64,000 nucleotides of DNA from Myxococcales bacterium (GTDB lineage: Bacteria > Myxococcota > UBA727 > VGSZ01): contig JAHFED010000007.1 of assembly GCA_023248635.1 (NCBI GenBank), positions 62,001 to 126,000 of the forward strand, in the 5' to 3' direction. The position numbers and the translations under genes are program-made. Under the pieces are notes generated by a model that made no database searches, was not told the origin of the DNA, and worked only from the letters and a program-made list of their open reading frames with translations. Positions 1 through 64,000 of this stretch are shown here, in pieces (the stretch's first letter is position 1; each line of letters opens with the position of its first letter).

Positions 1-666
1 CAGTCCGTCGAGGAATCCACCAATGAGCGCGACCAGACGATCGGCCAACTTCGCGCTGACGAGCCCGGCCACGCGCTGCACCAATCCAAGCGCCGCGCTG
101 CGAAAGCGGAAGGCGACAACGAAGAAGACGACGGCGCCGCCGAAGACGGCCAGGGCTGTGAGTCCTCCCGCGCGCACAAAGGGCGGCAGGTCGTGGGGGG
201 CCAAGAGCAGGAGGCAGCCGAAGAGGGCCGTGGTCACCAGTCCGTCGATGACGCGCTCGAGGGCCGAGGCTGCCAGGCCAGCCGACGCCGACATGATGTT
301 GAGGCGCGCACACAGGTTGGGGCGCACCAGCTCGCCCAGGCGAAAGGGAAAAAAGAAGACGGCGGCGAAGGCGAAGGCGTTGATGGCGAGGGCTTCGCGC
401 CAACCGGGGGCCGCGCCGGTCAACCCGCGCACCTGCAGCCGCCAGCGTTCGGTGCGCACCAAGATCTGCACGATCATCAGCACGGCGAAGAGAGCGTAGG
501 TCGACCCCGGCACCGCCAGAATCAAGCGTTTGACGTCGTCGAAGGAGACGTCTTTTTGGTTGGCGCCCCCCTGCACGCCGGAAAAGGCGAGCCAGAGGCA
601 GACGACGCCGATGACGATGCTGACGAGCAGCTGCAGCGCGCGCCGCGCGTTCAACGAGAGGCTCAC
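1..666 (-). CDS. Flippase-like integral membrane protein (LPG_synthase_TM/UPF0104), 3' end cut by window edge
   Basis: About 222 codons are visible and no stop is reached before the left edge. The frame begins at a GTG whose GTGA overlaps the stop of the upstream phosphatase gene. Hydrophobic segments lie near residues 10-30, 53-70, 92-110 and beyond. The stretch FRLGELVRPNLCARL, followed by ALERVIDGL, is typical of the lysylphosphatidylglycerol-synthase transmembrane family. Members of that family are multi-spanning membrane proteins, some acting in lipid or lipid-linked sugar flipping. It is the third gene of a run with a glycosyltransferase-like protein and a CpsB-type phosphatase, so a role in envelope polysaccharide or lipid export is an inference. 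The substrate cannot be read from the sequence. Confidence 0.75.
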   Translation of the reverse strand, partial: MSLSLNARRALQLLVSIVIGVVCLWLAFSGVQGGANQKDVSFDDVKRLILAVPGSTYALFAVLMIVQILVRTERWRLQVRGLTGAAPGWREALAINAFAFAAVFFFPFRLGELVRPNLCARLNIMSASAGLAASALERVIDGLVTTALFGCLLLLAPHDLPPFVRAGGLTALAVFGGAVVFFVVAFRFRSAALGLVQRVAGLVSAKLADRLVALIGGFLDGL

Positions 667-1394
667 GGAAACACCTTGGAGGCCGGTTCGTCGTCGAGGA
701 TGGCGCGGGGACTGCCCACGGTCAGCCGCTCGAAGGCCGCGGGCGTGAGGAGCTTCAGCGCCGCCTTGCGCCCGGCGACAATGCACTCGTCGACGTCGCT
801 GCCGCGGTGGCAGTCGCCGGCGAGCACCGCGACCCGACCGCGCTTGAGCAAGCGTTCGGCTGCCTTTTGTTGTTGGCGGTTGTAGGCGCCGGCCAGCGAG
901 CCGAGATTGACCTGCACCAGGTGCCCAGCGTCGATCAAGCGGTCGACGAGGTCGTCGTCGTCGCAGGCGTAGGGGAAGCGCTCGAGGTGGGCGAGCAAGA
1001 TCTTGAAGCCCTTGCGGCGAATGCGGTGCAGCAGCCCGAGCAAATCCGGTGGCGCGCCGAGGTAGGGGCACTCGACCAAGAGCCAGCGGCTCTCGCCATA
1101 GGGAACCACGCGATCGACGAAGCTGTCGTCGCCGAAGACGCGGTCGTCGATGTAGTGCTCCGCTCCCTGCACCACTTCGAGGCCCACCTGATCGGCGACG
1201 GCGTGGGCGCGGCTGAGGTTTTCGACGACGACGCTGCGATCGTTGACCCAGCCGCGGTCGGGGCGGATGTGCGAGGTGCAGGCCAAGGTGGTGACGCCGG
1301 CGTCTTTCAGGGCCTGGGCCAGCTCGAGGGCCTCGCGCCAATCGCGGGGGCCGTCGTCGACGCCGTAGACCAGGTGGCCGTGCAGATCGATCAT
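663..1394 (-). CDS. PHP-domain phosphatase, CpsB/YwqE-like
   Basis: The 243-residue protein starts MIDLHGHLVYGVDDGPRDW, the metal-binding N terminus of bacterial PHP-type protein-tyrosine phosphatases (CpsB, Wzb-like YwqE). Further candidate metal ligands are TSH near residue 41, AEHY near 79, LAHLERFPYA near 135 and GDCHR near 194. Length matches the family (about 240-260). These manganese-dependent enzymes dephosphorylate the bacterial tyrosine kinases that control capsule or exopolysaccharide assembly. No tyrosine kinase is visible in this window. The gene overlaps both neighbours by 4 bp (ATGA upstream, GTGA downstream), so the three are probably co-translated. The family call is firm; the physiological substrate is not. 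Confidence 0.82.
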   Translation of the reverse strand: MIDLHGHLVYGVDDGPRDWREALELAQALKDAGVTTLACTSHIRPDRGWVNDRSVVVENLSRAHAVADQVGLEVVQGAEHYIDDRVFGDDSFVDRVVPYGESRWLLVECPYLGAPPDLLGLLHRIRRKGFKILLAHLERFPYACDDDDLVDRLIDAGHLVQVNLGSLAGAYNRQQQKAAERLLKRGRVAVLAGDCHRGSDVDECIVAGRKAALKLLTPAAFERLTVGSPRAILDDEPASKVFP

Positions 1395-2587
1395 GTCGTC
1401 GGCGGCACGCCAGCAGCGAGCTTGGCTTTCAGCGCAGCGAGGTCGTCTTCGATCTTTTGTGCCGGCGACACCGGGATGGGCTTGCTGGGATCGACGGCAA
1501 AGACCGGCTGCTGCACGGCTTGGGCGCTGGCTTTGGTGGCGTGGGGTCCGATGGGCTCCCAGCGCGACGAGGGCGCGTGGGTGCCGGGCAGGGGATCGAC
1601 GGCGGCGAGGGCCTCGTACAGCGCTTTCTCAGTGGAGAACAAAGCTTCGCCCAAGGCCAGGCCGCGGGCGGCGGTGGCGCCGGGATCGAACAAGCGCCGA
1701 TCGATGGCCGCGGCCAACTGCAGGGTGCCCATGACGTCGTCGACGACGCAGGCATCGCGCAAGGCTGCGGCCAAGGGCGCGTGGGCCCCCGACGACGCCG
1801 GGAGCAGCGCCAGGGGCGTGCGGTAGAGGGCTGCGAGCAGGATCTCGTCCCACGAGGGTGTGGCCACCACCAGATCGGCGACTCCCATCGTCGACGACAG
1901 GGCGTCGGGTCCAGCGACCAGCCAGGCATCGACCAGGTGCCGCTGACACAGCTCGCGCAAGCGTCGCTGCAGGTCAACGTCTGCGGGGGCAGCCAAGACC
2001 AAAGCGGCGTCGTTTGAGCGCAAGGCCAACTGCACCACGCAGCGCTCGAGGTCGGCGCCGGCGGCCGATCCGCTGCGCACATCGACGACGACGACGCGTT
2101 TGCCGGCGAAGCCCCGCTCCACCCGTTCGGCGTCGCTGGCGGGAGGTTGTCCACACAAGCGCGCTGAGACGATGGCGGGGGCGCGGGGCGATTTCTGGGC
2201 GGCCTCGCGCACCGCGGGCAGCAAGCGTTCGCAGGGCACCAGCAGGGCATCGAAGCGCGCGAAAGTGCGCGGCGACGACGTCGGATCGACCACCAGGGCC
2301 ACATGCACGCGGGCCGACGCCGCCTTGGGATCGGGGGGCTGGGTCTGACCATTCAGGTCGGGCAACCAAAGAGCGACGTCGGCGCGGGGGGAACCGTCGG
2401 CGGGAGCCCCTTGCAGCTGCAAGCGCGTGTGCACGCCGAGCCCCGAGAGCGCATCGGCGATGCCTTTGGCGACGACGTCGACGGCGTCGGGGACGCGACC
2501 ATGACTCTGGGGGGCAGCGGTGGAGGCGCTGCGCGAGGCCGAGGCATCGGGCAAGAGCAAACGCAGGCGGGTGACGGGGCGGCTCAC
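1391..2587 (-). CDS. Glycosyltransferase-like protein of unknown specificity
   Basis: The 398-residue product begins with a GTG and overlaps the PHP phosphatase gene by 4 bp. The layout suggests two Rossmann-like halves. The N-terminal half has LLVPCERLLPAVREAAQ, and the C-terminal half has RVVVVDVRSGSAAGADLERC followed by DLVVATPSWDEILLAALY and PLALLPA. That second half resembles the nucleotide-sugar-binding half of GT-B glycosyltransferases, where a similar loop precedes an exposed acidic residue. No diagnostic catalytic motif can be named, so the assignment rests on overall pattern and on its neighbours. The C terminus (residues about 370-398) is rich in Lys, Ala and acidic residues and may form a helix. 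It is first in the leftmost minus-strand operon. Confidence 0.5.
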   Translation of the reverse strand: MSRPVTRLRLLLPDASASRSASTAAPQSHGRVPDAVDVVAKGIADALSGLGVHTRLQLQGAPADGSPRADVALWLPDLNGQTQPPDPKAASARVHVALVVDPTSSPRTFARFDALLVPCERLLPAVREAAQKSPRAPAIVSARLCGQPPASDAERVERGFAGKRVVVVDVRSGSAAGADLERCVVQLALRSNDAALVLAAPADVDLQRRLRELCQRHLVDAWLVAGPDALSSTMGVADLVVATPSWDEILLAALYRTPLALLPASSGAHAPLAAALRDACVVDDVMGTLQLAAAIDRRLFDPGATAARGLALGEALFSTEKALYEALAAVDPLPGTHAPSSRWEPIGPHATKASAQAVQQPVFAVDPSKPIPVSPAQKIEDDLAALKAKLAAGVPPTT

Positions 2588-2745
2588 GACGCCGGATGTA
2601 GCCGAGTGGCCTCGGTTCGGCGAGGCCAGCGCGCCTTGCCTCGGGTCGCGGGCCTGTCACGGGCCGCTTCCGCGGCGGAGACGCGACCTGAGGCAACCAC
2701 CGGCCCAGTTGTCGGCGACGAAGGGGCGCGGCACAATGTGGAGCC

Positions 2746-2997
2746 ATGAAGCTGGTCACCATCTACACCACCGCCGTTTGCCCCTTTTGCGTGCGCGCCA
2801 AGCAGGTCTTGAAGACCAACGGCGTCGACTTCAGCGAGGTCGACGTCAGCGAAGACGACGCCCGCCGCAAGTGGCTCTTGGAGCAGACGGGCAAGCGCAC
2901 CGTCCCCCAGATCTTCTTCGGCGAGCGTCCGATCGGGGGCTGCACCGATCTGGAGGCCCTGGTGAAAAAAGGCGAGCTGCAAACCCTGCTCTCCTGA
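2746..2997 (+). CDS. grxC: Glutaredoxin (GrxC type)
   Basis: The 83-residue protein is a minimal dithiol glutaredoxin. The active site CPFC lies at residues 12-15 within the beta-alpha fold IYTTAVCPFCVRAKQVL. The cis-proline segment TVPQIFF follows at about 55-61, and the GSH-binding GGCTDLEAL at about 65-73. The family reduces disulfides and glutathionylated proteins in the cytoplasm using glutathione. An ATG preceded by GGAG fixes the start. It is transcribed divergently from the glycosyltransferase-like gene across a 158-bp gap and lies 24 bp upstream of a small unknown gene, so it may lead a short operon. Confidence 0.93.
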   Translation: MKLVTIYTTAVCPFCVRAKQVLKTNGVDFSEVDVSEDDARRKWLLEQTGKRTVPQIFFGERPIGGCTDLEALVKKGELQTLLS

Positions 2998-3021
2998 TCG
3001 TCGAGTTGCGGCGAGGTTCAC

Positions 3022-3414
3022 ATGGGCATTGGCATCCAGCTCAGGTTCCGGCCCGGGGCTGTCCCGCGCTTCGATGTGCAGACCGACGATCTGTTCCCGC
3101 TGCTGATCCCCGATCCCCAAGGCGAGCTGGGGCAACTGGCCCAGAAGCTCGGTCTCCCAGCCAAGGCCTTCGACGTCGTCGGCGCCGCCCCCTTCGCGGT
3201 GCGCTGGCTCGAGCTGGCTGCGGTGAAGCCGCCTTTTGCCCAACTGTCCGCCGCCCTCGCCGCTCGTCCCGAGCTCCTCGCTGGCGTGAAGCCGCACTTC
3301 CTCGCTGCGGGCGATGTGGAGTTCTTGCCAGGGCTGCTCGCGCGCCTCTTGGCAGCGATGGAGGCGGCTCAGCGGCAGGGAGCAACCGAGGTCGCCTTCG
3401 TCGCCAGTGACTGA
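3022..3414 (+). CDS. Hypothetical 130-residue protein
   Basis: I do not recognise this family. The protein is soluble and Ala/Leu rich, with no signal peptide, cysteine pair or membrane segment. It begins with a beta-like segment (GIQLRFRPGAVPRFDV). Two helical stretches follow, around 62-90 and 100-122. The start ATG is preceded by GCGAGG. It lies 24 bp after the glutaredoxin stop and about 48 bp before the diiron-oxidase-like gene. Codon use matches the neighbours, which supports a real gene. Its position suggests co-expression with those two, but no function is proposed. Confidence 0.6.
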   Translation: MGIGIQLRFRPGAVPRFDVQTDDLFPLLIPDPQGELGQLAQKLGLPAKAFDVVGAAPFAVRWLELAAVKPPFAQLSAALAARPELLAGVKPHFLAAGDVEFLPGLLARLLAAMEAAQRQGATEVAFVASD

Positions 3415-3462
3415 GACGTCTCGCCATTGCCACCACCCGCGCCTTCGACCGACGCTGTCGCC

Positions 3463-4185
3463 ATGACCGTCGACGAATTTCGGGAAGCACTGCTCCAGGT
3501 GATGGAGCAGAAGAAGCACTGGTCCCAACACCACTTCGGCCATGGCCTGGTGCCGCGCGAACTCTTCCACATCCACCTCGAGCAAGAGTACGCGGTCTTT
3601 GTGCGCGACTTTCCAATCTTGGTGGGACGCGCCTACGTGCAATGCCCCGTCGTCGACGTCCGCAAAGATCTCGCCGCCAACCTCTTTGAAGAAGAGACGG
3701 GTCTGTTGGCGGCCAAGCGTCCCCACCCCGAGCTCTTCTTGGAGATCCCCCGCGGCTTCGGCTTCGATCTGCAGCGCTTCGACGACGTCGAGCTCCTGGC
3801 CGGCAGCCGGCGCTACCGGGATATTCTCGATCGCTGCACCCAAGGCGCCGGTTGGGAGATCGCCGCGGCCGTGACGACGATCTTCATCGAAGGCACGTCC
3901 TGGGAACGGGGCGAGCTCGATCCCGCTTTCCCCCGGCGGCCGGTGCCACCGCTCGAGCAACACCCCCTGCGCGTGCACTACGGGCTGCCCCTGTGGGCCC
4001 TGGCCCTGCCGGCGGTGCACCGCGACGTCGAGGGCGGCCATCGCACGGCGGCCTGGCGCGCGGTCCTCGAGCACGTGCAGCCCGCCGTGCGCCCCCGCGT
4101 CGTGCAAGCAATGCAGCGCTGCCTCGAGGGGTGGCGGGCCTACAAAGACGACGTCGCCCTCGCCTGCGGTCTCAACCCGCCTTGA
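3463..4185 (+). CDS. Heme-oxygenase-like diiron oxidase (HDO / iron-containing redox enzyme family)
   Basis: The 240-residue helical protein fits the PqqC/TENA-like fold used by the 'iron-containing redox enzyme' family (CADD, UndA and relatives). Candidate metal ligands appear in family order: a Glu in the EEE run at 76-78, His88 in HPELF, Glu143 in IFIEG, and the triad His186-x3-Glu190-x2-His193 in HRDVEGGH. Known members use a diiron centre and O2 for unusual oxidations or C-C cleavage; the substrate here is unknown. An upstream TTG at 3427 would add 12 residues, but the ATG at 3463 gives the more natural N terminus. It follows the glutaredoxin and the 130-residue unknown on the same strand. 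Confidence 0.72.
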   Translation: MTVDEFREALLQVMEQKKHWSQHHFGHGLVPRELFHIHLEQEYAVFVRDFPILVGRAYVQCPVVDVRKDLAANLFEEETGLLAAKRPHPELFLEIPRGFGFDLQRFDDVELLAGSRRYRDILDRCTQGAGWEIAAAVTTIFIEGTSWERGELDPAFPRRPVPPLEQHPLRVHYGLPLWALALPAVHRDVEGGHRTAAWRAVLEHVQPAVRPRVVQAMQRCLEGWRAYKDDVALACGLNPP

Positions 4186-4233
4186 TCAGTCGCGCAGGGT
4201 GGCTTCGACCCCGAAGCGACCAGGAGATCGAGC

Positions 4234-5337
4234 TCAACGAAAGAGGAACTTCATTGGATCTTCGCGCAGGGCTTTGAGCACGGCCTTGAGGTCTTTGGCG
4301 ACGTCTTCGTCGTGGAAGAGCTTGCCAGCTGCTCCCTCTTGGTTTTCGATCTTGCCCAAGAGGCGCTCGGCGCGGCGGGCGGCGGCGTCCAACGACGTCA
4401 GCGTCGACGAGAGCTGTGCGGTCACCTTGGTCTGCAGCAGGGGATCGGTGGCCGGACCTTTCTCGAGGGCGCGCAGCAGGATCTCGGTGTGCTGCAAGGT
4501 CGAGCGAGCCTCGGCGACGAAGGTCTGCAGTTCGGCCTGCAGCAGTCCGTCTTCGAGACGAGCGGTGCGATCGAGCACAGGCGGCAGGCCCTCGAGGGTG
4601 CTCTTGAGGGCGCGGCCGTCGCCGACGCCGACGGCGGCACCCTTCACCAGCTGGCGCAGATCGTCGATGAGGGCGGTGGCGTCTTTGAGACCGTCCTTGA
4701 GCTGCTGCTGTTGGTCTTCGTTTTTCAAGACGGCATCGAGGGCCTCGATCAGGCTCGCCGTCGTCGCCATCAGGCGCTTGGCTTCGGGCGAGCTTGGCAG
4801 GAGCTCGTCGGCGCGCTCGAGCAAAGCCGACGCGCGGGGCAAGAGGAGATCGGCGCGGGCCAGGGTGACGCCGTCGACGCGGGCCCCGTCGGCCAGGGGT
4901 GAGCCTGGCGCGGGATCGATGTCCAAATAGTGCTCACCGAGCACGCCGAGGGTGGTCACGTAAAAGCGCGTGCCGCTGGTCAAAAGATGGGCGACGTCTT
5001 GCTCGACGCGGGCCCGCACCCGCACCATGGCCGCGGGGCCCGCCACCCGATCGCGGCCCGCGAGCAGCACCACATCGTCGACGACGCCGACGACGACGCC
5101 GGCCACCCGCACCGAAGCCCCGGGCTTGATGGGACCGCAGAAGGCGAAGTCGACGTCGACGCGGGGTCCTTGCAACACGCGGATGGGTCCGGTGAAGAGC
5201 AGCACCGCCACAAAGACCAGCACCGAGCAGACGACGACGACGCCGACGCGCACGGCGCGCTTTCGATCCAGGGATTCCTGGGCCAGGGGCTGCAAGAGCA
5301 GGGGCGTGGGGATCGGGGGCGGACTGGGTTCGTTCAC
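4234..5337 (-). CDS. MCE (MlaD-like) substrate-binding protein
   Basis: The 367-residue protein has a short cytoplasmic N terminus, a single membrane segment at about residues 28-50 and one MCE domain (about 55-155). The domain contains VDFAFCGPIKPGASVRVAGV and FYVTTLGVLGEHYLDIDP, the family's hallmark strands. A long helical C-terminal region (about 170-340) with heptad-like Leu spacing follows, as in Mce/PqiB/YebT-type proteins that form needle or tunnel structures. MCE proteins hold lipids between the inner and outer membranes. It is the last gene of the ubiB-ATPase-permease-permease-ATPase-mlaD run and starts with a GTG overlapping the preceding ATPase stop. The single MCE domain implies a hexamer shared by both permease/ATPase pairs. 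Confidence 0.88.
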   Translation of the reverse strand: MNEPSPPPIPTPLLLQPLAQESLDRKRAVRVGVVVVCSVLVFVAVLLFTGPIRVLQGPRVDVDFAFCGPIKPGASVRVAGVVVGVVDDVVLLAGRDRVAGPAAMVRVRARVEQDVAHLLTSGTRFYVTTLGVLGEHYLDIDPAPGSPLADGARVDGVTLARADLLLPRASALLERADELLPSSPEAKRLMATTASLIEALDAVLKNEDQQQQLKDGLKDATALIDDLRQLVKGAAVGVGDGRALKSTLEGLPPVLDRTARLEDGLLQAELQTFVAEARSTLQHTEILLRALEKGPATDPLLQTKVTAQLSSTLTSLDAAARRAERLLGKIENQEGAAGKLFHDEDVAKDLKAVLKALREDPMKFLFR

Positions 5338-5981
5338 GCTCGAGCCTCGTTTGCTGCTGCGGCGGACAGACGGCCGGCTTGAACGACGACGACGTTGCTC
5401 TTGGGCATCTGCAGCATGCGGCCCACGGTGCGGGGGTGGTGGGTAATCACGATCAACGCGCGCGCGGAATCGACCACCGAGCAGAGGGCTTCGTCGACGT
5501 CGGCGGCGGCTTGGGGATCGAGGCCGGTGGTGGGCTCGTCGACGATGAGCACCCCGGGGCGCAGCAGCAGCGCGCGGGCGAGGGCCACGCGACGGGCCTG
5601 TGAGGGCGACAATTGGTGCGGCAGGAGGTGGGCGACGTCGTCGACACCGAGCTGCTCCAACCAGGCTCGGGGATCGTCCATCGACGTGCCGCTGTTCTTG
5701 GTCTGGAAGCGCGCGGGCAAGAGCACATTGTGCAGCACGTCGAGGTCGTCGAGCAGGGCGGGATCCTGGTGCACGAACACCAGGGGTGGTGCCGAGATCC
5801 GCACTTCGCCCGCGCTGCGCAGCAGGAGGCCGGCGGCGGCCTTCATCAACACGCTCTTGCCGGCACCCGAGCGGCCGACGACCAGGGTGACGCTGCCGCG
5901 TGCGAAGGACAACGAAACGTCATCGACGACGACGCGGCCGCCCAAGTGCACGGTCAAATGCTCGATGGACAGGGCGCTCAT
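5334..5981 (-). CDS. MCE transporter ATPase 1 (MlaF-like, degenerate signature motif)
   Basis: The 215-residue ABC ATPase has Walker A GRSGAGKS at 36-43, Q-loop Gln72 (VFVHQDP), Walker B with catalytic Glu (VDEPTTGLDP at 147-156) and switch His181. All residues needed for ATP hydrolysis on its own face are therefore present. The signature motif, however, reads LSPSQ at 124-128 instead of LSGGQ. The gene overlaps the upstream permease (ATGA) and the downstream MlaD gene (GTGA) by 4 bp. MlaF-type ATPases drive lipid movement by MCE transporters on the cytoplasmic face of the inner membrane. Together with the second ATPase at 7473-8156 it would make one intact and one degenerate ATP site. Confidence 0.88.
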   Translation of the reverse strand: MSALSIEHLTVHLGGRVVVDDVSLSFARGSVTLVVGRSGAGKSVLMKAAAGLLLRSAGEVRISAPPLVFVHQDPALLDDLDVLHNVLLPARFQTKNSGTSMDDPRAWLEQLGVDDVAHLLPHQLSPSQARRVALARALLLRPGVLIVDEPTTGLDPQAAADVDEALCSVVDSARALIVITHHPRTVGRMLQMPKSNVVVVQAGRLSAAAANEARA

Positions 5982-6697
5982 GCCAGGAACCAGGCGACGT
6001 CGATGACGAGGTTGACCAAAAGGCAGAGCAAGGTGGCCCGCACCACGGCGTCGGCGGTGGCGCGGCCGACGTCGCCAGGATCGCCCGTGGCAGTGTTGAG
6101 GTTCAAGACGCTGGCGCGTCCTGAAAAGGCGGCGGAGACCGAGCCCGCAAAGATGCACAGGCCAAAGACCAGACCCTTGGCAGTCAAGAGGCCGAGCAAC
6201 GACGGCGTCACCACCTCGGGGTGGAAGAAGGTGAAGGGGTTGATGTTGGATCGCAGCAGCATCACCGCGATGCCTCCCAGCTCCCAGACGACGATGGCGA
6301 TGGTGCAAAGGACCAGAGTTCCCAGCGGGAGGGCGAGCGCCATGGGCACCACCCGCCGCTGCCAGGGTCTGGTTTGGTAGAGGATTTGGGCATCCCAGGT
6401 GCCGTCGGCGATCAACGATGAGAGCTCGGCCGAAAAGCCAGCGCCCACGCGCTGGGCCAAGACGATGGCGGTCACCAGCGGACAGAACTCCTGCACGCCC
6501 AGCACGGGATATTCGAGGCCGATGAAGCTCTGATCTCCCAGCAGGCGCATGGCTTGGCGTCCGGCTTGATCGGCCATGGCCGCTCCCACCATCGACGACG
6601 CCGCACACACCAGCAGCAAAGAACCCCAGACGACGTCGTCCAGCCGACGTAATACATCACGACCTTCTGGTGCGATGAAGGAATATGAAGAGATCAT
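5978..6697 (-). CDS. MCE transporter permease 1 (MlaE-like, divergent coupling loop)
   Basis: The 239-residue integral membrane protein has the MlaE core RVGAGFSAELSS and a C-terminal GLLTAKGLVFGLCIFAG followed by VGRATADAVVRA, both typical of the family. The coupling segment that usually reads EQ.DAL.V.G.DP is instead DGTWDAQILYQTRP, so its contact with the ATPase is unusual. About five hydrophobic segments are present. The start ATG overlaps the upstream permease stop (ATGA), and the 3' end overlaps ATPase 1. Bases around the start (about 6640-6700) are less GC-rich than the flanks. It probably pairs with permease 2 as a heterodimer, as YrbEA/YrbEB do in actinobacterial MCE systems. Confidence 0.85.
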   Translation of the reverse strand: MISSYSFIAPEGRDVLRRLDDVVWGSLLLVCAASSMVGAAMADQAGRQAMRLLGDQSFIGLEYPVLGVQEFCPLVTAIVLAQRVGAGFSAELSSLIADGTWDAQILYQTRPWQRRVVPMALALPLGTLVLCTIAIVVWELGGIAVMLLRSNINPFTFFHPEVVTPSLLGLLTAKGLVFGLCIFAGSVSAAFSGRASVLNLNTATGDPGDVGRATADAVVRATLLCLLVNLVIDVAWFLA

Positions 6698-7476
6698 CCC
6701 GTCCCCCCGAGCAGAGAGAGGGCGAGATTGACCGTCACGACGCCGACCAGGGAGAGCACGCTGCCGCGGTAGACGGCGTCGCCGACAGCGTTGGCGCTGC
6801 TCCTTGGGGTCGTGGCAGCGGTGATAGTTGGCTGCGCTTGCCAAAGGCTGAGCCCGGCGTGGGTGGTGCACAGCCCGATGATCAAGCCAAAGAGGGCCAG
6901 GCGCAGCAGGCCTTCGACGACGACGACGCTGCCCAGGTAGCTGTGCACGGACCACAGGCTGACTGCCAGGTTCTGATCGCCGAGCACGCGGGCAAAGCCA
7001 AAGCCCACCGCAAGGATCGAGATCGCGGCCAAGGGATAGAGCAGCACGGTGACGACGACGACGGCGCCGACGCGGGGGGCGGTGACCGCGGCGTGGGGGT
7101 CGAGGCCGAGTGCGCAGAGGGCATCAAGTCGCTCGCGCACCGCCAGCGTCGCCACCTGGGCGCTGTTCTTGGTGCCGACGCGAGCAGCGATGGCGAAGGC
7201 CAAGAGCAAGGGACCGACGTCGCGAAAGGCCGACAAGGCCGCGGCCCAGCCAAAGACCTCGGTGGCGTTGTAGCGGGTGAGGTAGCCGAGCCCTTGCAGG
7301 CCGACGATGCCGCCGATGACGACGGAGCCAAAGGCCACGGTGGGGGCGGCGTCGCGCAGCCCGACATCGACCAGGCGCAGCGTTTCGTCGGCATCGCAGC
7401 GGCCGCGCAACAGCACGCGCAGCACCACCAGCAGGCGCAGCAGCAGAGCGCCCGTGCCCGTGAAGATGGCGCTCAC
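6694..7476 (-). CDS. MCE transporter permease 2 (MlaE-like, canonical coupling loop)
   Basis: The 260-residue protein is a second, clearly different MlaE-family permease. It keeps the coupling loop ERLDALCALGLDP (the family EQ-loop) after ARVGTKNSAQVATLAV. Hydrophobic segments follow, including GAVVVVTVLLYPLAAISILA and FGLIIGLCTTHAGL. The start is a GTG inside a GTGA overlap with ATPase 2, and the 3' end overlaps permease 1. Identity to permease 1 is low by eye, so this is an old duplication or a built-in heterodimer rather than a recent copy. With ATPase 2 it forms the upstream half of the transporter block. Confidence 0.86.
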   Translation of the reverse strand: MSAIFTGTGALLLRLLVVLRVLLRGRCDADETLRLVDVGLRDAAPTVAFGSVVIGGIVGLQGLGYLTRYNATEVFGWAAALSAFRDVGPLLLAFAIAARVGTKNSAQVATLAVRERLDALCALGLDPHAAVTAPRVGAVVVVTVLLYPLAAISILAVGFGFARVLGDQNLAVSLWSVHSYLGSVVVVEGLLRLALFGLIIGLCTTHAGLSLWQAQPTITAATTPRSSANAVGDAVYRGSVLSLVGVVTVNLALSLLGGTG

Positions 7477-8156
7477 GGCGCGACCCCGAGGAAGGGTGCA
7501 GAGGGCCGGGGCGCAAAGGGGATCGGCAGGGCGTCGACGTCGACCAGCTCGGCTCCACCGGTGGGCTGCAACCAGAGGGCGCGCCGGCAACGGGGGAGCA
7601 CGGTATCGATGTCTTGGGTGGCCAAGAGCGCCACGCAGTCCTCGAGACCAGCAGTGACGATGTCGACGACGGCAGCGGCGGTGAGAGGATCGAGGCCCGC
7701 GGTGGGATCATCGAGCAAGAGGGTGCGCGGCCGCAGCACCAGGGCCCGGGCGAGGCCCACACGCTTGCGTTGTCCCCCCGAGAGCCCGCGCGGCGATCGC
7801 TCTTGGGCGGGTTCGTCGATGCCCAAACGCGAGAGCAGGTTGCGGGCACAGCCCAGGGGATCGGCGATGCCAGCAGCGACGGCGACGTCGACGACGTTGT
7901 CGAGAGCGCTACTGCCGTCGTCGAGGGCGCCGCTCTCAAACACCATGCCGATGGGACGATCGACAAGCGCGCGGCCGCCGATGATGGCCCGCGGCAAAAG
8001 GCCAGCAAGGGCCAGCAGCAGCAGGGTCTTGCCCGAACCCGAAGCCCCAACGACAGCGGTGATGCCGGTGTCGATGCGCAGGGTGATGGGTCCAATCGAG
8101 CGGGTCGCCAGAGCGGCACGGGGGCTGCGCAGCAGAAGGCCGTCGACGTCGATCAC
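7473..8156 (-). CDS. MCE transporter ATPase 2 (MlaF-like, degenerate catalytic residues)
   Basis: The 227-residue ABC ATPase keeps Walker A (GASGSGKT, 37-44) and a perfect signature motif LSGGQ (125-129). Three catalytic positions are altered. The Q-loop reads MVFESGAL with Glu74 instead of Gln, Walker B reads LLLDDPTAGLDP with Asp150 instead of the catalytic Glu, and the switch histidine is Gln181 (LLATQD). The FESGAL stretch corresponds to the MlaF FQSGAL motif, so the family call is firm. The gene starts with GTG, overlaps the UbiB-like stop by 4 bp and overlaps permease 2 by 4 bp. Its loss of hydrolysis residues complements the LSGGQ loss in ATPase 1. Confidence 0.88.
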   Translation of the reverse strand: MIDVDGLLLRSPRAALATRSIGPITLRIDTGITAVVGASGSGKTLLLLALAGLLPRAIIGGRALVDRPIGMVFESGALDDGSSALDNVVDVAVAAGIADPLGCARNLLSRLGIDEPAQERSPRGLSGGQRKRVGLARALVLRPRTLLLDDPTAGLDPLTAAAVVDIVTAGLEDCVALLATQDIDTVLPRCRRALWLQPTGGAELVDVDALPIPFAPRPSAPFLGVAP

Positions 8157-9880
8157 GGCTTGTCTCTCTGATCGCGCAGGCGACGCAGGCGGTTGCCCAG
8201 CAAGCGCGCGATGGTGATCTTCGGCAGACGGCCGCCGGTCACGTACCAGCCAAAGGCGACGCCGAAGACGCCGCCGGCGGTGGCGAAAGCGGCCAGCGCC
8301 AGCAGTCCGGAGCGAGCCTGGAGCAGTCCGCTGGCGTCGAGGGTGAGAAAGCCCGCCAGCACCAGCGACCCGCAGAGGATGCCGCCGAACACCGTCATGC
8401 CGACGCCGCGCAAGGTGCTGTTGAGCTGCTCGAGGGCTTCGCTTTTGACGGCGACCTGCACCTGTCCGCGTTCGAAGTCGAGCAGCACCTGGCCCAGCTG
8501 CACAGGCAGCTCTTGCACGACCAAGGCGAGCTGCAGGGCCGTGCGCAAACCGCCGCCCTCGAGGGAGCGGGGATCGAGGCGGTTGCGCAGCAATTCTTCG
8601 GCTCTCTTGGCCACCGCCTTTGAGGGATCGAAGCGCGGGTGCAGCGCCCGGACGATGCCGTCGATGGAGACCGAGGCCTTCGACAAAATGGCCATCTCGC
8701 GCGGCAGGCGCACGCCGAAGCGCGTGGACAGGTCGATGAGATCGGTCAGCACCGCCGCCGTCGACACGTCGCCGACCGCCAACCCGAAGTAGCGATCGAG
8801 CAGCTTGCCGATGGCCGCGCGAAAGGGAGCGATGCCGATGCGTCCGTCGACGTCGCCGAGGCGAATGACCAAGCGGGCCAGGGTGTCGACATCGCGCAGC
8901 GAGAGCGCGAGCAAGAGCATCAACATCTTGTCTTGCATCTCGCGCTGCACCCGCCCGACCAAGCCGAAATCGATGAAAGCAATGTTGTCGTCGACGTCGA
9001 TGAGCAGGTTGCCGGGATGGGGATCGCCGTGAAACAGGCCGTCGACGAAGACGTGCTCGAAGGCCACCTCGACCAGCCGCTCGATCACCTTGGCGGCGCG
9101 CTGAGGCTCGGGCGCGAGGTCGCTGATCCGCACGCCGTGGATGCGCTCCATGACGAGGACCGTGCGCCCCGAGAGCGCCTGGTGGAAACGCGGAACCCTG
9201 ATGCCGGTGCGGCCAGCGTTTTTTTCGGCGAAGGCCTCGAGGTTCTTGGCTTCGCGGCGAAAGTCGAGCTCTTGGGCGAGGGCGTCCTTGAATTCCGACA
9301 CGAGGTCGACGGCGCGGTAGGTGCTGGCCTCCTCGATGACCCGCTCGAGCAATTGGGCGATGACGACGAGGATCTCGCTGTCTTTCTTGACCTGCTCGCC
9401 GATGTCGGGCCGCTGCACTTTGACGACGACGTCGCTGCCATCTTTGAGGATGCCCGCGTGTACTTGGGCCATCGACGCCGACGCCAGCGGAGCCTCGTCG
9501 AAGGAGGAAAAGTGATCAGAGACCGGCACGCCCCAGGCTTCGGCCAGGGTTCGGCGCACCTCGGCGACGGAGAAGGGTGGCACTTGATCTTGCAGACGGG
9601 AGAGCGCAGCGATGAAGTCCGGCGGCAACAGGTCGGCGCGTGTCGACAAGATCTGGCCGAGCTTGACGAAGGTGGGACCGAGATCTTCGAGCATGGCCGC
9701 GAAGCGCTCGGCGACGGGTCGGGCGCGGCGGGCGACGTCGTCGTCTTTGGCGAAGGAACGCACGATGGGCATGGTCTGCATGGTCGGCGCGAAGCCGTGG
9801 CGCGACATGACCCCAGCGATCTCCGACAAGCGCCCCAGGGCGCTCGTCGACGGCGACGCTCGGCTTCGATCTTCGCTCAT
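8153..9880 (-). CDS. UbiB/ABC1/AarF-family atypical kinase
   Basis: The 575-residue protein carries the UbiB signatures: KLGQ at 73-76 in FVKLGQILSTRADLLP, the Ala-rich loop ASASMAQVH, a VVKVQRP lysine strand, the catalytic HGDPHPGNLL and the metal-binding IDFG. Two hydrophobic segments near the C terminus (about 505-530 and 535-560) would anchor it in the membrane. The family are ATPases/kinases needed for ubiquinone and other isoprenoid-lipid homeostasis. It is the first gene of the MCE operon and overlaps ATPase 2 by 4 bp, so it is expected at fixed ratio with the transporter. The ATG at 9880 was chosen because the upstream extension is low-complexity and antisense-like. Confidence 0.87.
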   Translation of the reverse strand: MSEDRSRASPSTSALGRLSEIAGVMSRHGFAPTMQTMPIVRSFAKDDDVARRARPVAERFAAMLEDLGPTFVKLGQILSTRADLLPPDFIAALSRLQDQVPPFSVAEVRRTLAEAWGVPVSDHFSSFDEAPLASASMAQVHAGILKDGSDVVVKVQRPDIGEQVKKDSEILVVIAQLLERVIEEASTYRAVDLVSEFKDALAQELDFRREAKNLEAFAEKNAGRTGIRVPRFHQALSGRTVLVMERIHGVRISDLAPEPQRAAKVIERLVEVAFEHVFVDGLFHGDPHPGNLLIDVDDNIAFIDFGLVGRVQREMQDKMLMLLLALSLRDVDTLARLVIRLGDVDGRIGIAPFRAAIGKLLDRYFGLAVGDVSTAAVLTDLIDLSTRFGVRLPREMAILSKASVSIDGIVRALHPRFDPSKAVAKRAEELLRNRLDPRSLEGGGLRTALQLALVVQELPVQLGQVLLDFERGQVQVAVKSEALEQLNSTLRGVGMTVFGGILCGSLVLAGFLTLDASGLLQARSGLLALAAFATAGGVFGVAFGWYVTGGRLPKITIARLLGNRLRRLRDQRDKP

Positions 9881-10064
9881 GGCGACGACGCTATGGCAAG
9901 GCCGGCGTCGGCCTGCGAGACCTTTTTGCGCCGGTCCGACCGGCCGCGCAAGCAGAGAGCAGATCACGGCAGCCGCGAGCACCACGAGGCGGTCGTTGAC
10001 GACGACGACGTGGCGGGGGGACGCTGTGATCCGATCCCATCGGCCATCGCAGCCCAGGAGAACC

Positions 10065-10757
10065 GTGAGCAGCTCCCGCATCTACATCGCCGTCGCGGGC
10101 AACATCGGTGCCGGGAAGTCCACGCTTGTCGATTTTCTCTGTAAGACGTACGGGGTGTCGCCGTTCTTTGAGCCCAACGATGAAAACCCGTATCTTGCGG
10201 ATTTTTACCAGGACATGAAGTCCTGGTCCTTCCATTCGCAGGTATATTTTCTTGCGCACAAGTTCTGCATCCACCAGGAGCTGGACAAGACCCCGGGCAT
10301 CGTGGTGCAAGATCGCACGATCTACGAGGACGCCGAGATCTTTGCGACGGCGCTCCATCAGTCCAGGGCGATGAGCGAGCGGGACTGGAAAACCTATCAG
10401 GAACTCTACCGCACCATCTGCAATTCTCTGCGTCCGCCCGATTTGATGATTTACCTACGTTGTTCGCTGAAAACGACGAAGCAACGCATCAAGATTCGGG
10501 GACGAGCGATGGAGCAATCCATTCCCACGGCGTACCTGAAACGGCTGCAGGATTTGTACGACCGCTGGCTGCAGGACTGGAAGGCCTGCGAGGTGCTGCA
10601 GCTCGACACCGACAACCTCGATTACGTCAGCGACTTCGTCGATCGCCTCGACGTCCTGGCGAAGGTCGAGCGCTACTTGCCGCGGGACTCGATCGAGGCG
10701 GCCCGCGCTTCTTCGACGGCGACGAAGGCGGTTGCTGCTTTGTCGGCACCGGCCTGA
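10065..10757 (+). CDS. Deoxynucleoside kinase (dNK/dGK family)
   Basis: The 230-residue protein starts at a GTG preceded by AGGAG with 4-nt spacing. The P-loop GNIGAGKS lies at residues 12-19, the substrate Glu in FFEPNDENPY follows, and QDRTIYED provides the DR[ST] motif of deoxyadenosine/deoxyguanosine kinases. A lid-like RIKIRGRAMEQ segment is near 145. The enzyme phosphorylates deoxynucleosides for dNTP salvage. Bases about 10140-10520 have noticeably more A/T at third positions than the flanks. The last 131 bp are antisense to the end of the pseudouridine synthase gene. The gene is divergent from the UbiB/MCE operon. Confidence 0.85.
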   Translation: MSSSRIYIAVAGNIGAGKSTLVDFLCKTYGVSPFFEPNDENPYLADFYQDMKSWSFHSQVYFLAHKFCIHQELDKTPGIVVQDRTIYEDAEIFATALHQSRAMSERDWKTYQELYRTICNSLRPPDLMIYLRCSLKTTKQRIKIRGRAMEQSIPTAYLKRLQDLYDRWLQDWKACEVLQLDTDNLDYVSDFVDRLDVLAKVERYLPRDSIEAARASSTATKAVAALSAPA

Positions 10758-11520
10758 GCGCGGTCGGCCCTTTGGTCACCGGCGCAAAGCGGGCGCGGGC
10801 GGCGTCGACGACGGTGCCGTCGAGCTGGTGCGTCTGCAGCCACAACCACCACGTCGATGGCAGCTTGGTGGTCACGAACGCGCGGCCGCCCTCGGGCCGG
10901 GGAAAAGAGATGGCGAAGGCGTGCAGGGCCACATCTTGGCCGTCGACGAAGGAACGCAGCGGGCTGCCATACAGGGCGTCGCCGACGAGGGGAAAGCCGG
11001 CGTGGGCGAGGTGGGCACGGATCTGGTGCATGCGCCCGGTCTCGGGGCGGGCCTCGACGAGGGTGACCCCATCACCGCGGCTGAGCACGCGCACGCGCGT
11101 CAGGGCGCGCACCCCGTGCTCTTGATCGATGGTCTGGATGGCGAGGGTTTTTTTCCCGCCGATCTTGGGGAGGTCGGGGTCGTCTACGCGGGCCAGGCGC
11201 GCATCGAGGTCGAGCTTCTCCCAAGTCGGGACGCCGGCGACGACGGCGAGGTAGCGCTTGTCGATCAAGTGCCGGCGAAAAGCGTCGGACAAAGCCTGTT
11301 GGCCAAAGAGAGTCTTGGCGATCACGCAGCAGCCCGTGGTGGGCTTGTCGAGGCGGTGCACCGGGCGGGCGTCCGGCCAGCGCTCGATGGCCAGATCGAG
11401 CAGGGTGGGGCGGGGAACACCGCGGCCGCCGACGACGGTGAGGCCCGCGGGCTTGTCGAGCACCACCCAATGAGGGCCCTCGTCGACGACGACGGCCCGG
11501 TGTTGTGCCGCATCGATCAC
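10627..11520 (-). CDS. RluA-family RNA pseudouridine synthase
   Basis: The 297-residue protein has the family catalytic motif HRLDKPTTG (Asp nucleophile) near residue 56, the fold segments WVVLDKPAGLTV and ARPETGRMHQIRAHLAHAG, and GDALYGS. No N-terminal S4 domain is present. These enzymes isomerise uridine in rRNA or tRNA; the exact site cannot be told. The start GTG overlaps the acetate kinase stop (GTGA). The C-terminal 40 or so residues are Pro/Ser/Arg/Lys rich and are encoded antisense to the dNK 3' end, so this tail is probably not part of the catalytic fold. Confidence 0.85.
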   Translation of the reverse strand: MIDAAQHRAVVVDEGPHWVVLDKPAGLTVVGGRGVPRPTLLDLAIERWPDARPVHRLDKPTTGCCVIAKTLFGQQALSDAFRRHLIDKRYLAVVAGVPTWEKLDLDARLARVDDPDLPKIGGKKTLAIQTIDQEHGVRALTRVRVLSRGDGVTLVEARPETGRMHQIRAHLAHAGFPLVGDALYGSPLRSFVDGQDVALHAFAISFPRPEGGRAFVTTKLPSTWWLWLQTHQLDGTVVDAARARFAPVTKGPTALRPVPTKQQPPSSPSKKRGPPRSSPAASSARPSPGRRGDRRSR

Positions 11521-12719
11521 GAGGTGGGAACCAGGCGGGCGACGTCCCGGGCGATGGCCCTCTCTTCATCGGTGGGGATCACCAGGATGCGCACGCGCGA
11601 GTCCATGGTCGACAAATCGCGCTCCGCCGACGACGACGCGAGGTTCTTTCTCTCGTGCAGCAGCGCGCCGAGAACGCGCATCCCTTCGCACACCACGGCC
11701 CGCACCCGCGCCGAGTGCTCGCCGATGCCGCCGGTGAACACGATGCCGTCGAGGCCGCCCATGGCGCAGGCGAGGGCGCCCACGGCCTTGCGCACCCGGC
11801 GGGAGAACATGCGGATGGCGAGGTCAGCGTCGACGTTGCCGGCGTCGGCGGCCTTCACGAGATCGCGCATGTCCTGCGAGAGGCCCGAGACCCCGAGCAG
11901 GCCCGACTCCTTGTTCAGCAGGTGCTCGGTCTGATCGATGCCAAGGGAGCGCGCCAAACGCAGCACCACGGCGGGGTCGACGTCGCCGCTGCGCGTGCCC
12001 ATCATCAAGCCTTCGAGAGGCGTGAGGCCCATGGTGGTGTCGATGGACTTGCCGCCGTCGATGGCGCAGGCCGAACACCCATTGCCCAGGTGCAGCGTGA
12101 CCAGGCGCAAGCTGTCGAGGGGACGGGCGAAGAAGGCGGCGGCGCGCTCGGCCACCCAGGCGTGGGAGGTCCCGTGAAAGCCATAGCGGCGCACGCGCTC
12201 CTCGACGTGGAAGCGCCGCGGGATGGCGTAGAGGTAGGCCTCGGGCTGCAGCGTCGCGTGAAAAGCGGTGTCGAAGACGGCGACCTGCGGGATCTTGGGC
12301 AGGCGAGCGCTGACGGCTTCGATGCCCTTGAGGTTGGCGGGGTTGTGCAGGGGGGCGAGGGGGACGCAGCGCTCGATTTCTTTCACCACCTCGGCGTCGA
12401 CGACGACGCTGCTGCTGAACTTCTCACCGCCGTGCACCACACGATGGCCGACGGCGCGGGGTGTAAAGCCCAGAGCCTCGACCTCATCGAGCAGGGCAGC
12501 AACGGCGTCGTCGTGGCCGTTCCCCTTCGATCCGGCGAGGGCGCGCTCGCTCTTTTTGCCGCCGACCTCGAGCTTGAGCACCGCCTGTGGAGTGCCAACG
12601 CGCTCGGCGAGGGCCGAGAGCGGATTGTCTTTGGCGCTCGCGTCAAACACGTCGAGCTTGACGCTCGAGCTGCCGCAGTTGACGACGACGATGGCGTCTC
12701 GGGCTTGCTCTGTGGCCAT
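11517..12719 (-). CDS. ackA: Acetate kinase
   Basis: The 400-residue protein matches acetate kinase along its length. It has the NCGSSSVK phosphate-binding motif near residue 14, GHRVVHGG near 92, RYGFHGTSH near 168, HLGNGCS near 200 and the C-terminal FTGGIGEHSA. It converts acetyl phosphate and ADP to acetate and ATP. The phosphotransacylase that would normally pair with it is not adjacent but lies at 39717-40679. It is followed in the same operon by the pseudouridine synthase gene with a 4-bp overlap. The ATG start lies 211 bp from the DUF1801 gene. Confidence 0.95.
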   Translation of the reverse strand: MATEQARDAIVVVNCGSSSVKLDVFDASAKDNPLSALAERVGTPQAVLKLEVGGKKSERALAGSKGNGHDDAVAALLDEVEALGFTPRAVGHRVVHGGEKFSSSVVVDAEVVKEIERCVPLAPLHNPANLKGIEAVSARLPKIPQVAVFDTAFHATLQPEAYLYAIPRRFHVEERVRRYGFHGTSHAWVAERAAAFFARPLDSLRLVTLHLGNGCSACAIDGGKSIDTTMGLTPLEGLMMGTRSGDVDPAVVLRLARSLGIDQTEHLLNKESGLLGVSGLSQDMRDLVKAADAGNVDADLAIRMFSRRVRKAVGALACAMGGLDGIVFTGGIGEHSARVRAVVCEGMRVLGALLHERKNLASSSAERDLSTMDSRVRILVIPTDEERAIARDVARLVPTS

Positions 12720-12930
12720 CGCGCGCCTCCTGGGATCTCGCTGCTGTCGGCGATTCGCCGCCGAAGCTCAAGGGCCATCGTGTCGGGCGGCCGTTCCTCG
12801 GCGTCAGGGAGCAGCCGCGGGCCCAGAAGCGCCTGCGGGAAGGGCTCCGCTCCATCGGCTGTGACGGCGTCGAACCTCGATCGGCAGGTCGCGGTGCTTC
12901 TCCTTTGCGCCCTTGGGCCGCGCAAAGGGA
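12720..12930. other. Intergenic region upstream of ackA
   Basis: This 211-bp gap lies between the ackA start and the 3' end of the DUF1801 gene, both on the minus strand. I see no convincing gene, RNA or strong hairpin. The short open frames across it are Pro/Arg/Ser-rich shadows. It must contain the promoter for ackA, but no clear -35/-10 pair is readable. Confidence 0.4.
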
Positions 12931-13347
12931 TCACTTGCGCTTTGTGGCCCGCTTTTTTCCGGCAGAAGCATTGAGAGCGACGGCGGCACGGATTAGCGTC
13001 TTGAATGCATTCGCGTCAATCTCTTCATCCTCATGAATATCGATCGCACGCCGAACCTTTCCATCAAGACTTGAGTTGAAGATCTTGGCAGGATCTCTCA
13101 ATGAAGCACCCTTGAAAAATGTCAGCTTCACGATTGATTTGTACGACTCTCCGGTGCAGAGGCCCCCGTCGTGGTACCAAGTGGGGGTTCCCATCCACTT
13201 CCACTCTTCGACGACGTCGGGGTCGGCCTCTTTGATGAGGGCACGCATCCGCGCCAGCGCATCGCCCCTCCAGTCGGCCAGCTCGGCGATTCTCTCGCTG
13301 ATGAGCTCGGATGGCGTCTTTCCTGGTGCCTTTTCTTGACTCTTCAT
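12931..13347 (-). CDS. DUF1801 (YdhG-like) protein
   Basis: The 138-residue protein shows the DUF1801 pattern. An N-terminal helix (TPSELISERIAELADWR) is followed by LIKEADPDVVEEWKWMGTPTWYHDGG, a strand GESYKSIVKLTFFKGASLRDP and a C-terminal helix. The tail GKKRATKRK is basic. Members resemble the iron chaperone YdhG/frataxin-like fold, but function is uncertain. Base composition is less GC-rich than nearly every neighbour (many A/T third positions), which suggests recent transfer. A second DUF1801 gene lies 511 bp away on the other strand across an array of palindromic repeats. Confidence 0.78.
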   Translation of the reverse strand: MKSQEKAPGKTPSELISERIAELADWRGDALARMRALIKEADPDVVEEWKWMGTPTWYHDGGLCTGESYKSIVKLTFFKGASLRDPAKIFNSSLDGKVRRAIDIHEDEEIDANAFKTLIRAAVALNASAGKKRATKRK

Positions 13348-13858
13348 GTTTCTACCTCGGTTGATTTTAACTCGACGATCGACGGTGGAGTCATGCCACC
13401 ATTATAGATTGAAGTAAGGCCACGGCGACCCGATCTACCAGTGAGCTGCGGGAACGCCGCCGCGCTCGATCTTTGTGCGCATCCGAGTCCCATCCCGATC
13501 CCCTCGGCGGCGGTTCCTCTGTCGCCCGGCGCGCGGCTTGATATCGCCCCCATCACCCTCCCGGGAAATCGGGTCGAGCAGCACCCCGCCGCGGCAACCT
13601 CGCCTTGTCGTTGAAGTTCTGATCTTCAAGACGCGCCAGCGTCTTGAACATCCAAGCTTCAAGACGCGCCAGCGTCTTGAACATCCAAGCTTCAAGACGC
13701 GCCAGCGTCTTGAACATCCAAGCTTCAAGACGCGCCAGCGTCTTGAACATCCAAACTTCAAGGCGCTGGCGCGTCTTCAGGCTCGGCGTATCCTCATGTG
13801 CATGAGGCGCTTCCGTCACGATCAGCGGCATCGAGGCTCCCGGGCCGGGCACTAGGCC
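13348..13858. other. Intergenic region holding a palindromic repeat array
   Basis: This 511-bp gap separates the divergent DUF1801 genes. Its 13625-13780 part is filled by the hairpin repeat array described separately. The rest (13348-13624) shows no convincing gene. Open frames here are repeat translations or Pro/Arg-rich shadows. Promoters for both DUF1801 genes should lie in it. Confidence 0.5.
13625..13780. repeat. Array of palindromic repeat A, 33-bp period (4 direct copies plus 1 inverted)
   Basis: The core is a perfect hairpin: arm TTCAAGACGC, loop GCCA, arm GCGTCTTGAA. Four identical cores start at 13625, 13658, 13691 and 13724, separated by a constant 9-bp CATCCAAGC. A fifth degenerate copy in opposite orientation (GGCGCTGGCGCGTCTT) ends the array near 13780. 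The fixed spacer excludes a CRISPR. Similar cores occur at 15539-15724, 16428-16485, 32029-32090 and, degenerate, at 54950-54974. Confidence 0.93.
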
Positions 13859-14260
13859 ATGGCAGCGAAGGCCAAGGCACCGAACCCTGCGGCGGTCGAC
13901 GCGTGGCTGGCGACGCTGCCGAACAACCAGCGAGCTGCGCTCCAACGGCTGCGAGAGCAGATCCGGGCAGCGGCTCCCGAGGCCGTGGAGACCATCGCCT
14001 ACGGCGTCCCGATGTTTTATGTCGGGTCGACCCCGCTGCTGGGCTTCAACGCTTTCACAAATCACGTTTCCCTCGGGGTCGGCAGCGGGACGCTCGACCC
14101 GATGCGGGCCGAGCTCGAGGGCTACGACACCGCGAAGGGCACGGTGCGCTTCTCCCCGGACCTCCCCCTGCCCGCAGGTCTCGTGAGGAAGATCGTGAAG
14201 GCGCGCATCGCTCTGCATGCTGCTGGCAAGCCGGCGAGCAGACCCAAGTCGGCCCAGTGA
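13859..14260 (+). CDS. DUF1801 (YdhG-like) protein
   Basis: The 133-residue protein begins with a basic/Ala leader and then the family pattern AVDAWLATLPNNQRAALQRLREQI, APEAVETIAYGVPMFYVGSTPLLGF, NHVSLGVGSG and a C-terminal helix. This is the YdhG-type DUF1801 arrangement (iron chaperone-like fold; function not established in general). Unlike the DUF1801 gene at 12931-13347 it has the high GC third positions of the genome. It is transcribed away from the repeat array and converges on the FAD oxidoreductase gene, whose stop is 32 bp downstream. Confidence 0.78.
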   Translation: MAAKAKAPNPAAVDAWLATLPNNQRAALQRLREQIRAAAPEAVETIAYGVPMFYVGSTPLLGFNAFTNHVSLGVGSGTLDPMRAELEGYDTAKGTVRFSPDLPLPAGLVRKIVKARIALHAAGKPASRPKSAQ

Positions 14261-14292
14261 CGACCACAGCCTCCGGCCCGCGCGCCAATTGA

Positions 14293-15522
14293 TCACGCGT
14301 CCTCGGCGCGGCCCAAGCGCGCGGCCGCGTAGCGGCCGCTGATCATGCTGGCCACGATGCCGCGAAAGCGCCCGCAGGCGTCGCCGACGACCCAGACGCC
14401 CGGAGCGACCTGCAAGGATCCATCGTCGACGGGATAGGCACCCACGCCCTCGATGCAGGGCACGTGCACCAGGACGTCGTCGTCGTCGGCCAACGCGGGC
14501 GCCCAGGCCAGGAGATGCTGCAGCGCGCGCCAAAGCAAGCCAGCACCCTGCTCCCCAAAGACCGAGGCCAGGTGTGGGGCTCCCCCAGATCGCCAGGCCT
14601 GCAGGGGCAAGGTGCGCGGCACCGCCGCAGGCAGCAGGCGATCGAGCTCCGATCCCAGCGACGACGACGTCGAACGCACCAGCAGACCCACGCTGCTGCG
14701 GCCCGAAGGTGGCCCGTCGGCGTGTCCCGAAAACGCTGCCAGGCCCCCGGCTCGGCCCAGCAGCACCCGGCCCTGGCGGCAGGTGCAAAAGGTGCGAAAT
14801 TCTGTACCATCGTCGTCGACGAAGCGCAGTTTGCCGTCGACGCCGGGCAAGAGCGCAAAGAGCTCGGCCGAGGCAGCGGTCTCCAAGCGAACACCAAATT
14901 CGACGCGGCCGAAGGCGTAGGCGGCCCCGAGCTCCTCCAACCAGGGACGGATCCAGCGGGGGGACCAGCGACCGGTGGCGACGACGACGGCGCGGGTGCT
15001 GACCTGCTCCTGCCGACCCTGCCTGTCGATGTCGACGTTGATGAGGCAGCCCTCGCGCCGCGCTCCCACGATGCGGGCCTTCGTCCACGTCTCTTGGGCC
15101 TGGGCCAAGAGCTCCTCGATGCAGCGCAAGCGCCGATCAAAGGGCGCGTACAGGGCGGGGTAGCGCTTCTCGTGCCACGTGCCGGCGGAGGGCTTCGTCG
15201 TCGTCGTGCTGGCAGGCAGCGGCCCGGCCTCCACACCGTGACGACGCAGCAGAGCCGCGGTCTGTGAAAAAGCCAACGCCAATGCCTCTCGATCCGGCAG
15301 CGTCCACAAGGCCTGGGCCGAGGGAAAAAACGAGTGCTTGCCGTCGGAGAAGAGCCCGGCGCCGCCGACGCCGCTCAGGACCTCTTCGGGGACCTCACGC
15401 CGACGAAACGAAGTCGGTCCTCCCTGCTCAATCAACAGCACCAAGCCGCGGCGCGAGAGCTCGCCCGCCGCCGACAGTCCTGCCGGGCCGGCACCCACCA
15501 CCACCGCGTCGAAGATCTGCAT
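14293..15522 (-). CDS. FAD-dependent oxidoreductase (COG2509-like)
   Basis: The 409-residue flavoprotein has the dinucleotide-binding motif VVGAGPAGLSAAGELSRRG at residues 8-26 and a second FAD segment, GVWVVGDACGRFRGIVAS, near the C terminus. GVGGAGLFSDGKHSFFPS near residue 52 resembles the GGAG.FSDGK motif of uncharacterised FAD-dependent dehydrogenases. AVVVATGRWSPRW is the usual ATG motif after the FAD domain. Substrate unknown. It stands alone between convergent and divergent neighbours. Its start codon lies only 17 bp from the first unit of the repeat A array at 15539. Confidence 0.82.
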   Translation of the reverse strand: MQIFDAVVVGAGPAGLSAAGELSRRGLVLLIEQGGPTSFRRREVPEEVLSGVGGAGLFSDGKHSFFPSAQALWTLPDREALALAFSQTAALLRRHGVEAGPLPASTTTTKPSAGTWHEKRYPALYAPFDRRLRCIEELLAQAQETWTKARIVGARREGCLINVDIDRQGRQEQVSTRAVVVATGRWSPRWIRPWLEELGAAYAFGRVEFGVRLETAASAELFALLPGVDGKLRFVDDDGTEFRTFCTCRQGRVLLGRAGGLAAFSGHADGPPSGRSSVGLLVRSTSSSLGSELDRLLPAAVPRTLPLQAWRSGGAPHLASVFGEQGAGLLWRALQHLLAWAPALADDDDVLVHVPCIEGVGAYPVDDGSLQVAPGVWVVGDACGRFRGIVASMISGRYAAARLGRAEDA

Positions 15523-15538
15523 GACGAACCCTCAAGAC

Positions 15539-15724
15539 TTCAAGACGCGCCAGCGTCTTGAACCCTCAAAACTTCAAGACGCGCCAGCGTCTTGAACCCT
15601 CAAAACTTCAAGACGCGTCAGCGTCTTGAACCCTCAAAACTTCAGGACGCGCCAGCGTCTTGAACCCTCAAAACTTCAGGACGCGCCAGTGTCGAACCCT
15701 CAGCACTTCAAAACGCGCCAGCAG
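15539..15724. repeat. Array of palindromic repeat A, 34-bp period (about six units)
   Basis: Cores begin at 15539, 15573, 15607, 15641, 15675 and 15707 and are joined by CCCTCAAAAC spacers, so the period is 34 bp. The first three keep the hairpin arms; later ones decay (CAGG for CAAG, loss of part of the second arm at 15675, a half copy at 15707). The array fills the gap between the FAD oxidoreductase start and the next plus-strand gene. Progressive decay toward one end suggests growth by tandem duplication. Confidence 0.92.
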
Positions 15725-15751
15725 CTCCAGAGGCTTCTATGCTGGCCTTGC

Positions 15752-16450
15752 ATGTCCGACGACGTCACCGGCCGCTTCGAGCTCCATGTCTTCGTGCAAC
15801 CGTTGGATCCACCTCCAGCGATCGTCGCCGCGTTTCAGCAGGCCTGCGCCAGCGCTCCGACGTCGATGAAAGCCCTGCTCCTGCAGCTGGATTACGTCGA
15901 CCGGGGCTTCGTCTCTGTGCTGCAATCCTCGCGCTACGTCGACGGGGATCTGGCGGCCGCCGTGGCCGCGGTGCAGGCCGACGCCGCGCTGCTCCGCGCG
16001 GCCGGGCTCCAGGTGATCCGCGAAAAAGTCGAAGCCACAGCGACCAATGCCGGTGTGCCCCACAGCGAGAGGGAGGCCGAGGCGACGTCGTCGTCGCGCT
16101 ATTTCGAGTTCCACATGCTCATCGACGGGAGGCAGCGCGCCATCGACGACGACGACCTGGGATCGCTGCGCTCCTTGTCACGCTCCTTTGCAGCCCGGCT
16201 GGCGCGCCCGGTGCCCCTCAGCTTCAACGCCCTCAAGCCGTCGCAGCGCTTCTTGAACCTGCGCGCCGTCGGCGTCGGCATCGAAGCGGCCTCGGCCGTC
16301 GTCGAGGAGCTGCGCGCCGCCGTCGAAGCATCCGGTTTGCTCGAGGTGAAGAAGGTGATCGCCGAGTACATCTGCTTCGACAGCCACCGCGCCGTCGACA
16401 ACGGCTGGCTCGAGCCCCTGGTTGAAGTTCAGGACGCGCCAGCGTCTTGA
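15752..16450 (+). CDS. Hypothetical protein with internally duplicated domain; 3' end inside a repeat
   Basis: The 232-residue protein has two similar halves. Residues about 8-105 start RFELHVFVQ and end GLQVIREKVEA. Residues about 112-222 start RYFEFHMLID, contain QRFLNLRAVGVG, and end GLLEVKKVIAEYICFDSH followed by DNGWLE. I recall an uncharacterised bacterial family with the same closing pattern (QRF..LR ... DS....D.GW), but cannot name it. The last codons, encoding QDAPAS and the stop, are palindromic repeat A (16428-16451), so the repeat sets the C terminus. The ATG at 15752 was chosen because everything upstream in frame is repeat array. Confidence 0.65.
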   Translation: MSDDVTGRFELHVFVQPLDPPPAIVAAFQQACASAPTSMKALLLQLDYVDRGFVSVLQSSRYVDGDLAAAVAAVQADAALLRAAGLQVIREKVEATATNAGVPHSEREAEATSSSRYFEFHMLIDGRQRAIDDDDLGSLRSLSRSFAARLARPVPLSFNALKPSQRFLNLRAVGVGIEAASAVVEELRAAVEASGLLEVKKVIAEYICFDSHRAVDNGWLEPLVEVQDAPAS

Positions 16451-16485
16451 ATCCTGAGAACTTCAAGACGCGCCAGCGTCTTGAG
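16428..16485. repeat. Palindromic repeat A, two units
   Basis: Cores at 16428-16451 and 16462-16485 are spaced by 34 bp. The first overlaps the last 23 bp of the preceding gene and supplies its stop codon. The second lies in the gap before the next gene. Confidence 0.9.
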
Positions 16486-16536
16486 CCGTTGGCAGGTCGA
16501 GGTGACGCCGTCGTCCCAGTCGTGCTCCCATGGCCC

Positions 16537-17208
16537 ATGACCGACGCCGACACTCTGGAAAAACTGCTGGGCCTGCAGGACAAAGCGCAGGGGTCGTCGT
16601 CGTCGACGGCTGCGCGAGCGGCCGCGGGCCAGGAGCGATGGTGCGCCCTGGTGCGGCGCGTGAATCCGCGGCCTTCGTGGTGGGCCTTTCGGCGACGACC
16701 GTTGTGGCAGCAGGCCTTCGACGCCGTCACCGCTCACCGACCACGGTCCCGCCTGATGGAAGCGGTGGTGATCCCCATTTGGATCTGCTGCAACAACAGC
16801 GACGAGCCCGCCGTCGGTCGCTTCGAGCGCAAAGCCCTGTTCTGCGGCGTGCACGACGGCGACGTCGACGAGGAGCTCGAGACCGATGGTGTCCCCGATC
16901 AACTGCTCTTCGTTCGGGGCGAATGCACCGAACGGGGCTGGCTCGCCCCCATCGAAGTCGTCGACAGCGGCGAGCCCACCCTCTTTCGCAACCAGGCCTA
17001 CGCCGTGATCGCCCGCAGCCCGCTCGAGCGCATCGTCGGCATCGACGAGGAGCGCCCGCTGCCACCCCAGCCCGCTCCCACCCAAGCCGTGCCTCCATGG
17101 GACGATGAGGCCGTCAGCGCCGTCGATCTTTCGGGGCTCGACGAGGAGCTGCGGCGGCGCATCGAAAGCGCGCTGGAGGATTTGCGCTTCGACAACGACG
17201 ACGACTGA
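16537..17208 (+). CDS. Hypothetical acidic protein
   Basis: The 223-residue product is not recognised. It has a Trp/Arg-rich central part (SWWAFRRRPLWQQAF near 48-62), a hydrophobic strand VVIPIWICCNNS near 82, then ALFCGVHDGDVDEELETDG and a long acidic C terminus ending in FDNDDD. No signal peptide or membrane helix is evident. The ATG at 16537 was chosen because the upstream in-frame codons come from repeat A. It lies 86 bp after the duplicated-domain gene on the same strand and is possibly co-transcribed with it through the repeat. Confidence 0.6.
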   Translation: MTDADTLEKLLGLQDKAQGSSSSTAARAAAGQERWCALVRRVNPRPSWWAFRRRPLWQQAFDAVTAHRPRSRLMEAVVIPIWICCNNSDEPAVGRFERKALFCGVHDGDVDEELETDGVPDQLLFVRGECTERGWLAPIEVVDSGEPTLFRNQAYAVIARSPLERIVGIDEERPLPPQPAPTQAVPPWDDEAVSAVDLSGLDEELRRRIESALEDLRFDNDDD

Positions 17209-17248
17209 TCCCTCGGTCGCTTGGGTGGCTTGTCACCCGCGCGACTGA

Positions 17249-18868
17249 TCAGTCTGCGGGCCAGGGGTCGTCGCTGGTGTCGGCATCGGGGGTGCCGCCC
17301 TGGGCGATGACGACGTCGCGGAACTGCTCGAGCAGGGCGATGTCGGCCAGGATGTCGGCGTCGCCGTCGCCGTCGTTGGCGGAGTCTTCGTAGTCGGCGG
17401 CGGCGAGCACGAGGCCATCGAGCACCGACGCGGCTTCGTCGGCCTGACCGGCGTGGAAGGCAGTGGCTGCGGCGCGCATGCCGACGACGAGGTTCAACAT
17501 CACGAAGCTCTTCTCGACGATGCGATCGGAGAAGAAGCCGCGGGCCGGCAGCGTGGTGGAGCCGAGCGGATAGTTCGACGACGTCGCCATGATCGTAGGC
17601 TCGCTCGACCCGGGCGCCGAGAACGCGACCCGGACTTCGCCAACCTGCGAGATGTCGCTGGCGTCGAGCGTCGTCGGCATGACCTCGAGCAGGAGCGCCG
17701 AGCCACCACCCCGGCGTCCTTCACCCTCGAAGGTGTCGTCGTCGCTGGTGCGTCCGGCGAGGTAGACCGCGTTCAAGGTCACGTGGCCGCCGTTGCCGCC
17801 GTCGTCGACGACGAAATCCCGCACACCGTAGACGTTGCGGATGGTCCAGTCAGCACCGAGGTCGACGTCGAGAGTGACGTCGAAGGCCACGGGCATCAAG
17901 AAGGTCGAGACCTCCTGCGTGAACACCTCGTCGACGGCAGAGGTGTCGTCGAGGAAGTAGAAGTTCCCATCACCGTCTTCGGCGAGCCCGCGCATGAGCG
18001 CGAGATCGAAGTCGGAGCCGACGCCGACGGTAGTGAGGGGAACGCCCTCTGACACCCAGGTGGCCGCCATCGAGCGAATCGCCCCGGGGTCCGTGTTGCC
18101 GGCGGTGGCGACGCCGTCGGAGAGCAAGATCACCCGGTGTTGGCGCGCGACGTCGAAGGCACCGACGACCTCGGCAAAAGCGCTGTCGAGTCCATCGAAA
18201 ATGTCGGTGGCGCCGTCGGCGACCAGAGCGTTGGCGATGTCGATGATTTCATTGCGGTGACCACCCACCGGCGTCAGGGGCAAAGCGAGCGTGGCAGCGT
18301 TGCTGTAGAGCACGATGGCCAACTGGTCGTCGTCGTCGAGCTCGTTGCTCAAGCGCACCAACCCTTGGCGCACGAAGCCGATGCGATCGTCGGCGCTCAT
18401 CGATCCCGAGACATCGACGGCGAGGGCGAGGGTGAGCGGCGGCCGATCAGCGGGATCGATGACGAGCGGGGAGTTCAAGCCGACCTGCAAGAGCGTGCAA
18501 TCGCTGCCGTCGACGAGGTTGGCCATGGCGCCGAGCATCGCGTGCGGACACACCCGATCGCCGCAGTCGGCCGGCGGCAGGGTCGTGTGGTGCTCGGCGA
18601 AGAAGCCGATGTCGTCGATGTCGCTGGCCGCCGGCACCTGGTTGTCGTCGAGCTCGCTGCGCACGAAGCCGAAGTCGCCGGCGCCGCCGAAGCCGATGTT
18701 GGTGTTCCCTTCGCCTTCGCCTTCGGTTGCGCCTCCGTCTTCGCCTTCGCCTTCGCCCTGGGGGGCGGCCCCGTCGGAGAGCGAGCAGGCGCTCAGCGAC
18801 AAAGGCACCAAGGCCAGGGCCCAGAGGTGAGTGCGGGTGATGCGGGGCAGTCTGTTTTTGTGGTTCAT
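17249..18868 (-). CDS. VWA-domain lipoprotein (YfbK-like)
   Basis: The 539-residue protein has a lipoprotein signal with lipobox LSAC near residue 31. An acidic EGEGEG linker with Gly/Ala follows, typical of surface lipoproteins in this lineage. A von Willebrand A domain from about residue 145 has the MIDAS motif DVSGSMS, a downstream GATDIFDG threonine segment and VILLSDGVATAGN. A beta-rich domain (about 320-450) and a helical C terminus follow. The arrangement resembles YfbK-type VWA lipoproteins that bind partners through a divalent metal. It is monocistronic, and the glycosylase gene is divergent from it. Confidence 0.83.
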   Translation of the reverse strand: MNHKNRLPRITRTHLWALALVPLSLSACSLSDGAAPQGEGEGEDGGATEGEGEGNTNIGFGGAGDFGFVRSELDDNQVPAASDIDDIGFFAEHHTTLPPADCGDRVCPHAMLGAMANLVDGSDCTLLQVGLNSPLVIDPADRPPLTLALAVDVSGSMSADDRIGFVRQGLVRLSNELDDDDQLAIVLYSNAATLALPLTPVGGHRNEIIDIANALVADGATDIFDGLDSAFAEVVGAFDVARQHRVILLSDGVATAGNTDPGAIRSMAATWVSEGVPLTTVGVGSDFDLALMRGLAEDGDGNFYFLDDTSAVDEVFTQEVSTFLMPVAFDVTLDVDLGADWTIRNVYGVRDFVVDDGGNGGHVTLNAVYLAGRTSDDDTFEGEGRRGGGSALLLEVMPTTLDASDISQVGEVRVAFSAPGSSEPTIMATSSNYPLGSTTLPARGFFSDRIVEKSFVMLNLVVGMRAAATAFHAGQADEAASVLDGLVLAAADYEDSANDGDGDADILADIALLEQFRDVVIAQGGTPDADTSDDPWPAD

Positions 18869-19038
18869 GAGCGCTGCGTTGTGCAGGGCCGGTGCCAACG
18901 CTGCGCCCGCGCGGGGCGCCGAAGTCACCCGTGTTTTCGACGACTTCGGCACGGGGCTGCGGTGGAGCCAGCCCGCTGCCGAGATTCTCGCGCCGGATTT
19001 CTGAGGACGCTCCGACCGCGGCGCCCTTAGGCTCGGGC

Positions 19039-19959
19039 ATGAGCTCGTTCAGCATCAGGCCGCTCGGCAGCTCTTCGCTTTCGGCCTCGCGCGCCTTTCT
19101 CGAGGGCTTCACGCCGGCCAGCGGAGGTTCGGCATCCATCGACGAGAGTCTCGCCCTCGCCTTTCGCCTCGACGGCACCTTCGCGCCGGCGGGCGTGCTG
19201 CTGCGACAGGACAAAGACATCGTCGATGGCGACGTCTTTGGGGGCGTGGAGGTCGCCGTCGCCCAAAAACAGGTGGCGCGCATGCTCGGGCTCGACGTCG
19301 ACGCGAACGCTTGGGATCACCTCGCCGATCCCGTGTTGGCGAAGGTGCGCGCAGCCTACGCCGGCTTTCGACCCGTGGCCTTCCCCTCGCCGTGGGAGGC
19401 TGGTGTGTGGGGTCTGCTCGCGCACCGCATCAACATGAAGCAGGCGGCTGGCATCAAACGCAAGGTGGCCGAGGAGCACGGTGACGTCGTCGTCGTCGCC
19501 CGCAAGAGCATTCCCGTCTTCCCTTCACCGCGGCAGGTGCTGGAGATGCCCAGCAGGCCCGTGGCCATTCCCGACGAGAAATGGTTGCGTATCAAGAGCC
19601 TCGCGCAGGCTACCGTCGAAGGTGCGCTCGATCCCGACGAGCTGCGGGCGCTCGCGCCCGACATGGCCATGGCACGGCTGCGCAAGTTGCGGGGCGTCGG
19701 CCCCTGGACCGCCGCGCACATCCACATTCGCGGCGCCGCCACTGTCGATGTGATCTCGCTGGACGAACCGCGGGTACGCCGCGCCGTTCAGCACGCCTAC
19801 GCCCTGAAGACCGAGCCGAACGACGAGCAGATGCACATCCTCTCGGAGGGCTGGCGCCCCTATCGCACGTGGGCGATGGTGCTCCTCGCGATGCATCTCA
19901 ACCGTACAGGAGCATGGACCACGTCGACGAAGAAGGCTGTCGCTTCAACCGTGCGATGA
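19039..19959 (+). CDS. DNA-3-methyladenine glycosylase II-like protein (AlkA/HhH-GPD)
   Basis: The 306-residue protein contains the helix-hairpin-helix LRKLRGVGPWTAAHI and the downstream ISLDEPRVRRA, whose Asp is at the catalytic position of the HhH-GPD superfamily. The preceding FPSPWEAGVWGLLAHRINMKQAA is the AlkA pattern for the helix that opens the glycosylase domain. The enzyme would excise alkylated bases from DNA. The N-terminal 100 residues form the AlkA-type beta domain. The start ATG at 19039 follows GGCTCGGGC without a strong ribosome site, so a different start is possible. It is closely followed (7 bp) by the VOC gene. Confidence 0.8.
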   Translation: MSSFSIRPLGSSSLSASRAFLEGFTPASGGSASIDESLALAFRLDGTFAPAGVLLRQDKDIVDGDVFGGVEVAVAQKQVARMLGLDVDANAWDHLADPVLAKVRAAYAGFRPVAFPSPWEAGVWGLLAHRINMKQAAGIKRKVAEEHGDVVVVARKSIPVFPSPRQVLEMPSRPVAIPDEKWLRIKSLAQATVEGALDPDELRALAPDMAMARLRKLRGVGPWTAAHIHIRGAATVDVISLDEPRVRRAVQHAYALKTEPNDEQMHILSEGWRPYRTWAMVLLAMHLNRTGAWTTSTKKAVASTVR

Positions 19960-19966
19960 TGCGCGC

Positions 19967-20455
19967 ATGAAACCAACCACGACCCTGCGGGTGGCGCGAC
20001 CCAGCGACAACATCGGCGCACTGCTGCGCTTCTACCGCGACGGCCTCGGCTTTCAGGAGATCGGCTCGTTCAGCGACCACGAGGGCTTCGACGGCATCAT
20101 GCTCGGAGTGCCCGGCGCCGCCTACCACCTCGAGCTCACCCACCAGCGGGGCCACAGTGTGGGCCGCGCGCCCACGCGTGATCACTTGCTGGTCTTTTAT
20201 CTGCCCGACGAAGCCCATTGGCAGGCAGCCATCGAGCGGATGGAGCGCCATGGTTTTGCCTCGGTGCCATCGCTGAACCCCTACTGGGACAAAAGCGGGG
20301 TCACCTTCGAAGACGCCGACGGCTATCGCGTCGTGCTGCAGCAGACGTCGTGGCCGCCCTCGAGCGCATCGATCGGCGGTGAGTGCGTGCCGAAGACGCA
20401 CTCACCGCCGCCAGGCGGTGAGCCGGTAGACAATTCACCGCGGCCCAGGCGATGA
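19967..20455 (+). CDS. VOC/glyoxalase-fold protein (YycE-like) with repeat-encoded tail
   Basis: The 162-residue protein has one VOC domain. A beta strand LRVARPSDNIGALLRFYRDG opens it, GFQEIGSF and YHLELTHQ carry likely metal or substrate positions, and VTFEDADGYRVVLQQ is the usual VOC ending. About 27 extra residues (from GGECVP to the stop) follow and are encoded by a palindromic array, so the native stop was probably lost when the repeat entered. It lies 7 bp after the glycosylase gene. Enzymatic role unknown; the family includes lyases, dioxygenases and resistance proteins. Confidence 0.75.
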   Translation: MKPTTTLRVARPSDNIGALLRFYRDGLGFQEIGSFSDHEGFDGIMLGVPGAAYHLELTHQRGHSVGRAPTRDHLLVFYLPDEAHWQAAIERMERHGFASVPSLNPYWDKSGVTFEDADGYRVVLQQTSWPPSSASIGGECVPKTHSPPPGGEPVDNSPRPRR

Positions 20456-20529
20456 ACCTGTAGACAATTCACCGCCTCGCGACGCGCTGTCGGTGGATTC
20501 ACCGACAGCGCGTCGCGACTCGGTGAATT
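20375..20529. repeat. Palindromic array at the VOC-lon junction
   Basis: Three inverted repeats stand side by side. The first has perfect 14-bp arms at 20375-20388 and 20396-20409 (GGCGGTGAGTGCGT). Two direct 30-bp units then share GTAGACAATTCACCGC. The last is a very long hairpin: 19-bp arms at 20477-20495 and 20500-20518 with a GATT loop, extended by a further 9 bp (AATTCACCG, 20466-20474, with CGGTGAATT, 20521-20529). The VOC reading frame runs into the array, and the lon start codon follows 7 bp after it. Confidence 0.9.
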
Positions 20530-20535
20530 CAGCCC

Positions 20536-23460
20536 GTGGCGACGGGAGGCACCAGGCAACTTGCACCGCCTGCCGGAGGTGGAGAAGATGCGGAACTCGT
20601 CGTGTCACCAGACTCGGAGCCGATTTTGTCCTCGTTGTTCCTCCCGTTGCTCCCCCTGCGCGACATCGTGGTTTTCCCCGAGTCGTTGCAAGCCCTTTTC
20701 GTCGGGCGGCCTCGTTCGGTCGCCGCCTTGGAGGCTGCGATCCGGGCCACCGGGCCCGCCGAGCGTCGCATCGTGTTGTCGGCCCAGCGCACGGCCAAGG
20801 CCGAAGAGCCGGGCACCGACGACATCCACGCCATCTGCGCCATCGGCGTCGTGCGCACGCTCTTGCCCCTGCAGAACTCGATGATGAAGGTGCTGGTCGC
20901 CGGCGAAGAGCGGGCCCGCATCAAGCGCTTCATCCCGGCCATCGAAGCCGGCATCAAGCTCGAAGGCAACGGCGTCGAACCCTTCGTTGTCGAGGTCGAA
21001 CGCATTTCTCAGCTCGAAGAAGAGCCCTCCGCCGAAGTCGTCGCCGACCTCATGCCGCGCCTGATGGCCACCTTCGAGGAGTTCGCGCGCCTGTCGAAGC
21101 GGCTGCAGCCCGAGGTGCCCAAGAACGTCGCCGAGATCGTGCACGCCGGGCGCCGCGCCGACGTCATCGCCGGCTACGTCCCCATCCGCCCGCAGGACAA
21201 ACAGGCCCTGCTCGAGCAGATGAGCGTCGAGCTGCGGGTCAAACGCTTGATCGAGCTCATCGACGCCGAGTGCGAAGTCGTGCGCATGCAGCGCAAGGTG
21301 CGCGGGCGTTTCAACAAGAGGCCTGACCAGCAGCGCGATCAGACCACCCCCCCGGCGGCCCCGGCCAGCACCGGCAACGGCGGCGGCGACGACCTCCAAG
21401 ACGAATTCAAGAACGAGCTCAACGACCTCGAGTCCCGGCTCGCCAAGAAGAACCTCACCGTCGAAGCCCGCGAGCGCGTGGCCCGTGAGCTGAAGAAGCT
21501 GCGCATGATGTCGATGATGTCGGCGGAGGCGACGGTGGTTCGCAGCTACCTCGATTGGGTCGCCGCGCTGCCCTGGAAGACCTACAGCGAAGACCCCATC
21601 GACATCTCCACCGCCGAAAAGATCCTCGATGAAGACCACTTCGGCCTGGAGAAGGTGAAGGAGAGAATCCTCGAGCATCTGGCCGTTCAAAAGCTCGTCG
21701 ATCGCATGAAGGGTCCGATTTTGTGTCTGGTGGGACCGCCCGGCGTTGGCAAGACGTCGTTGGCCAAGTCCATCGCTCGTTCGACGGGTCGTGAGTTTGT
21801 GCGGCTGTCCCTGGGCGGGGTGCGCGACGAAGCCGAGATCCGCGGCCACCGCCGCACGTACATCGGCGCCTTGCCGGGCAAGATCATCGCCTCCTTCAAG
21901 AGGGCCGGCACGAGCAATCCCGTGCTGCTCCTCGACGAAATCGACAAAATGTCGACGGACTTTCGCGGCGACCCGGCGTCGGCCCTGCTCGAGGTGCTCG
22001 ACCCAGAGCAAAACCACAGCTTCGTCGACCACTACCTCGACCTCGACTACGACCTGAGCAAAGTACTCTTCATCTGCACCGCGAACTCCCTGACGGGCAT
22101 CAGCGGGCCCCTACAAGATCGGCTCGAAATTATTCGACTTTCAGGATACACCGATCTCGAGAAGCTCGCCATCGCTAAGCAGTATCTGATTCCCAAGCAA
22201 CTGGAGGCAAACGGCCTCGCGCGCTTCGCCGATCCGCCGCCGGGTGCGGTCATCACGGGCATTCCTGCCACCGTCGACGGCGAACCCAACCGGCTGGTCG
22301 CCGCGCGGGTGCAGGTCTCGGGAGCCCACGTCTCCTTCGACGACGGCGGCATCAAGAAGGTCATCCACGGCTACACGCGCGAGTCCGGCGTGCGCAACCT
22401 CGAGCGGGAAATCGGGACCTGCGCGCGCAAGGCCGCCATCGAGCTCTTGAAGCGCGTCGGCGAGGCCGGCGCCACGACGACGACGACGACGACGGCCCCC
22501 ACTGCGAGCCTGCCGCCGCTCGCGGAGATGGTGGCCAAGGTCAAGACCAAGAAGAACATGGAGCCCGCGACCAGCGACGCCGAGACCGACGAAGGTCCTC
22601 CGGTCGAAGCCACCAACGACGTCGAAGAGTTGGCGGCCCGAGCCGACAAAGCGGTCGACGGCGACGACCCCCGCAAGGCGGCCCTGCGGGTGCGCCTCGA
22701 GGCCCAGGAGCTCAAGATCACCGCGGCCAAAGTGCGCGACTACTTGGGCACCGAGCGCTTCGCGCGCCACGACAAAGACATGGTCGACCAAATCGGCGTC
22801 ACCAACGGCCTCGCCTGGACGCAGTTCGGCGGTGAGATGTTGATGACCGAGGTCAGCGTCACCCCCGGGCGCGGCAAGCTCTTGTCGACGGGAAAGCTCG
22901 GCGACGTCATGCAGGAGTCGGCGCAGGCGGCCATGTCTTACGTGCGCGCGCGGGCCAAGCAGCTGGGCCTGAGCCCTGACTTCTACGAGCGCATCGACGT
23001 GCACATCCACGTGCCCGAGGGCGCCACCCCCAAAGACGGTCCGTCGGCGGGCATCACCATTGCGACTTCGCTGGTGAGTGCCGTGACCCGCATTCCGGTG
23101 CGCCACGAGATCGCGATGACGGGTGAGATCACGTTGCGCGGACGCGTGATGGCCATCGGCGGCTTGAAGGAAAAGGCCCTCGCGGCCCACCGCGCGGGTT
23201 GCAAGGTCGTCATCATCCCCGCCGACAACAAGAAGGACTTGCCCGACATCCCCGAGGCCGTGCGCAAGAAGCTGCGCTTCATCCCCGTCGAAACCGTCGA
23301 CGAGGTGTTGAAGGTGGCCCTGGCCGTCGAAGATCCCGAAGCCTTCTTCAAGCGCCTGAACGAGAGCGTCGGCGTCGACGTCTTCGAAGAGAGCGCGTTC
23401 AAGAAAAAGAAGCGCGCCGTCGACGGCGCCGCCGAGGAAGAAGAAGCCAAGGTCCACTGA
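20536..23460 (+). CDS. lon: ATP-dependent protease Lon, with extra insertions
   Basis: The 974-residue protein has the Lon N-terminal domain (about 35-230), the AAA+ module with Walker A GPPGVGKT at 400-407 and Walker B LLLDEIDK, and the peptidase domain with catalytic Ser837 in PKDGPSAG and Lys in GGLKEK. It degrades misfolded and regulatory proteins. It is longer than typical Lon (about 780-820). Low-complexity insertions lie near 270-290 (Pro/Gly/Asp), 562-590 (PPPGAVITG region) and 640-720 (Thr-rich, then acidic), the last between the AAA+ small domain and the protease. The listed start is a GTG; another GTG at 20602 would drop 22 residues. A large hairpin sits just upstream. Confidence 0.93.
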
Positions 23461-23754
23461 CCCTGGGCCCCCTTTGGCCCCGCCGGAGGCGTTCTCCGCC
23501 GAAGGCGTCGCTGCGCGCGGCGCGTTCTGCTTCATCCTGCGTCCGCTTGATGTTCGACCGCGTTCTGAATTGGAAGACGCGGGATGATGCCCGTGAAGCG
23601 CGCCCGCGGAACGCGGAGTTGGTGGGGGGCCCCGCGTCCGGCTCCGCCGGCGCGGGGGGAGGTCTGCACCAGACCTCCCAGAAGAGCATCCCCGAGGGAG
23701 ATGAACGAGAGCGCTCCGCGGTCGAAGTTCAGCGAGATCGGGGATCAGACGCGG
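23461..23754. other. Intergenic region between lon and the secreted-protein gene
   Basis: This 294-bp convergent gap carries only repeat pieces. One is a segment at about 23534-23563 also found near 43383. Another is a GC hairpin with 9-bp arms (GGAGGTCTG, 23658-23678) related to the mosaic element at 59566-59714. The third is the 3'-end hairpin at 23688-23745. No gene is supported. Confidence 0.6.
23688..23745 (-). repeat. 3'-end hairpin repeat B, copy 1
   Basis: Read on the minus strand, the element has arms ATCCCCGA and GCTGAAC that pair with GTTCATC (one mismatch) and TCGGGGAT across a symmetric 4x4 internal loop. It begins 9 bp past the stop of the secreted-protein gene. A near-identical copy lies at 44453-44510 and a partial one ends at 43430. 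There is no U tract, so it may be an mRNA 3'-end stabiliser rather than a classical terminator. Confidence 0.75.
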
Positions 23755-24255
23755 CTACTTGACCTTGGCGGTGAACGCGAAGAGCACAGCGCTGCCGCCT
23801 TCGCCGCGGGGACCGCCGACGATGATGGTGCCGCCGTCGGGAACCGCCACCAGCGTGTCGAACTTCAGGGCCTCGATGCCCAGCGAGAAGCGCAGCTTGC
23901 CGCCCGCCTGCCGACCGTGGGCGGCGACGACGAGGAAGCGCTTCTTGTCTTTGCCCTTTTTGGACAGCACCGGAATCTCGAGGCTCACCCGCTCGCCCTC
24001 GGCCACCAGCGAGGTGTGGGCGTCTTTGAGCTGGAAGCTCTTGAAGGGCAGGTTCTTGAGATCTTTGGCCAGCGAGGAGAGGCGTTTGTCGACGACGGTG
24101 GGCGCATTTTCATCGCCTTTTTCGCCTTCGATCACCCGCAGCTCGACGACGTAGCGCTCGGTGGGAGCCGCGGCCAACGCCGACGACGACAGCATCAAAG
24201 CTCCTACGAGCAGCAGGCAGCGCCGCGACATCGAGCCAGACGTGCTTGTGCTCAT
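23755..24255 (-). CDS. Secreted hypothetical protein
   Basis: The 166-residue protein has a signal peptide (basic MSRR then LLLVGALMLSSSALAAA, cleavage about residue 29). A beta-rich mature domain of about 135 residues follows, with repeated strand patterns (RYVVELRVIEGEKG, ERVSLEIPVLSKKGK, RFLVVAAHGRQ, GTIIVGGPRG). No cysteine or known motif is present. It is the last gene of the sigma/anti-sigma operon, overlapping the anti-sigma stop by 4 bp (ATGA). The pattern resembles secreted proteins with secretin-associated or calibration-like beta folds, but no function is claimed. Confidence 0.65.
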   Translation of the reverse strand: MSTSTSGSMSRRCLLLVGALMLSSSALAAAPTERYVVELRVIEGEKGDENAPTVVDKRLSSLAKDLKNLPFKSFQLKDAHTSLVAEGERVSLEIPVLSKKGKDKKRFLVVAAHGRQAGGKLRFSLGIEALKFDTLVAVPDGGTIIVGGPRGEGGSAVLFAFTAKVK

Positions 24256-25391
24256 GTGCCTTGCTCCTCGTCGTCGAGCCCGGCCACCCAGATCACCGTG
24301 ATGTTCGACGCGTCGGTCGAAAACACCATCGTGGTGCTGGTGGCGTCGATGGCCTCGACCTCAGCGGTGTTGTCTCCCAGCAGGGCCAGCTCGGTGGTCG
24401 GTACACTGTGGTTCTCGGCCAGCACCACGGGTGCGACGACGTCGAGGAAGTGCCGCTGCAGCTCGGCGAAGGCGCCGGGATCGGGGTCCTTCGACGTCGG
24501 CGGGTCGCTCTGGCTGATCAGCACAAAGACCGCGGCGGCGGCGGTCACGGCGGCCAGGGGCGCCAACGCGTGTCCCAGGGCCGACCGCAAGCGAGCAAAG
24601 AAGGACGGCGAAACGCTCGGCGTCGTCGTCTGCTTGGCGGGAGCTTGTTGCCGCTGGGTGGCCGCGATGGCCTGCAGGGCAGCAGCACCCGCTTTGTCGG
24701 CCAGCCGCAAGAAGGCAGCGCTGTCGGCGGCAGCACGCAGGGCTTCGGCGACGTGGGCGGTGAGCTGGGACTGGATCTGCAGCTCGTCGAGATGGGCGAC
24801 GTCGGCGCCGCACAGTCCAACCAGCTCGTTTTCTTCGGCGGCGGAGAGCTGCGCGTCGACGGCACCGGCGGAGAGGGCCCAGGCGCGCTCGGTGCGTTCG
24901 ACCTTGGCCAGCACGTGCTCGGGCAAGGTCTGCAGCGAGCGGGCGATCTCGGGCACGCCATCGAGGTGCACGGCGGCGCGGGTGACGTCGACGGCGGCGG
25001 CGAAGGCGAAGGCGGTGGCCGCGTGGTCCGGGGCGTCGAGGAATTGGTCGAGGCGCTGGGCTTGGGCGGGGGTGCAGGCGCCGTCGACGGCGAGGTGGGT
25101 CAGGTGCTCGATGGAGGCGGCGGCGTCGGGCAGGGCGGCGGGGTCGATGTCGGCCATGACCCGGGCGGCGATGGCGCCGTCGAGGTCGGTGCTCGTGCCG
25201 GTGTGCGAGGGGTGCAGCAGACGCTGGGTGGCGACGATTTGGTCAGCGAGGGCGTCGAGGGCGTCTTGGAGGTCGGGGCGTTGCGAGAGCTTGTGCAGGA
25301 GCGCGCTTTCATCGACCGACGAAAGCTCGCCATCGAGGAAGGCGCTCAAGAGCGCCAGCTCGTCTGAATCGGGTGCGCGCTTCGTGGACAC
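24252..25391 (-). CDS. Putative anti-sigma factor (single-pass membrane protein)
   Basis: The 379-residue protein begins, from the GTG at 25391, with DSDELALLSAFLDGELSS, the opening helix of anti-sigma factor domains (LLSAYLDGEL pattern). It lacks the Cys/His zinc ligands of zf-HC2 proteins. A second similar helical block occurs around 80-200. A membrane segment lies at about 275-295 (PLAAVTAAAAVFVLIS), followed by an extracytoplasmic C terminus. The GTG was preferred to an upstream TTG because AGGAGG lies 9 nt before it. It follows the ECF sigma gene and overlaps the secreted-protein gene, which fits a sigma/anti-sigma pair. The role is inferred from context. Confidence 0.62.
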   Translation of the reverse strand: MSTKRAPDSDELALLSAFLDGELSSVDESALLHKLSQRPDLQDALDALADQIVATQRLLHPSHTGTSTDLDGAIAARVMADIDPAALPDAAASIEHLTHLAVDGACTPAQAQRLDQFLDAPDHAATAFAFAAAVDVTRAAVHLDGVPEIARSLQTLPEHVLAKVERTERAWALSAGAVDAQLSAAEENELVGLCGADVAHLDELQIQSQLTAHVAEALRAAADSAAFLRLADKAGAAALQAIAATQRQQAPAKQTTTPSVSPSFFARLRSALGHALAPLAAVTAAAAVFVLISQSDPPTSKDPDPGAFAELQRHFLDVVAPVVLAENHSVPTTELALLGDNTAEVEAIDATSTTMVFSTDASNITVIWVAGLDDEEQGT

Positions 25392-25442
25392 GTCCGTCTG
25401 CCTCCTGAACCCCAAAAGAACCCGAAAAGACCATCAACCCGC

Positions 25443-26462
25443 TCAGACCATCGGCACTTTGGCCGCCGCACCCGCTCTTGAGGGCTCAGGCGAAGGCGTC
25501 GTCTTGCTGCGACGTTTCTCGCTGCCCTCCTCTTCAACGTCGACAGCGGGATCTGCCCCGGCCTTGGACGTCGGAGAATTCCTGCCTTCTTCCGAGGGCT
25601 TACCATCGAGGCCCCTGCCTTCTTCGATGCCCAGCATGGGGCGCAGGACGCGCTGTAGGTTTTTGCGGGCGTGAAAGAGGCGGCTCATCACGGTGCCCTT
25701 GGGGATGCCCAGGGTCTCTGAGATCTCCTCGTAAGACATGCCCTCGACCTCCCGCAGCAGCACGATGGCCCGGTGCTCTTCGGTGAGCTTGGCCAGGGCG
25801 ACGTCGATCTGCTTGCCCAGCTCTTTGTCGGTGCTGTTGCGCAGGGGATTGCTGCCCGAGAGCCGGGGGGCGAACTCGGCCGCTCCGTAGAGGGAGTCGT
25901 TGTCCAGGTTGACGGCGGCGGCGTCGTCGAGGTCGGTCTTTCGGCGTCGGGCGTCGGCGCGTTTGCGATCGATGCTGAGGTTGACGGCGATGCGGTAGAG
26001 CCAGGTCGAAAAGGCCGCGTTGCCCTCGAAGTCGACGAGCTTGCGGTGGGCCTTGATGAAGGCGTCTTGTACGACGTCCATGGCTTCGTCGCGGTCGCGC
26101 AGCATGCCGAAGGCGACGGAGAAGAGGCGCCCTTGGTGCGCGATCACGAGCTTCTGAAAAGCGTGGGTGTCGCCGGCCTTGGCCTTGTCGACGAGATCCT
26201 GGTCGCGGGCCCGATCGCGGGCGCGGCGCTCGTCGTTGGTGGCAGCGATGGTCTTGGCTTCGTTGACCAGCGATCGAGCTCGGGCCGCGCGTTCCGCTGC
26301 CGTTGGCCGCGCCGTCACCGGACGCGTGGCCTCGGCGAGGTCCGAATTGGCTGCTCGGCCTGGGCCCTCGGCCCCAGCCGACGGTAAAACCCCGCCCTCT
26401 TGGCCGGAGGGCAGAGAACCTGGCGCTTTCCCGTTTCCTGGCTCGCCCACGGGGCTCCTCAT
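25443..26462 (-). CDS. ECF-family RNA polymerase sigma factor (RpoE-like)
   Basis: The 339-residue protein has sigma region 2 from about residue 95 (DLVDKAKAGDTHAFQKLVIAH, then DEAMDVVQDAFIKAHRKL and AAFSTWLYRIAVNL) and region 4 from about 215 (LTEEHRAIVLLREVEGMSYE, ETLGIPKGTVMSRLFHARK). A disordered N terminus of about 90 residues and an acidic/basic C-terminal tail are extra. It would direct RNA polymerase to stress- or envelope-linked promoters. The ATG at 26462 is listed, but a GTG at 26450 with AGGAG 4 nt upstream is a good alternative. It heads the operon with the anti-sigma candidate and is divergent from the DUF4175 gene across 93 bp. Confidence 0.9.
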   Translation of the reverse strand: MRSPVGEPGNGKAPGSLPSGQEGGVLPSAGAEGPGRAANSDLAEATRPVTARPTAAERAARARSLVNEAKTIAATNDERRARDRARDQDLVDKAKAGDTHAFQKLVIAHQGRLFSVAFGMLRDRDEAMDVVQDAFIKAHRKLVDFEGNAAFSTWLYRIAVNLSIDRKRADARRRKTDLDDAAAVNLDNDSLYGAAEFAPRLSGSNPLRNSTDKELGKQIDVALAKLTEEHRAIVLLREVEGMSYEEISETLGIPKGTVMSRLFHARKNLQRVLRPMLGIEEGRGLDGKPSEEGRNSPTSKAGADPAVDVEEEGSEKRRSKTTPSPEPSRAGAAAKVPMV

Positions 26463-26555
26463 CTCCGACAGCTGCACGACGACGACGGCTGCACTATGAC
26501 ATACGCCAGCGGAACGTTCTCGAGAACCCGACGTCGCAGCACTCCTGAAGGTGAC

Positions 26556-29500
26556 ATGGCAGAGGCCGGCCCGCCCACCGCAATCCCCGCAGCAGCCACT
26601 GGATCCGCCCGGCGGGGTGCGGGGACCGGTGCTGCGTCGGCCTCGGTGCGGGGGCTGAACCGACTGCTGCAAGAAGCCCGGGGCCTGCTGCGCGTGGCAG
26701 CCGGGCTCGAAGTCGTCGCCGCCGCCGTGGCCGGGGGGATCGCTGCCGTCGTCGTCGCCGCTCTCGTCGTCGGCCTGGTGCCTTTTTCCGTTTGGCTGCG
26801 GGACCTGCTGCTGGCGCTGGTGGCGGTATCGGCATGTGCAAGCGCAGGCGTCGTCGTCGTTGTGCGCCTGTGGCCGCTGCGCCACGATCTCGTCGTCGCT
26901 GCTCGTCTCGAGGCCGCCTTGCGCCGCCGGGGACTCGATGTGCGCGATTTGGTGCGCTCGGCGGTCGAGCTGAGAGACACCTCCACCGACGGCCTGGTGG
27001 GTCGCTCGCGGGCCCTTTGCGACGCCCATGTGGGGCGCGCCGTCGACGTCGTCCGCTCCGGTCGTGCCTTGGAGTCGATGGCCGGGGTGGCCCTGGAACG
27101 GGCGGTGCCGACGCTGTTGTGCGCCGCCGCGAGCGTGCTGGTGCTGGGCGGCTGGTTCATCGCCCAACCCAGCTCGCTCTCGGCCCGGTTGGGGCGCCTT
27201 TTTGACGACGTCGCCGTGCATGCTGCTTTGGCCGAGCGTGCGTTGCAGCAGGCCCCCATCGTCACCGATCTCACACTGACCCTGCGCTATCCCGCGTACA
27301 TGGCCCTGGCCGATGAGGTGATCCCCGGCGCCTCTGGCGACGTCAGCGCCCCGCGCGGCACCGAGGTCACCATCGCCGGACGCGCCGACCGCGACATCGT
27401 TGGCGGCGCGCTGCTGATCACGGGCGGTCCAACAGAGCTGGCCCTGGCCGCCGAGGTCAGCAACCGACGACAACTGCGGGCCCACTTCGTCGTCGAGCAA
27501 GCGGGGGCCTGGCGCTTTCGCGTCGACGACGACGGCGACAGCTTGATCGATCCGGTGGCCCGCAAGATTCTCGTGCGCGCCGATGGAGCCCCGGTGGTGC
27601 GCCTCGAGGAGCCCAAGATCGACCAGGTCGTGCAGATCGACGACGACGTCGGCCTGGGCTTTTTCGCCGAAGACGACGTCGGCATCACCGAGGTGCGGGT
27701 GGTGGTGAAGCGGCAGGGGAGCTCGCGCGATCCCTTCATCAAGGTCCTGAGCGCGGGGTCGATCTCTGCTGGCTCCTCGCCGCGCCAGACCCGGGGGGTG
27801 GGATCCTTCGCCGTCAAAGACACCAGCGCGCGCCCCGGAGAGAAGCTGGCCGTGACCATCGAGGCCGTCGACAACGACACCATCTCTGGTCCCAAGGTCG
27901 GGCGCTCGAGCACGCGCATCCTCACGGTGTTTTCCGCGGCCCAGCACCACAAAGAGGTCATCGCCCGCCTCGATGCCCTCCTGGGCCAGATGGTCGAGGT
28001 CCTCGGTGACGAGCTCGAAGCACCTTTCGCCGTCGAGAAAGAGGCTGCTGGCCAACGCAAGGTCCTCGAGCGCCACAAGCTTGCGGCGCCCCGCGTCGCC
28101 GCGCTGCTGCAGCTCTTCGACGAGACCCTGGCCGCCGTCGCCCAAGACCAGTTCTTTGCCCTCGGGCCGGGCGGCCCAGGGCTCAACGACGACGCCGTCC
28201 GCCGGGCCCTGGCCAACATGCGTTTGGAATTGACCCACGCCGAACTCGACCAGCGCAATGCCGTCGAACGCACCCCACCTCCTGTCGACGTCCGACCAGC
28301 GGCCCTGGGCTTGTGGCGTCGTCTGATCGATGTGCAGGGCGTCTTCGTCGCGCGCCTCGAGAAGCACATTCTTTATCTCGAGGACCTCATCCAGCGCGAG
28401 CGCGTGCTCGAGGCCCAGAAGCTGGTCAACGACATGAAGCGCGCGCAGCAGGATCTGAAAGAGCTGCTGCAGCAATACAAAGAGTCCGGCGATCCGAACA
28501 AACGCGACGCCCTCCTCGACGAGATACGCCGCATGCAAGAGCAACTGCGCGAGCTCGGGGCGCGCTTGTCGGAGCTGCGACGCGAGGTGCCCGACGAATA
28601 CCTCAACGAAGAAGCCCTGCAGGGCGAAGCCATGATGGAGCAGGCGTCGTCGTTGGACGAGATGATCGAAGAGGGTCGACTCGACGAGGCGCAAAAGACC
28701 CTCGAGCAAATGCTCGAACAAACCCAAAAGATGGTCGACGAGCTCGAAAAGACCGGCGACGACCTCGGTGGCGACGAGAACAAGGCCCTGCGCGATAAGA
28801 TGGAGCGCTTTGGCCAGGAGCTCTCGGCCTTGCAGCAGGCCCAGCAGGAAGAGCTCGAAGCCACCGAGCGGGCGATGGAGGCCGCGGGCAAAAAGCTCGA
28901 GGAAAAGACCAAGCCCAAGCTCGACAAGGCCTTCGCCGAGGCCCGCAAGAAGGCCCAGCGCGCGGCGGAGGAATTGCAGAAAGTCGAGCATGACGGGCTC
29001 ACCGGCAACGAAGAAGAAGACGTCGACGCCGCCACCGCTCGCACTGCGGACTTGCAGAAAGCGTTGGCCTCGGGCGACGTCGAGGATGCCCTGAGGGCTG
29101 CTGAGGAGGCCGAGAGTGCGGCGCGCACGGCCGAAGGATCGCTCGACGATCGGCAGAAGGGTCCGCGCGGTCGCTTCGCGTTTTCGGCGGGCAAGCTCGA
29201 GGCGGCAGAGAAGGAGCTGCGCGAGGCCAGCGACGCCCTTGGCGATGTGCGCAAGCTGCTCGAAGGCGCCGCCCCCGATCCCTCGCAGATGATGAGCGCC
29301 AAAGAGCGGGAGCGCCTGGGCAAGCAGGGCGATCGTCAGAGTCAGCTCGGGGAACAGGCGCAGAAGTTGGGGCAGCTCATGGAGGAGATCGGCAAAGACG
29401 CGCCCATCTTTGGACCCGAGCACAAGCAAAAGGTCGACGGCGCCCGCCAGGCCATGGAGCGCGCCAGCCGCCAGCTCAAAGGTCGGACGGACAAAGACGG

Positions 29501-29807
29501 GGTCCGCAGTGCGCGGCAGTCACAGTCGCAGGCGGTGCAATCCCTCAAGGCGTTGCAGGAGGCGATGGAGCAGATGGGCAAGGGCGGCGGCGGCGGCATG
29601 CCTCTTCCGCTTCCTGGGGGTGGGTCTCCCGGCAGCGAGGGGGAAGGCCAGCGCGGCGTGCGCAAGGAAGACGTCAAGATCCCCGACGGCAGCGACTTCA
29701 AGGTCAAAGACGCCTTCCGCAAGGACATCCTCGACGCCATGCGCGAAGGGGCGCCCAAGGACTGGGCCGGCGAAGTGAAGCGCTACTACGAGGAGCTCAT
29801 CAAATGA
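26556..29807 (+). CDS. DUF4175-like large membrane/coiled-coil protein
   Basis: The 1083-residue protein has two hydrophobic segments near residues 45-75 and 80-105, a third near 195-215, then a beta-rich periplasmic part (about 240-460) with Ig-like strands (LTLRYPAYMAL, APRGTEVTIAGRA). A very long charged coiled coil (about 600-950) and a Gly-rich C terminus (GGGGGMPLPLPGGG) follow. This matches the DUF4175/TIGR02302-type architecture. The function of the family is unknown. It overlaps the downstream peptidase gene by 4 bp (ATGA) and faces the ECF sigma gene, so it may belong to that regulon. A start further upstream is open but low-complexity. Confidence 0.75.
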   Translation: MAEAGPPTAIPAAATGSARRGAGTGAASASVRGLNRLLQEARGLLRVAAGLEVVAAAVAGGIAAVVVAALVVGLVPFSVWLRDLLLALVAVSACASAGVVVVVRLWPLRHDLVVAARLEAALRRRGLDVRDLVRSAVELRDTSTDGLVGRSRALCDAHVGRAVDVVRSGRALESMAGVALERAVPTLLCAAASVLVLGGWFIAQPSSLSARLGRLFDDVAVHAALAERALQQAPIVTDLTLTLRYPAYMALADEVIPGASGDVSAPRGTEVTIAGRADRDIVGGALLITGGPTELALAAEVSNRRQLRAHFVVEQAGAWRFRVDDDGDSLIDPVARKILVRADGAPVVRLEEPKIDQVVQIDDDVGLGFFAEDDVGITEVRVVVKRQGSSRDPFIKVLSAGSISAGSSPRQTRGVGSFAVKDTSARPGEKLAVTIEAVDNDTISGPKVGRSSTRILTVFSAAQHHKEVIARLDALLGQMVEVLGDELEAPFAVEKEAAGQRKVLERHKLAAPRVAALLQLFDETLAAVAQDQFFALGPGGPGLNDDAVRRALANMRLELTHAELDQRNAVERTPPPVDVRPAALGLWRRLIDVQGVFVARLEKHILYLEDLIQRERVLEAQKLVNDMKRAQQDLKELLQQYKESGDPNKRDALLDEIRRMQEQLRELGARLSELRREVPDEYLNEEALQGEAMMEQASSLDEMIEEGRLDEAQKTLEQMLEQTQKMVDELEKTGDDLGGDENKALRDKMERFGQELSALQQAQQEELEATERAMEAAGKKLEEKTKPKLDKAFAEARKKAQRAAEELQKVEHDGLTGNEEEDVDAATARTADLQKALASGDVEDALRAAEEAESAARTAEGSLDDRQKGPRGRFAFSAGKLEAAEKELREASDALGDVRKLLEGAAPDPSQMMSAKERERLGKQGDRQSQLGEQAQKLGQLMEEIGKDAPIFGPEHKQKVDGARQAMERASRQLKGRTDKDGVRSARQSQSQAVQSLKALQEAMEQMGKGGGGGMPLPLPGGGSPGSEGEGQRGVRKEDVKIPDGSDFKVKDAFRKDILDAMREGAPKDWAGEVKRYYEELIK

Positions 29808-32008
29808 GCCGATCCCCGCGCGGCAAAGCCTGCTTCCTCCCCTCCCGCCTGTTGGCGAGGGGAACTGCCGAGCCAGCACAGCAAGATGGGGCCGACGTCG
29901 AGCTCCTCGCCGCACCGGCCACCCTCTCTCGAGGACGGGAGAGGGTCAGCGGCGTTGTGCTCAGTCTGTTCCTGCTTTTGTCGACGTCGACCTCGGCAGC
30001 AGCGTCGTCGGCGGAGGACGTTGCCGATCGCCTCGCCCAGGGAAACCGCGCGCTGCAGGATTGGCAGCTCGACGAAGCCGCCGCCCTCGCTGTGGCCCTG
30101 GATCGGGAGCTGCCCGACGTGCCTCCCGTTCAGGCCCTGCTCGGCGCCGTGAAGTTCCACCAGGGCGACTACGACGGCGCTGTCACCTTGCTGCGTCGGG
30201 CCGCCGAAGCCGGCGACGTCTCGGGTGGGGCGGGACTCTTGCCGCTGGCCGAGAGCACGCTGAAAGAGACCCGGGGCTCGGTGTCTGCGGAGAGCAAACA
30301 CTTCGTCGTGCGGGTGCCAGCGGGGAAGGACGAGCTGCTCTTGCCCATCGCCTTGTGGGCCCTCGAGGACGCCTTCACGCACATCACCGCAGCCTTCGAC
30401 TACGTACCGCAGCACAAGATCGCCGTCGACGTCCTGCACGATGCCCGCGGGTTGGCCAGCGTGTCGACGCTGACGCAGAAGGAGATCGAGACATCGGGGA
30501 CCATTGCGTTGTGCAAATTCAACAGGTTAATGATCACCAGTCCAAAGGCGCTGGCGAGAGGCTATGCTTGGCTTGATACTCTTTCCCATGAATTCTTGCA
30601 TTTGATCATCTCGGAAAAGAGCAAAAACACCGTTCCAATTTGGCTGCATGAGGGGCTTGCGAAATACAACGAAACCCGTTGGCGGGGACCGCCGGGCCTC
30701 GCCCTCGACCCAGCCTCCGAGAACCTGCTGGCCCGCGGATTCAAGAACAACAAGCTCATCACCTTCGAACAGATGCATCCATCGATGGCGAAGTTGCCGT
30801 CGCAAGAAGACACCTCATTGGCCTTCGCCGAAGTATTCTCGGTGATCGAATTCATCGAAAACACTGTTTTGCCGTCGGATGGAAAACGCGCGACCAATGT
30901 GCTCTTGGAAAGTCTGCGCGATGACCTGTCGATGGACAGCGCACTGCAGAAAGCCACGGGCCGTGATCTCGCCGGACTGCAGCGCGATTGGCGCTCGTAT
31001 CTGAAGAAGCGCCCCTTCAAGCTCGTGCCCGGGGCCGAGCCGCAGACGCTGACCTTCGTCAAGAACGCCCGCGGGGCCGGGCCCTCCGCCGACGAAGCAG
31101 AAGACGAAGCCGCGCTGCGCGAGGGGGCGGCCAAGGGGGTCGAGGGACGACGCTTCGTGCGCCTGGGAAACCTGCTGCGGGAGCGCCGACGTCTGAAGGC
31201 TGCGGCTGTCGAATACGAGCGCGCGACCCTCATCACCGGCGTCACCAGCCCGGCGTTGCACAACCGCCTGGCCGCCGTGTGGCTCGAGACCGGCGAGGTG
31301 CAGAAGGCCAAAGAGGTGCTGCAAAAGACCGTCGTCGTCTTCCCCGACGACCCCCAAACCCGCGTGCTCTTGGGTCGCATCGCTTTGCGCGCCGAGCAGT
31401 GGAGCGAAGCCCGCGCCCAATACGAACGCGCCACCTGGGAGAACCCCTTCATTCCCGAGGTGCACGTCGCTCTCTTGGCCGTCGCCGACAAGACAGCCGA
31501 CAAAGCCCTGGCCGAGCGCAGCCAGACCGCCCTGCGCCTCTTGGCCGGACACCAACAGCAACACCCCGACGCCGCCTTCGTGGCCGCCGAAGGCGACGAC
31601 GCCGGCCTGCTGACCCTGCGCTCCGATCCCTGGGCCAAACTCTTCATCGACGGTGTCGACACCAACCGCATCACGCCGGTGGTGGAGCTGCGCTTGAGGC
31701 CCGGCAAGCACTATCTGCGGCTCGAAGATCCTGTCGGCGGACGGGCGGACGGCGCCGCCGTCGACGTCATCGCTGGTCACACCGAGAACATGCAGCTGAC
31801 CTTGCGCGCACTCAGCGAGCAGCAAAGGCGCGCTCTCTTTGCCGCCGAGGCCGTCGCCCTGCCCAGGCCCTCCGTCGTCGAGAAGCCAGTACCCTCCAGC
31901 GGCGACGTCGTTGTGCCGCCTTGGGTCGAGGGCGACGCTGACAGCACCTCCCTTGATCCCCACGACGTCCAGCAGGAGGTGCAACGCCTCTTGGGTGGAC
32001 CGCAGTGA
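29804..32008 (+). CDS. Gluzincin-like (Peptidase_MA) protein with TPR repeats and PEGA domain
   Basis: The 734-residue protein has an N-terminal hydrophobic segment (VVLSLFLLLSTSTSA) after an unusual 50-residue leader. TPR-like helices (75-130) follow, then a metallopeptidase domain with HEFLH (His262, Glu263, His266) and the third ligand Glu283 in WLHEGLA. More TPR-like repeats (about 440-560) and a C-terminal PEGA domain (LRSDPWAKLFIDGVD, then LRPGKHYLRLEDP) complete it. It is probably periplasmic or envelope-bound, processing or binding surface polymers. The leader is encoded by a hairpin-rich element, so the true start may be the GTG before LSLFLLL. It overlaps the DUF4175 gene. Confidence 0.8.
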   Translation: MSRSPRGKACFLPSRLLARGTAEPAQQDGADVELLAAPATLSRGRERVSGVVLSLFLLLSTSTSAAASSAEDVADRLAQGNRALQDWQLDEAAALAVALDRELPDVPPVQALLGAVKFHQGDYDGAVTLLRRAAEAGDVSGGAGLLPLAESTLKETRGSVSAESKHFVVRVPAGKDELLLPIALWALEDAFTHITAAFDYVPQHKIAVDVLHDARGLASVSTLTQKEIETSGTIALCKFNRLMITSPKALARGYAWLDTLSHEFLHLIISEKSKNTVPIWLHEGLAKYNETRWRGPPGLALDPASENLLARGFKNNKLITFEQMHPSMAKLPSQEDTSLAFAEVFSVIEFIENTVLPSDGKRATNVLLESLRDDLSMDSALQKATGRDLAGLQRDWRSYLKKRPFKLVPGAEPQTLTFVKNARGAGPSADEAEDEAALREGAAKGVEGRRFVRLGNLLRERRRLKAAAVEYERATLITGVTSPALHNRLAAVWLETGEVQKAKEVLQKTVVVFPDDPQTRVLLGRIALRAEQWSEARAQYERATWENPFIPEVHVALLAVADKTADKALAERSQTALRLLAGHQQQHPDAAFVAAEGDDAGLLTLRSDPWAKLFIDGVDTNRITPVVELRLRPGKHYLRLEDPVGGRADGAAVDVIAGHTENMQLTLRALSEQQRRALFAAEAVALPRPSVVEKPVPSSGDVVVPPWVEGDADSTSLDPHDVQQEVQRLLGGPQ

Positions 32009-32028
32009 CGTCTTGGAGTCCTGCGGTG

Positions 32029-32090
32029 TTCAAGACGGGCCAGCGTCTTGAACATCCAAACTTCAAGCCGCAGGCGCGTCTCAAAGTGCT
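32029..32090. repeat. Palindromic repeat A, one direct and one inverted degenerate unit
   Basis: A core at 32029-32052 (TTCAAGACGGGCCAGCGTC, then TTGAA) has one arm mismatch. It is followed by CATCCAAAC, as in the 13625 array, and by a degenerate opposite-orientation unit to about 32090. It lies in the 108-bp convergent gap between the peptidase gene and the DASS transporter. Confidence 0.85.
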
Positions 32091-32116
32091 TCCTGGTTTG
32101 AGCCGTTGGCACGGCC

Positions 32117-33568
32117 TCAAGAGGTGACCAGCACCAGCACGCCGACGACGACGATGACGTAGCCGATGGCGTCGAAGACAACGCCCGTGGTGGCCATCTG
32201 GCGCACGCTTACGGCCCCGGTGGCGTAGGCCATGGCATTGGGAGCGGTGCTGATGGGCATCATGAAGCCAAAGCTCGCGCCCAGCGTGGCTCCCAGGACG
32301 GCCACGCGGGGATCGACGCCGGCCGCCTGGGCCAGGCCGATGGCCAGCGGGATCACCAGGGTGGCCGACGCCGTGTTGCTGGCCAGCTCCGACAACAGCA
32401 GCGCCACCGCCGTCACCAGCGCCACCACCGCCCAGGTCGCGTGGACGCCAGAGGCCTCGAGCAGCGCGCTGCCCCACACCTTGGCCAGCCCGCTCTTGTT
32501 GGCGAGGTCGCCCAGCAAGATGCCGCCGCCAAAGAGGATGACCGTGCCCCAGTCGATGTGCCGCGCCTCGTCCCACGACAGGGCCCGCCGCGCGGGCTCG
32601 CCGCGCTGGTGGATGGGCCAGACAAAGAGCAAGGCGGTGGCGACGAGGGCCACCACCTCCTCCGAGAGGTGGGTCTTCACGGTCTTGACGGCCTCGACCT
32701 CAAGGAGCTCCAAAATGCCGGGCACGATCCACAAGCTCACTGCGAGCAGGAAGGCGCTGAGCGCGGCGATTTCCCCCCGGCTCCACGGCGGCGTCGACGT
32801 CGGCGCCTGCTTCGTCAGGGGTTGTCCGGGCCGCAGCCCAAAGCGCCAGGCCAACAAGGCGATCATCGCCACCAACATCACGCTGCCAATGGGGAGTCCC
32901 ACCCCCATCCAGCCGCCGAAGGTCAGGGGCGTCGCTTGGGCCTGAAGGGCGCGCATGCCGATCAGGTTGGGAGGAGTGCCCACGGGCGTGCACAGGCCGC
33001 CCATGGACGCGCCCCAAGCAACGCCGAGCACCAGGGCGGCGCGCAGCCCCTTGCCTTGCTCTGCTGAGGTGCCGGCCAGCGCCAGGGCGATGGGCAGCAC
33101 CACGGCCGTGGCAGCAGCGTTGGAGATCCACATCGAGAGCGCAAAGGCCGTCGTCGACGTCGCCACCAGGGCCGAGAGCCGGCCGTTGGCGTGTCGGGTG
33201 AGGGCTGCGGCCAGCCTTTCGCCCAAGCCGTGAATGCGCATGGCTTCAGCGATCATGAAGCTGCCGACGAACAAAAACAGGATCGGGTTGCCCAAGGCGG
33301 CGAAGGCCTCCTTGACGCTGCAGGCGCCCACCAGGGGAGCGGCGGCGACGACGACGAGGGCGGTGGCGGCGGGGTGGATGGCCTCGCTCACCCACAAGAT
33401 CGCGGCGGCGAGGAAGAGGCCGGCGACGATGCCCCGCTCGGCCCCGATCCACCACGCGCTGCCCACCCCCAGCCCCAGCGCCAACAAGGGAAAGCCCAGC
33501 GCCCGCAGCGGCGAAGGCGGCGACGTCCTCGAGGTGGACAGGGCTGCGGCCGGTTCGGTCGGGCTCAC
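32117..33568 (-). CDS. DASS/SLC13-family sodium:anion (dicarboxylate/sulfate) symporter
   Basis: The 483-residue protein has about 11-12 hydrophobic segments. It carries the two SNT-type motifs of the family in pseudo-symmetric positions (ISNAAATAV near 150 and SNTASATLV near 405) and TPVGTPPNLIG near 210. These loops bind sodium and the anion in DASS carriers such as VcINDY. It would import dicarboxylates or sulfate across the inner membrane; the exact substrate cannot be told. The start is a GTG at 33568, divergent from the methyltransferase gene by 45 bp. Repeat A lies at its 3' end. Confidence 0.87.
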   Translation of the reverse strand: MSPTEPAAALSTSRTSPPSPLRALGFPLLALGLGVGSAWWIGAERGIVAGLFLAAAILWVSEAIHPAATALVVVAAAPLVGACSVKEAFAALGNPILFLFVGSFMIAEAMRIHGLGERLAAALTRHANGRLSALVATSTTAFALSMWISNAAATAVVLPIALALAGTSAEQGKGLRAALVLGVAWGASMGGLCTPVGTPPNLIGMRALQAQATPLTFGGWMGVGLPIGSVMLVAMIALLAWRFGLRPGQPLTKQAPTSTPPWSRGEIAALSAFLLAVSLWIVPGILELLEVEAVKTVKTHLSEEVVALVATALLFVWPIHQRGEPARRALSWDEARHIDWGTVILFGGGILLGDLANKSGLAKVWGSALLEASGVHATWAVVALVTAVALLLSELASNTASATLVIPLAIGLAQAAGVDPRVAVLGATLGASFGFMMPISTAPNAMAYATGAVSVRQMATTGVVFDAIGYVIVVVGVLVLVTS

Positions 33569-33613
33569 GCCGGCAGGGTTGCACCAAACGCTCAGGGGCA
33601 GAAGGTTGGCGCC

Positions 33614-34480
33614 ATGATTGCTGGTCTTCCGAGTCTCACCGCCGAGTTCGTCTGCTTGTTTCGTGCGCGCGAGGCCCGTGTCGATCCAGCAATGCGCATC
33701 CTCGACGACGACCGCGCCGTCGATTTGCTCTCCCCTGCCATGGCCGCCCTGGCGCGGGCCCCGCAAGGCGTAGTCGATCGCCTGTTCAATTGGATGATCC
33801 CCGGCCTGGCAACGACCCTGGTGTGCCGCCATCGTTTCCTGGACGATCACCTGCTGCAAGAGTTGGCCAAGCGTGGCTCCGACGAGGTCGAGCAGGTCAT
33901 CGTCTTGGGGGCCGGCCTCGACGCCCGCGCCCTGCGCTTCACCGCTGAGCTGCGCGGGCGCACGGTGTTCGAAGTCGATTTCCCCTCGACCCTGGGCCGC
34001 AAGCGCAAACAGTTGGAGAAGCTCGGACCGGTGCCCCACCTCGAGCAGGTGGGCTGCGACTTTGCCGTCGAATCCTTCGCCGACGCCCTGCTGCGCTCTC
34101 CCCGCTTTCAAAAAGGGGCCAAGACCGTGGTGCTGTGGGAGGGCGTGACCATGTACCTCGAGCGGGCCGCGGTGCGTCGCACTCTCGAAGACCTGCGCTC
34201 CGTCGTAGGCGCGGGTTCGTCGGTGGGCATCGATTTCTGGTTTCTCATCGACGGTCGCAGCGTGAGCAGCACCGTGCGGCGCATGCTGCCCCAGCTCTTG
34301 GGCATCGTCGGCGAACCGGTCTTGCTCTCCCTGCACCCCGAAGACGCTCCGGGCTTCTTGCGCTCGACGGGCTGGGACGTCGTCGACGCGGCCGATCCCC
34401 GCTCCCTCTCGACGCGCTACGTCAAAGACGGACGGCGGCCCGCGCCCAGCTTTCACTTCGTTTGGGCCGAGTCGCGCTGA
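33614..34480 (+). CDS. SAM-dependent methyltransferase (PPM2/TIGR00027-like)
   Basis: The 288-residue protein shows the class I methyltransferase motif I VIVLGAGLDARALRF near residue 97, motif II FEVDFPSTLGRKR near 125 and the VVLWEGVTMYL segment near 175. This combination identifies the leucine-carboxyl-methyltransferase-like family (PPM2, TIGR00027). An N-terminal helical block (SLTAEFVCLFRAREARVDPAM) is typical. Its substrate is unknown; many bacterial members methylate small molecules or natural products. The start ATG is well separated from the divergent transporter. A gap of 80 bp with no feature precedes the biotinyl-protein gene. Confidence 0.83.
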   Translation: MIAGLPSLTAEFVCLFRAREARVDPAMRILDDDRAVDLLSPAMAALARAPQGVVDRLFNWMIPGLATTLVCRHRFLDDHLLQELAKRGSDEVEQVIVLGAGLDARALRFTAELRGRTVFEVDFPSTLGRKRKQLEKLGPVPHLEQVGCDFAVESFADALLRSPRFQKGAKTVVLWEGVTMYLERAAVRRTLEDLRSVVGAGSSVGIDFWFLIDGRSVSSTVRRMLPQLLGIVGEPVLLSLHPEDAPGFLRSTGWDVVDAADPRSLSTRYVKDGRRPAPSFHFVWAESR

Positions 34481-34560
34481 GCAAGAGAAGAACGGCTTGA
34501 CCGGACGACGACGACGGGCGAGCACCCCCCACGGCCGCCCGGCCTGAGGGCACAGAACGC

Positions 34561-35109
34561 ATGGCGCATCCAAAGATGAAGTTCGTGGCGACGATGGACG
34601 GGAAGCAACACACCGTCGAAGTCCAAAAAGACGAGGACAACCCCGATCTCTTCCACATGACTCTCGATGGCAGGCCGCACGACGTCGACGCACGCCGCAT
34701 GCCCTCACAGATCGTGTCGATTCTGATGGACCACAAGTCCTACGACGTCGACCTCGAGCGCCTGGCCAAAAAGAGCGACACCCTCGACGGGCGAATCCAC
34801 GTGCGCGTGCGCGGTCGGGTGCTGCGTTTCGAGATGCTCGACGAGCGCCGGCTCAAGATGAAAGAGGCCCAGGGCTTCCGCTTCGACGTCGGCGGCGTCG
34901 TCAGCATCGATTCGCCCATGCCCGGCAAGGTCATCAAGATCTTGAAGAAGGAAGGCGATGAAGTGAAAGAAGGCGACGGCATCATCGTCGTCGAAGCCAT
35001 GAAGATGGAAAACGAGCTCAAGACCCCCAAGCCCGGCAAGGTCAAAGAGATCAAAGTCAAAGAAGGCGACGCCGTCGAAGCGGGCCACCGCCTGGCGCTG
35101 ATCGAGTAG
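34561..35109 (+). CDS. Biotin carboxyl carrier-like protein (biotinyl domain)
   Basis: The 182-residue protein ends in a lipoyl/biotinyl domain (about 112-182) with SPMPGKVIKILKKEGDEV, the biotinylation site EAMKMEN and a closing GDAVEAGHRLALIE. The N-terminal part (1-105) is beta-rich and unlike AccB leaders; it resembles the BT-linker of propionyl- or pyruvate-type carboxylase alpha chains. It would accept CO2 on biotin for a carboxylase. No carboxylase subunits or biotin ligase lie nearby, so its partners are elsewhere. It is followed 2 bp later by the truncated haemoglobin gene. Confidence 0.85.
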   Translation: MAHPKMKFVATMDGKQHTVEVQKDEDNPDLFHMTLDGRPHDVDARRMPSQIVSILMDHKSYDVDLERLAKKSDTLDGRIHVRVRGRVLRFEMLDERRLKMKEAQGFRFDVGGVVSIDSPMPGKVIKILKKEGDEVKEGDGIIVVEAMKMENELKTPKPGKVKEIKVKEGDAVEAGHRLALIE

Positions 35110-35111
35110 CG

Positions 35112-35531
35112 ATGACCCCCTATGAAGAAATGGGTGGCGAGGTCGGCGTGCGCTCCCTCGTCGACCGCTTCTACGATCGGATGGAGGTGCTGCCCGAGGC
35201 CAAGGTCATCCGCGCGATGCACCCCGCTTCCCTGAACGAGAGCCGCGACCGCCTCTTCTGGTTTCTCTCGGGTTGGCTCGGCGGTCCGCCTCTCTTCGTG
35301 CAGAAGCGTGGACATCCCCGACTGCGCGCCCGCCACCTGCCCTTCGCCGTCGACGCCGCCGCCCGCGATGCCTGGATGCTCTGCATGCGCGAGGCCCTGG
35401 TCGAGACGTCGTTGTCGCCAGAGACGCGCGACAAGCTCACCACGGCCCTGTTCCAGCTGGCCGACCATATGCAAAATCAGAACACGAACCCGCGCCTTCC
35501 ATTGGTGGGTGGCAGCGGCGAACCGACCTGA
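35112..35531 (+). CDS. Group II truncated haemoglobin
   Basis: The 139-residue protein begins TPYEEMGGEVGVRSLVDRFYDRM, and LFWFLSGWLGGPPLF provides the E-helix/WxGG segment. The proximal histidine lies in RARHLPFAVDAAARDAWMLCM, the group II (trHbO) pattern with Trp on helix G. Family members bind O2 or NO and act in detoxification or redox protection. It sits 2 bp after the biotinyl-protein stop, so the two are probably co-translated. The C-terminal 15 residues are polar and probably disordered. Confidence 0.88.
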   Translation: MTPYEEMGGEVGVRSLVDRFYDRMEVLPEAKVIRAMHPASLNESRDRLFWFLSGWLGGPPLFVQKRGHPRLRARHLPFAVDAAARDAWMLCMREALVETSLSPETRDKLTTALFQLADHMQNQNTNPRLPLVGGSGEPT

Positions 35532-35554
35532 ACGACCTCGAATAGCCCTGGATC

Positions 35555-36076
35555 TCAGGAGATCATGGCTTTCAGCTTCAACACCGTGTTCCAGTTGCGG
35601 GCGGTGCCGACGCCGAGCTTGGTCAGGTTCAACTTTGACTCGGCCATGCCCTCGCCGAAGAAGATGAAGGCGGCGCGGTCGACGACGTGGACGAGCTCAG
35701 GTCCCTGCCAGGCTTTCAAGAACGCGCGAGCTTCCGCCGACGGCGTCTCCTTGAGGGCCATCATGAGCAGCCGAGAGGGATGGCTCTGGGCTTCTTTGTG
35801 GAAGGGATTCGCCGCGATGATCGCCTCCCATTCTTCAGGATCGCGCACGATGACGTCGGTGCTGAGGCCGAAGCGGGTCTTGAGGTCGCCTTCGAGTCTA
35901 CCCTCCAGCTTGGCCGCTGTGGTCTTGGCTGCTTCGACGACGACGTTGCCGCTGGCCAGCAGGGTGCGCACCTGTTGGTAGCCGAGGCCGGTCAGGGTGG
36001 CTTTGAGCTCGGCCATGGGCAGCTTGCGGTGGCCGCCGACGTTCACCCCGCGCAACAAGGCAATGTAATGGGTCAT
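35555..36076 (-). CDS. DUF1697 protein
   Basis: The 173-residue protein begins THYIALLRGVNVGGHRKLPM and continues LKATLTGLGYQQVRTLLASGNVVV, the diagnostic start of DUF1697. It ends ESKLNLTKLGVGTARNWNTV, a conserved motif of the family. Function is unknown; it is a small cytoplasmic alpha/beta protein common in soil bacteria. It overlaps the purD stop by 4 bp (ATGA) and is last of the lipoprotein-purD-DUF1697 run. It converges on the haemoglobin gene. Confidence 0.85.
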   Translation of the reverse strand: MTHYIALLRGVNVGGHRKLPMAELKATLTGLGYQQVRTLLASGNVVVEAAKTTAAKLEGRLEGDLKTRFGLSTDVIVRDPEEWEAIIAANPFHKEAQSHPSRLLMMALKETPSAEARAFLKAWQGPELVHVVDRAAFIFFGEGMAESKLNLTKLGVGTARNWNTVLKLKAMIS

Positions 36077-37377
36077 GCGATCCTGCGGCGAACACTGTTC
36101 CCAATATCTCGGCGCACTTGCAGGCCTTCAAAGTGCAAGCGATCGACGGCGCGGTAGGCAAAGTCGAGGGCGGCGTCGAAGGTCTGGGCCCGGGCGCTCA
36201 CCGCAAACACGCGGCCGCCGTCGACGACCAAGCCGAAGGATCCCGCGCTGACGCCGGCGCAACAGACCTGCACCTCCGGTTGGCGCTGGGCGCGGTAGAG
36301 GCCGGTGATGGGCGCGCCTCTTTCGGGAGCCTCGGGATAGCCGGGAGCAGCGACGACGACGACGGCGACTTTCAGCTTGGGCTCGAAGCGCAGGCCAGCC
36401 GGCAACGGTTCTCCGCGGGCCACGGCCAGCAGCACCGGTACGAGGTCGACGTCGAAGGCCGAGAGCAAGACCTCAGCCTCGGGATCGCCGAAGCGCACGT
36501 TGAACTCGAGCAAGGAGGGCTGCGTGCCATCGAACATCAGACCGGCGAAGAGCACGCCGCGAAAAGGAAGGCCGCGGGCCTTCATCTCGACCAGCGTGGG
36601 CACAAAGAAGCGCTGGCGGACGTCCTCGAGAAAGGCGGCGCTGACGCCCTCTTCGTCGCCGAGGGGACCCACCGCTCCCATGCCACCGGTGTTGGGACCC
36701 GTGTCGTCGTCGTAGAGCCTCTTGTGATCGCGGGCCGCCCCCAGCACCACCGCGTCGTCACCGTCGCAGAGGGCAAAGACCGAGAGCTCCGCGCCGCTCA
36801 GACGATCCTCGAGCACCACGGTGCGTGAAGCGTCGCCGAAGCGGCCGGCGAGAAATTCCTGCAAGTGCAGGCGGGCGTCGTCGACGTCGTCGCAGACCAC
36901 CACGCCTTTGCCGCCGGCCAGGCCGCAGGCTTTGACCACGACGCCCCGATCCCGGCGCGATGCCAAGAAGGCCTCGGCCTGGGCCACCTCGGTGACGACG
37001 ACGAAATCGGCTGTGGGGACGCCAGCGGCGCGGGCCACGTCCTTCATGAAGGCCTTGGACGACTCCAGCGCCGCCGCCGCCGCCGTGGGACCAAAGCAGG
37101 GAATGCCCGCCGCCAGGCAAGCGTCGACGACGCCGAGGTCGAGAAAATTCTCGGGGCCGACGACGACGAGATCGGGCTCTTCGTCGACGACGACCTTCAT
37201 CACCGCATCGCAGGTGGCAGCGCTGAGCCCGCGGCAACGAAAGAAGGAGGCAATGCCGGCGTTGCCGGGGACGACGACGACACAGCGATCGGCCCGGGGT
37301 CGCTGCCCGGCCCCACAAGCCAAGCGCCAAGCCAACGCGTGCTCGCGCCCACCGCCGCCGACGACGACGATCTTCAT
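36073..37377 (-). CDS. purD: Phosphoribosylamine-glycine ligase
   Basis: The 434-residue protein starts MKIVVVGGGGREHALAWRL and has the ATP-grasp order VVKACGLAGGKGVVVC near 140, DHKRLYDDDTGPNTGGMG near 218 and LEFNVRFGDPEAEVLL near 285. These are characteristic of GAR synthetase. It makes glycinamide ribonucleotide in purine synthesis. The ATG at 37377 is chosen; a GTG two codons upstream, overlapping the lipoprotein stop, is also possible. No other purine gene is adjacent. It overlaps the DUF1697 gene at its 3' end. Confidence 0.93.
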   Translation of the reverse strand: MKIVVVGGGGREHALAWRLACGAGQRPRADRCVVVVPGNAGIASFFRCRGLSAATCDAVMKVVVDEEPDLVVVGPENFLDLGVVDACLAAGIPCFGPTAAAAALESSKAFMKDVARAAGVPTADFVVVTEVAQAEAFLASRRDRGVVVKACGLAGGKGVVVCDDVDDARLHLQEFLAGRFGDASRTVVLEDRLSGAELSVFALCDGDDAVVLGAARDHKRLYDDDTGPNTGGMGAVGPLGDEEGVSAAFLEDVRQRFFVPTLVEMKARGLPFRGVLFAGLMFDGTQPSLLEFNVRFGDPEAEVLLSAFDVDLVPVLLAVARGEPLPAGLRFEPKLKVAVVVVAAPGYPEAPERGAPITGLYRAQRQPEVQVCCAGVSAGSFGLVVDGGRVFAVSARAQTFDAALDFAYRAVDRLHFEGLQVRRDIGNSVRRRIA

Positions 37378-37379
37378 GC

Positions 37380-38507
37380 TCACTCCACGGGCAAATCGAA
37401 GGAGCGCACCGCGGTGCCCCCGCGTCCGTCGCGCATCACCACCCAGCCGTGCACGACGCCGTCGTCGGGCAGGGGGTCGTCCTCCTCGCCGGTGGGGGCC
37501 GTGAATTCGACTTCGGGTGCGCGAATGTCGCCTTCGACGGGCGGGCAAGCGACGCCGCGGGGATCGAAGACGCGGTTGATCACCGATTCGTCGAGCGTGA
37601 TCTCGTTGTCGACTTCGCCCGCGGAGACGTACCAGTTGAACAGGGGCACCTCGCAGCGCTGCTGGCGTTCGAAGCGGGCCAAGAGATCGTCGACGCCGAG
37701 GGCGGCCAGGCTGTCGGGATCGGCGAAGTCGAGGCCGGAGAGATCGGCCTTGAGCGAACCGAAGTCCTCGAGGCTGCGCTCGTCGATGCGGGGCACGAAG
37801 AAGTAGGTTTCGCCCTTTTTGATCGTGTCGACCGTGGGACCGTCGACGGCGCCATCGTGGATGGTGACGGCGTTGAGGATGGGGTTGGTGTTGGGCTGCA
37901 ACACGCCAGCGGCATCGACGCGCACGTCGAGATCGCGCAAGCGCTCGTCGACGTCGCCGAGGGGAAAGGGCAGGTAGACCGGGATGCGTTTGAAGGAGTC
38001 GAAGCGCGCGCCTTTGGGACCAGGGGCGTCCATGGTCAGGCCGACGATGCGCCAGTAGCCGAGCAGAGCGCCCAGCATCTTGTCCTTGGGGGTTGCGTCG
38101 TCGGCGACGGGCGCGGTGCCGGGCTCGGGCAGCGCGCCAAAAATATCGCTGGGGACGACGTCGACGTAGGGGGTGCCGCCGCCCAGGTCGATGCGCTCGG
38201 CGGGCACGGTGCACTGGCTGAAATCGCCGAGGGCATCGCGGTCGTCGTCGGGGCAGCGCCACCAAGCAGCGTCAAAGCCTGCTCCTTCGACGAGGGTGCC
38301 GGTGGGCGAGGCGATGACGGGCGTGAGGCTGACGGCCTGCCCGGGGGTGGCCTCGGGGGGATCGGCGACGACGGCCACCACGCGGGCGGCCTTGATCAAC
38401 GACGCCGGCTCGAACTCGGGTGCACACGCGCTGCTGCCCAGACCCGTGCCGAGGCCCCAGGCGATCCCCCCCCAGACGACGAAGCGTTTGACGACGACGA
38501 ACGCCAT
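37380..38507 (-). CDS. Hypothetical lipoprotein
   Basis: The 375-residue protein has a signal peptide (VVVKRFVVWGGIAWGLGTGLG) and lipobox SSAC near residue 28, so it should be membrane-anchored outside the cytoplasm. The mature part contains a beta segment with ADPPEATPGQAVSLTPVIAS, resembling Ig-like repeats, a Cys at WWRCPDD, and a C-terminal WVVMRDGRGG. No enzyme motif is seen. It is translationally linked to purD (2 bp to the ATG). It is divergent from the GT2 gene by 46 bp. Confidence 0.7.
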   Translation of the reverse strand: MAFVVVKRFVVWGGIAWGLGTGLGSSACAPEFEPASLIKAARVVAVVADPPEATPGQAVSLTPVIASPTGTLVEGAGFDAAWWRCPDDDRDALGDFSQCTVPAERIDLGGGTPYVDVVPSDIFGALPEPGTAPVADDATPKDKMLGALLGYWRIVGLTMDAPGPKGARFDSFKRIPVYLPFPLGDVDERLRDLDVRVDAAGVLQPNTNPILNAVTIHDGAVDGPTVDTIKKGETYFFVPRIDERSLEDFGSLKADLSGLDFADPDSLAALGVDDLLARFERQQRCEVPLFNWYVSAGEVDNEITLDESVINRVFDPRGVACPPVEGDIRAPEVEFTAPTGEEDDPLPDDGVVHGWVVMRDGRGGTAVRSFDLPVE

Positions 38508-38553
38508 GGCGTTGGCCTTAGCATCCGTCGCCGACCAGCGATAGCCTCCGCTC

Positions 38554-39666
38554 GTGACCGCTTTGCAGACAGCCGTCGTCGTCGTCGCCTTGCTGGCTCC
38601 TGCCCTGCTGGCATTCGCGGCCCGCAGCGCGCAGCGGCAGCAGCGCGCCCTGCCCTCCCTGCGCCCCTGCGCTCTCGACGCGCCCCTGCTGGTGATCGTC
38701 CCCGCGCGCAACGAGGAAGCGCGGCTGGGCCTCACCCTACGCGCGCTCCTGGCCGACCCTTTCCCGCACCTGCGCGTGATCGTCGTCGACGACAGATCCA
38801 CCGACGGCACCGTCGACGTCGTCTCTCGCCTCGACGACGAGCGCCTGCAGCTGCTCTCGCTGGCCACGGAGCCCCCGCGCGGAACCTTTGGCAAGCCCCG
38901 CGCGGTGCACGCTGGGATCACGGCCCCTGGTCCTGCCACCGACCTCGTGGCCGTCATCGACGCCGACGTCGTGGTCGAGCCGGGGTTGCTGGGGGCCTTG
39001 GTGCGCGTCCGCCGCGAGATGGGTGCCGACGCTGTCAGCGGGGTGCCCCGCTTGGACAACCGCAGCTTCATCGAGGAGCTCTTGGTGCCGGCCTTCGTTG
39101 CTGCCGTGGGCGCCACCCACCCCCCGGCCGCGGTGAACGAGGGGCGCACCGCCTTTCTCAACGGGCAACTGATGCTGCTGCGGCGGGCCGCCCTCGACGA
39201 CGTCGGCGGCTTCGAGGCGGTTTCGCACACGGTGCTCGAGGACGTGGCTTTGGCCCGCCTCTTTCGGGCAAAGGGCAAGAAGCTGCTGCTCGTCGACGCT
39301 CGGGCCTTGGCCTGCACGCGCATGTACAGCTCGGCGCGCGAGATCCTCGAGGGTTTTGGCAAGAACGCGCGGGCTCTGCACGGCGACAAGCTGGTGCCCC
39401 TGGGACTGCTGCTGGCCAGTGTGGCTTGCTTGCCGTGGCTGGTGCTGGCGGCGGCGTGGTGCAGCGACGGCGTCGTCGACGACGTCGTCGCCGGCCTCGC
39501 TTGGTTTTCATGCGTGGGCTTGACCATGTTCAACCGCTGGCAGCTGCGGTCTTCGCCCTGGCTCGCGCTCTTGTCGCCGCTGGCGCATGCGATCGTCGCC
39601 GCGGTGTTCGTGCGGGCAGCGGTGGTCCGCCACGCCTCGTGGCGGGGGCGCACATTTTCAACCTGA
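38554..39666 (+). CDS. Family 2 glycosyltransferase (HpnB/CrtQ-like)
   Basis: The 370-residue protein has an N-terminal membrane segment (1-24), the GT2 nucleotide-binding start VIVPARNEEARLGLTL near 48, VVDDRSTDGT near 76 and the DXD-like VIDADVVVEPG near 132. VLEDVALARLF near 230 fits the GT2 acceptor/base motif, and RMYSSAREILEGFGKN leads to C-terminal hydrophobic helices at 288-360. Architecture is like the polyprenyl- or hopanoid-linked HpnB/CrtQ glycosyltransferases. The start is a GTG without a clear ribosome site. It runs divergently from the lipoprotein gene. Confidence 0.82.
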   Translation: MTALQTAVVVVALLAPALLAFAARSAQRQQRALPSLRPCALDAPLLVIVPARNEEARLGLTLRALLADPFPHLRVIVVDDRSTDGTVDVVSRLDDERLQLLSLATEPPRGTFGKPRAVHAGITAPGPATDLVAVIDADVVVEPGLLGALVRVRREMGADAVSGVPRLDNRSFIEELLVPAFVAAVGATHPPAAVNEGRTAFLNGQLMLLRRAALDDVGGFEAVSHTVLEDVALARLFRAKGKKLLLVDARALACTRMYSSAREILEGFGKNARALHGDKLVPLGLLLASVACLPWLVLAAAWCSDGVVDDVVAGLAWFSCVGLTMFNRWQLRSSPWLALLSPLAHAIVAAVFVRAAVVRHASWRGRTFST

Positions 39667-39716
39667 GGCCGTCGACCTAACAGGCTGCAGCCAGCGCCTC
39701 TCTCCGGAGTCTGTTC

Positions 39717-40679
39717 ATGTCCGTTCCCGCGACCTTCGACGACATCCTGGTGGCCATCCAGCCGCACCCCAAAAAGCGGGTCGCCGTCGCCGTCGCCCAA
39801 GACGATGCGGTGCTGCAGGCGGTGGCCCGCGCCGAAAAAGAGAACGTCGCCCACTGCGTGCTGGTCGGTGACCAAGACAAGATCCGCGCCGCTGCCGACG
39901 CCGCTTCTGCCGACATCTCCGCCGCTGACATCGTGCACGAGGGCGATACCCACAAGGCAGCACTCAAGGCCGTGACGCTGGTGTCGTCGGGGGACTGCCA
40001 CATCGCCATGAAAGGCAAGCTGCACACCGACGACTTCTTGCGGGCCATCTTGAACAAGGAGACCGGGCTGCGCACCGGGCGCTTGCTGAGCCACGTGTTC
40101 ATTCTCGAAGTGCCGCCCCCGTCGTCGGCGTCGTCGCCACGGCGGCTGATCTTCGTCACCGACGGCGCCATGAACATCGCGCCCAACTTCGAAGAGAAAG
40201 CGCAGATCTGCGTCAACGCCATCGGCCTGGCCCGCCTCTTTGGCATCGAGGCGCCCAAGGTCGCAGCCCTCGCCGGCGTCGAATTGGTGAATCCCAAGAT
40301 GCAGGCCACCCAAGACGCCGCCGTCTTGGCCTTGATGAGCTACCGCGGCCAGTTCGAGGTCGGCATGGTCGAAGGACCGCTGGCCATGGACCTCGCCGTC
40401 AGCGAAGAGGCCGCCCACATCAAAGGCGTGAAGAACCCCGTCGCCGGCAAAGCCGAGATCTTGCTGGTGCCCTCCCTCGAGGCCGGCAACATCTTGGTGA
40501 AGGGCTATTCGCATCTCGCGGGCGGGCGCACTGCCGGCCTCGTGCTCGGGGCCAAAGCCCCCATCGTGCTGACCAGCCGCAGCGACACCGCCGAGTCGAA
40601 GTTCTTCTCCATCGCCTGCGCCGTCTACGCTGCCGACATGGCTGCGGTGAAGGTCAAGATCGGCAAGGTGCGCGGTTAG
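39717..40679 (+). CDS. Phosphate acetyl/butyryltransferase (Ptb/Pta family)
   Basis: The 320-residue protein matches phosphate butyryltransferase-type phosphotransacylases: FVTDGAMNIAPNFEEKAQI near 142, AALAGVELVNPKM, VEGPLAMDLAVSEEAA near 223, ILLVPSLEAGNILVKG and LGAKAPIVLTSRSD at the end. It interconverts acyl-CoA and acyl phosphate. Whether it prefers acetyl or butyryl cannot be told; it could pair with the acetate kinase at 11517-12719. A hairpin and mosaic repeat follow its stop. The ATG is preceded by GGAG at 8-nt spacing. Confidence 0.88.
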   Translation: MSVPATFDDILVAIQPHPKKRVAVAVAQDDAVLQAVARAEKENVAHCVLVGDQDKIRAAADAASADISAADIVHEGDTHKAALKAVTLVSSGDCHIAMKGKLHTDDFLRAILNKETGLRTGRLLSHVFILEVPPPSSASSPRRLIFVTDGAMNIAPNFEEKAQICVNAIGLARLFGIEAPKVAALAGVELVNPKMQATQDAAVLALMSYRGQFEVGMVEGPLAMDLAVSEEAAHIKGVKNPVAGKAEILLVPSLEAGNILVKGYSHLAGGRTAGLVLGAKAPIVLTSRSDTAESKFFSIACAVYAADMAAVKVKIGKVRG

Positions 40680-40790
40680 CAGGCTGCGGAAAAACGACGT
40701 TTTCCCGCAGACGCGTGCTCGGGTGGGGCCCCCCGTCGACTTGTTCGACGAGGGAGGGGCTGGAAACGGCCCCTCGGCAAGACGACAGGA
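40677..40790. repeat. Mosaic hairpin element C, copy 1
   Basis: It opens with TAGCAGGCTGC, a GAAAAACG/GTTTT hairpin and GCAGACGCGT. It continues with GTCGAC/TTCGACGAGGGAGGGG and a GAGGGGC/GCCCCTC hairpin. The same order of blocks occurs at 59566-59714. The first three bases are the stop codon of the phosphotransacylase gene. Confidence 0.7.
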
Positions 40791-41020
40791 AGAGAAAAGC
40801 GAGCATCGCGAGTTTTCCTCACCCCGTCAGCAGTTGCGTGAACGCCGAGGCTTTTGGCCCGATGGTTGGCGCCGAGCCAACGGCGCAAACCATCGGGACT
40901 TCTCCCGCGGGGGCTGCGCCCTGCAGCGAAGAAAAGCGAGTGCGCGCAGCGCCGGGCTTGCGCAACGAAGTCTCGGATGGTGCATCTTCCCGTCGTCACC
41001 ACGATTCGGAGGTTGGGACC
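40680..41020. other. Intergenic region upstream of clpA
   Basis: This 341-bp gap carries, in order, the hairpin after the phosphotransacylase gene, the mosaic repeat C, and a hairpin with perfect 10-bp arms at 40858-40867 and 40888-40897 (CCCGATGGTT). An AGG-rich ribosome site precedes the clpA ATG. The reading frame upstream of clpA is open but not gene-like. The promoter of clpA must lie here; no element is clear enough to name. Confidence 0.5.
40684..40710 (+). terminator. Candidate terminator hairpin after the phosphotransacylase gene
   Basis: Arms CTGCGG (40684-40689) and CCGCAG (40705-40710) pair, with an inner AAAAC/GTTTT stem after one A-C mismatch and a GAC loop. It begins 5 bp after the stop codon. 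A poly-U run is absent outside the stem, so efficiency is uncertain. Confidence 0.45.
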
Positions 41021-43369
<2,349 letters not shown>

Positions 43370-43382
43370 TCAGATCTCGATC

Positions 43383-43436
43383 ATCCCGCGTCCGCTTGAT
43401 GTTCGACCGCGTTCAGCGAGATCGGGGATCAGATCA
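43383..43436. repeat. Repeat B/C fragment between clpA and the acyltransferase
   Basis: A segment starting CATCCCGCGTCCGCTTGATG matches about 30 bp at 23534, and GTTCAGCGAGATCGGGGATC (from 43410) is the right arm of repeat B. The minus-strand acyltransferase stop at 43434 lies at its end. It occupies most of the 64-bp convergent gap. Confidence 0.75.
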
Positions 43437-44312
43437 GGCGGCTGCGGCCAGGGGCGTCGACTGCTCTTGGGGCAGGGGTCGCTGATCGGCAGGCAACGCC
43501 CGCACGTAGACGTCGTGGACCTCGGCGATGTGGGCGTCGAGGTTTTCCCTGGTCCAGTGCGCGGTTTCGATGGGCGGCAGGAACTCGATCTCGACGGTGG
43601 TGCGGTAGAGCCGGAAGGTGTGGTTTGCCCAGGCGCGATGACTGCCCCGCAAGACAACGGGAACGATGGGAAACTTGGTTTCCAATGCCATGTGGAAGGC
43701 GCCCCTCTTGAAGGGCAAGAGCCGGCCATCGCGGCTGCGGGTGCCCTCGGGCCAAATGTAGATCGAGAGCCGGTGCTTGCCCACGAACTCGACGAGCTTC
43801 TTCAGGGCGGCGACAGCGCGGGCGTTGTTGCCGCGGTCGATGGTCAGGTGCCCGGCCAACCAGAAGAACTGACCGAAAAAGGGATAGAAGACGACCTCTT
43901 TTTTGGCCACGCCGCAGGTGCCCCACTGCGACATCCAGATGCCCAAAAAGATATCGAGCATCGACGTGTGGTTACACACATAGACGGTCTGTCTCTTGTA
44001 GTCGGCATATTGCTCGCCCTTGATGACGTAGCGGCTGCCGCTGAGCCAGGCGGCACCGCGGCCCGCCCACGAGCCGTAGATGTTGCCGACCTTGATGCGC
44101 GTCGCCCTCGAGGGCAGGCACAGGAACAAGACCAACACGAAAAAGACGGAGCACAGCCCCACCCACACCGTGCCGAGGAAGAGCCGCGTCCAATTCTCCA
44201 CGAAGCCCATGGGTCCGTCGACGACGTGGGCGGGGCCGATGACGCGGACGCGCGGCGCGCTGCCAGAGGCTTCGCGTGCTTGGGTGTCGAGGACGGGTGC
44301 AGCTTCGGCCAC
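43434..44312 (-). CDS. 1-acyl-sn-glycerol-3-phosphate acyltransferase-like (PlsC)
   Basis: The 292-residue protein has a membrane segment at about residues 44-66, the catalytic NHTSMLD (H-x4-D) near 115 and the acceptor motif PEGTRS near 188. These are motifs I and III of PlsC-type enzymes. It would acylate lysophosphatidate at the inner membrane in phospholipid synthesis. The GTG at 44312 was chosen because GGAGA lies 5 nt upstream; an ATG at 44387 would add 25 residues of unlikely composition. Its stop lies at repeat B. Confidence 0.87.
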   Translation of the reverse strand: MAEAAPVLDTQAREASGSAPRVRVIGPAHVVDGPMGFVENWTRLFLGTVWVGLCSVFFVLVLFLCLPSRATRIKVGNIYGSWAGRGAAWLSGSRYVIKGEQYADYKRQTVYVCNHTSMLDIFLGIWMSQWGTCGVAKKEVVFYPFFGQFFWLAGHLTIDRGNNARAVAALKKLVEFVGKHRLSIYIWPEGTRSRDGRLLPFKRGAFHMALETKFPIVPVVLRGSHRAWANHTFRLYRTTVEIEFLPPIETAHWTRENLDAHIAEVHDVYVRALPADQRPLPQEQSTPLAAAA

Positions 44313-44452
44313 GGCTTCTCCGGGATGGGCGGCTCGTCGATGGTTCCATCGCAAGCCCGGGGGCGAACACTCAGCGCTTCCCATCATGGGCTCGTCACAG
44401 AACCGGACACCTTGCCTGACGCGCAGCGTCGCCGCGCCGGCAGGAACGAATC

Positions 44453-44511
44453 ATCCCCGACGGAGCTGAACGAGACCGCTCCGCCGTCGAAGTTCAGCGA
44501 GATCGGGGATC
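44453..44511 (-). repeat. 3'-end hairpin repeat B, copy 2
   Basis: On the minus strand ATCCCCGA and GCTGAAC pair perfectly with GTTCAGC and TCGGGGAT across a 4x4 internal loop, enclosing about 20 bases. The first bases overlap the stop codon of the SRPBCC gene (TGA at 44510-44512). The best conserved copy of the family in this window. Confidence 0.8.
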
Positions 44512-45172
44512 AATCCGGCTCCTGAGGAGCTGTGGTGGCCGCTGCGTCGCCGGGGGCCGGGGCCGCCGCAGCAGCTGCAGCGGCGGCGGCGGACGCGGCC
44601 TCGTCGGCGGCCCTCTTCGCTGCGGCCTCCGCGGCTTGCTTGGCAGCAGCCTGGGCTTGAACCGCTAGGTTCGCCAAACCTTCGTCGAAATCCTTGCCGA
44701 CGACGGCGTCCATGCTCATGAACAACGACATCATTTTTCCCATGAAGTTGTTGTTGCCCGACATCGACCAGCTCACCCGCGTCGTCGATCCGACCTCGGG
44801 GCTGAGCTCGAAGGTGATGACGGCCTTGTTCGCAAAGGGACGGATGAACTCCAGGTCCTCAGAAACCAACGTCATCGGTGTGACCTTGGTGACGGTCATG
44901 CCGCCTTCGCCGACGTCGTCGTTGCCGCTCCAGCGGTAGCTCTGGCCGACGCCGGGGGCCCCCGCAAAGGTGGTGGTGACGTTGGGATCGAGCTTCTGCC
45001 ACGGCGACCACGACGGAAATTTGGCCAAGTCGCTCACCAGCGGCCACACGATTTCACTGGATGCTGGAATTGAGAGGGATCGCTCGACCTCGTAGGTGGC
45101 GGGTCGCGTCGACACCACGGCGAGAAAGAGCAAGACGACGACGACGACGCCAACAGCGATCTTTTTCAACAC
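44510..45172 (-). CDS. SRPBCC/polyketide-cyclase-like membrane-anchored protein
   Basis: The 220-residue protein has an N-terminal membrane anchor (LKKIAVGVVVVVLLFLAVV). An SRPBCC (START-like) domain from about 28 to 165 follows, with VERSLSIPASSEIVWPLVSD and WSPWQKLDP, then an Ala-rich helical tail of about 50 residues ending in APQEPD. START-like domains bind hydrophobic ligands; function here is unknown. The GTG at 45172 has GGGAG 6 nt upstream and removes a spurious Arg-rich leader. Its stop codon is provided by repeat B. It is divergent from the LysR gene. Confidence 0.75.
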   Translation of the reverse strand: MLKKIAVGVVVVVLLFLAVVSTRPATYEVERSLSIPASSEIVWPLVSDLAKFPSWSPWQKLDPNVTTTFAGAPGVGQSYRWSGNDDVGEGGMTVTKVTPMTLVSEDLEFIRPFANKAVITFELSPEVGSTTRVSWSMSGNNNFMGKMMSLFMSMDAVVGKDFDEGLANLAVQAQAAAKQAAEAAAKRAADEAASAAAAAAAAAAPAPGDAAATTAPQEPD

Positions 45173-45341
45173 GACGGACTCCCAAGAGAGGCGCCGGTCC
45201 TGCCCTGGTTGGCGTCGGTGAGCAATGTCGTCGGGCGTTGCGGCACGGGCTGGAACAATTGGAAGTCGGTGGTGGCATAGAGGGAGCGGACTTCGGCGAC
45301 GGCCCCTCGCCCGCCCGACCCCGGGCCCATGGAGGACAAGC

Positions 45342-46265
45342 ATGATGCCGACGCTCATCGATCTGCGCTGTTTTGTGGCGGCGGCGACGTCGACGTCGTT
45401 TGCGTCGGCGGCGCGAGGGGTGGGCCTTGCCCCGACGTCGTTGTCGGGTCACTTGCGGGCCTTGGAAGACACGCTGGAGTGCGATCTCTTCGTCAAGCGC
45501 GGGCGCAAGAAGATCCTCACACCTGAAGGGGAACGGTTGCTCCCTGCGGCCCGCCGCGTCGTCGACGGCGCCCTGGCGCTCAAAGCCCTCGCCTGGGACG
45601 ACGACGTCAAAGATCCCTTCACGCTGACCATCGGCACCCGCTTCGAGCTCGGGTTGTCGTGGCTGGTGCCGCTCCTGTCGACGCTCGAGCGCGAGCATCC
45701 CGAGCGCACCCTGCACCTTGCCTTCGGCGACACCGCCGACCTGCTCGACCGCACGGCGCGCGGAAACGTCGACGCCACGGTGACCAGCGCTCGTCTGAGC
45801 GGCTCGGCGTCGGGTCAACGTTTGCGCACCACCGCACTGCACCACGAGGCCTACGTCTTCGTCGCCGCCCGCCGTTTGGTTGCCCGTCGACCGTTGCGGG
45901 GTCCCAGCGATGCAGCAGAGCACACGCTCATCGACGCCGCCGGCGACCTGCCCCTCTTTCGCTACCTGCTCGATGGCGTCGCTGGCGGCTCCACCTCCAA
46001 GCCCGCCGAAGCCTGGCCCTTCCGGGAAGTGCTCTCCTATGGCGCGATTTCGGCGATCCGCGCTCGGGTGCTGCAGGGCCGGGGCGTCGCCGTCTTGCCC
46101 CGCTATCTCGTCGCCGAGGATTTGCGTCGCCGTCGCTTGGTGATCCTGTGCCCGCGTCGACGTCCCGTAAGCGACGTGTTTCGTCTGGTGTGGCGCGAGG
46201 GCCACCCGCGCGAGGTCGAGCTGCGGGCGTTGGCGGAACGAATGGCCCGCGAGCCCTTGCGCTGA
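45342..46265 (+). CDS. LysR-family transcriptional regulator
   Basis: The 307-residue protein starts with the winged helix-turn-helix LIDLRCFVAAATSTSFASAA, GLAPTSLSGHLRALEDTLEC and KILTPEGERLLPAARRVV. It is followed by a periplasmic-binding-like effector domain (about 95-295). GGAGG precedes the first of two tandem ATGs. LysR proteins usually control a divergent gene; here the SRPBCC gene, 169 bp away, is the natural candidate target. The effector is unknown. It is followed by a gap of 155 bp before the small lipoprotein gene. Confidence 0.9.
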   Translation: MMPTLIDLRCFVAAATSTSFASAARGVGLAPTSLSGHLRALEDTLECDLFVKRGRKKILTPEGERLLPAARRVVDGALALKALAWDDDVKDPFTLTIGTRFELGLSWLVPLLSTLEREHPERTLHLAFGDTADLLDRTARGNVDATVTSARLSGSASGQRLRTTALHHEAYVFVAARRLVARRPLRGPSDAAEHTLIDAAGDLPLFRYLLDGVAGGSTSKPAEAWPFREVLSYGAISAIRARVLQGRGVAVLPRYLVAEDLRRRRLVILCPRRRPVSDVFRLVWREGHPREVELRALAERMAREPLR

Positions 46266-46420
46266 TTTGCAGAGGTAGCCCCCCAATCACCAGCAATCGG
46301 GTGGTCTTCAAGATTCGGAAAATCCGCACCATCTGCTGCGAATCATGCGGATGGTTCGAGCAATCGATCTGCCCCATGCTCCCTTCATCCCGCCCAGAAC
46401 CGCGGGACAGAGGAGAAGAC

Positions 46421-46984
46421 ATGAGAGCCCCTATCGCTTGTGCCGCCTTGTGGTTGTCTGCTTGTGGCGCCGCCTTCGACGACGCCACGGCCAAGGAGCC
46501 GACAGGGCTGTCGGCCGACCCTGACGAAACCCCCGGGGCCGAAACCGCCGGCGCCCCGGGGCTTGGCAGCGACTCTGCTCCCGCGATGCAGATGCTGTCG
46601 GTGGTCGGGTCGCCGCCAGCCGTTCGTGTGGGCGCCGCCTCGGACGCCGACGCCGCCGACGTGCTCGTGGCGGGGTTCATCGTGGGATGCGGCATTGGCA
46701 TAGCCGGCGCCCCCGTGGCGACCAGCGTCGCCGACGGGGGCTTCGTCGTTGCCCTTCCCGCGGCAGATCTCGAGTTCGGCTTCGCCGTCGCCTTCGTCGA
46801 TGTAGACGGCAACCAAGCATGCGATGCCGGCATCGATCAAATCCTGGTTTGGGGCGGCTACGCCGGGGGAGAGCGCGACGTCGATGGCGGCATCACCCTG
46901 ACGCCCGCAAGCGCAGACGACTTCTTGCCAGTGGCCGCTTGTCAGATGCTGGTCGAGGCCACCCGTGTCCCGCCCGAGCAGTGA
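46421..46984 (+). CDS. Small hypothetical lipoprotein
   Basis: The 187-residue protein has a short signal (RAPIACAALW) and lipobox LSAC ending at about residue 15. A Pro/Gly/Asp-rich linker (about 20-65) follows, then a compact domain with GCGIGIAGAPVATSV and FVDVDGNQACDAGID. The latter resembles a calcium-like Dx[DN]xDG loop preceding a Cys. Conserved Cys occur at 94, 139 and near the end. The function is not recognised. An AGGAG site precedes the ATG. It is on the same strand as, and 85 bp upstream of, the oxidoreductase gene. Confidence 0.62.
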   Translation: MRAPIACAALWLSACGAAFDDATAKEPTGLSADPDETPGAETAGAPGLGSDSAPAMQMLSVVGSPPAVRVGAASDADAADVLVAGFIVGCGIGIAGAPVATSVADGGFVVALPAADLEFGFAVAFVDVDGNQACDAGIDQILVWGGYAGGERDVDGGITLTPASADDFLPVAACQMLVEATRVPPEQ

Positions 46985-47069
46985 CGCTCCGTATTCCGGA
47001 GGCAGGCGTTCCTGAAGGGCAACGCGCGGCGCGTATCGACGGAGGTGCGCGCCGCGCTAACCTGCGCCG

Positions 47070-48650
47070 ATGAAGAAGCAAGCGGACGTCATCGTCGTCG
47101 GCGGCGGACACAACGGCCTGGTCGCTGCTTTGTTGTTGGCCAAGCGCGGTCTGGACGTGGTGGTGCTCGAGGAGCGCGACGTCGTCGGCGGCGCGGTGCG
47201 CACCGAGAAGCCCTTCAAGAAGGTCCCGGACCTGGCGACGTCGACGGGGGCCTATCTCTTGGGCGTGATGCCACCGGAGATCATGCACATCACCGGCGTC
47301 GAGCTGCCGCTCAAGCGCCGCGATCCCCACTACTTCCTGCCCAAGCGCGACCAGGGCTACCTGCTCTTGGGCAGCGACCAGCAAGCGATGAAGGAGCAGT
47401 TCACGGCCTTTTTTTCCGAGGCCGACTGGAAGGCCAACGAGCTGATGCAAGCCGAGCTCTGCCAGCTGCGCGACGACATCGCCCCCACTTGGTTGCAGGA
47501 GCCCCTGAGCATCGAAGAAACCGCCGCCCAATTCGTGCGCGCGCCCCTGCGCCAGGTCTTCATCGATCTCTGCCGCAAGCCCGTGCGCGACCATCTCGAG
47601 CGCTTCCCCTTTCGCAGCGATCTGGTGAAGGCCATGTACGGCGTCACCGACGGTTTTTCGGGGTTGTTTGGTACCTGGGATACGCCCGGCACCGGCATGA
47701 ATTTCCTCGTCCACAACATGTGTCGACTCCCCGGCAGCGACGGCACCTGGATGGTCGTCGAGGGCGGCATGGGCACCATCACCCAACGCTTCGCCCACGC
47801 GGCCATCGCAGCCGGCGCCACCATTCAGACCGGGGCCAAGGTGGAAAAGATCCTCGTCGAAGGCGGCAAAGTCTGCGGCGTGCGCACCGCCCAGCAAGAA
47901 GTCAAAGCCAAGGTCGTCGTCGTCAACGCCGATCCCTTTCGCATGCGCGATCTGGTCGGCGCCGCTGCCTTCCCCGCCGCCTACAATGAGCGCCTCGACA
48001 GCTATCGGCGCGATGGCTCCACGTTCAAGGTGAACCTCGCACTCTCGGGACTGCCCAAGTTTAATTGCCTGAAGGAGGATCGGGGACAATATGGTCCCAC
48101 CATTCACCTTCTCCCCGATGAAGAACACGTGATGCAGTCACTTGTCGACAGCTTCAACGACGTTAAAGCCGGCCGCCTGCCAAAATTTCCCACCATCGAA
48201 TGGTACATTCATACCACCGTCGATCCATCGCTCAAGGATTCACAAGGAAATCACAACTCGGCCCTGTTCGTGCAGTGGGTGCCGCACACGCTCTCGGGCA
48301 CCACCTGGGAGCAGGAGGAGGCCGGCTACGTGCGGCACCTGCTGTCGATCTGTGATCAGTTCGCGCCGGGCACCAGCGACCTCGTCGTCGACACCTTTCC
48401 CCTGCACCCCAGCAAGATCGAGGACTACTTCGGCATCACGCGCGGCCACATTCACCATGTCGACAACTCTTTCGGCTTCTCCGATCGCCTCCCCTACCGC
48501 CAGCCCGTCGACGGCCTCTATTCGGCCTCAGCGGGCACTCATCCCGCGGGCTCCGTCATCGGCTGCGCCGGTCACAACGCGGCGATGCGCGTCCTCAAGG
48601 ATCTCGGCAAGCAGGACGGCTCGAGCCCAGCGACGTCGTCGTCATCCTGA
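47070..48650 (+). CDS. FAD-dependent oxidoreductase (phytoene desaturase/PYROXD2-like)
   Basis: The 526-residue protein starts with the FAD-binding VIVVGGGHNGLVAALLLAKRG and LEERDVVGGAVRTE, and ends with GLYSASAGTHPAGSVIGCAG, the amine-oxidase/desaturase C-terminal FAD motif. The arrangement GVTDGFSGLFGTWDTPGTG followed by VVEGGMGTITQRFA matches PYROXD2-type proteins related to CrtI/CrtO. The substrate is unknown; no carotenoid genes are adjacent. Bases 48010-48260 are less GC-rich. The stop lies 9 bp inside the convergent ABC permease gene. Confidence 0.83.
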   Translation: MKKQADVIVVGGGHNGLVAALLLAKRGLDVVVLEERDVVGGAVRTEKPFKKVPDLATSTGAYLLGVMPPEIMHITGVELPLKRRDPHYFLPKRDQGYLLLGSDQQAMKEQFTAFFSEADWKANELMQAELCQLRDDIAPTWLQEPLSIEETAAQFVRAPLRQVFIDLCRKPVRDHLERFPFRSDLVKAMYGVTDGFSGLFGTWDTPGTGMNFLVHNMCRLPGSDGTWMVVEGGMGTITQRFAHAAIAAGATIQTGAKVEKILVEGGKVCGVRTAQQEVKAKVVVVNADPFRMRDLVGAAAFPAAYNERLDSYRRDGSTFKVNLALSGLPKFNCLKEDRGQYGPTIHLLPDEEHVMQSLVDSFNDVKAGRLPKFPTIEWYIHTTVDPSLKDSQGNHNSALFVQWVPHTLSGTTWEQEEAGYVRHLLSICDQFAPGTSDLVVDTFPLHPSKIEDYFGITRGHIHHVDNSFGFSDRLPYRQPVDGLYSASAGTHPAGSVIGCAGHNAAMRVLKDLGKQDGSSPATSSSS

Positions 48651-49424
48651 GGCCCCGGTGTAGCTGCGCAGCGCCCGTCGCCACACCAGCCGCGACGCAA
48701 TGAAGGCCGCGCAGGCCACGGCGGGGCTGGCCAGCATCCAGGTCGACGTCGACCGCCCCAACAGGGCCTCGGCGGGTACGGTCGTCAAAAAGGCGACGGG
48801 CACCACGAAGGTAAAGACCAAGCGATAGATCGCAGGATAGGCGGCCATGGGAAAGCGGCCGGCGTCGAGCAGCCCGCGCAGCACCTCGGTGGCGTTGTAG
48901 ATCTTGGTGAACCACACCGACGTCGTCGCCACCAGGAACCAGAGCGCATAGAGCAGCACCACGCCGGCGCCGAAGGGAACCACCGCCACCACAGACCAGC
49001 CCCCCGCGCGCTGCGATTCCCACAAGCCCCAGGCACAGACCAGCGCACCAAAGACCACGTCGGGGACGCCCCAAGGCGAAAGCACCCGCAGCGAGACCTG
49101 CAGCTGGCTGTCGAGAGGTTTCAAGAGCAGGAGGTCGAGCGTGCCCTCCTGCACATGGGTCACGATCCGACTCAGGTTCGGCGACAACACCGAGGCCACC
49201 ACGCCGGTGAAGATGGAGAAAACGCCGAGAACGACGGCGCCTTCATGTACGGTCCATCCAGGAAATCCGGCGCCTGCGCGATAAAATAACCACAAGGAAA
49301 ATGCGGAACCAAAGAGATTTCCAAAGCTCGAGAGACAGGCGAAAATAAAATTGCCGCGGTACTCCATCTCGGCAGCCCACGAGGTCCGCCAAAAGAGCCG
49401 CAGGACCTTGGCAATGCGGATCAT
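48642..49424 (-). CDS. ABC-2 type transporter permease (subunit 2)
   Basis: The 260-residue protein has six hydrophobic segments. It carries the ABC-2 pattern HVQEGTLDLLLLKPLDSQLQV near 105 and RFPMAAYPAIYRLVFTFVVP near 210, found in uncharacterised COG3694-type permeases. It works with the adjacent permease and ATPase as an exporter; the substrate is unknown. The start ATG overlaps the upstream permease stop (ATGA), and its stop overlaps the end of the PYROXD2-like gene by 9 bp. The stretch 49255-49380 has more A/T than its surroundings. Confidence 0.82.
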   Translation of the reverse strand: MIRIAKVLRLFWRTSWAAEMEYRGNFIFACLSSFGNLFGSAFSLWLFYRAGAGFPGWTVHEGAVVLGVFSIFTGVVASVLSPNLSRIVTHVQEGTLDLLLLKPLDSQLQVSLRVLSPWGVPDVVFGALVCAWGLWESQRAGGWSVVAVVPFGAGVVLLYALWFLVATTSVWFTKIYNATEVLRGLLDAGRFPMAAYPAIYRLVFTFVVPVAFLTTVPAEALLGRSTSTWMLASPAVACAAFIASRLVWRRALRSYTGASG

Positions 49425-50215
49425 GCGCCCATCGCCGAGAACCGGCGCAACCCGGCCCGCCACAAGAGCCGGTTGGCAACGACAACGGCAACGAACCATC
49501 CGCTCATGATCGCCGCTGCTTGGGCGAGCTCAGCCGTGCTCACGGTGCCCATCAGCACCTTGGCCGGGAACCAGATCAAATAGGGAAAAGGGCTATAAAG
49601 AATAATCTCACGAAACTGAGGCGGAAAAAAATCAAGTGGAGCAATGGCACCGCCGAAGAAAAGGTAGGCTAGAAACGTCACCATCTCAATGGAAGAAGCC
49701 CGCTCTGTCCAGAAACATCCCATCGCGATCGTGTATTGAATAGCGAAACGCAAGCAGAAGGCAGCGCCGCCGAAGAAGAAGAACCAGGCCAGCGTCGACG
49801 GCGCCGGTACGAACCAGGCCGCCGGATAGATCGCAAAGAAGAGCGCGACCAGAAAGATCGAGAAGGGGAGGCGCGCGATGCGCTCGGCGATGTGGCTCAT
49901 CACGTGGCGCCACACGGGATCGATGGGCTGCAAGAGAATGGGCGCCAGCTTGCCTTGCACCACCTGCTCCTCGAAGGCCCAGATGACATAGACGATGGTC
50001 AGCTGCCGCACGACGAAGACGGCCAGGAAGTAGCGCACGACCTCGATCGACGTGAGCGCGAACGACGCCCGCTCGGTGGCCTGAAACCACACGCCCATCA
50101 GGATGAAGGAGAGAGAGTTCGACAGCGCCCAGAGGATGAGCTCGGCGCGGTACTCGGTCATGAAGGCGTAGTTGCTCCGAAACAGGCCGCGCACCCGGAG
50201 CAGAAAAAGGCTCAT
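49421..50215 (-). CDS. ABC-2 type transporter permease (subunit 1)
   Basis: The 264-residue protein has six hydrophobic segments. YVIWAFEEQVVQGKLAPILL is the usual cytoplasmic coupling stretch and FFGGAIAPLDFFPPQFREI a later loop, as in COG4587-type permeases that pair with COG4586 ATPases. It overlaps the ATPase stop by 4 bp and the second permease by 4 bp. Base composition is locally lower in GC at 49560-49740. Substrate unknown; such exporters often carry polysaccharide, antibiotic or lipid cargo. Confidence 0.83.
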   Translation of the reverse strand: MSLFLLRVRGLFRSNYAFMTEYRAELILWALSNSLSFILMGVWFQATERASFALTSIEVVRYFLAVFVVRQLTIVYVIWAFEEQVVQGKLAPILLQPIDPVWRHVMSHIAERIARLPFSIFLVALFFAIYPAAWFVPAPSTLAWFFFFGGAAFCLRFAIQYTIAMGCFWTERASSIEMVTFLAYLFFGGAIAPLDFFPPQFREIILYSPFPYLIWFPAKVLMGTVSTAELAQAAAIMSGWFVAVVVANRLLWRAGLRRFSAMGA

Positions 50216-51255
50216 GCCGGCTCCGACGACGACGACCTTGGGTTCTTGGCTGCCCGCTCCGCTCCGTGGTCTCCGCGGATCGCGCGCCCGATAAGCTCTT
50301 CGATGGGTGGGTCTTGGACGCTGAGATCTTTGGGGTCGAGCCGCGCCAGGATGCGAGTCAAGGTCTCTCGGAGCACCGCGGGCTCGACGACGAAATGGGC
50401 CACCCGCCCCTCGGTCTTTGTGTGATGCACGCCTTGGCCCGCCACGACCAAGGCAACGTCGACGTCGGTGACCGGCCTGTCGAGCTTGATCTGGATCTCC
50501 TTTTTGGGTTGGAAGCGTGCGGTGAGATCGCTGAGGTCGCCGTCGAAGACCAACTGGCCCTCGTGGATGACCAACACGCGGCTGCACAGGGCAGTGATGT
50601 CGGCCATGTAGTGGGAGGTCAGCAGGATCGTCGCCCCGGTCGCCTCGTTGTAGCGCTTGAGGAATTCGCGAACCGCTACCTGGGCATTGACGTCGAGACC
50701 CAAGGTCGGTTCGTCGAGAAAGAGCACCTTGGGCCGGTGCAGCAGCGACGCCAGCAGCTCGCACTTCATGCGCTCGCCAAGGCTCAGCTTGCGCACGGGC
50801 TGGTCGAGCAGAGCACTCACCTCGAGCATGCCGCTGAGCTCGTCCACCCGGCGGCGCATTTCGACGTCGTCGATGCCATAGATGGCGGCGTTCAGCTGGA
50901 AAGTGTCCTTGGCCGGCAGGTCCCAGAGCAGCTGCTGCTTGTTGCCCATGACCAGCGCGATCTGGGCGAGGAAGGCTGGCTTTTTGTCAAAGGGCGTGAA
51001 GCCACAGACGACGGCCTCGCCTCCGGTGGGCAACAACAGGCCCGAGAGCATCTTCAACGTCGTCGTCTTGCCGGCGCCATTTTGTCCGAGGAAGCCCACG
51101 CGTTCGCCGGATTCGATGTCGAAGGAGACGTCTTTGACTGCATCGGTGTGTTTGTACTGACGATCGAAAAAGTGCCGAAGACTGCCGCCGACGCCGTCTT
51201 TGCGCACCGGCACCTTGAACGAGCGCGAGAGCTTGCCGGCCTGGATGATGGGCAT
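50212..51255 (-). CDS. ABC transporter ATPase (COG4586-like)
   Basis: The 347-residue ATPase has Walker A GQNGAGKT near 57, signature LSLGERMKCELLASLLHRP (LSLGE, as in this subfamily), Walker B VLFLDEPTLGLDV and switch His in LLTSHYM. A C-terminal region of about 110 residues follows the NBD, as in exporters of the DrrA/NodI type. It energises the two permeases that follow with 4-bp overlaps. The start ATG is 78 bp from the divergent WecA-like gene. Confidence 0.88.
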   Translation of the reverse strand: MPIIQAGKLSRSFKVPVRKDGVGGSLRHFFDRQYKHTDAVKDVSFDIESGERVGFLGQNGAGKTTTLKMLSGLLLPTGGEAVVCGFTPFDKKPAFLAQIALVMGNKQQLLWDLPAKDTFQLNAAIYGIDDVEMRRRVDELSGMLEVSALLDQPVRKLSLGERMKCELLASLLHRPKVLFLDEPTLGLDVNAQVAVREFLKRYNEATGATILLTSHYMADITALCSRVLVIHEGQLVFDGDLSDLTARFQPKKEIQIKLDRPVTDVDVALVVAGQGVHHTKTEGRVAHFVVEPAVLRETLTRILARLDPKDLSVQDPPIEELIGRAIRGDHGAERAAKNPRSSSSEPA

Positions 51256-51332
51256 GACGACAACGCCTCTTAGCAGGCGGCCGAAAAAGCCGCTTCGCGC
51301 GCTCAGGAACCGGCAGAGGAGAGACCTGCAGA

Positions 51333-52388
51333 ATGCCCGAACAGGCTATAGCTCGGCGCGTGAACGGCCTGAGCGTACTGCTGCCCGGCGGATTGGCGAC
51401 GTTGCTGGCGCTCTATCTCGCGCCGATCTTGATCACTGCCGCCAACCGCTACGGCATCGTCGACAAGCCCAAGCCTCCCCTCAAGGCCCAGGCGGCACCC
51501 GTCGCCTACCTCGGTGGGCTCGTGGTGTTCGCGGCCTTCTTGTTGTCGCTGGCCATCACCTTCCCTTTCGATCAACGGGTGTTGGCCATCCTGCTGTGCG
51601 CCTCCCTCGTCGTCGCCGTCGGCCTGGTCGATGACCTCGGCACCCTGATCCCGCGGGACAAGCTGATCGGACAACTGGTGGCCGCGCTCGTGCTCGTGAA
51701 GGGCGGAGTGAAGGTCGACATCGCCGCCGTGCCCTTCCCGCTCGACGAGGCCCTGAGCATGCTCTGGATGGTCACCTGCATGAACGCCTTCAACATCGTC
51801 GATGTCAGCGATGGGTTGGCGACCACCGCCGCTTTGGTCGGCAGCCTGGGGGCAGCGGCCATCGCGGTCTTCAACGACGAGCCCATGATCGCAGCGATGT
51901 CGGCGTCGTTGTTCGGGGCCAGCCTTGGTTTTCTGCGGGTCAACCGGCAGCCCGCGCGCATGTACCTCGGCGACACGGGATCCATGTTTCTCGGCGCCAT
52001 GCTCGGAGCCCTGGCCATGATCGGCAACTACAGCAGCGCCAACGTCGTCAGCGCCTGGTTTGTGCCCCTGTGTTTGCTGGCGATTCCGCTCTTCGATCTC
52101 GCGCTGGTGATCGTCGCGCGCATCAGGACCGGCCGCCCCGTCTATCACGGCTCTCCCGATCACTTTGCGGTGCGCCTGCGGCACCATGGCAAGCCAGCCC
52201 GCTTCGCCGCCCGCAGCGCCGGTGTCGTCGGCGCCGTCGTCGTCGCCGCCGGGCTCTTCTCCATGCCCCTCGACGACGTCGATGCCGCCGCGGTCTTTGG
52301 CATCACCGCCGCGGTGTTGGTCGGCACTTTGCTCTTCGTGCTGCTGCGCCTGCCGCCGAATCCGCCCGTCGCCGGACCCGGAGCTTGA
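51333..52388 (+). CDS. MraY/WecA-family polyprenyl-phosphate sugar-1-phosphate transferase
   Basis: The 351-residue membrane protein has about ten hydrophobic segments and the family motifs VGLVDDLGTLIPR near 95, NAFNIVDVSDGLAT near 150, ARMYLGDTGSMFLG near 212 and HGSPDHFAVRLRHHG near 275. The HIP-type motif is here HGSPDH. It transfers a sugar phosphate (often GlcNAc-1-P) to undecaprenyl phosphate, the first step of O-antigen or exopolysaccharide synthesis. The glycosyltransferase gene downstream starts within its stop (TTGA), indicating coupled translation. Confidence 0.88.
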   Translation: MPEQAIARRVNGLSVLLPGGLATLLALYLAPILITAANRYGIVDKPKPPLKAQAAPVAYLGGLVVFAAFLLSLAITFPFDQRVLAILLCASLVVAVGLVDDLGTLIPRDKLIGQLVAALVLVKGGVKVDIAAVPFPLDEALSMLWMVTCMNAFNIVDVSDGLATTAALVGSLGAAAIAVFNDEPMIAAMSASLFGASLGFLRVNRQPARMYLGDTGSMFLGAMLGALAMIGNYSSANVVSAWFVPLCLLAIPLFDLALVIVARIRTGRPVYHGSPDHFAVRLRHHGKPARFAARSAGVVGAVVVAAGLFSMPLDDVDAAAVFGITAAVLVGTLLFVLLRLPPNPPVAGPGA

Positions 52389-53572
52389 GCGGCGTCGTTC
52401 ACATCATCACCTCGCTCGAGCGCGGCGGGGCCCAACGCAACACCCTCGAAACCGTCGCCCGGCTGCACCATCCAGCGCGCCCCCAGCTCCTGGTGACCGG
52501 AGCGCTGCCTGACGATCCCTCGGTCGGCCTCGACGACGAAGCCGCCTCGCGTCTGGGGAGTCGCCTGCTGCGGGTGCCGGCACTGCAGAACCCTTTGGGA
52601 TGGCACGACGTCGGCGCGCTGCTCGATCTCGGGCGGCTCTTGGCCCGCGAGGTCGCGCGGCTGCGGCCCCCCGTGGTCGTCCACACCCACTCCTCCAAAG
52701 CCGGGGTGCTCGGACGCTTGGCAGCCCAGACCGTCAACGGCGTCGTCGTCGTTCACACGGTGCATGGCTTCGGACTGCAGGCATTGGGCGCCCGACGAGC
52801 CTGGTTGCTCGAAGCCGCTGAACGCAGCGTGTCCCCGCTGGCCGCGCGTTATGTCTTCGTCAGCAGCGCCGACCGCCGCCGGGCCGCTGAGCTTGGCATC
52901 GATGAGCGCAAGACGCGGCTGATTCGCTCCGGCATCGACCTCGATCGCTTCACGGCGTTGCCCGACCGCGCCACGGCGCGAAAGCAGCTCGACGTCGACG
53001 CTGATGCTCTGGTGGTGCTGACCCTGGCCAACTGCAAGCCGCAGAAGGACCCGCTCTTTCACATCGAGATCTTTCGCGCTCTGGTCGATCGCTGTCCCCG
53101 CGCCCGCGGCATCTTCGTCGGCGACGGACCGCTGCGTCCCCAGGTCGAGGCGCGCATCGCGGCCCTCGGTCTGCAAGCACACGTGCTGTTGCAGGGCAAC
53201 GTCGTCGACGTGCGGCCCTTCCTGGCAGCCGCCGACGTCTTCTTGCTGGCTTCGGCCTGGGAAGGTTTGCCGCGCAGCGTCCTGGAGGCCACCGCGGCCG
53301 GACTCCCCTGCGTCGTCAAGGACACGGGCTGGGCCGACGACACCGCCTTCGCCCACTCGATCCGAGCTCTCCCCATCGACGCGTCCGCCGCCGCCTTCGC
53401 CGACGCCCTGATCCTCAAGCACCGCGCAGCGCCCAAGAGGCTGCCCCGGGAGTTCACCCAGGAGGGCATGCTCGCGGCCCTCAAGGACCTCTACGACGAG
53501 CTGTGCGGTCCGGTGTTCGATGACGACGAACGCCTCAAGATGCTTCGCCGTCGTCGTCGTCTGCGCCGCTGA
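52385..53572 (+). CDS. Family 4 glycosyltransferase
   Basis: The 395-residue protein shows GT-B architecture: an N-terminal GGAQRNTLE near 15, HTHSSKAGVLGRLAA near 100, and a C-terminal VGDGPLRPQVEARIAALGL followed by DVFLLASAWEGLPRSVLEA, the GT4 EX7E-type region. The start is an unusual TTG overlapping the upstream stop by 4 bp; no in-frame ATG is nearby. It probably adds a sugar to the lipid carrier made by the WecA-like enzyme. Its last 38 bp are antisense to the 3' end of pilR. Confidence 0.85.
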   Translation: MSGVVHIITSLERGGAQRNTLETVARLHHPARPQLLVTGALPDDPSVGLDDEAASRLGSRLLRVPALQNPLGWHDVGALLDLGRLLAREVARLRPPVVVHTHSSKAGVLGRLAAQTVNGVVVVHTVHGFGLQALGARRAWLLEAAERSVSPLAARYVFVSSADRRRAAELGIDERKTRLIRSGIDLDRFTALPDRATARKQLDVDADALVVLTLANCKPQKDPLFHIEIFRALVDRCPRARGIFVGDGPLRPQVEARIAALGLQAHVLLQGNVVDVRPFLAAADVFLLASAWEGLPRSVLEATAAGLPCVVKDTGWADDTAFAHSIRALPIDASAAAFADALILKHRAAPKRLPREFTQEGMLAALKDLYDELCGPVFDDDERLKMLRRRRRLRR

Positions 53573-54941
53573 TGCCCAACTTGGCGAGTCGGTAGCGAAA
53601 GGAGCGAAACGAGAGGCTCAAGAGCTCCGCGGCCTTCTTCTTACGGCCATTGGTGCGCACCAGCGCCTTTTCGAGCAGGCGCCGTTCGTAGGCCTCGAGC
53701 ACGGCCTCGAGCTCCAAGCCGTCGGGCGGGATGTCTTCGACGACGACGGCTGCGGCGGGCAGCAAGGATTGGGTGCCGCGCATGGCCGCGGGGAAGGCAT
53801 CGAGATCGACGACGTTCGCCGACGCCAGGGTGATACCGCGCTCGATCACGTTCTCGAGCTCGCGCACGTTGCCGGGCCAGTTCCAGTCCATCAGCACGCG
53901 CAGGGCCCGATCGCTGACAGCGCGCACCGGCGACTGCTGCTGCTCGGCGAACTTCGCGATGAAGGCTTCGACGAGGAGGGGAATGTCTGCGCGCCGCTCG
54001 CGCAAGGCCGGCAGGCGGATCTGAATGACGTTCAAGCGGAAAAAGAGGTCCTCGCGAAAGCGGCCCTTCTCTACCTCGGCCTCGAGGTGCCGGTTGGTGG
54101 CAGCGATGACGCGGCAGTCGACGTCGATGTCGAGGGTGCCGCCGACCCGGCGCACTTTGCGCTCTTGCAACACGCGCAGCAGCTTCACCTGCATGGCCAG
54201 CGGGAGCTCACCGATCTCGTCGAGAAAGACCGTGCCTTTGTCGGCGCGCTCGAAGAGCCCGGGCTTGTCGGCGACGGCGCCGGTAAAGCTCCCTCGGCTG
54301 TGGCCAAAAAGCTCGCTCTCGATCAGGTTCTCGGGGATGGCGCCACAGTTGATGGCGATGATGGCCTCGTTGGTACGGGGCCCTCGAGAGTGGATCGCGC
54401 GGGCGACCAGCTCTTTGCCGGTGCCGCTCTCACCCGTGAGCAAGATGGTCGTGCGCGTCGGCGCCACCTTGTGGATGAGCTCGAAGACCTCTTGCATCTT
54501 TTCCGACGAGCCCAGCAACCGCGCGTTGGCGGCGCGGGCGTCGAGGGTGGCCCGCAGCGCGCGGTTCTCGGTCTGGAGGTGACGACGTTCGAGAGCGCGA
54601 TCGATGAGCACCGTGAGCTCGTCGACCTTGAAGGGCTTGATGATGTAGTCGTAGGCGCCGGCCTTCATGGCAACGATTGCCGTCTCGGTCGTCGCAAAAG
54701 CCGTCATCATCACCAGCTGGGTCGACGGCGCATTCTTGCTGACCCACGAGAGCACATCCATGCCGCTGCCTTTGGGCAGGCGCAGATCCGAGAGCACCAG
54801 ATCGTAAGTCTCGTCCTTCAGGCGAGCGACGGCGTCGACGGCGTCCTTGGCCGAACGCACCTGGTGCCCGCTGCGCTTCAGGAGGATCTCGAGAAACTCG
54901 CGAATCGACGTTTCGTCGTCGACGACCAGAATGCTCGCCAT
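53535..54941 (-). CDS. pilR: Sigma-54-dependent response regulator (PilR-like)
   Basis: The 468-residue protein has a receiver domain (SILVVDDE at 3-10, phosphorylation Asp in LVLSDLRLPKGSG), an AAA+ sigma-54 activator domain with Walker A GESGTGKE, GSFTGA (the PilR variant of GAFTGA) and Walker B GTVFLDEIGE. A C-terminal Fis-type helix-turn-helix (RTNGRKKKAAELLSLSFRS) follows. It lies beside pilS and pil motor genes, so it should activate pilin genes with sigma-54. AGGGAG precedes the ATG at 54941. A degenerate repeat A copy lies between it and pilS. Confidence 0.9.
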   Translation of the reverse strand: MASILVVDDETSIREFLEILLKRSGHQVRSAKDAVDAVARLKDETYDLVLSDLRLPKGSGMDVLSWVSKNAPSTQLVMMTAFATTETAIVAMKAGAYDYIIKPFKVDELTVLIDRALERRHLQTENRALRATLDARAANARLLGSSEKMQEVFELIHKVAPTRTTILLTGESGTGKELVARAIHSRGPRTNEAIIAINCGAIPENLIESELFGHSRGSFTGAVADKPGLFERADKGTVFLDEIGELPLAMQVKLLRVLQERKVRRVGGTLDIDVDCRVIAATNRHLEAEVEKGRFREDLFFRLNVIQIRLPALRERRADIPLLVEAFIAKFAEQQQSPVRAVSDRALRVLMDWNWPGNVRELENVIERGITLASANVVDLDAFPAAMRGTQSLLPAAAVVVEDIPPDGLELEAVLEAYERRLLEKALVRTNGRKKKAAELLSLSFRSFRYRLAKLGISGADDDDGEAS

Positions 54942-54949
54942 GGGCTCCC

Positions 54950-54974
54950 TTCGAAGACGAGCCAGCGTCGTGAA
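54950..54974. repeat. Degenerate palindromic repeat A copy
   Basis: TTCGAAGACGAGCCAGCGTC followed by GTGAA resembles the repeat A hairpin with two arm changes, and is followed by CATCAC as in the CATCCAAGC spacer. It lies in the 69-bp gap between pilS and pilR. Confidence 0.6.
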
Positions 54975-55010
54975 CATCACAACGCCAACTCTTGCGCTCT
55001 GGCACGAACA

Positions 55011-56585
55011 TCAGGCCGCCGCAGATGAGCGGTCAAGGGCGAGGTGAACGCTGAAGCGGGCTCCGCCCAACGGAGACGTACTGACGTTGATGCTGCCCCC
55101 ATTTTGGCGCACCAACTGTTGACACGTCGCCAGTCCGAGGCCGTTGCCGTCGGGCCGGGTCGTGAAGAAGGGCTCGAACACACGATCGCGCAGCTCTTCG
55201 GGAACGCCGGGGCCGTCGTCATCGACGTGGAAGATCACCTCCTCGCCTTCGCTGCGGACGCTGACGTTCACGGTGCCTCCGCGTCCCGCCAGGGCAATGA
55301 CGGCGTCGGCGTTGACCAGCAGGTTCCACAAGACCTGGCGCAGCTGGGCAGGATCGCAGCGGGCGACGACGTCGACGTGTGCCTCGCAACGTCCAAGCTC
55401 GACGCTGACGGCCTTCAAGCCGTTCTTTGCGGTCTGGGTCAGCTCCTCCAGCAAAGCCCGAGAGGGCACGCCCTGCGCGCGGGGCGCCGACGGCCGGGCA
55501 TAGGTCAGAAACTCTTCGACGAGCTTGGAGAGGCGTTCGGCTTCGCGCTGCACGATGCCCAGCATGCGCCCGCCTTCTTCGTCGAGGCGGGGCGCGTCGG
55601 CGCTGAGAAGCTGGAGACAGCCAATCATCGCCGCCAGCGGATTGCGCACCTCGTGGGCCAAACCGGCCGCCAGACGGCCCAGCTCGGCGAGCCGTTCGGC
55701 GTTGGCGACCTCACCCTGCAGCCGCCGCAATTCCGTGAGATCTTGAAACACCACGACGCTGCCGGCGCGCTCCACCCCGACCAGGGGAGCCACGCTGCCG
55801 CCGATGAAGCGAGCACCGCGCCCGGGCACCGCCACCTCGAGCTCGAAGCGATCGTTGGCGGCCACGATCTGCTCCGACAGCACCCCGTAGCGCGCACCCA
55901 GCGGGCGCCCGATCAGATCCCGAGCCCCCAGAATCTCACCGCCGGCGCCGTTGACGTAGGCGACACAGCCGTTTTCGTCGATGCTCATCACGCCCGACGG
56001 CAGGCTGCCCAGTACGTCGGCGTAGAGCTGCTCGAGGCGTTCGATCTCGGCGTGGGCGTCTTCGAGACGCTCTGAAGCGCGGCTCAGCTGCGTGGTCAGA
56101 TAACCACCCAGGACCGCGACCAGGAAGAAGGACGCCCCGTTGGTGAGAAACGAGGGCACCAACTCCTCGAGCGGTGCATGACCCAAGACCGGAATGAGGT
56201 GCGCGGCCTGCAGCCCGAGCACGAGGGCGTACATGCTCGTCGACACCATGGCGATCACCATGGCCCCCGAACGCGAGAGCACGATGGCCGCGTTCAACAC
56301 CGCGAGCGAATAGAGGAAGACAAAAATACTCTCGACGCCGCCGGTCAGCACGACCAAGAAGCTGCTGACGACGGCGTCGGCGCACAGCTGCAGGTAGGCG
56401 ACGGCGACGACGTGGCGGTTGCGAAAGCGCCAGATCCACAAGGCACCGGCGAGGATCGTCGTGTAGCTCAACCCGGCGATGGCGTAGAGCAGCACAGCCG
56501 CCCGCGCGAACAGCACCTCCTCGGTGGTGGCCTTCACCGCCATCGCCGTTCCCAACAGGAGGGTGACGACGATGGCGCGAAACAC
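55011..56585 (-). CDS. pilS: Sensor histidine kinase (PilS-like)
   Basis: The 524-residue protein has about six N-terminal membrane segments (1-160), a PAS-like domain (195-290), the phosphoacceptor motif LAHEVRNPLAAMIGCLQLL near 314 and the ATPase motifs VLWNLLVNADAVI, DDDGPGVPEE and GNGLGLATCQQLV. It would phosphorylate PilR. The first possible start in frame is a GTG at 56585, but the frame upstream is open and encodes IRVRLTWLLVFR, which looks like the proper start of the first membrane segment. The true start may therefore be a rarer codon. It lies 148 bp after the pilC stop. Confidence 0.87.
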   Translation of the reverse strand: MFRAIVVTLLLGTAMAVKATTEEVLFARAAVLLYAIAGLSYTTILAGALWIWRFRNRHVVAVAYLQLCADAVVSSFLVVLTGGVESIFVFLYSLAVLNAAIVLSRSGAMVIAMVSTSMYALVLGLQAAHLIPVLGHAPLEELVPSFLTNGASFFLVAVLGGYLTTQLSRASERLEDAHAEIERLEQLYADVLGSLPSGVMSIDENGCVAYVNGAGGEILGARDLIGRPLGARYGVLSEQIVAANDRFELEVAVPGRGARFIGGSVAPLVGVERAGSVVVFQDLTELRRLQGEVANAERLAELGRLAAGLAHEVRNPLAAMIGCLQLLSADAPRLDEEGGRMLGIVQREAERLSKLVEEFLTYARPSAPRAQGVPSRALLEELTQTAKNGLKAVSVELGRCEAHVDVVARCDPAQLRQVLWNLLVNADAVIALAGRGGTVNVSVRSEGEEVIFHVDDDGPGVPEELRDRVFEPFFTTRPDGNGLGLATCQQLVRQNGGSINVSTSPLGGARFSVHLALDRSSAAA

Positions 56586-56733
56586 CAGCAGCCACGTCAG
56601 CCGAACGCGGATGCCGTCTTCACGCGAGGGCGGTCCAGCCGCGTTGCCGGTCCTGGTGAGCGACCGCGAAGGCGCTCGTTCTACCGGGGCATCGCGCCAA
56701 TTCAGACGACGCCCCTTTCCCCTTCGAGTCGGC

Positions 56734-57939
56734 TCAGTTGATGGAGCCGGCGATGGTGAAGATGGGCAGGTACATGGCGATCAGGAAGCCGCCGAGCACG
56801 ACGGCCAAGAACACCATGATGATGGGCTCCAGCAACGAGGTCAGGCCGGCGACGGCGGCGTCGACTTCGTCTTCGTAAAAGTCGGCGATCTTGTTCAGCA
56901 TGGTATCGAGGGCGCCGGCGCTCTCGCCGATGGACACCATCTGGCACACCATCGAAGGGAAGAGCTTGGTGTCGGCGAGGGGCTCCGACAGTGTCTTGCC
57001 TTCGGAGACGCGGCGGCGGGCGAAGTTGATGCCTTCGGAGATGATGATGTTGCCGGACGCACGAGCGACGATGTCGAGGGCGTCGAGGATGGGCACACCC
57101 GAGCTCAACATGGTGCCCATGGTGCGGGTGAAGCGGGCCGTCGCCGTCTTGCGAATCAGCGGCCCGAAGATCGGCATGTTCAGAAAGAGCTTGTCGGTCA
57201 TCCGCCGGCCTTTGGGATGGTTGCGGATGGCGCGGGCGACGAAGAAGATCACCGTCGGCGTAATCGGGAACATGTACCAGTGGCCCACCGACCAGTTCGA
57301 GATGTCGATGACGATCTGGGTGGGCACCGGTAGGGTGCCGCCGAAGTCGGCGAACATCTTTTCGAACACGGGAATCACAAAGAGCAGCAGCACAGCAACG
57401 GCGCCGACGGCCACGGACATGACGGCGGCGGGATAAAAAAGCGCGCCCTTGATCTGTTTGGTGAGCTTCACCGATTTCTCGGTCTGCATCGCGATGCGGC
57501 TCATGATCGTATCGAGAATACCGCCCGTCTCGCCGGCGGCGACGAGGTTGACCACCAGGGGGTCGAAGACCTTGGGGTGCTTGGACAACGCATCGGCGAA
57601 GGTCTTGCCGGATTCGACGTCGATCTTGATTTGGCCGAGGACCTTTTTGAACCAGATGTTCTCTTGCTGGTTGTGCAAGATGTCGAGGCACTGCACCAGG
57701 GGCAAGCCGGCGTCGATCATCGTCGAGAACTGCCGCGTGAAAATCATCAGGTCGCGGGCGGCGACGCCGGAGCTGCCGGGCAGCTTGAAGTGCAACTCGG
57801 CGGGCTTCTTCTTCACTTTCTGAGGCGTGAGCTGCTGGGCGCGCAGGCGCTGCTCGACGGCATCTTTGGTGGCGGCGTCCATTTCGCCGTTGCGCACCTC
57901 GCCGTTCTTCGATTTCGCGGTCCAGATGAAGACGGGCAT
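56734..57939 (-). CDS. pilC: Type IV pilus inner-membrane platform protein PilC
   Basis: The 401-residue protein has the PilC/GspF double T2SSF domain structure. It begins FIWTAKSKNGEVRNGEM, has FTRQFSTMIDAGLPLVQCL near 68 and AAGETGGILDTIMSRIA near 132. The second copy has FTRTMGTMLSSGVPILDAL near 272 and SIGESAGALDTMLNKIA near 330, with three membrane segments and a final one near 375. It is the platform for pilus assembly and retraction. It is followed by pilS and preceded by pilT. Confidence 0.93.
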   Translation of the reverse strand: MPVFIWTAKSKNGEVRNGEMDAATKDAVEQRLRAQQLTPQKVKKKPAELHFKLPGSSGVAARDLMIFTRQFSTMIDAGLPLVQCLDILHNQQENIWFKKVLGQIKIDVESGKTFADALSKHPKVFDPLVVNLVAAGETGGILDTIMSRIAMQTEKSVKLTKQIKGALFYPAAVMSVAVGAVAVLLLFVIPVFEKMFADFGGTLPVPTQIVIDISNWSVGHWYMFPITPTVIFFVARAIRNHPKGRRMTDKLFLNMPIFGPLIRKTATARFTRTMGTMLSSGVPILDALDIVARASGNIIISEGINFARRRVSEGKTLSEPLADTKLFPSMVCQMVSIGESAGALDTMLNKIADFYEDEVDAAVAGLTSLLEPIIMVFLAVVLGGFLIAMYLPIFTIAGSIN

Positions 57940-58121
57940 CGCGTGGCCTCCAGGTGCGCTCCGCTGGCGAAGCGCTCAGAACAGTAGCAGCGGGTGCAGC
58001 GACGGAACAAATCGAGGTCTCTTGTGCCTCGCGACGTCGACAGCGCTTCTCATCGACGCCGACGCGGGCCGTCTCAGCGCAGCGAGGCTGCGCCACGGAT
58101 CCGGCTCCGGCTCGACCCGCG

Positions 58122-59282
58122 TCAGGAGCCTGGCTTTGCCCGCGTCGACGGCGCTGGTCCGCTGCCCGGGGGACCAGCGACCGAGATGCCGGCATTCACG
58201 AGCATGGTGCGGAATTCTTCGAGCTCGGAGCAGCGACCCATGGCTTCGTCGACGGAGATCAGCCGTTTTTGCACCAGCGCGATCAAACTCTGGTTGAGCG
58301 TGAGCATGCCGAAGCGGGTCTGGCCGACCTGCATCTGCGAGTAGATCTGGTGGATCTTGTCTTCGCGGATCAGGTTTCGGATGGCGACGTTGGGCACCAT
58401 GATCTCCAGCGCGACGACGCGGCCGGACCCCCCCAACTTCGGGATGAGCTGTTGGCTCAGCACGCCTTCGAGCACGAAGCTCAAGTTGGCGCGAATCTGT
58501 GACTGCTGGTACGGCGGAAACACATCAATGATACGGTTGATCGTTTGGACAGCACCGTTGGTGTGGAGAGTCGCAAAGGCCAGATGGCCGGTTTCAGCGA
58601 TCACCAAGGCGGCTTCGATGGTCTCGAGATCCCGCATCTCGCCAATCAAGACGACGTCGGGGTCTTGACGGAGAACGTACTTGAGCGCTTTCTTGAAGTT
58701 ATCGGTGTCAGCACCCACCTCACGCTGGTTCACCACCGAACCTTTGTGTGGATGCAGGTATTCAATCGGGTCTTCGATGGTCAAAATATGATAATGACCT
58801 TCGGTGTTCACTTTGTCGATGATGCTGGCCAACGTCGTCGACTTGCCGGAACCGGTGGGGCCCGTCACCAGCACCAGGCCGCGGGGACGGTTGGCGATCT
58901 CGTTGATGATCGGCGGCAGTCCAAGCTCTTGAAAGCTCAAGATCTTGAAGGGAATGGTGCGAAAGGCGGCGGCGACGGCGCCTCGCTGCATGAAGAGATT
59001 GGCGCGAAAGCGGGCCAGCGACTTCACACCAAAGGAGAGGTCGAGCTCGTTTTCTTCTTCGAACTTGTGCTTCTGCGCGTCGGTGAGGATCGAATAGCAG
59101 AGCTGCTTGGTGTCGACGGGCGACAGGGGCGGCACGCGCAGGGGCACCAGCTCGCCGTCGATGCGCAGCTGGGGCGGCGTGCCGGTGGTGATGTGGAGAT
59201 CGGAAGCCCCCTTTTCGATCATCGCCTTCAAGAGCTGGTGAAGATTGACCGGGGGACCTTGGGACTGCGGCTGCTGGCTCAT
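58122..59282 (-). CDS. pilT: Type IV pilus retraction ATPase PilT
   Basis: The 386-residue ATPase has Walker A GPTGSGKST near 144, the Asp box DPIEYLHPHKG near 175, Walker B VVLIGEMRDLETIE near 210 and the His box ATLHTNGAVQTINRI near 237. AIRNLIREDKIHQIYSQMQ near 315 is the AIRNLIRE motif specific to PilT. It powers pilus retraction. Bases about 58480-58800 are less GC-rich than the rest of the gene. The C-terminal 20 residues are Pro/Gly/Ser rich. Confidence 0.94.
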   Translation of the reverse strand: MSQQPQSQGPPVNLHQLLKAMIEKGASDLHITTGTPPQLRIDGELVPLRVPPLSPVDTKQLCYSILTDAQKHKFEEENELDLSFGVKSLARFRANLFMQRGAVAAAFRTIPFKILSFQELGLPPIINEIANRPRGLVLVTGPTGSGKSTTLASIIDKVNTEGHYHILTIEDPIEYLHPHKGSVVNQREVGADTDNFKKALKYVLRQDPDVVLIGEMRDLETIEAALVIAETGHLAFATLHTNGAVQTINRIIDVFPPYQQSQIRANLSFVLEGVLSQQLIPKLGGSGRVVALEIMVPNVAIRNLIREDKIHQIYSQMQVGQTRFGMLTLNQSLIALVQKRLISVDEAMGRCSELEEFRTMLVNAGISVAGPPGSGPAPSTRAKPGS

Positions 59283-59711
59283 GCTGGGAGGCTTCCTGTG
59301 CAGTGCATCGAAGTGGGAGCGCGAGCCAAGCGAGGCAAAGACTTCGATGGACCGTCTTCACGCGAGCGAAGCGAGGCGAAACCCCGGCCCGAGCTCGTCT
59401 GATTGTCTTCACGCGAGCGAAGCGAGGCGAAACCCCGGCCCGAGCTCGTCTGATTGTCTTCACGCGAGCGAAGCGAGGCGAAACCCCGGCCGCCTGCAAG
59501 GCACAAAATGGTCCCAAAGCGGACGACCCAGCCGGCGCAGCCGGCAAAGTCGTTCGGTTTGGGGCTAGCAGGCTGCTGAAAAACGAAGTTTTGAGGCAGA
59601 CGCGTCCTTGGGAGGGAGGCTCGTCGAGGCTTCGCCTCGACGAGGGAGGGTCTGGGACAGACCCTCCGGAAGTACCGCAGGGTGCGAAAAACGGAGTTTT
59701 TCCGCACCCTG
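59283..59711. other. Intergenic region between pilB and pilT, filled with repeats
   Basis: This 429-bp gap holds a 51-bp tandem repeat (59354-59491), a GCCGGC palindrome near 59530, and the mosaic hairpin element ending at the pilB stop. Frames open across it encode repeat translations such as RAKRGETPA. No gene is supported. The pilT promoter, if separate from that of pilB, would lie here. Confidence 0.65.
59354..59491. repeat. 51-bp tandem repeat, about 2.7 copies
   Basis: Copies begin at 59354, 59405 and 59456 with the start GTCTTCACGCGAGCGAAGCG and an exact 51-bp period; the third is cut at GGCC (59491). A worn further copy may precede them near 59320. The period is a multiple of 3, which explains the open frames through it. 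Confidence 0.9.
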
Positions 59712-59714
59712 CTA
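59566..59714. repeat. Mosaic hairpin element C, copy 2
   Basis: Blocks in order are TAGCAGGCTGC with a GAAAAACG/GTTTT hairpin, a hairpin with 11-bp arms CTCGTCGAGGC (59620-59644), a hairpin with 10-bp arms GGAGGGTCTG (59645-59667) and a terminal hairpin (59677-59712). The first two blocks match 40677-40790 and the third resembles 23658-23678. It ends exactly at the pilB stop codon. Confidence 0.8.
59677..59712 (-). terminator. Candidate terminator hairpin of pilB
   Basis: Perfect 10-bp arms GCAGGGTGCG and CGCACCCTGC enclose a further AAAAAC/GTTTTT stem with a GGA loop and one bulged base. The hairpin begins at the pilB stop codon (TAG at 59714-59712). The T-rich tract is inside the stem, so it is not a textbook terminator. 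Confidence 0.5.
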
Positions 59715-61439
59715 GAGCTCGTCGTTGGCAGTGCCACCGGTGACCTCGTCGATGGGGCAGGTGCCCGCCATGAAGTGGGCGACGGCGCTCATGCGCAGCG
59801 TGCGGAAACCGAGCTTGATGGCTTCGGCCTTGATTTCGCCCGTCGAGGCGCCGTTGAGGATCAGCTCGCGCAGCGGATCGCTCATCTTCAGCACTTCGTA
59901 GAAGGCGACGCGGCCCTTGCAGCCCGTGCCGCTGCAGATCTCACAACCCGCGCCCTTCATCGGCTGGAACTTGCCGATCATGTCCTTGGGCACTTGGGCC
60001 GTCAGCAACGCCTCTTTGGGGATGTCCGCGGGGGTCTTGCAGTTCTTGCAAATGCGGCGACCCAGACGTTGGGCGACGATGACGTTGACGGCGGCGGTGA
60101 CCAGAAAGGGCTCGATGCCCATGTTGAGCAAGCGCGTGATGGTCGCTGGCGCATCATTGGTGTGCAGTGTGGTCAGCACCATGTGGCCCGTGAGTGCGGC
60201 CTTGACGGCGATCTCGGCGGTTTCGAAGTCGCGCACCTCACCGACCATGATGGTGTCGGGGTCTTGGCGCAAAAACGAGCGTAGGGCCGCGGCGAAGTTG
60301 AGGCCGATGTCTTCGTGCATCTGCACTTGGTTGATGCCGGCGAAGTTGAATTCGACGGGATCTTCGGCGGTGCAGATGTTGACGTCGTGGGTGTTCAGCG
60401 AGGACAGCGCCGAATAGAGCGTCGTCGTCTTGCCCGAGCCCGTGGGTCCGGTGACGATGCACATGCCGAAGGGCTTTTCGATGCCGTCTTTCCAGACCGC
60501 GATCTGGTCGTCGGCGAGACCCAGCTTGGTCATGTCGAGCTGCAGGTTGGCCTTGTCGAGCAGCCGCATGACGATCTTCTCGCCGAAGAGCATCGGACAC
60601 ACCGACACGCGGTAGTCCATCTCTTTGCCGCCGCCGATGCGCAGCTTGATGCGTCCGTCTTGGGGCAGCCGGCGTTCGGCGATGTCGAGGTCGGCCATGA
60701 TCTTCAAGCGCGACGAGATGGCGTTCTTCAGCTTGAGGGGAGGGCGCATGACCTCGTGCAACACGCCGTCGATGCGGTAGCGCACCCGCATCTCCTTCTC
60801 GTAGGGCTCGATGTGGATGTCCGACGCGCCCTTCTTGATGGCGTCGACGAGGATGAGGTTGACCAGCTTGACGACGGGGGCGTCTTCGGCGGACTTCTCG
60901 AGGTCGACGATGTTGGACTCGGCCTCGCGCTCGGCGACGTCGACGTCTTCGTCGAAGTCGTTCATCAGCTCGTCGATGTTGACGCCGCCCAGGATGTCGG
61001 CGTTGCCGCCGCCGGCGTTGACGTAGTACTTTTCGATCGCCGCTTGAATCGAGGCTTCAGCGGATACGACGACTTCGATGTTGTAACCAGTCAAGAACTT
61101 GATGTCGTCGATGGCGAAGATGTTCGATGGATCGCTCATGGCGACGATCAGCGAGCCGCCAGCGCGGTTGACGGGCACAACCTGGTGCTTCTGCGCTACC
61201 TCTTTTGGAATCAACTTGATGATGTCGGTATCGATCTCGAACTCAGCAAGATTGATCGCTGGAACGCCGTACTGCCGCGAGAGGAATTCGGTGAGCTGGC
61301 TCTCTTCGATGTAGCCGAGCTTGGTGAGGTGGAAGCCCAGCTTGCCGCCGTTGACCTTCTGGGCGTCCTGCGCCTTCTGCAATTGCTGCAGCGAAATCAA
61401 ATTCTCGCGGACGAGCAGCTCACCGAGGCGGGCGGGCAT
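59712..61439 (-). CDS. pilB: Type IV pilus assembly ATPase PilB
   Basis: The 575-residue protein has an N-terminal MshEN domain (1-150, RLGELLVRENLISLQQLQKA), a linker, then the GspE/PilB ATPase domain with VRYRIDGVLHEV, Walker A GPTGSGKTT near 338, Asp box TAEDPVEFNFAG, Walker B TIMVGEVRDFETAE and His box TTLHTNDAPATITRLL. Two CxxC pairs (CKNC and CEIC) near 480-520 form the zinc site. It powers pilus extension. It heads the pilB-pilT-pilC-pilS-pilR block. No pilA is found in the window. Confidence 0.94.
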   Translation of the reverse strand: MPARLGELLVRENLISLQQLQKAQDAQKVNGGKLGFHLTKLGYIEESQLTEFLSRQYGVPAINLAEFEIDTDIIKLIPKEVAQKHQVVPVNRAGGSLIVAMSDPSNIFAIDDIKFLTGYNIEVVVSAEASIQAAIEKYYVNAGGGNADILGGVNIDELMNDFDEDVDVAEREAESNIVDLEKSAEDAPVVKLVNLILVDAIKKGASDIHIEPYEKEMRVRYRIDGVLHEVMRPPLKLKNAISSRLKIMADLDIAERRLPQDGRIKLRIGGGKEMDYRVSVCPMLFGEKIVMRLLDKANLQLDMTKLGLADDQIAVWKDGIEKPFGMCIVTGPTGSGKTTTLYSALSSLNTHDVNICTAEDPVEFNFAGINQVQMHEDIGLNFAAALRSFLRQDPDTIMVGEVRDFETAEIAVKAALTGHMVLTTLHTNDAPATITRLLNMGIEPFLVTAAVNVIVAQRLGRRICKNCKTPADIPKEALLTAQVPKDMIGKFQPMKGAGCEICSGTGCKGRVAFYEVLKMSDPLRELILNGASTGEIKAEAIKLGFRTLRMSAVAHFMAGTCPIDEVTGGTANDEL

Positions 61440-61510
61440 GAGGACTCCTGTGACCGGGGTGCCGCAGGCACATTAGCCAGCTTGGCCGCCGGGAAGCGAG
61501 AACGGGACAG

Positions 61511-62362
61511 TCAGCGACGGCGCAGCCATGCCGACAACGTCGATGACATGGCCCGGCGCTGCTCCTCGCGCAGGGGGCTCCCCTGAAACAAGGCCAGGGC
61601 GGCTTCGGCCTGCGCGAGCAACATCGACGAGCCGTCGGCGTACAAGGCGCGCCGCGACAGGGCGGCATTGCGGGTCGGCGTTGCCCGCGCTCCGTAGCGC
61701 AGCTCGTGCACCGCTCCACCCGGCGCCAAAGCCAGATCCAGGCAAGAGCCCAGGGCCTCTCCCTCGAGACCGCTGGCGGCGACGACGACCAGGGGGCACT
61801 TCTGGGGCCGCGCGCCAGCACCAGACGCAGGTCCGTTTTCGCCCGGGTCGGCGACGGCCGCGTCGAGGCCGCAGGTGGCGGCGAGGGCAACCAGAGCGCC
61901 CGCCTGCTCGCGCCGACGAACGTGAACGACGACGCCGCTGGCCCCAGCCTCGGCGGCGGCGACGACGACGGCCCGGGCCGCTCCCCCCCCTCCCACGACG
62001 GCGATGGGCCGCCCTTCGACGATGAAACCTGCCCGGTGCCAGGCCACCAACAGGCCATGAATGTCGGTGCAGGCAGCCAAGAGGGCGGTGCCGCCGTCGT
62101 CGTAGACCACGGTGTTCACGGCTCCGGCCTTGCGCGCGGGCTCGTCGAGGACGGTGGCGTAGCGGCGCGCGGCTGCGATCTTGAAGGGAGCGGTGACGTT
62201 GATGCCCCGGCACTCCCGTTGCGCAGCAGCGAAGGCGCGCTCAGCGTCGTCGTCGACGTGCAGGGAGTAGCGATCGTCGCCCAGGGCGGCGTTGTGCAGC
62301 ACTGGCGACGGGCTGTCGCGGATGCCCTCGCCGCCCACCAACCACAGCGCCCGCCGACCCAT
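61511..62362 (-). CDS. aroE: Shikimate dehydrogenase-like protein (AroE)
   Basis: The 283-residue protein has the shikimate-binding SPSPVLHNAAL near 17, NVTAPFK near 55 (catalytic Lys), AGAVNTVVY near 80 and the NADP-binding VVGGGGAARAVVVAAAEAG near 122. It reduces 3-dehydroshikimate in aromatic amino-acid synthesis. The C terminus is close to family length. The ATG directly follows the ribF stop with no gap (TGAATG), so the two are co-transcribed. The sugar-binding segment is slightly divergent, so a quinate/shikimate paralogue is possible. Confidence 0.85.
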   Translation of the reverse strand: MGRRALWLVGGEGIRDSPSPVLHNAALGDDRYSLHVDDDAERAFAAAQRECRGINVTAPFKIAAARRYATVLDEPARKAGAVNTVVYDDGGTALLAACTDIHGLLVAWHRAGFIVEGRPIAVVGGGGAARAVVVAAAEAGASGVVVHVRRREQAGALVALAATCGLDAAVADPGENGPASGAGARPQKCPLVVVAASGLEGEALGSCLDLALAPGGAVHELRYGARATPTRNAALSRRALYADGSSMLLAQAEAALALFQGSPLREEQRRAMSSTLSAWLRRR

Positions 62363-63292
62363 TCAGCCTTTGGGCGTCGCCGCCAGGAGCGCTTTGGCGG
62401 CGGCGATGTCGACGTGGATCTGCGCGATGAGGGCGTCGACGCTGGCAAACTTCTGCTCGTCGCGCAGCCGGCCGACGAATTCGAGGCGGAGCCGTTGGCC
62501 GTAGAGGTCGGCGTCGAGGTCGAAGATGTGGGTCTCGATGCGGATCTCCTTGGCGGTGCCGTCGAAGGTGGGTCGCAGGCCAACGTTGGTCACCGAGCCC
62601 TTCACCACTCCGCTCGGGAGCACCGCGCGCGTGGCATAGACGCCGACCTTGGGCAAAAGCTCGCGCTTGCTGTCGACGTTGGCGGTGCGGATGCCGATGG
62701 TGCGACCGCGGGCGTCGCCGCTGACCACGGCGCCTTCGACGAAGTAGGGGTAGCCGAGCAGCCGGGCAGCGTCGTCGACCAGACCTTGAAGCACCAACTC
62801 GCGGATCCGCGTGGAGCTGCACACCAGCCCGCCTTCATGGACCACGGGAACCTCGATGGCGAGGTCGCCAAAGGCCTGGCGCAGGTCAGCGATCGAGCCC
62901 TTGGCCTTCGCGCCGAAGCGGAAGCCAGCGCCGACGACGACGCCTTTGGCTCCCAACCTCTTGAGCAGCACGTCGTCGATGAAGGGTCGCGGCGGCAGAG
63001 CAGCGAGGGCTGCGTCGAAGGGGATGATGTAGAGGACGTCGATGTTCAGGTCGCGCAGCGCGCGCTCTTTCTCATCGACGCGCAAGATCAGCGGCGGCGC
63101 GAGCTGGGGTGCGAGCACCCGGACGGGGTGGGGCTCGAACGTGACGACGCCGACGGGGCCGCCGGCCGCTGCTGTTCGAGCGGCATCGAAGAGGGCGAGG
63201 TGGCCGCGGTGCAGGCCATCGAAGTTGCCCACAGCGACGACGGCGCCGCGCACCTCGGACACCGCGTCGGGTCCGGCGACAAAGACCTTCAT
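62363..63292 (-). CDS. ribF: Bifunctional riboflavin kinase/FMN adenylyltransferase
   Basis: The 309-residue protein has the FAD synthetase half with GNFDGLHRGHLALF near 22 (HxGH nucleotide motif), FEPHPVRVLAP near 53 and VVGAGFRFGAKAKG near 120. The riboflavin kinase half (about 180-300) has RTIGIRTANVD, THIFDLDADLYGQRLRLEFVGRLRDEQKF in family order. The kinase PTAN motif is here RTAN, an uncommon change. It makes FMN and FAD. It precedes aroE in the same operon and is divergent from the kinase gene. Confidence 0.92.
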   Translation of the reverse strand: MKVFVAGPDAVSEVRGAVVAVGNFDGLHRGHLALFDAARTAAAGGPVGVVTFEPHPVRVLAPQLAPPLILRVDEKERALRDLNIDVLYIIPFDAALAALPPRPFIDDVLLKRLGAKGVVVGAGFRFGAKAKGSIADLRQAFGDLAIEVPVVHEGGLVCSSTRIRELVLQGLVDDAARLLGYPYFVEGAVVSGDARGRTIGIRTANVDSKRELLPKVGVYATRAVLPSGVVKGSVTNVGLRPTFDGTAKEIRIETHIFDLDADLYGQRLRLEFVGRLRDEQKFASVDALIAQIHVDIAAAKALLAATPKG

Positions 63293-63423
63293 GCCCGCGG
63301 ATTAGTGCAGCGCGAACAAAGGCACCAGTCGCGGCAGCATCGCGCGGAGCCAACGACGCAAAGTGATCGAGGCGGTCAGGGCGCTTCGACGTCGACGCAC
63401 CACCTCGTGTAGCGTGCCCGGCG

Positions 63424-64000
63424 ATGTCTGAGCCCTTTGGCGACTACGAGCTCCTGAGCCCCCTTGCCCGTGGCGGCATGGCCGAGCTCTTCATCGCCAA
63501 ACACCGGGCCACGGGCCAAAATGTCGTCGTCAAACGCTTGCTCCCCGACATGGAGGTGCGCCAGGACGTCGTCGATCTCTTTCTCACCGAGGCCGACATC
63601 GGCCAGCTGCTGCGCCACGACAACGTGGTGCGGGTGCTCGATGCCGGCGAAGTCGACGGCCACTATTTTCTGGTGATGGAGCACGTCGACGGCCTCGACG
63701 CCGACCACATGTTGGCCGATGCCTGGCGGGAAAAGACGCCGGTGCCGACGCCGGTGGCCTTGCGCATCGCCATCGACGCCTTGCGCGGGCTGCATTTTGC
63801 CCACGAGCTCCGCAGCCCCCAGGGCACACGTTTCGGCCTGGTGCACAGAGACGTCAGTCCGGACAATCTGTTCTTGACGTCGAGCGGGATGACCAAGGTC
63901 GCCGACTTCGGCATCGCCAAGTTGGCATCTCTCGAGGGCGCGACCCAGTTCGGGCTCATCAAAGGCAAGCTCACCTACATGGCGCCCGAGCAGGTGCAGG
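63424..64000 (+). CDS. Ser/Thr protein kinase, 3' end cut by window edge
   Basis: The visible 192 residues are the first two thirds of a eukaryotic-like kinase domain. They include YELLSPLARGGMAELFIAKH (Gly-rich loop), VVVKRLLPD with the ATP-binding Lys, a helix C Glu, the catalytic loop VHRDVSPDNLF, the DFG motif VADFGIAKLA and the activation-segment end YMAPEQVQ. HRDVSPDN (for HRDLKPEN) is typical of myxobacterial Ser/Thr kinases. Downstream sensory or membrane domains lie outside the window. It is transcribed away from ribF across 131 bp. Confidence 0.92.
   Translation, partial: MSEPFGDYELLSPLARGGMAELFIAKHRATGQNVVVKRLLPDMEVRQDVVDLFLTEADIGQLLRHDNVVRVLDAGEVDGHYFLVMEHVDGLDADHMLADAWREKTPVPTPVALRIAIDALRGLHFAHELRSPQGTRFGLVHRDVSPDNLFLTSSGMTKVADFGIAKLASLEGATQFGLIKGKLTYMAPEQVQ

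Follow-up and report, generated by a model that had tools for sequence, protein, structure and literature searches.

In ABC transporter dimers, each ATP is sandwiched by the Walker motifs of one subunit and the signature motif of its partner. To our knowledge, all MCE transporters of known structure contain a symmetric pair of ATPases, and what sets the direction of transport in these systems is debated. The MlaFEDB complex has the composition MlaF2E2D6B2, with one ATPase and one permease each present in two identical copies (PMC7790496). In the mycobacterial Mce1 system a permease heterodimer, YrbE1A/YrbE1B, is combined with a homodimer of the ATPase MceG (PMC9882608). These studies agree with the statement, made in a first-pass annotation of the DNA considered here, that the described Mla and MceG systems employ a single ATPase as a homodimer. 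In the degenerate-site heterodimeric ABC transporters, an altered signature and a glutamate to aspartate replacement fall within the same composite site, and the other site is canonical (PMC7756269).

The locus described here lies within a window of 64,000 nucleotides (the whole stretch of DNA that was analyzed) from a Myxococcales bacterium. With its MlaE permeases, MCE-domain protein, and ATPases related to MlaF and MceG, it displays the hallmarks of an MCE/MlaE-type ABC transporter. It is similar to MlaFEDB in permease family, MCE protein, and MlaF-like ATPase, but it contains two different permeases, no MlaB gene, and, rather than the single canonical MlaF in two identical copies that characterizes Mla proper, two different ATPases with complementary losses. 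With Mce1 it shares a heterodimeric permease pair and the presence of MCE protein, whereas the single canonical MceG and six MCE proteins of that actinobacterial YrbEA/B-MceG system are replaced by two ATPases and one MCE gene. The trans-complementary loss is reminiscent of TAP1/2, TM287/288, TmrAB, and MRP1; those exporters, however, belong to another fold class and have permease and ATPase fused, whereas in the window MlaE-family permeases, ATPases, and an MCE protein are encoded by separate genes. To judge from its components, the window system is a member of the MCE/MlaE superfamily that is without the homodimer feature of either Mla or Mce1, and by analogy it may work like TAP or TM287/288 while standing outside of their class. 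No earlier report of a two-ATPase, heterodimeric, or degenerate-site MCE transporter was found in the open-access literature, which is weak evidence of absence.

Organization of the operon and its two ATPases

The minus strand from 10081 to 4234 carries six genes in a chain, the consecutive neighbors of which share four-base GTGA or ATGA overlaps.

8153–10081, minus strand: UbiB/AarF (ABC1) atypical kinase-like protein, 642 residues as listed, start uncertain (PF03109 ABC1, E 2e-71)
7473–8156, minus strand: ATPase A (ATPase 2 of the first-pass annotation), 227 residues (Pfam ABC_tran)
6694–7476, minus strand: permease 1, MlaE family, TMD1 (PF02405 MlaE, E 5e-31; orthologue alignment)
5978–6697, minus strand: permease 2, MlaE family, TMD2 (PF02405 MlaE, E 6e-27; alignment)
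5334–5981, minus strand: ATPase B (ATPase 1 of the first-pass annotation), 215 residues (Pfam ABC_tran)
4234–5337, minus strand: MCE protein, 367 residues (PF02470 MlaD, E 7e-12, 45.9 bits against a cut-off of 25.1)

The last four bases of the kinase gene are also the first four of ATPase A (GTGA), the GTG start of permease 1 overlaps the ATPase A stop, the two permease genes overlap through ATGA, and the ATPase B and MCE genes through GTGA. Such overlaps may favor translation of the subunits in step. The span first annotated, 5334–8156, placed both ATPases correctly but left out the MCE gene (5337–4234) and the UbiB-like kinase (10081–8153). Genes for MlaB (STAS), MlaC, and MlaA are absent from the six-gene chain. 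Both permeases score above the gathering threshold for PF02405, and permease 2 is a paralogue distinct from permease 1, the two forming a heteropair. The MCE protein is characterized by a single N-terminal hydrophobic stretch, a single MCE (MlaD) domain delineated from residues 57 to 142, and a long C-terminal region.

In ATPase B the Walker A motif (GRSGAGKS), Gln 72 of the Q-loop, the Asp 148-Glu 149 pair, and the switch residue His 181 are intact, and the signature LSGGQ is replaced by LSPSQ at positions 124–128. ATPase A retains both its Walker A motif (GASGSGKT) and LSGGQ (125–129), but contains Glu 74 in the Q-loop, Asp 149-Asp 150, and Gln 181 at the switch position. The residues listed for both proteins in the first-pass annotation are exact, letter by letter. 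Both proteins are confidently predicted to adopt ABC ATPase folds. For the AlphaFold2 model of ATPase B (pLDDT 92), MlaF (6xbd) is the second match in a Foldseek search against the PDB, and for that of ATPase A (pLDDT 83), MceG and MlaF appear among the lower-ranked structural matches. In trees built without a non-MCE outgroup, both group with ATPases encoded beside MlaE permeases.

When aligned with these sequences, MlaF from A. baumannii (7d06) and MceG from M. smegmatis (8fed) are canonical at the signature, the catalytic glutamate, and the switch histidine. The MCE systems with one ATPase that occur in this genome and in related ones are canonical there too. That ordinary MlaF/MceG proteins share the substitutions, which would have refuted the first-pass reading, is thereby rejected. 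The window genome contains six MlaE genes at four places; one of its other systems (L071, contig C78) likewise has two MlaE permeases and an MCE protein, but only one ATPase, which is canonical (LSGGQ, DE, H). Note that a single-ATPase MCE system from Croceicoccus (L246) carries an aspartate at the catalytic position, and the glutamate to aspartate change alone is therefore no proof of a heterodimer.

The class to which the window belongs comprises 16 genomes, and orthologous operons were located in G014, G015, G013, and, more distantly, G001. The G014 operon reaches the contig end, with ATPase A outside of the visible part, and that of G001 has no MCE gene downstream. In the order window, G014, G015, G013, and G001, the B signatures read LSPSQ, LSPSQ, LSPAL, LAVAL, and LTPGQ, and the glutamine, glutamate, and histidine of B are invariant in all five. 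In the four A proteins (G014 left out), the catalytic glutamate position is occupied by D, D, D, and N, the switch histidine position by Q, Q, N, and H, and the Q-loop position by E, A, Q, and Q, with LSGG present in 4/4.

Distribution of the two-ATPase operons

The locus was followed in two ways. A profile of permease 2 was run against 195 genomes of the phylum and 40 regions were read; among its matches the gene order A, permease, permease, B, MCE is widespread in the phylum. Additionally, 84,980 species genomes were scanned for the DDPxAGLDP pattern of ATPase A, and loci were taken from the matches listed. These include M. xanthus AM003 (L233), other Myxococcus and Corallococcus, and B. bacteriovorus kdesi (L207) along with many other Bdellovibrionota, in which the genes run A, B, permease, permease, MCE and the B signature is mostly (I/L)SYGM. 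Many matches of the profile search group with the named Myxococcus loci, which points to Myxococcota as the phylum of the window. Viral contigs that were searched gave no match. Once duplicates had been discarded, the profile search and the matches listed together gave at least 59 MCE operons with two ATPases, from Myxococcota, from Bdellovibrionota, and from a small number of unplaced lineages; since these operons share descent, 59 is not a count of independent events.

Throughout this set, ATPase B retains the Walker A lysine, the glutamine, the glutamate, and the histidine (59/59 each), and SGG is never found in its signature (0/59). ATPase A, on the other hand, has both SGG and the D-loop in 59/59 and the Walker A lysine in all 56 that are readable there, yet the catalytic glutamate is kept in only 3/59 and the histidine in 12/59, one or both having been lost in 58. 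In terms of composite sites, that formed by the Walker motifs of B and the signature of A is intact in every operon, whereas the reciprocal site has a broken signature in 59/59 and lost catalytic residues in 58/59. The exception, L135, has a fully intact ATPase A, and only the signature of B is degenerate. No operon of the 59 shows a cis arrangement with all losses in one subunit.

The frequency of aspartate in ATPase A is inflated by the pattern scan, for which loci were selected on that residue. The B signature was unselected in either search, and for the Myxococcota loci, selected on the permease only, all motifs were unselected; among these permease-selected two-ATPase loci, all but L135 show both losses. 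Chance or misalignment is ruled out by the per-residue check and by the 59 operons. The complementary division of losses that had been recognized in the window is therefore real, recurring in 58 of the 59 operons from two phyla and beyond, and the first-pass proposal of one canonical and one degenerate composite site, as in TAP or TM287/288, finds support at the sequence level in those same 58 (the signature loss alone in 59/59). To judge from these operons, the two-ATPase design is old and widespread and is not peculiar to the window genome.

The replacements are varied. For the B signature they include GPG, SYG, GDG, SPS, SPA, AVA, TPG, GAG, SAG, SFS, SYV, and SHS, and across lineages the switch residue of A is replaced by N, P, S, Q, A, or T. 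On the pattern of these motifs, such variety is what is expected if one composite site is under relaxed constraint and the other under strict constraint. The losses in A also vary in extent: glutamate to aspartate is the commonest, the Q-loop is mostly kept, in some lineages a single residue is lost, and the window, with all three lost, is an extreme case.

At seven loci (L127, L130, L142, L143, L144, L150, and L158), two permeases are accompanied by just one neighboring ATPase, the signature of which is broken. If the ATPases function as a heterodimer, an unlinked A protein was to be anticipated in those seven genomes, and they were searched with an A profile. Six of them indeed contain a lone A-type ATPase without a permease (L167–L171 and L173). 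In all six the signature is intact and the switch histidine is lost to asparagine or threonine, with glutamate to aspartate also in 2/6, and these proteins fall among the A ATPases in a tree of the two phyla. For the seventh genome, G191, with the B-type ATPase of L150, the matches listed contained no A partner. In 6/7 such genomes, then, the operon with one adjacent ATPase is no exception to the rule.

Proposed assembly and competing explanations

Of the two composite sites in an A/B pair, one would contain every canonical residue and the other would be without the catalytic ones. It is very probable that A and B form an obligate heterodimer, in which one ATP site hydrolyzes and the other is degenerate, and that this pair serves a lipid transporter of the MlaE type. 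The two permeases and the two ATPases would constitute an inner-membrane hetero-tetrameric core with the MCE protein on top, A and B dimerizing head to tail. The Walker motifs of B together with LSGGQ of A would form the fully canonical site and hydrolyze ATP. The opposite site, composed of the Walker motifs of A and LSPSQ of B, would still bind ATP through its intact Walker A motif but hydrolyze little or none of it, and would serve as a clamp that prevents full opening of the dimer, by analogy with TAP, TmrAB, and TM287/288. ATP would linger there while the B site hydrolyzes one ATP per turnover, and in the course of that turnover lipid would pass between membrane and MCE protein. A heteropair of permeases would mean that the one on the hydrolyzing side is always the same. 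We infer the 1:1 assembly, its stoichiometry, and the clamp role, and the family suggests that the cargo is a lipid.

The unlinked A proteins bear on a second explanation, namely that A and B form homodimers on different permease pairs, giving either two transporters or one with exchangeable ATPases. Six genomes with A apart from the permease operon indicate that it can be made separately, and other MlaE permeases are present in the window genome. Since A has lost the glutamate and histidine and B the signature, however, an A/A or a B/B homodimer would have no canonical site, the defect being repeated in both halves; A and B are, moreover, complementary in 58/59 operons, and the window genes overlap by four bases. 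Separate homodimers are accordingly regarded as highly improbable.

Equally improbable is a transporter in which both composite sites hydrolyze ATP, one of them slowly, the asymmetry tuning the rate with no true degenerate site. A glutamate to aspartate change can leave residual hydrolysis (PMC7756269), and several A proteins keep the histidine, but an intact B signature was never seen, and the window A protein is altered at the Q-loop, the catalytic acid, and the switch residue alike.

In the A/B heterodimer, the unlike permease and ATPase pairs would give each subunit a fixed place, such that one could tell on which side of the lipid path ATP is hydrolyzed and mutate that site by itself. The laboratory organisms M. 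xanthus and B. bacteriovorus carry the operon, which makes direct testing feasible. With the proposed assembly, the principle of the degenerate site, familiar from fused exporters, would also apply to lipid transporters of the MlaE type.

Evolutionary history and the UbiB-like kinase

All A ATPases form one clade in the Myxococcota tree (94/79), and in the two-phylum tree, from a short search, the B proteins form one branch at 94. With the first tree, a single B clade including the window was not rejected (AU p 0.19). The trees were built from short, fast-evolving proteins, with the window group on long branches. From these clades, the split between A and B seems to be older than the sampled families and perhaps than both phyla.

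In comparisons among relatives of Myxococcus, dN/dS amounts to about 0.31 for A, about 0.28 for B, and 0.29 and 0.25 for the permeases. As judged from these ratios and the motifs, purifying selection maintains both ATPases, A included, and the two are ancient paralogues, each conserved in its own right. That A is a functionless, decaying duplicate, as its fast evolution, long branches, and loss of up to three catalytic residues might suggest, is scarcely credible in light of its dN/dS, its unbroken retention of signature, D-loop, and readable Walker A lysines, and its persistence across two phyla even when unlinked; the dN/dS value and the motif retention rule out a pseudogene.

UbiB homologues also occur at 10 other operon loci in Myxococcota and next to three of the unlinked A genes (L169, L170, and L171), a synteny that suggests a tie between the UbiB-like kinase and ATPase A. 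A broader and quite tentative proposal, which we hold to be rather unlikely as a whole, is that these operons represent a phylum-spanning, obligately asymmetric MCE class typical of Myxococcota and Bdellovibrionota, with a permanent-clamp site and with the A-tied kinase as a dedicated regulator or lipid-handling partner. Independently, the authors of a study on the mitochondrial UbiB protein Cqd1 compared it with the Mla pathway (PMC10214851), and the gene neighborhood seen here may hint that UbiB-family kinases are linked to inter-membrane lipid transport.

UbiB-like kinase genes and the A-type ATPase

The gene adjoining that for the A-type ATPase, the subunit with an intact signature (LSGGQ in the window) that has usually lost its catalytic glutamate, its switch histidine, or both, is the following:

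8153-10081, minus strand, UbiB/AarF (ABC1) kinase-like gene

UbiB/AarF (ABC1) homologues were observed at 10 further loci (L068, L069, L126, L137, L139, L141, L145, L146, L151, and L161), and at the orphan loci L169-L171 such a homologue adjoins the A-type gene even without linked permeases. The same homologue search gave no match at single-ATPase MCE loci. Judged from synteny, the kinase-like gene is tied to the A-type ATPase. The mitochondrial UbiB protein Cqd1 has been compared with Mla (PMC10214851).

Lone MCE-like ATPases

Additional MCE-like ATPases stand alone in relatives of Myxococcus and Corallococcus (L223, L216, L231, L252, and L265) and in genome G137 (L328 and L331). These display the signature LSGGM, an aspartate in place of the catalytic glutamate, and a proline at the switch position (VITPDV). 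The only broken-signature partner seen for them was the B-type ATPase of the operon.

Lone MCE-like ATPases are also found in Alphaproteobacteria (L206, L210, L250, L253, L260, and L264) and Spirochaetes (L199, L205, L212-L214, L219, L235, L251, L257, and L258), with no permease in their neighborhoods. In both groups the signature is intact and the catalytic glutamate is replaced by aspartate, with the switch histidine lost in the Alphaproteobacteria but mostly retained in the Spirochaetes. Possibly these proteins are regulators, or else they pair with canonical ATPases.

Departures from the usual operon

In the two-ATPase operon L135 (G180), only the B-type signature is altered (VGPG) while the A-type ATPase is still wholly canonical; the asymmetry may be at an early stage here. 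Additional DNA separates the two permease genes in L140 (G078, ∼3.5 kb) and L160 (G080, ∼1.4 kb), although the places of both ATPases and the MCE gene are unchanged. The MCE locus L246, from a Croceicoccus metagenome-assembled genome, contains one permease and one ATPase, the latter with aspartate at the catalytic position and both histidine and signature intact. In the window, short repeat units occur at ∼13435-13860 and 15540-15700, one frame of which reads FKTRQRLE in the ORF list.
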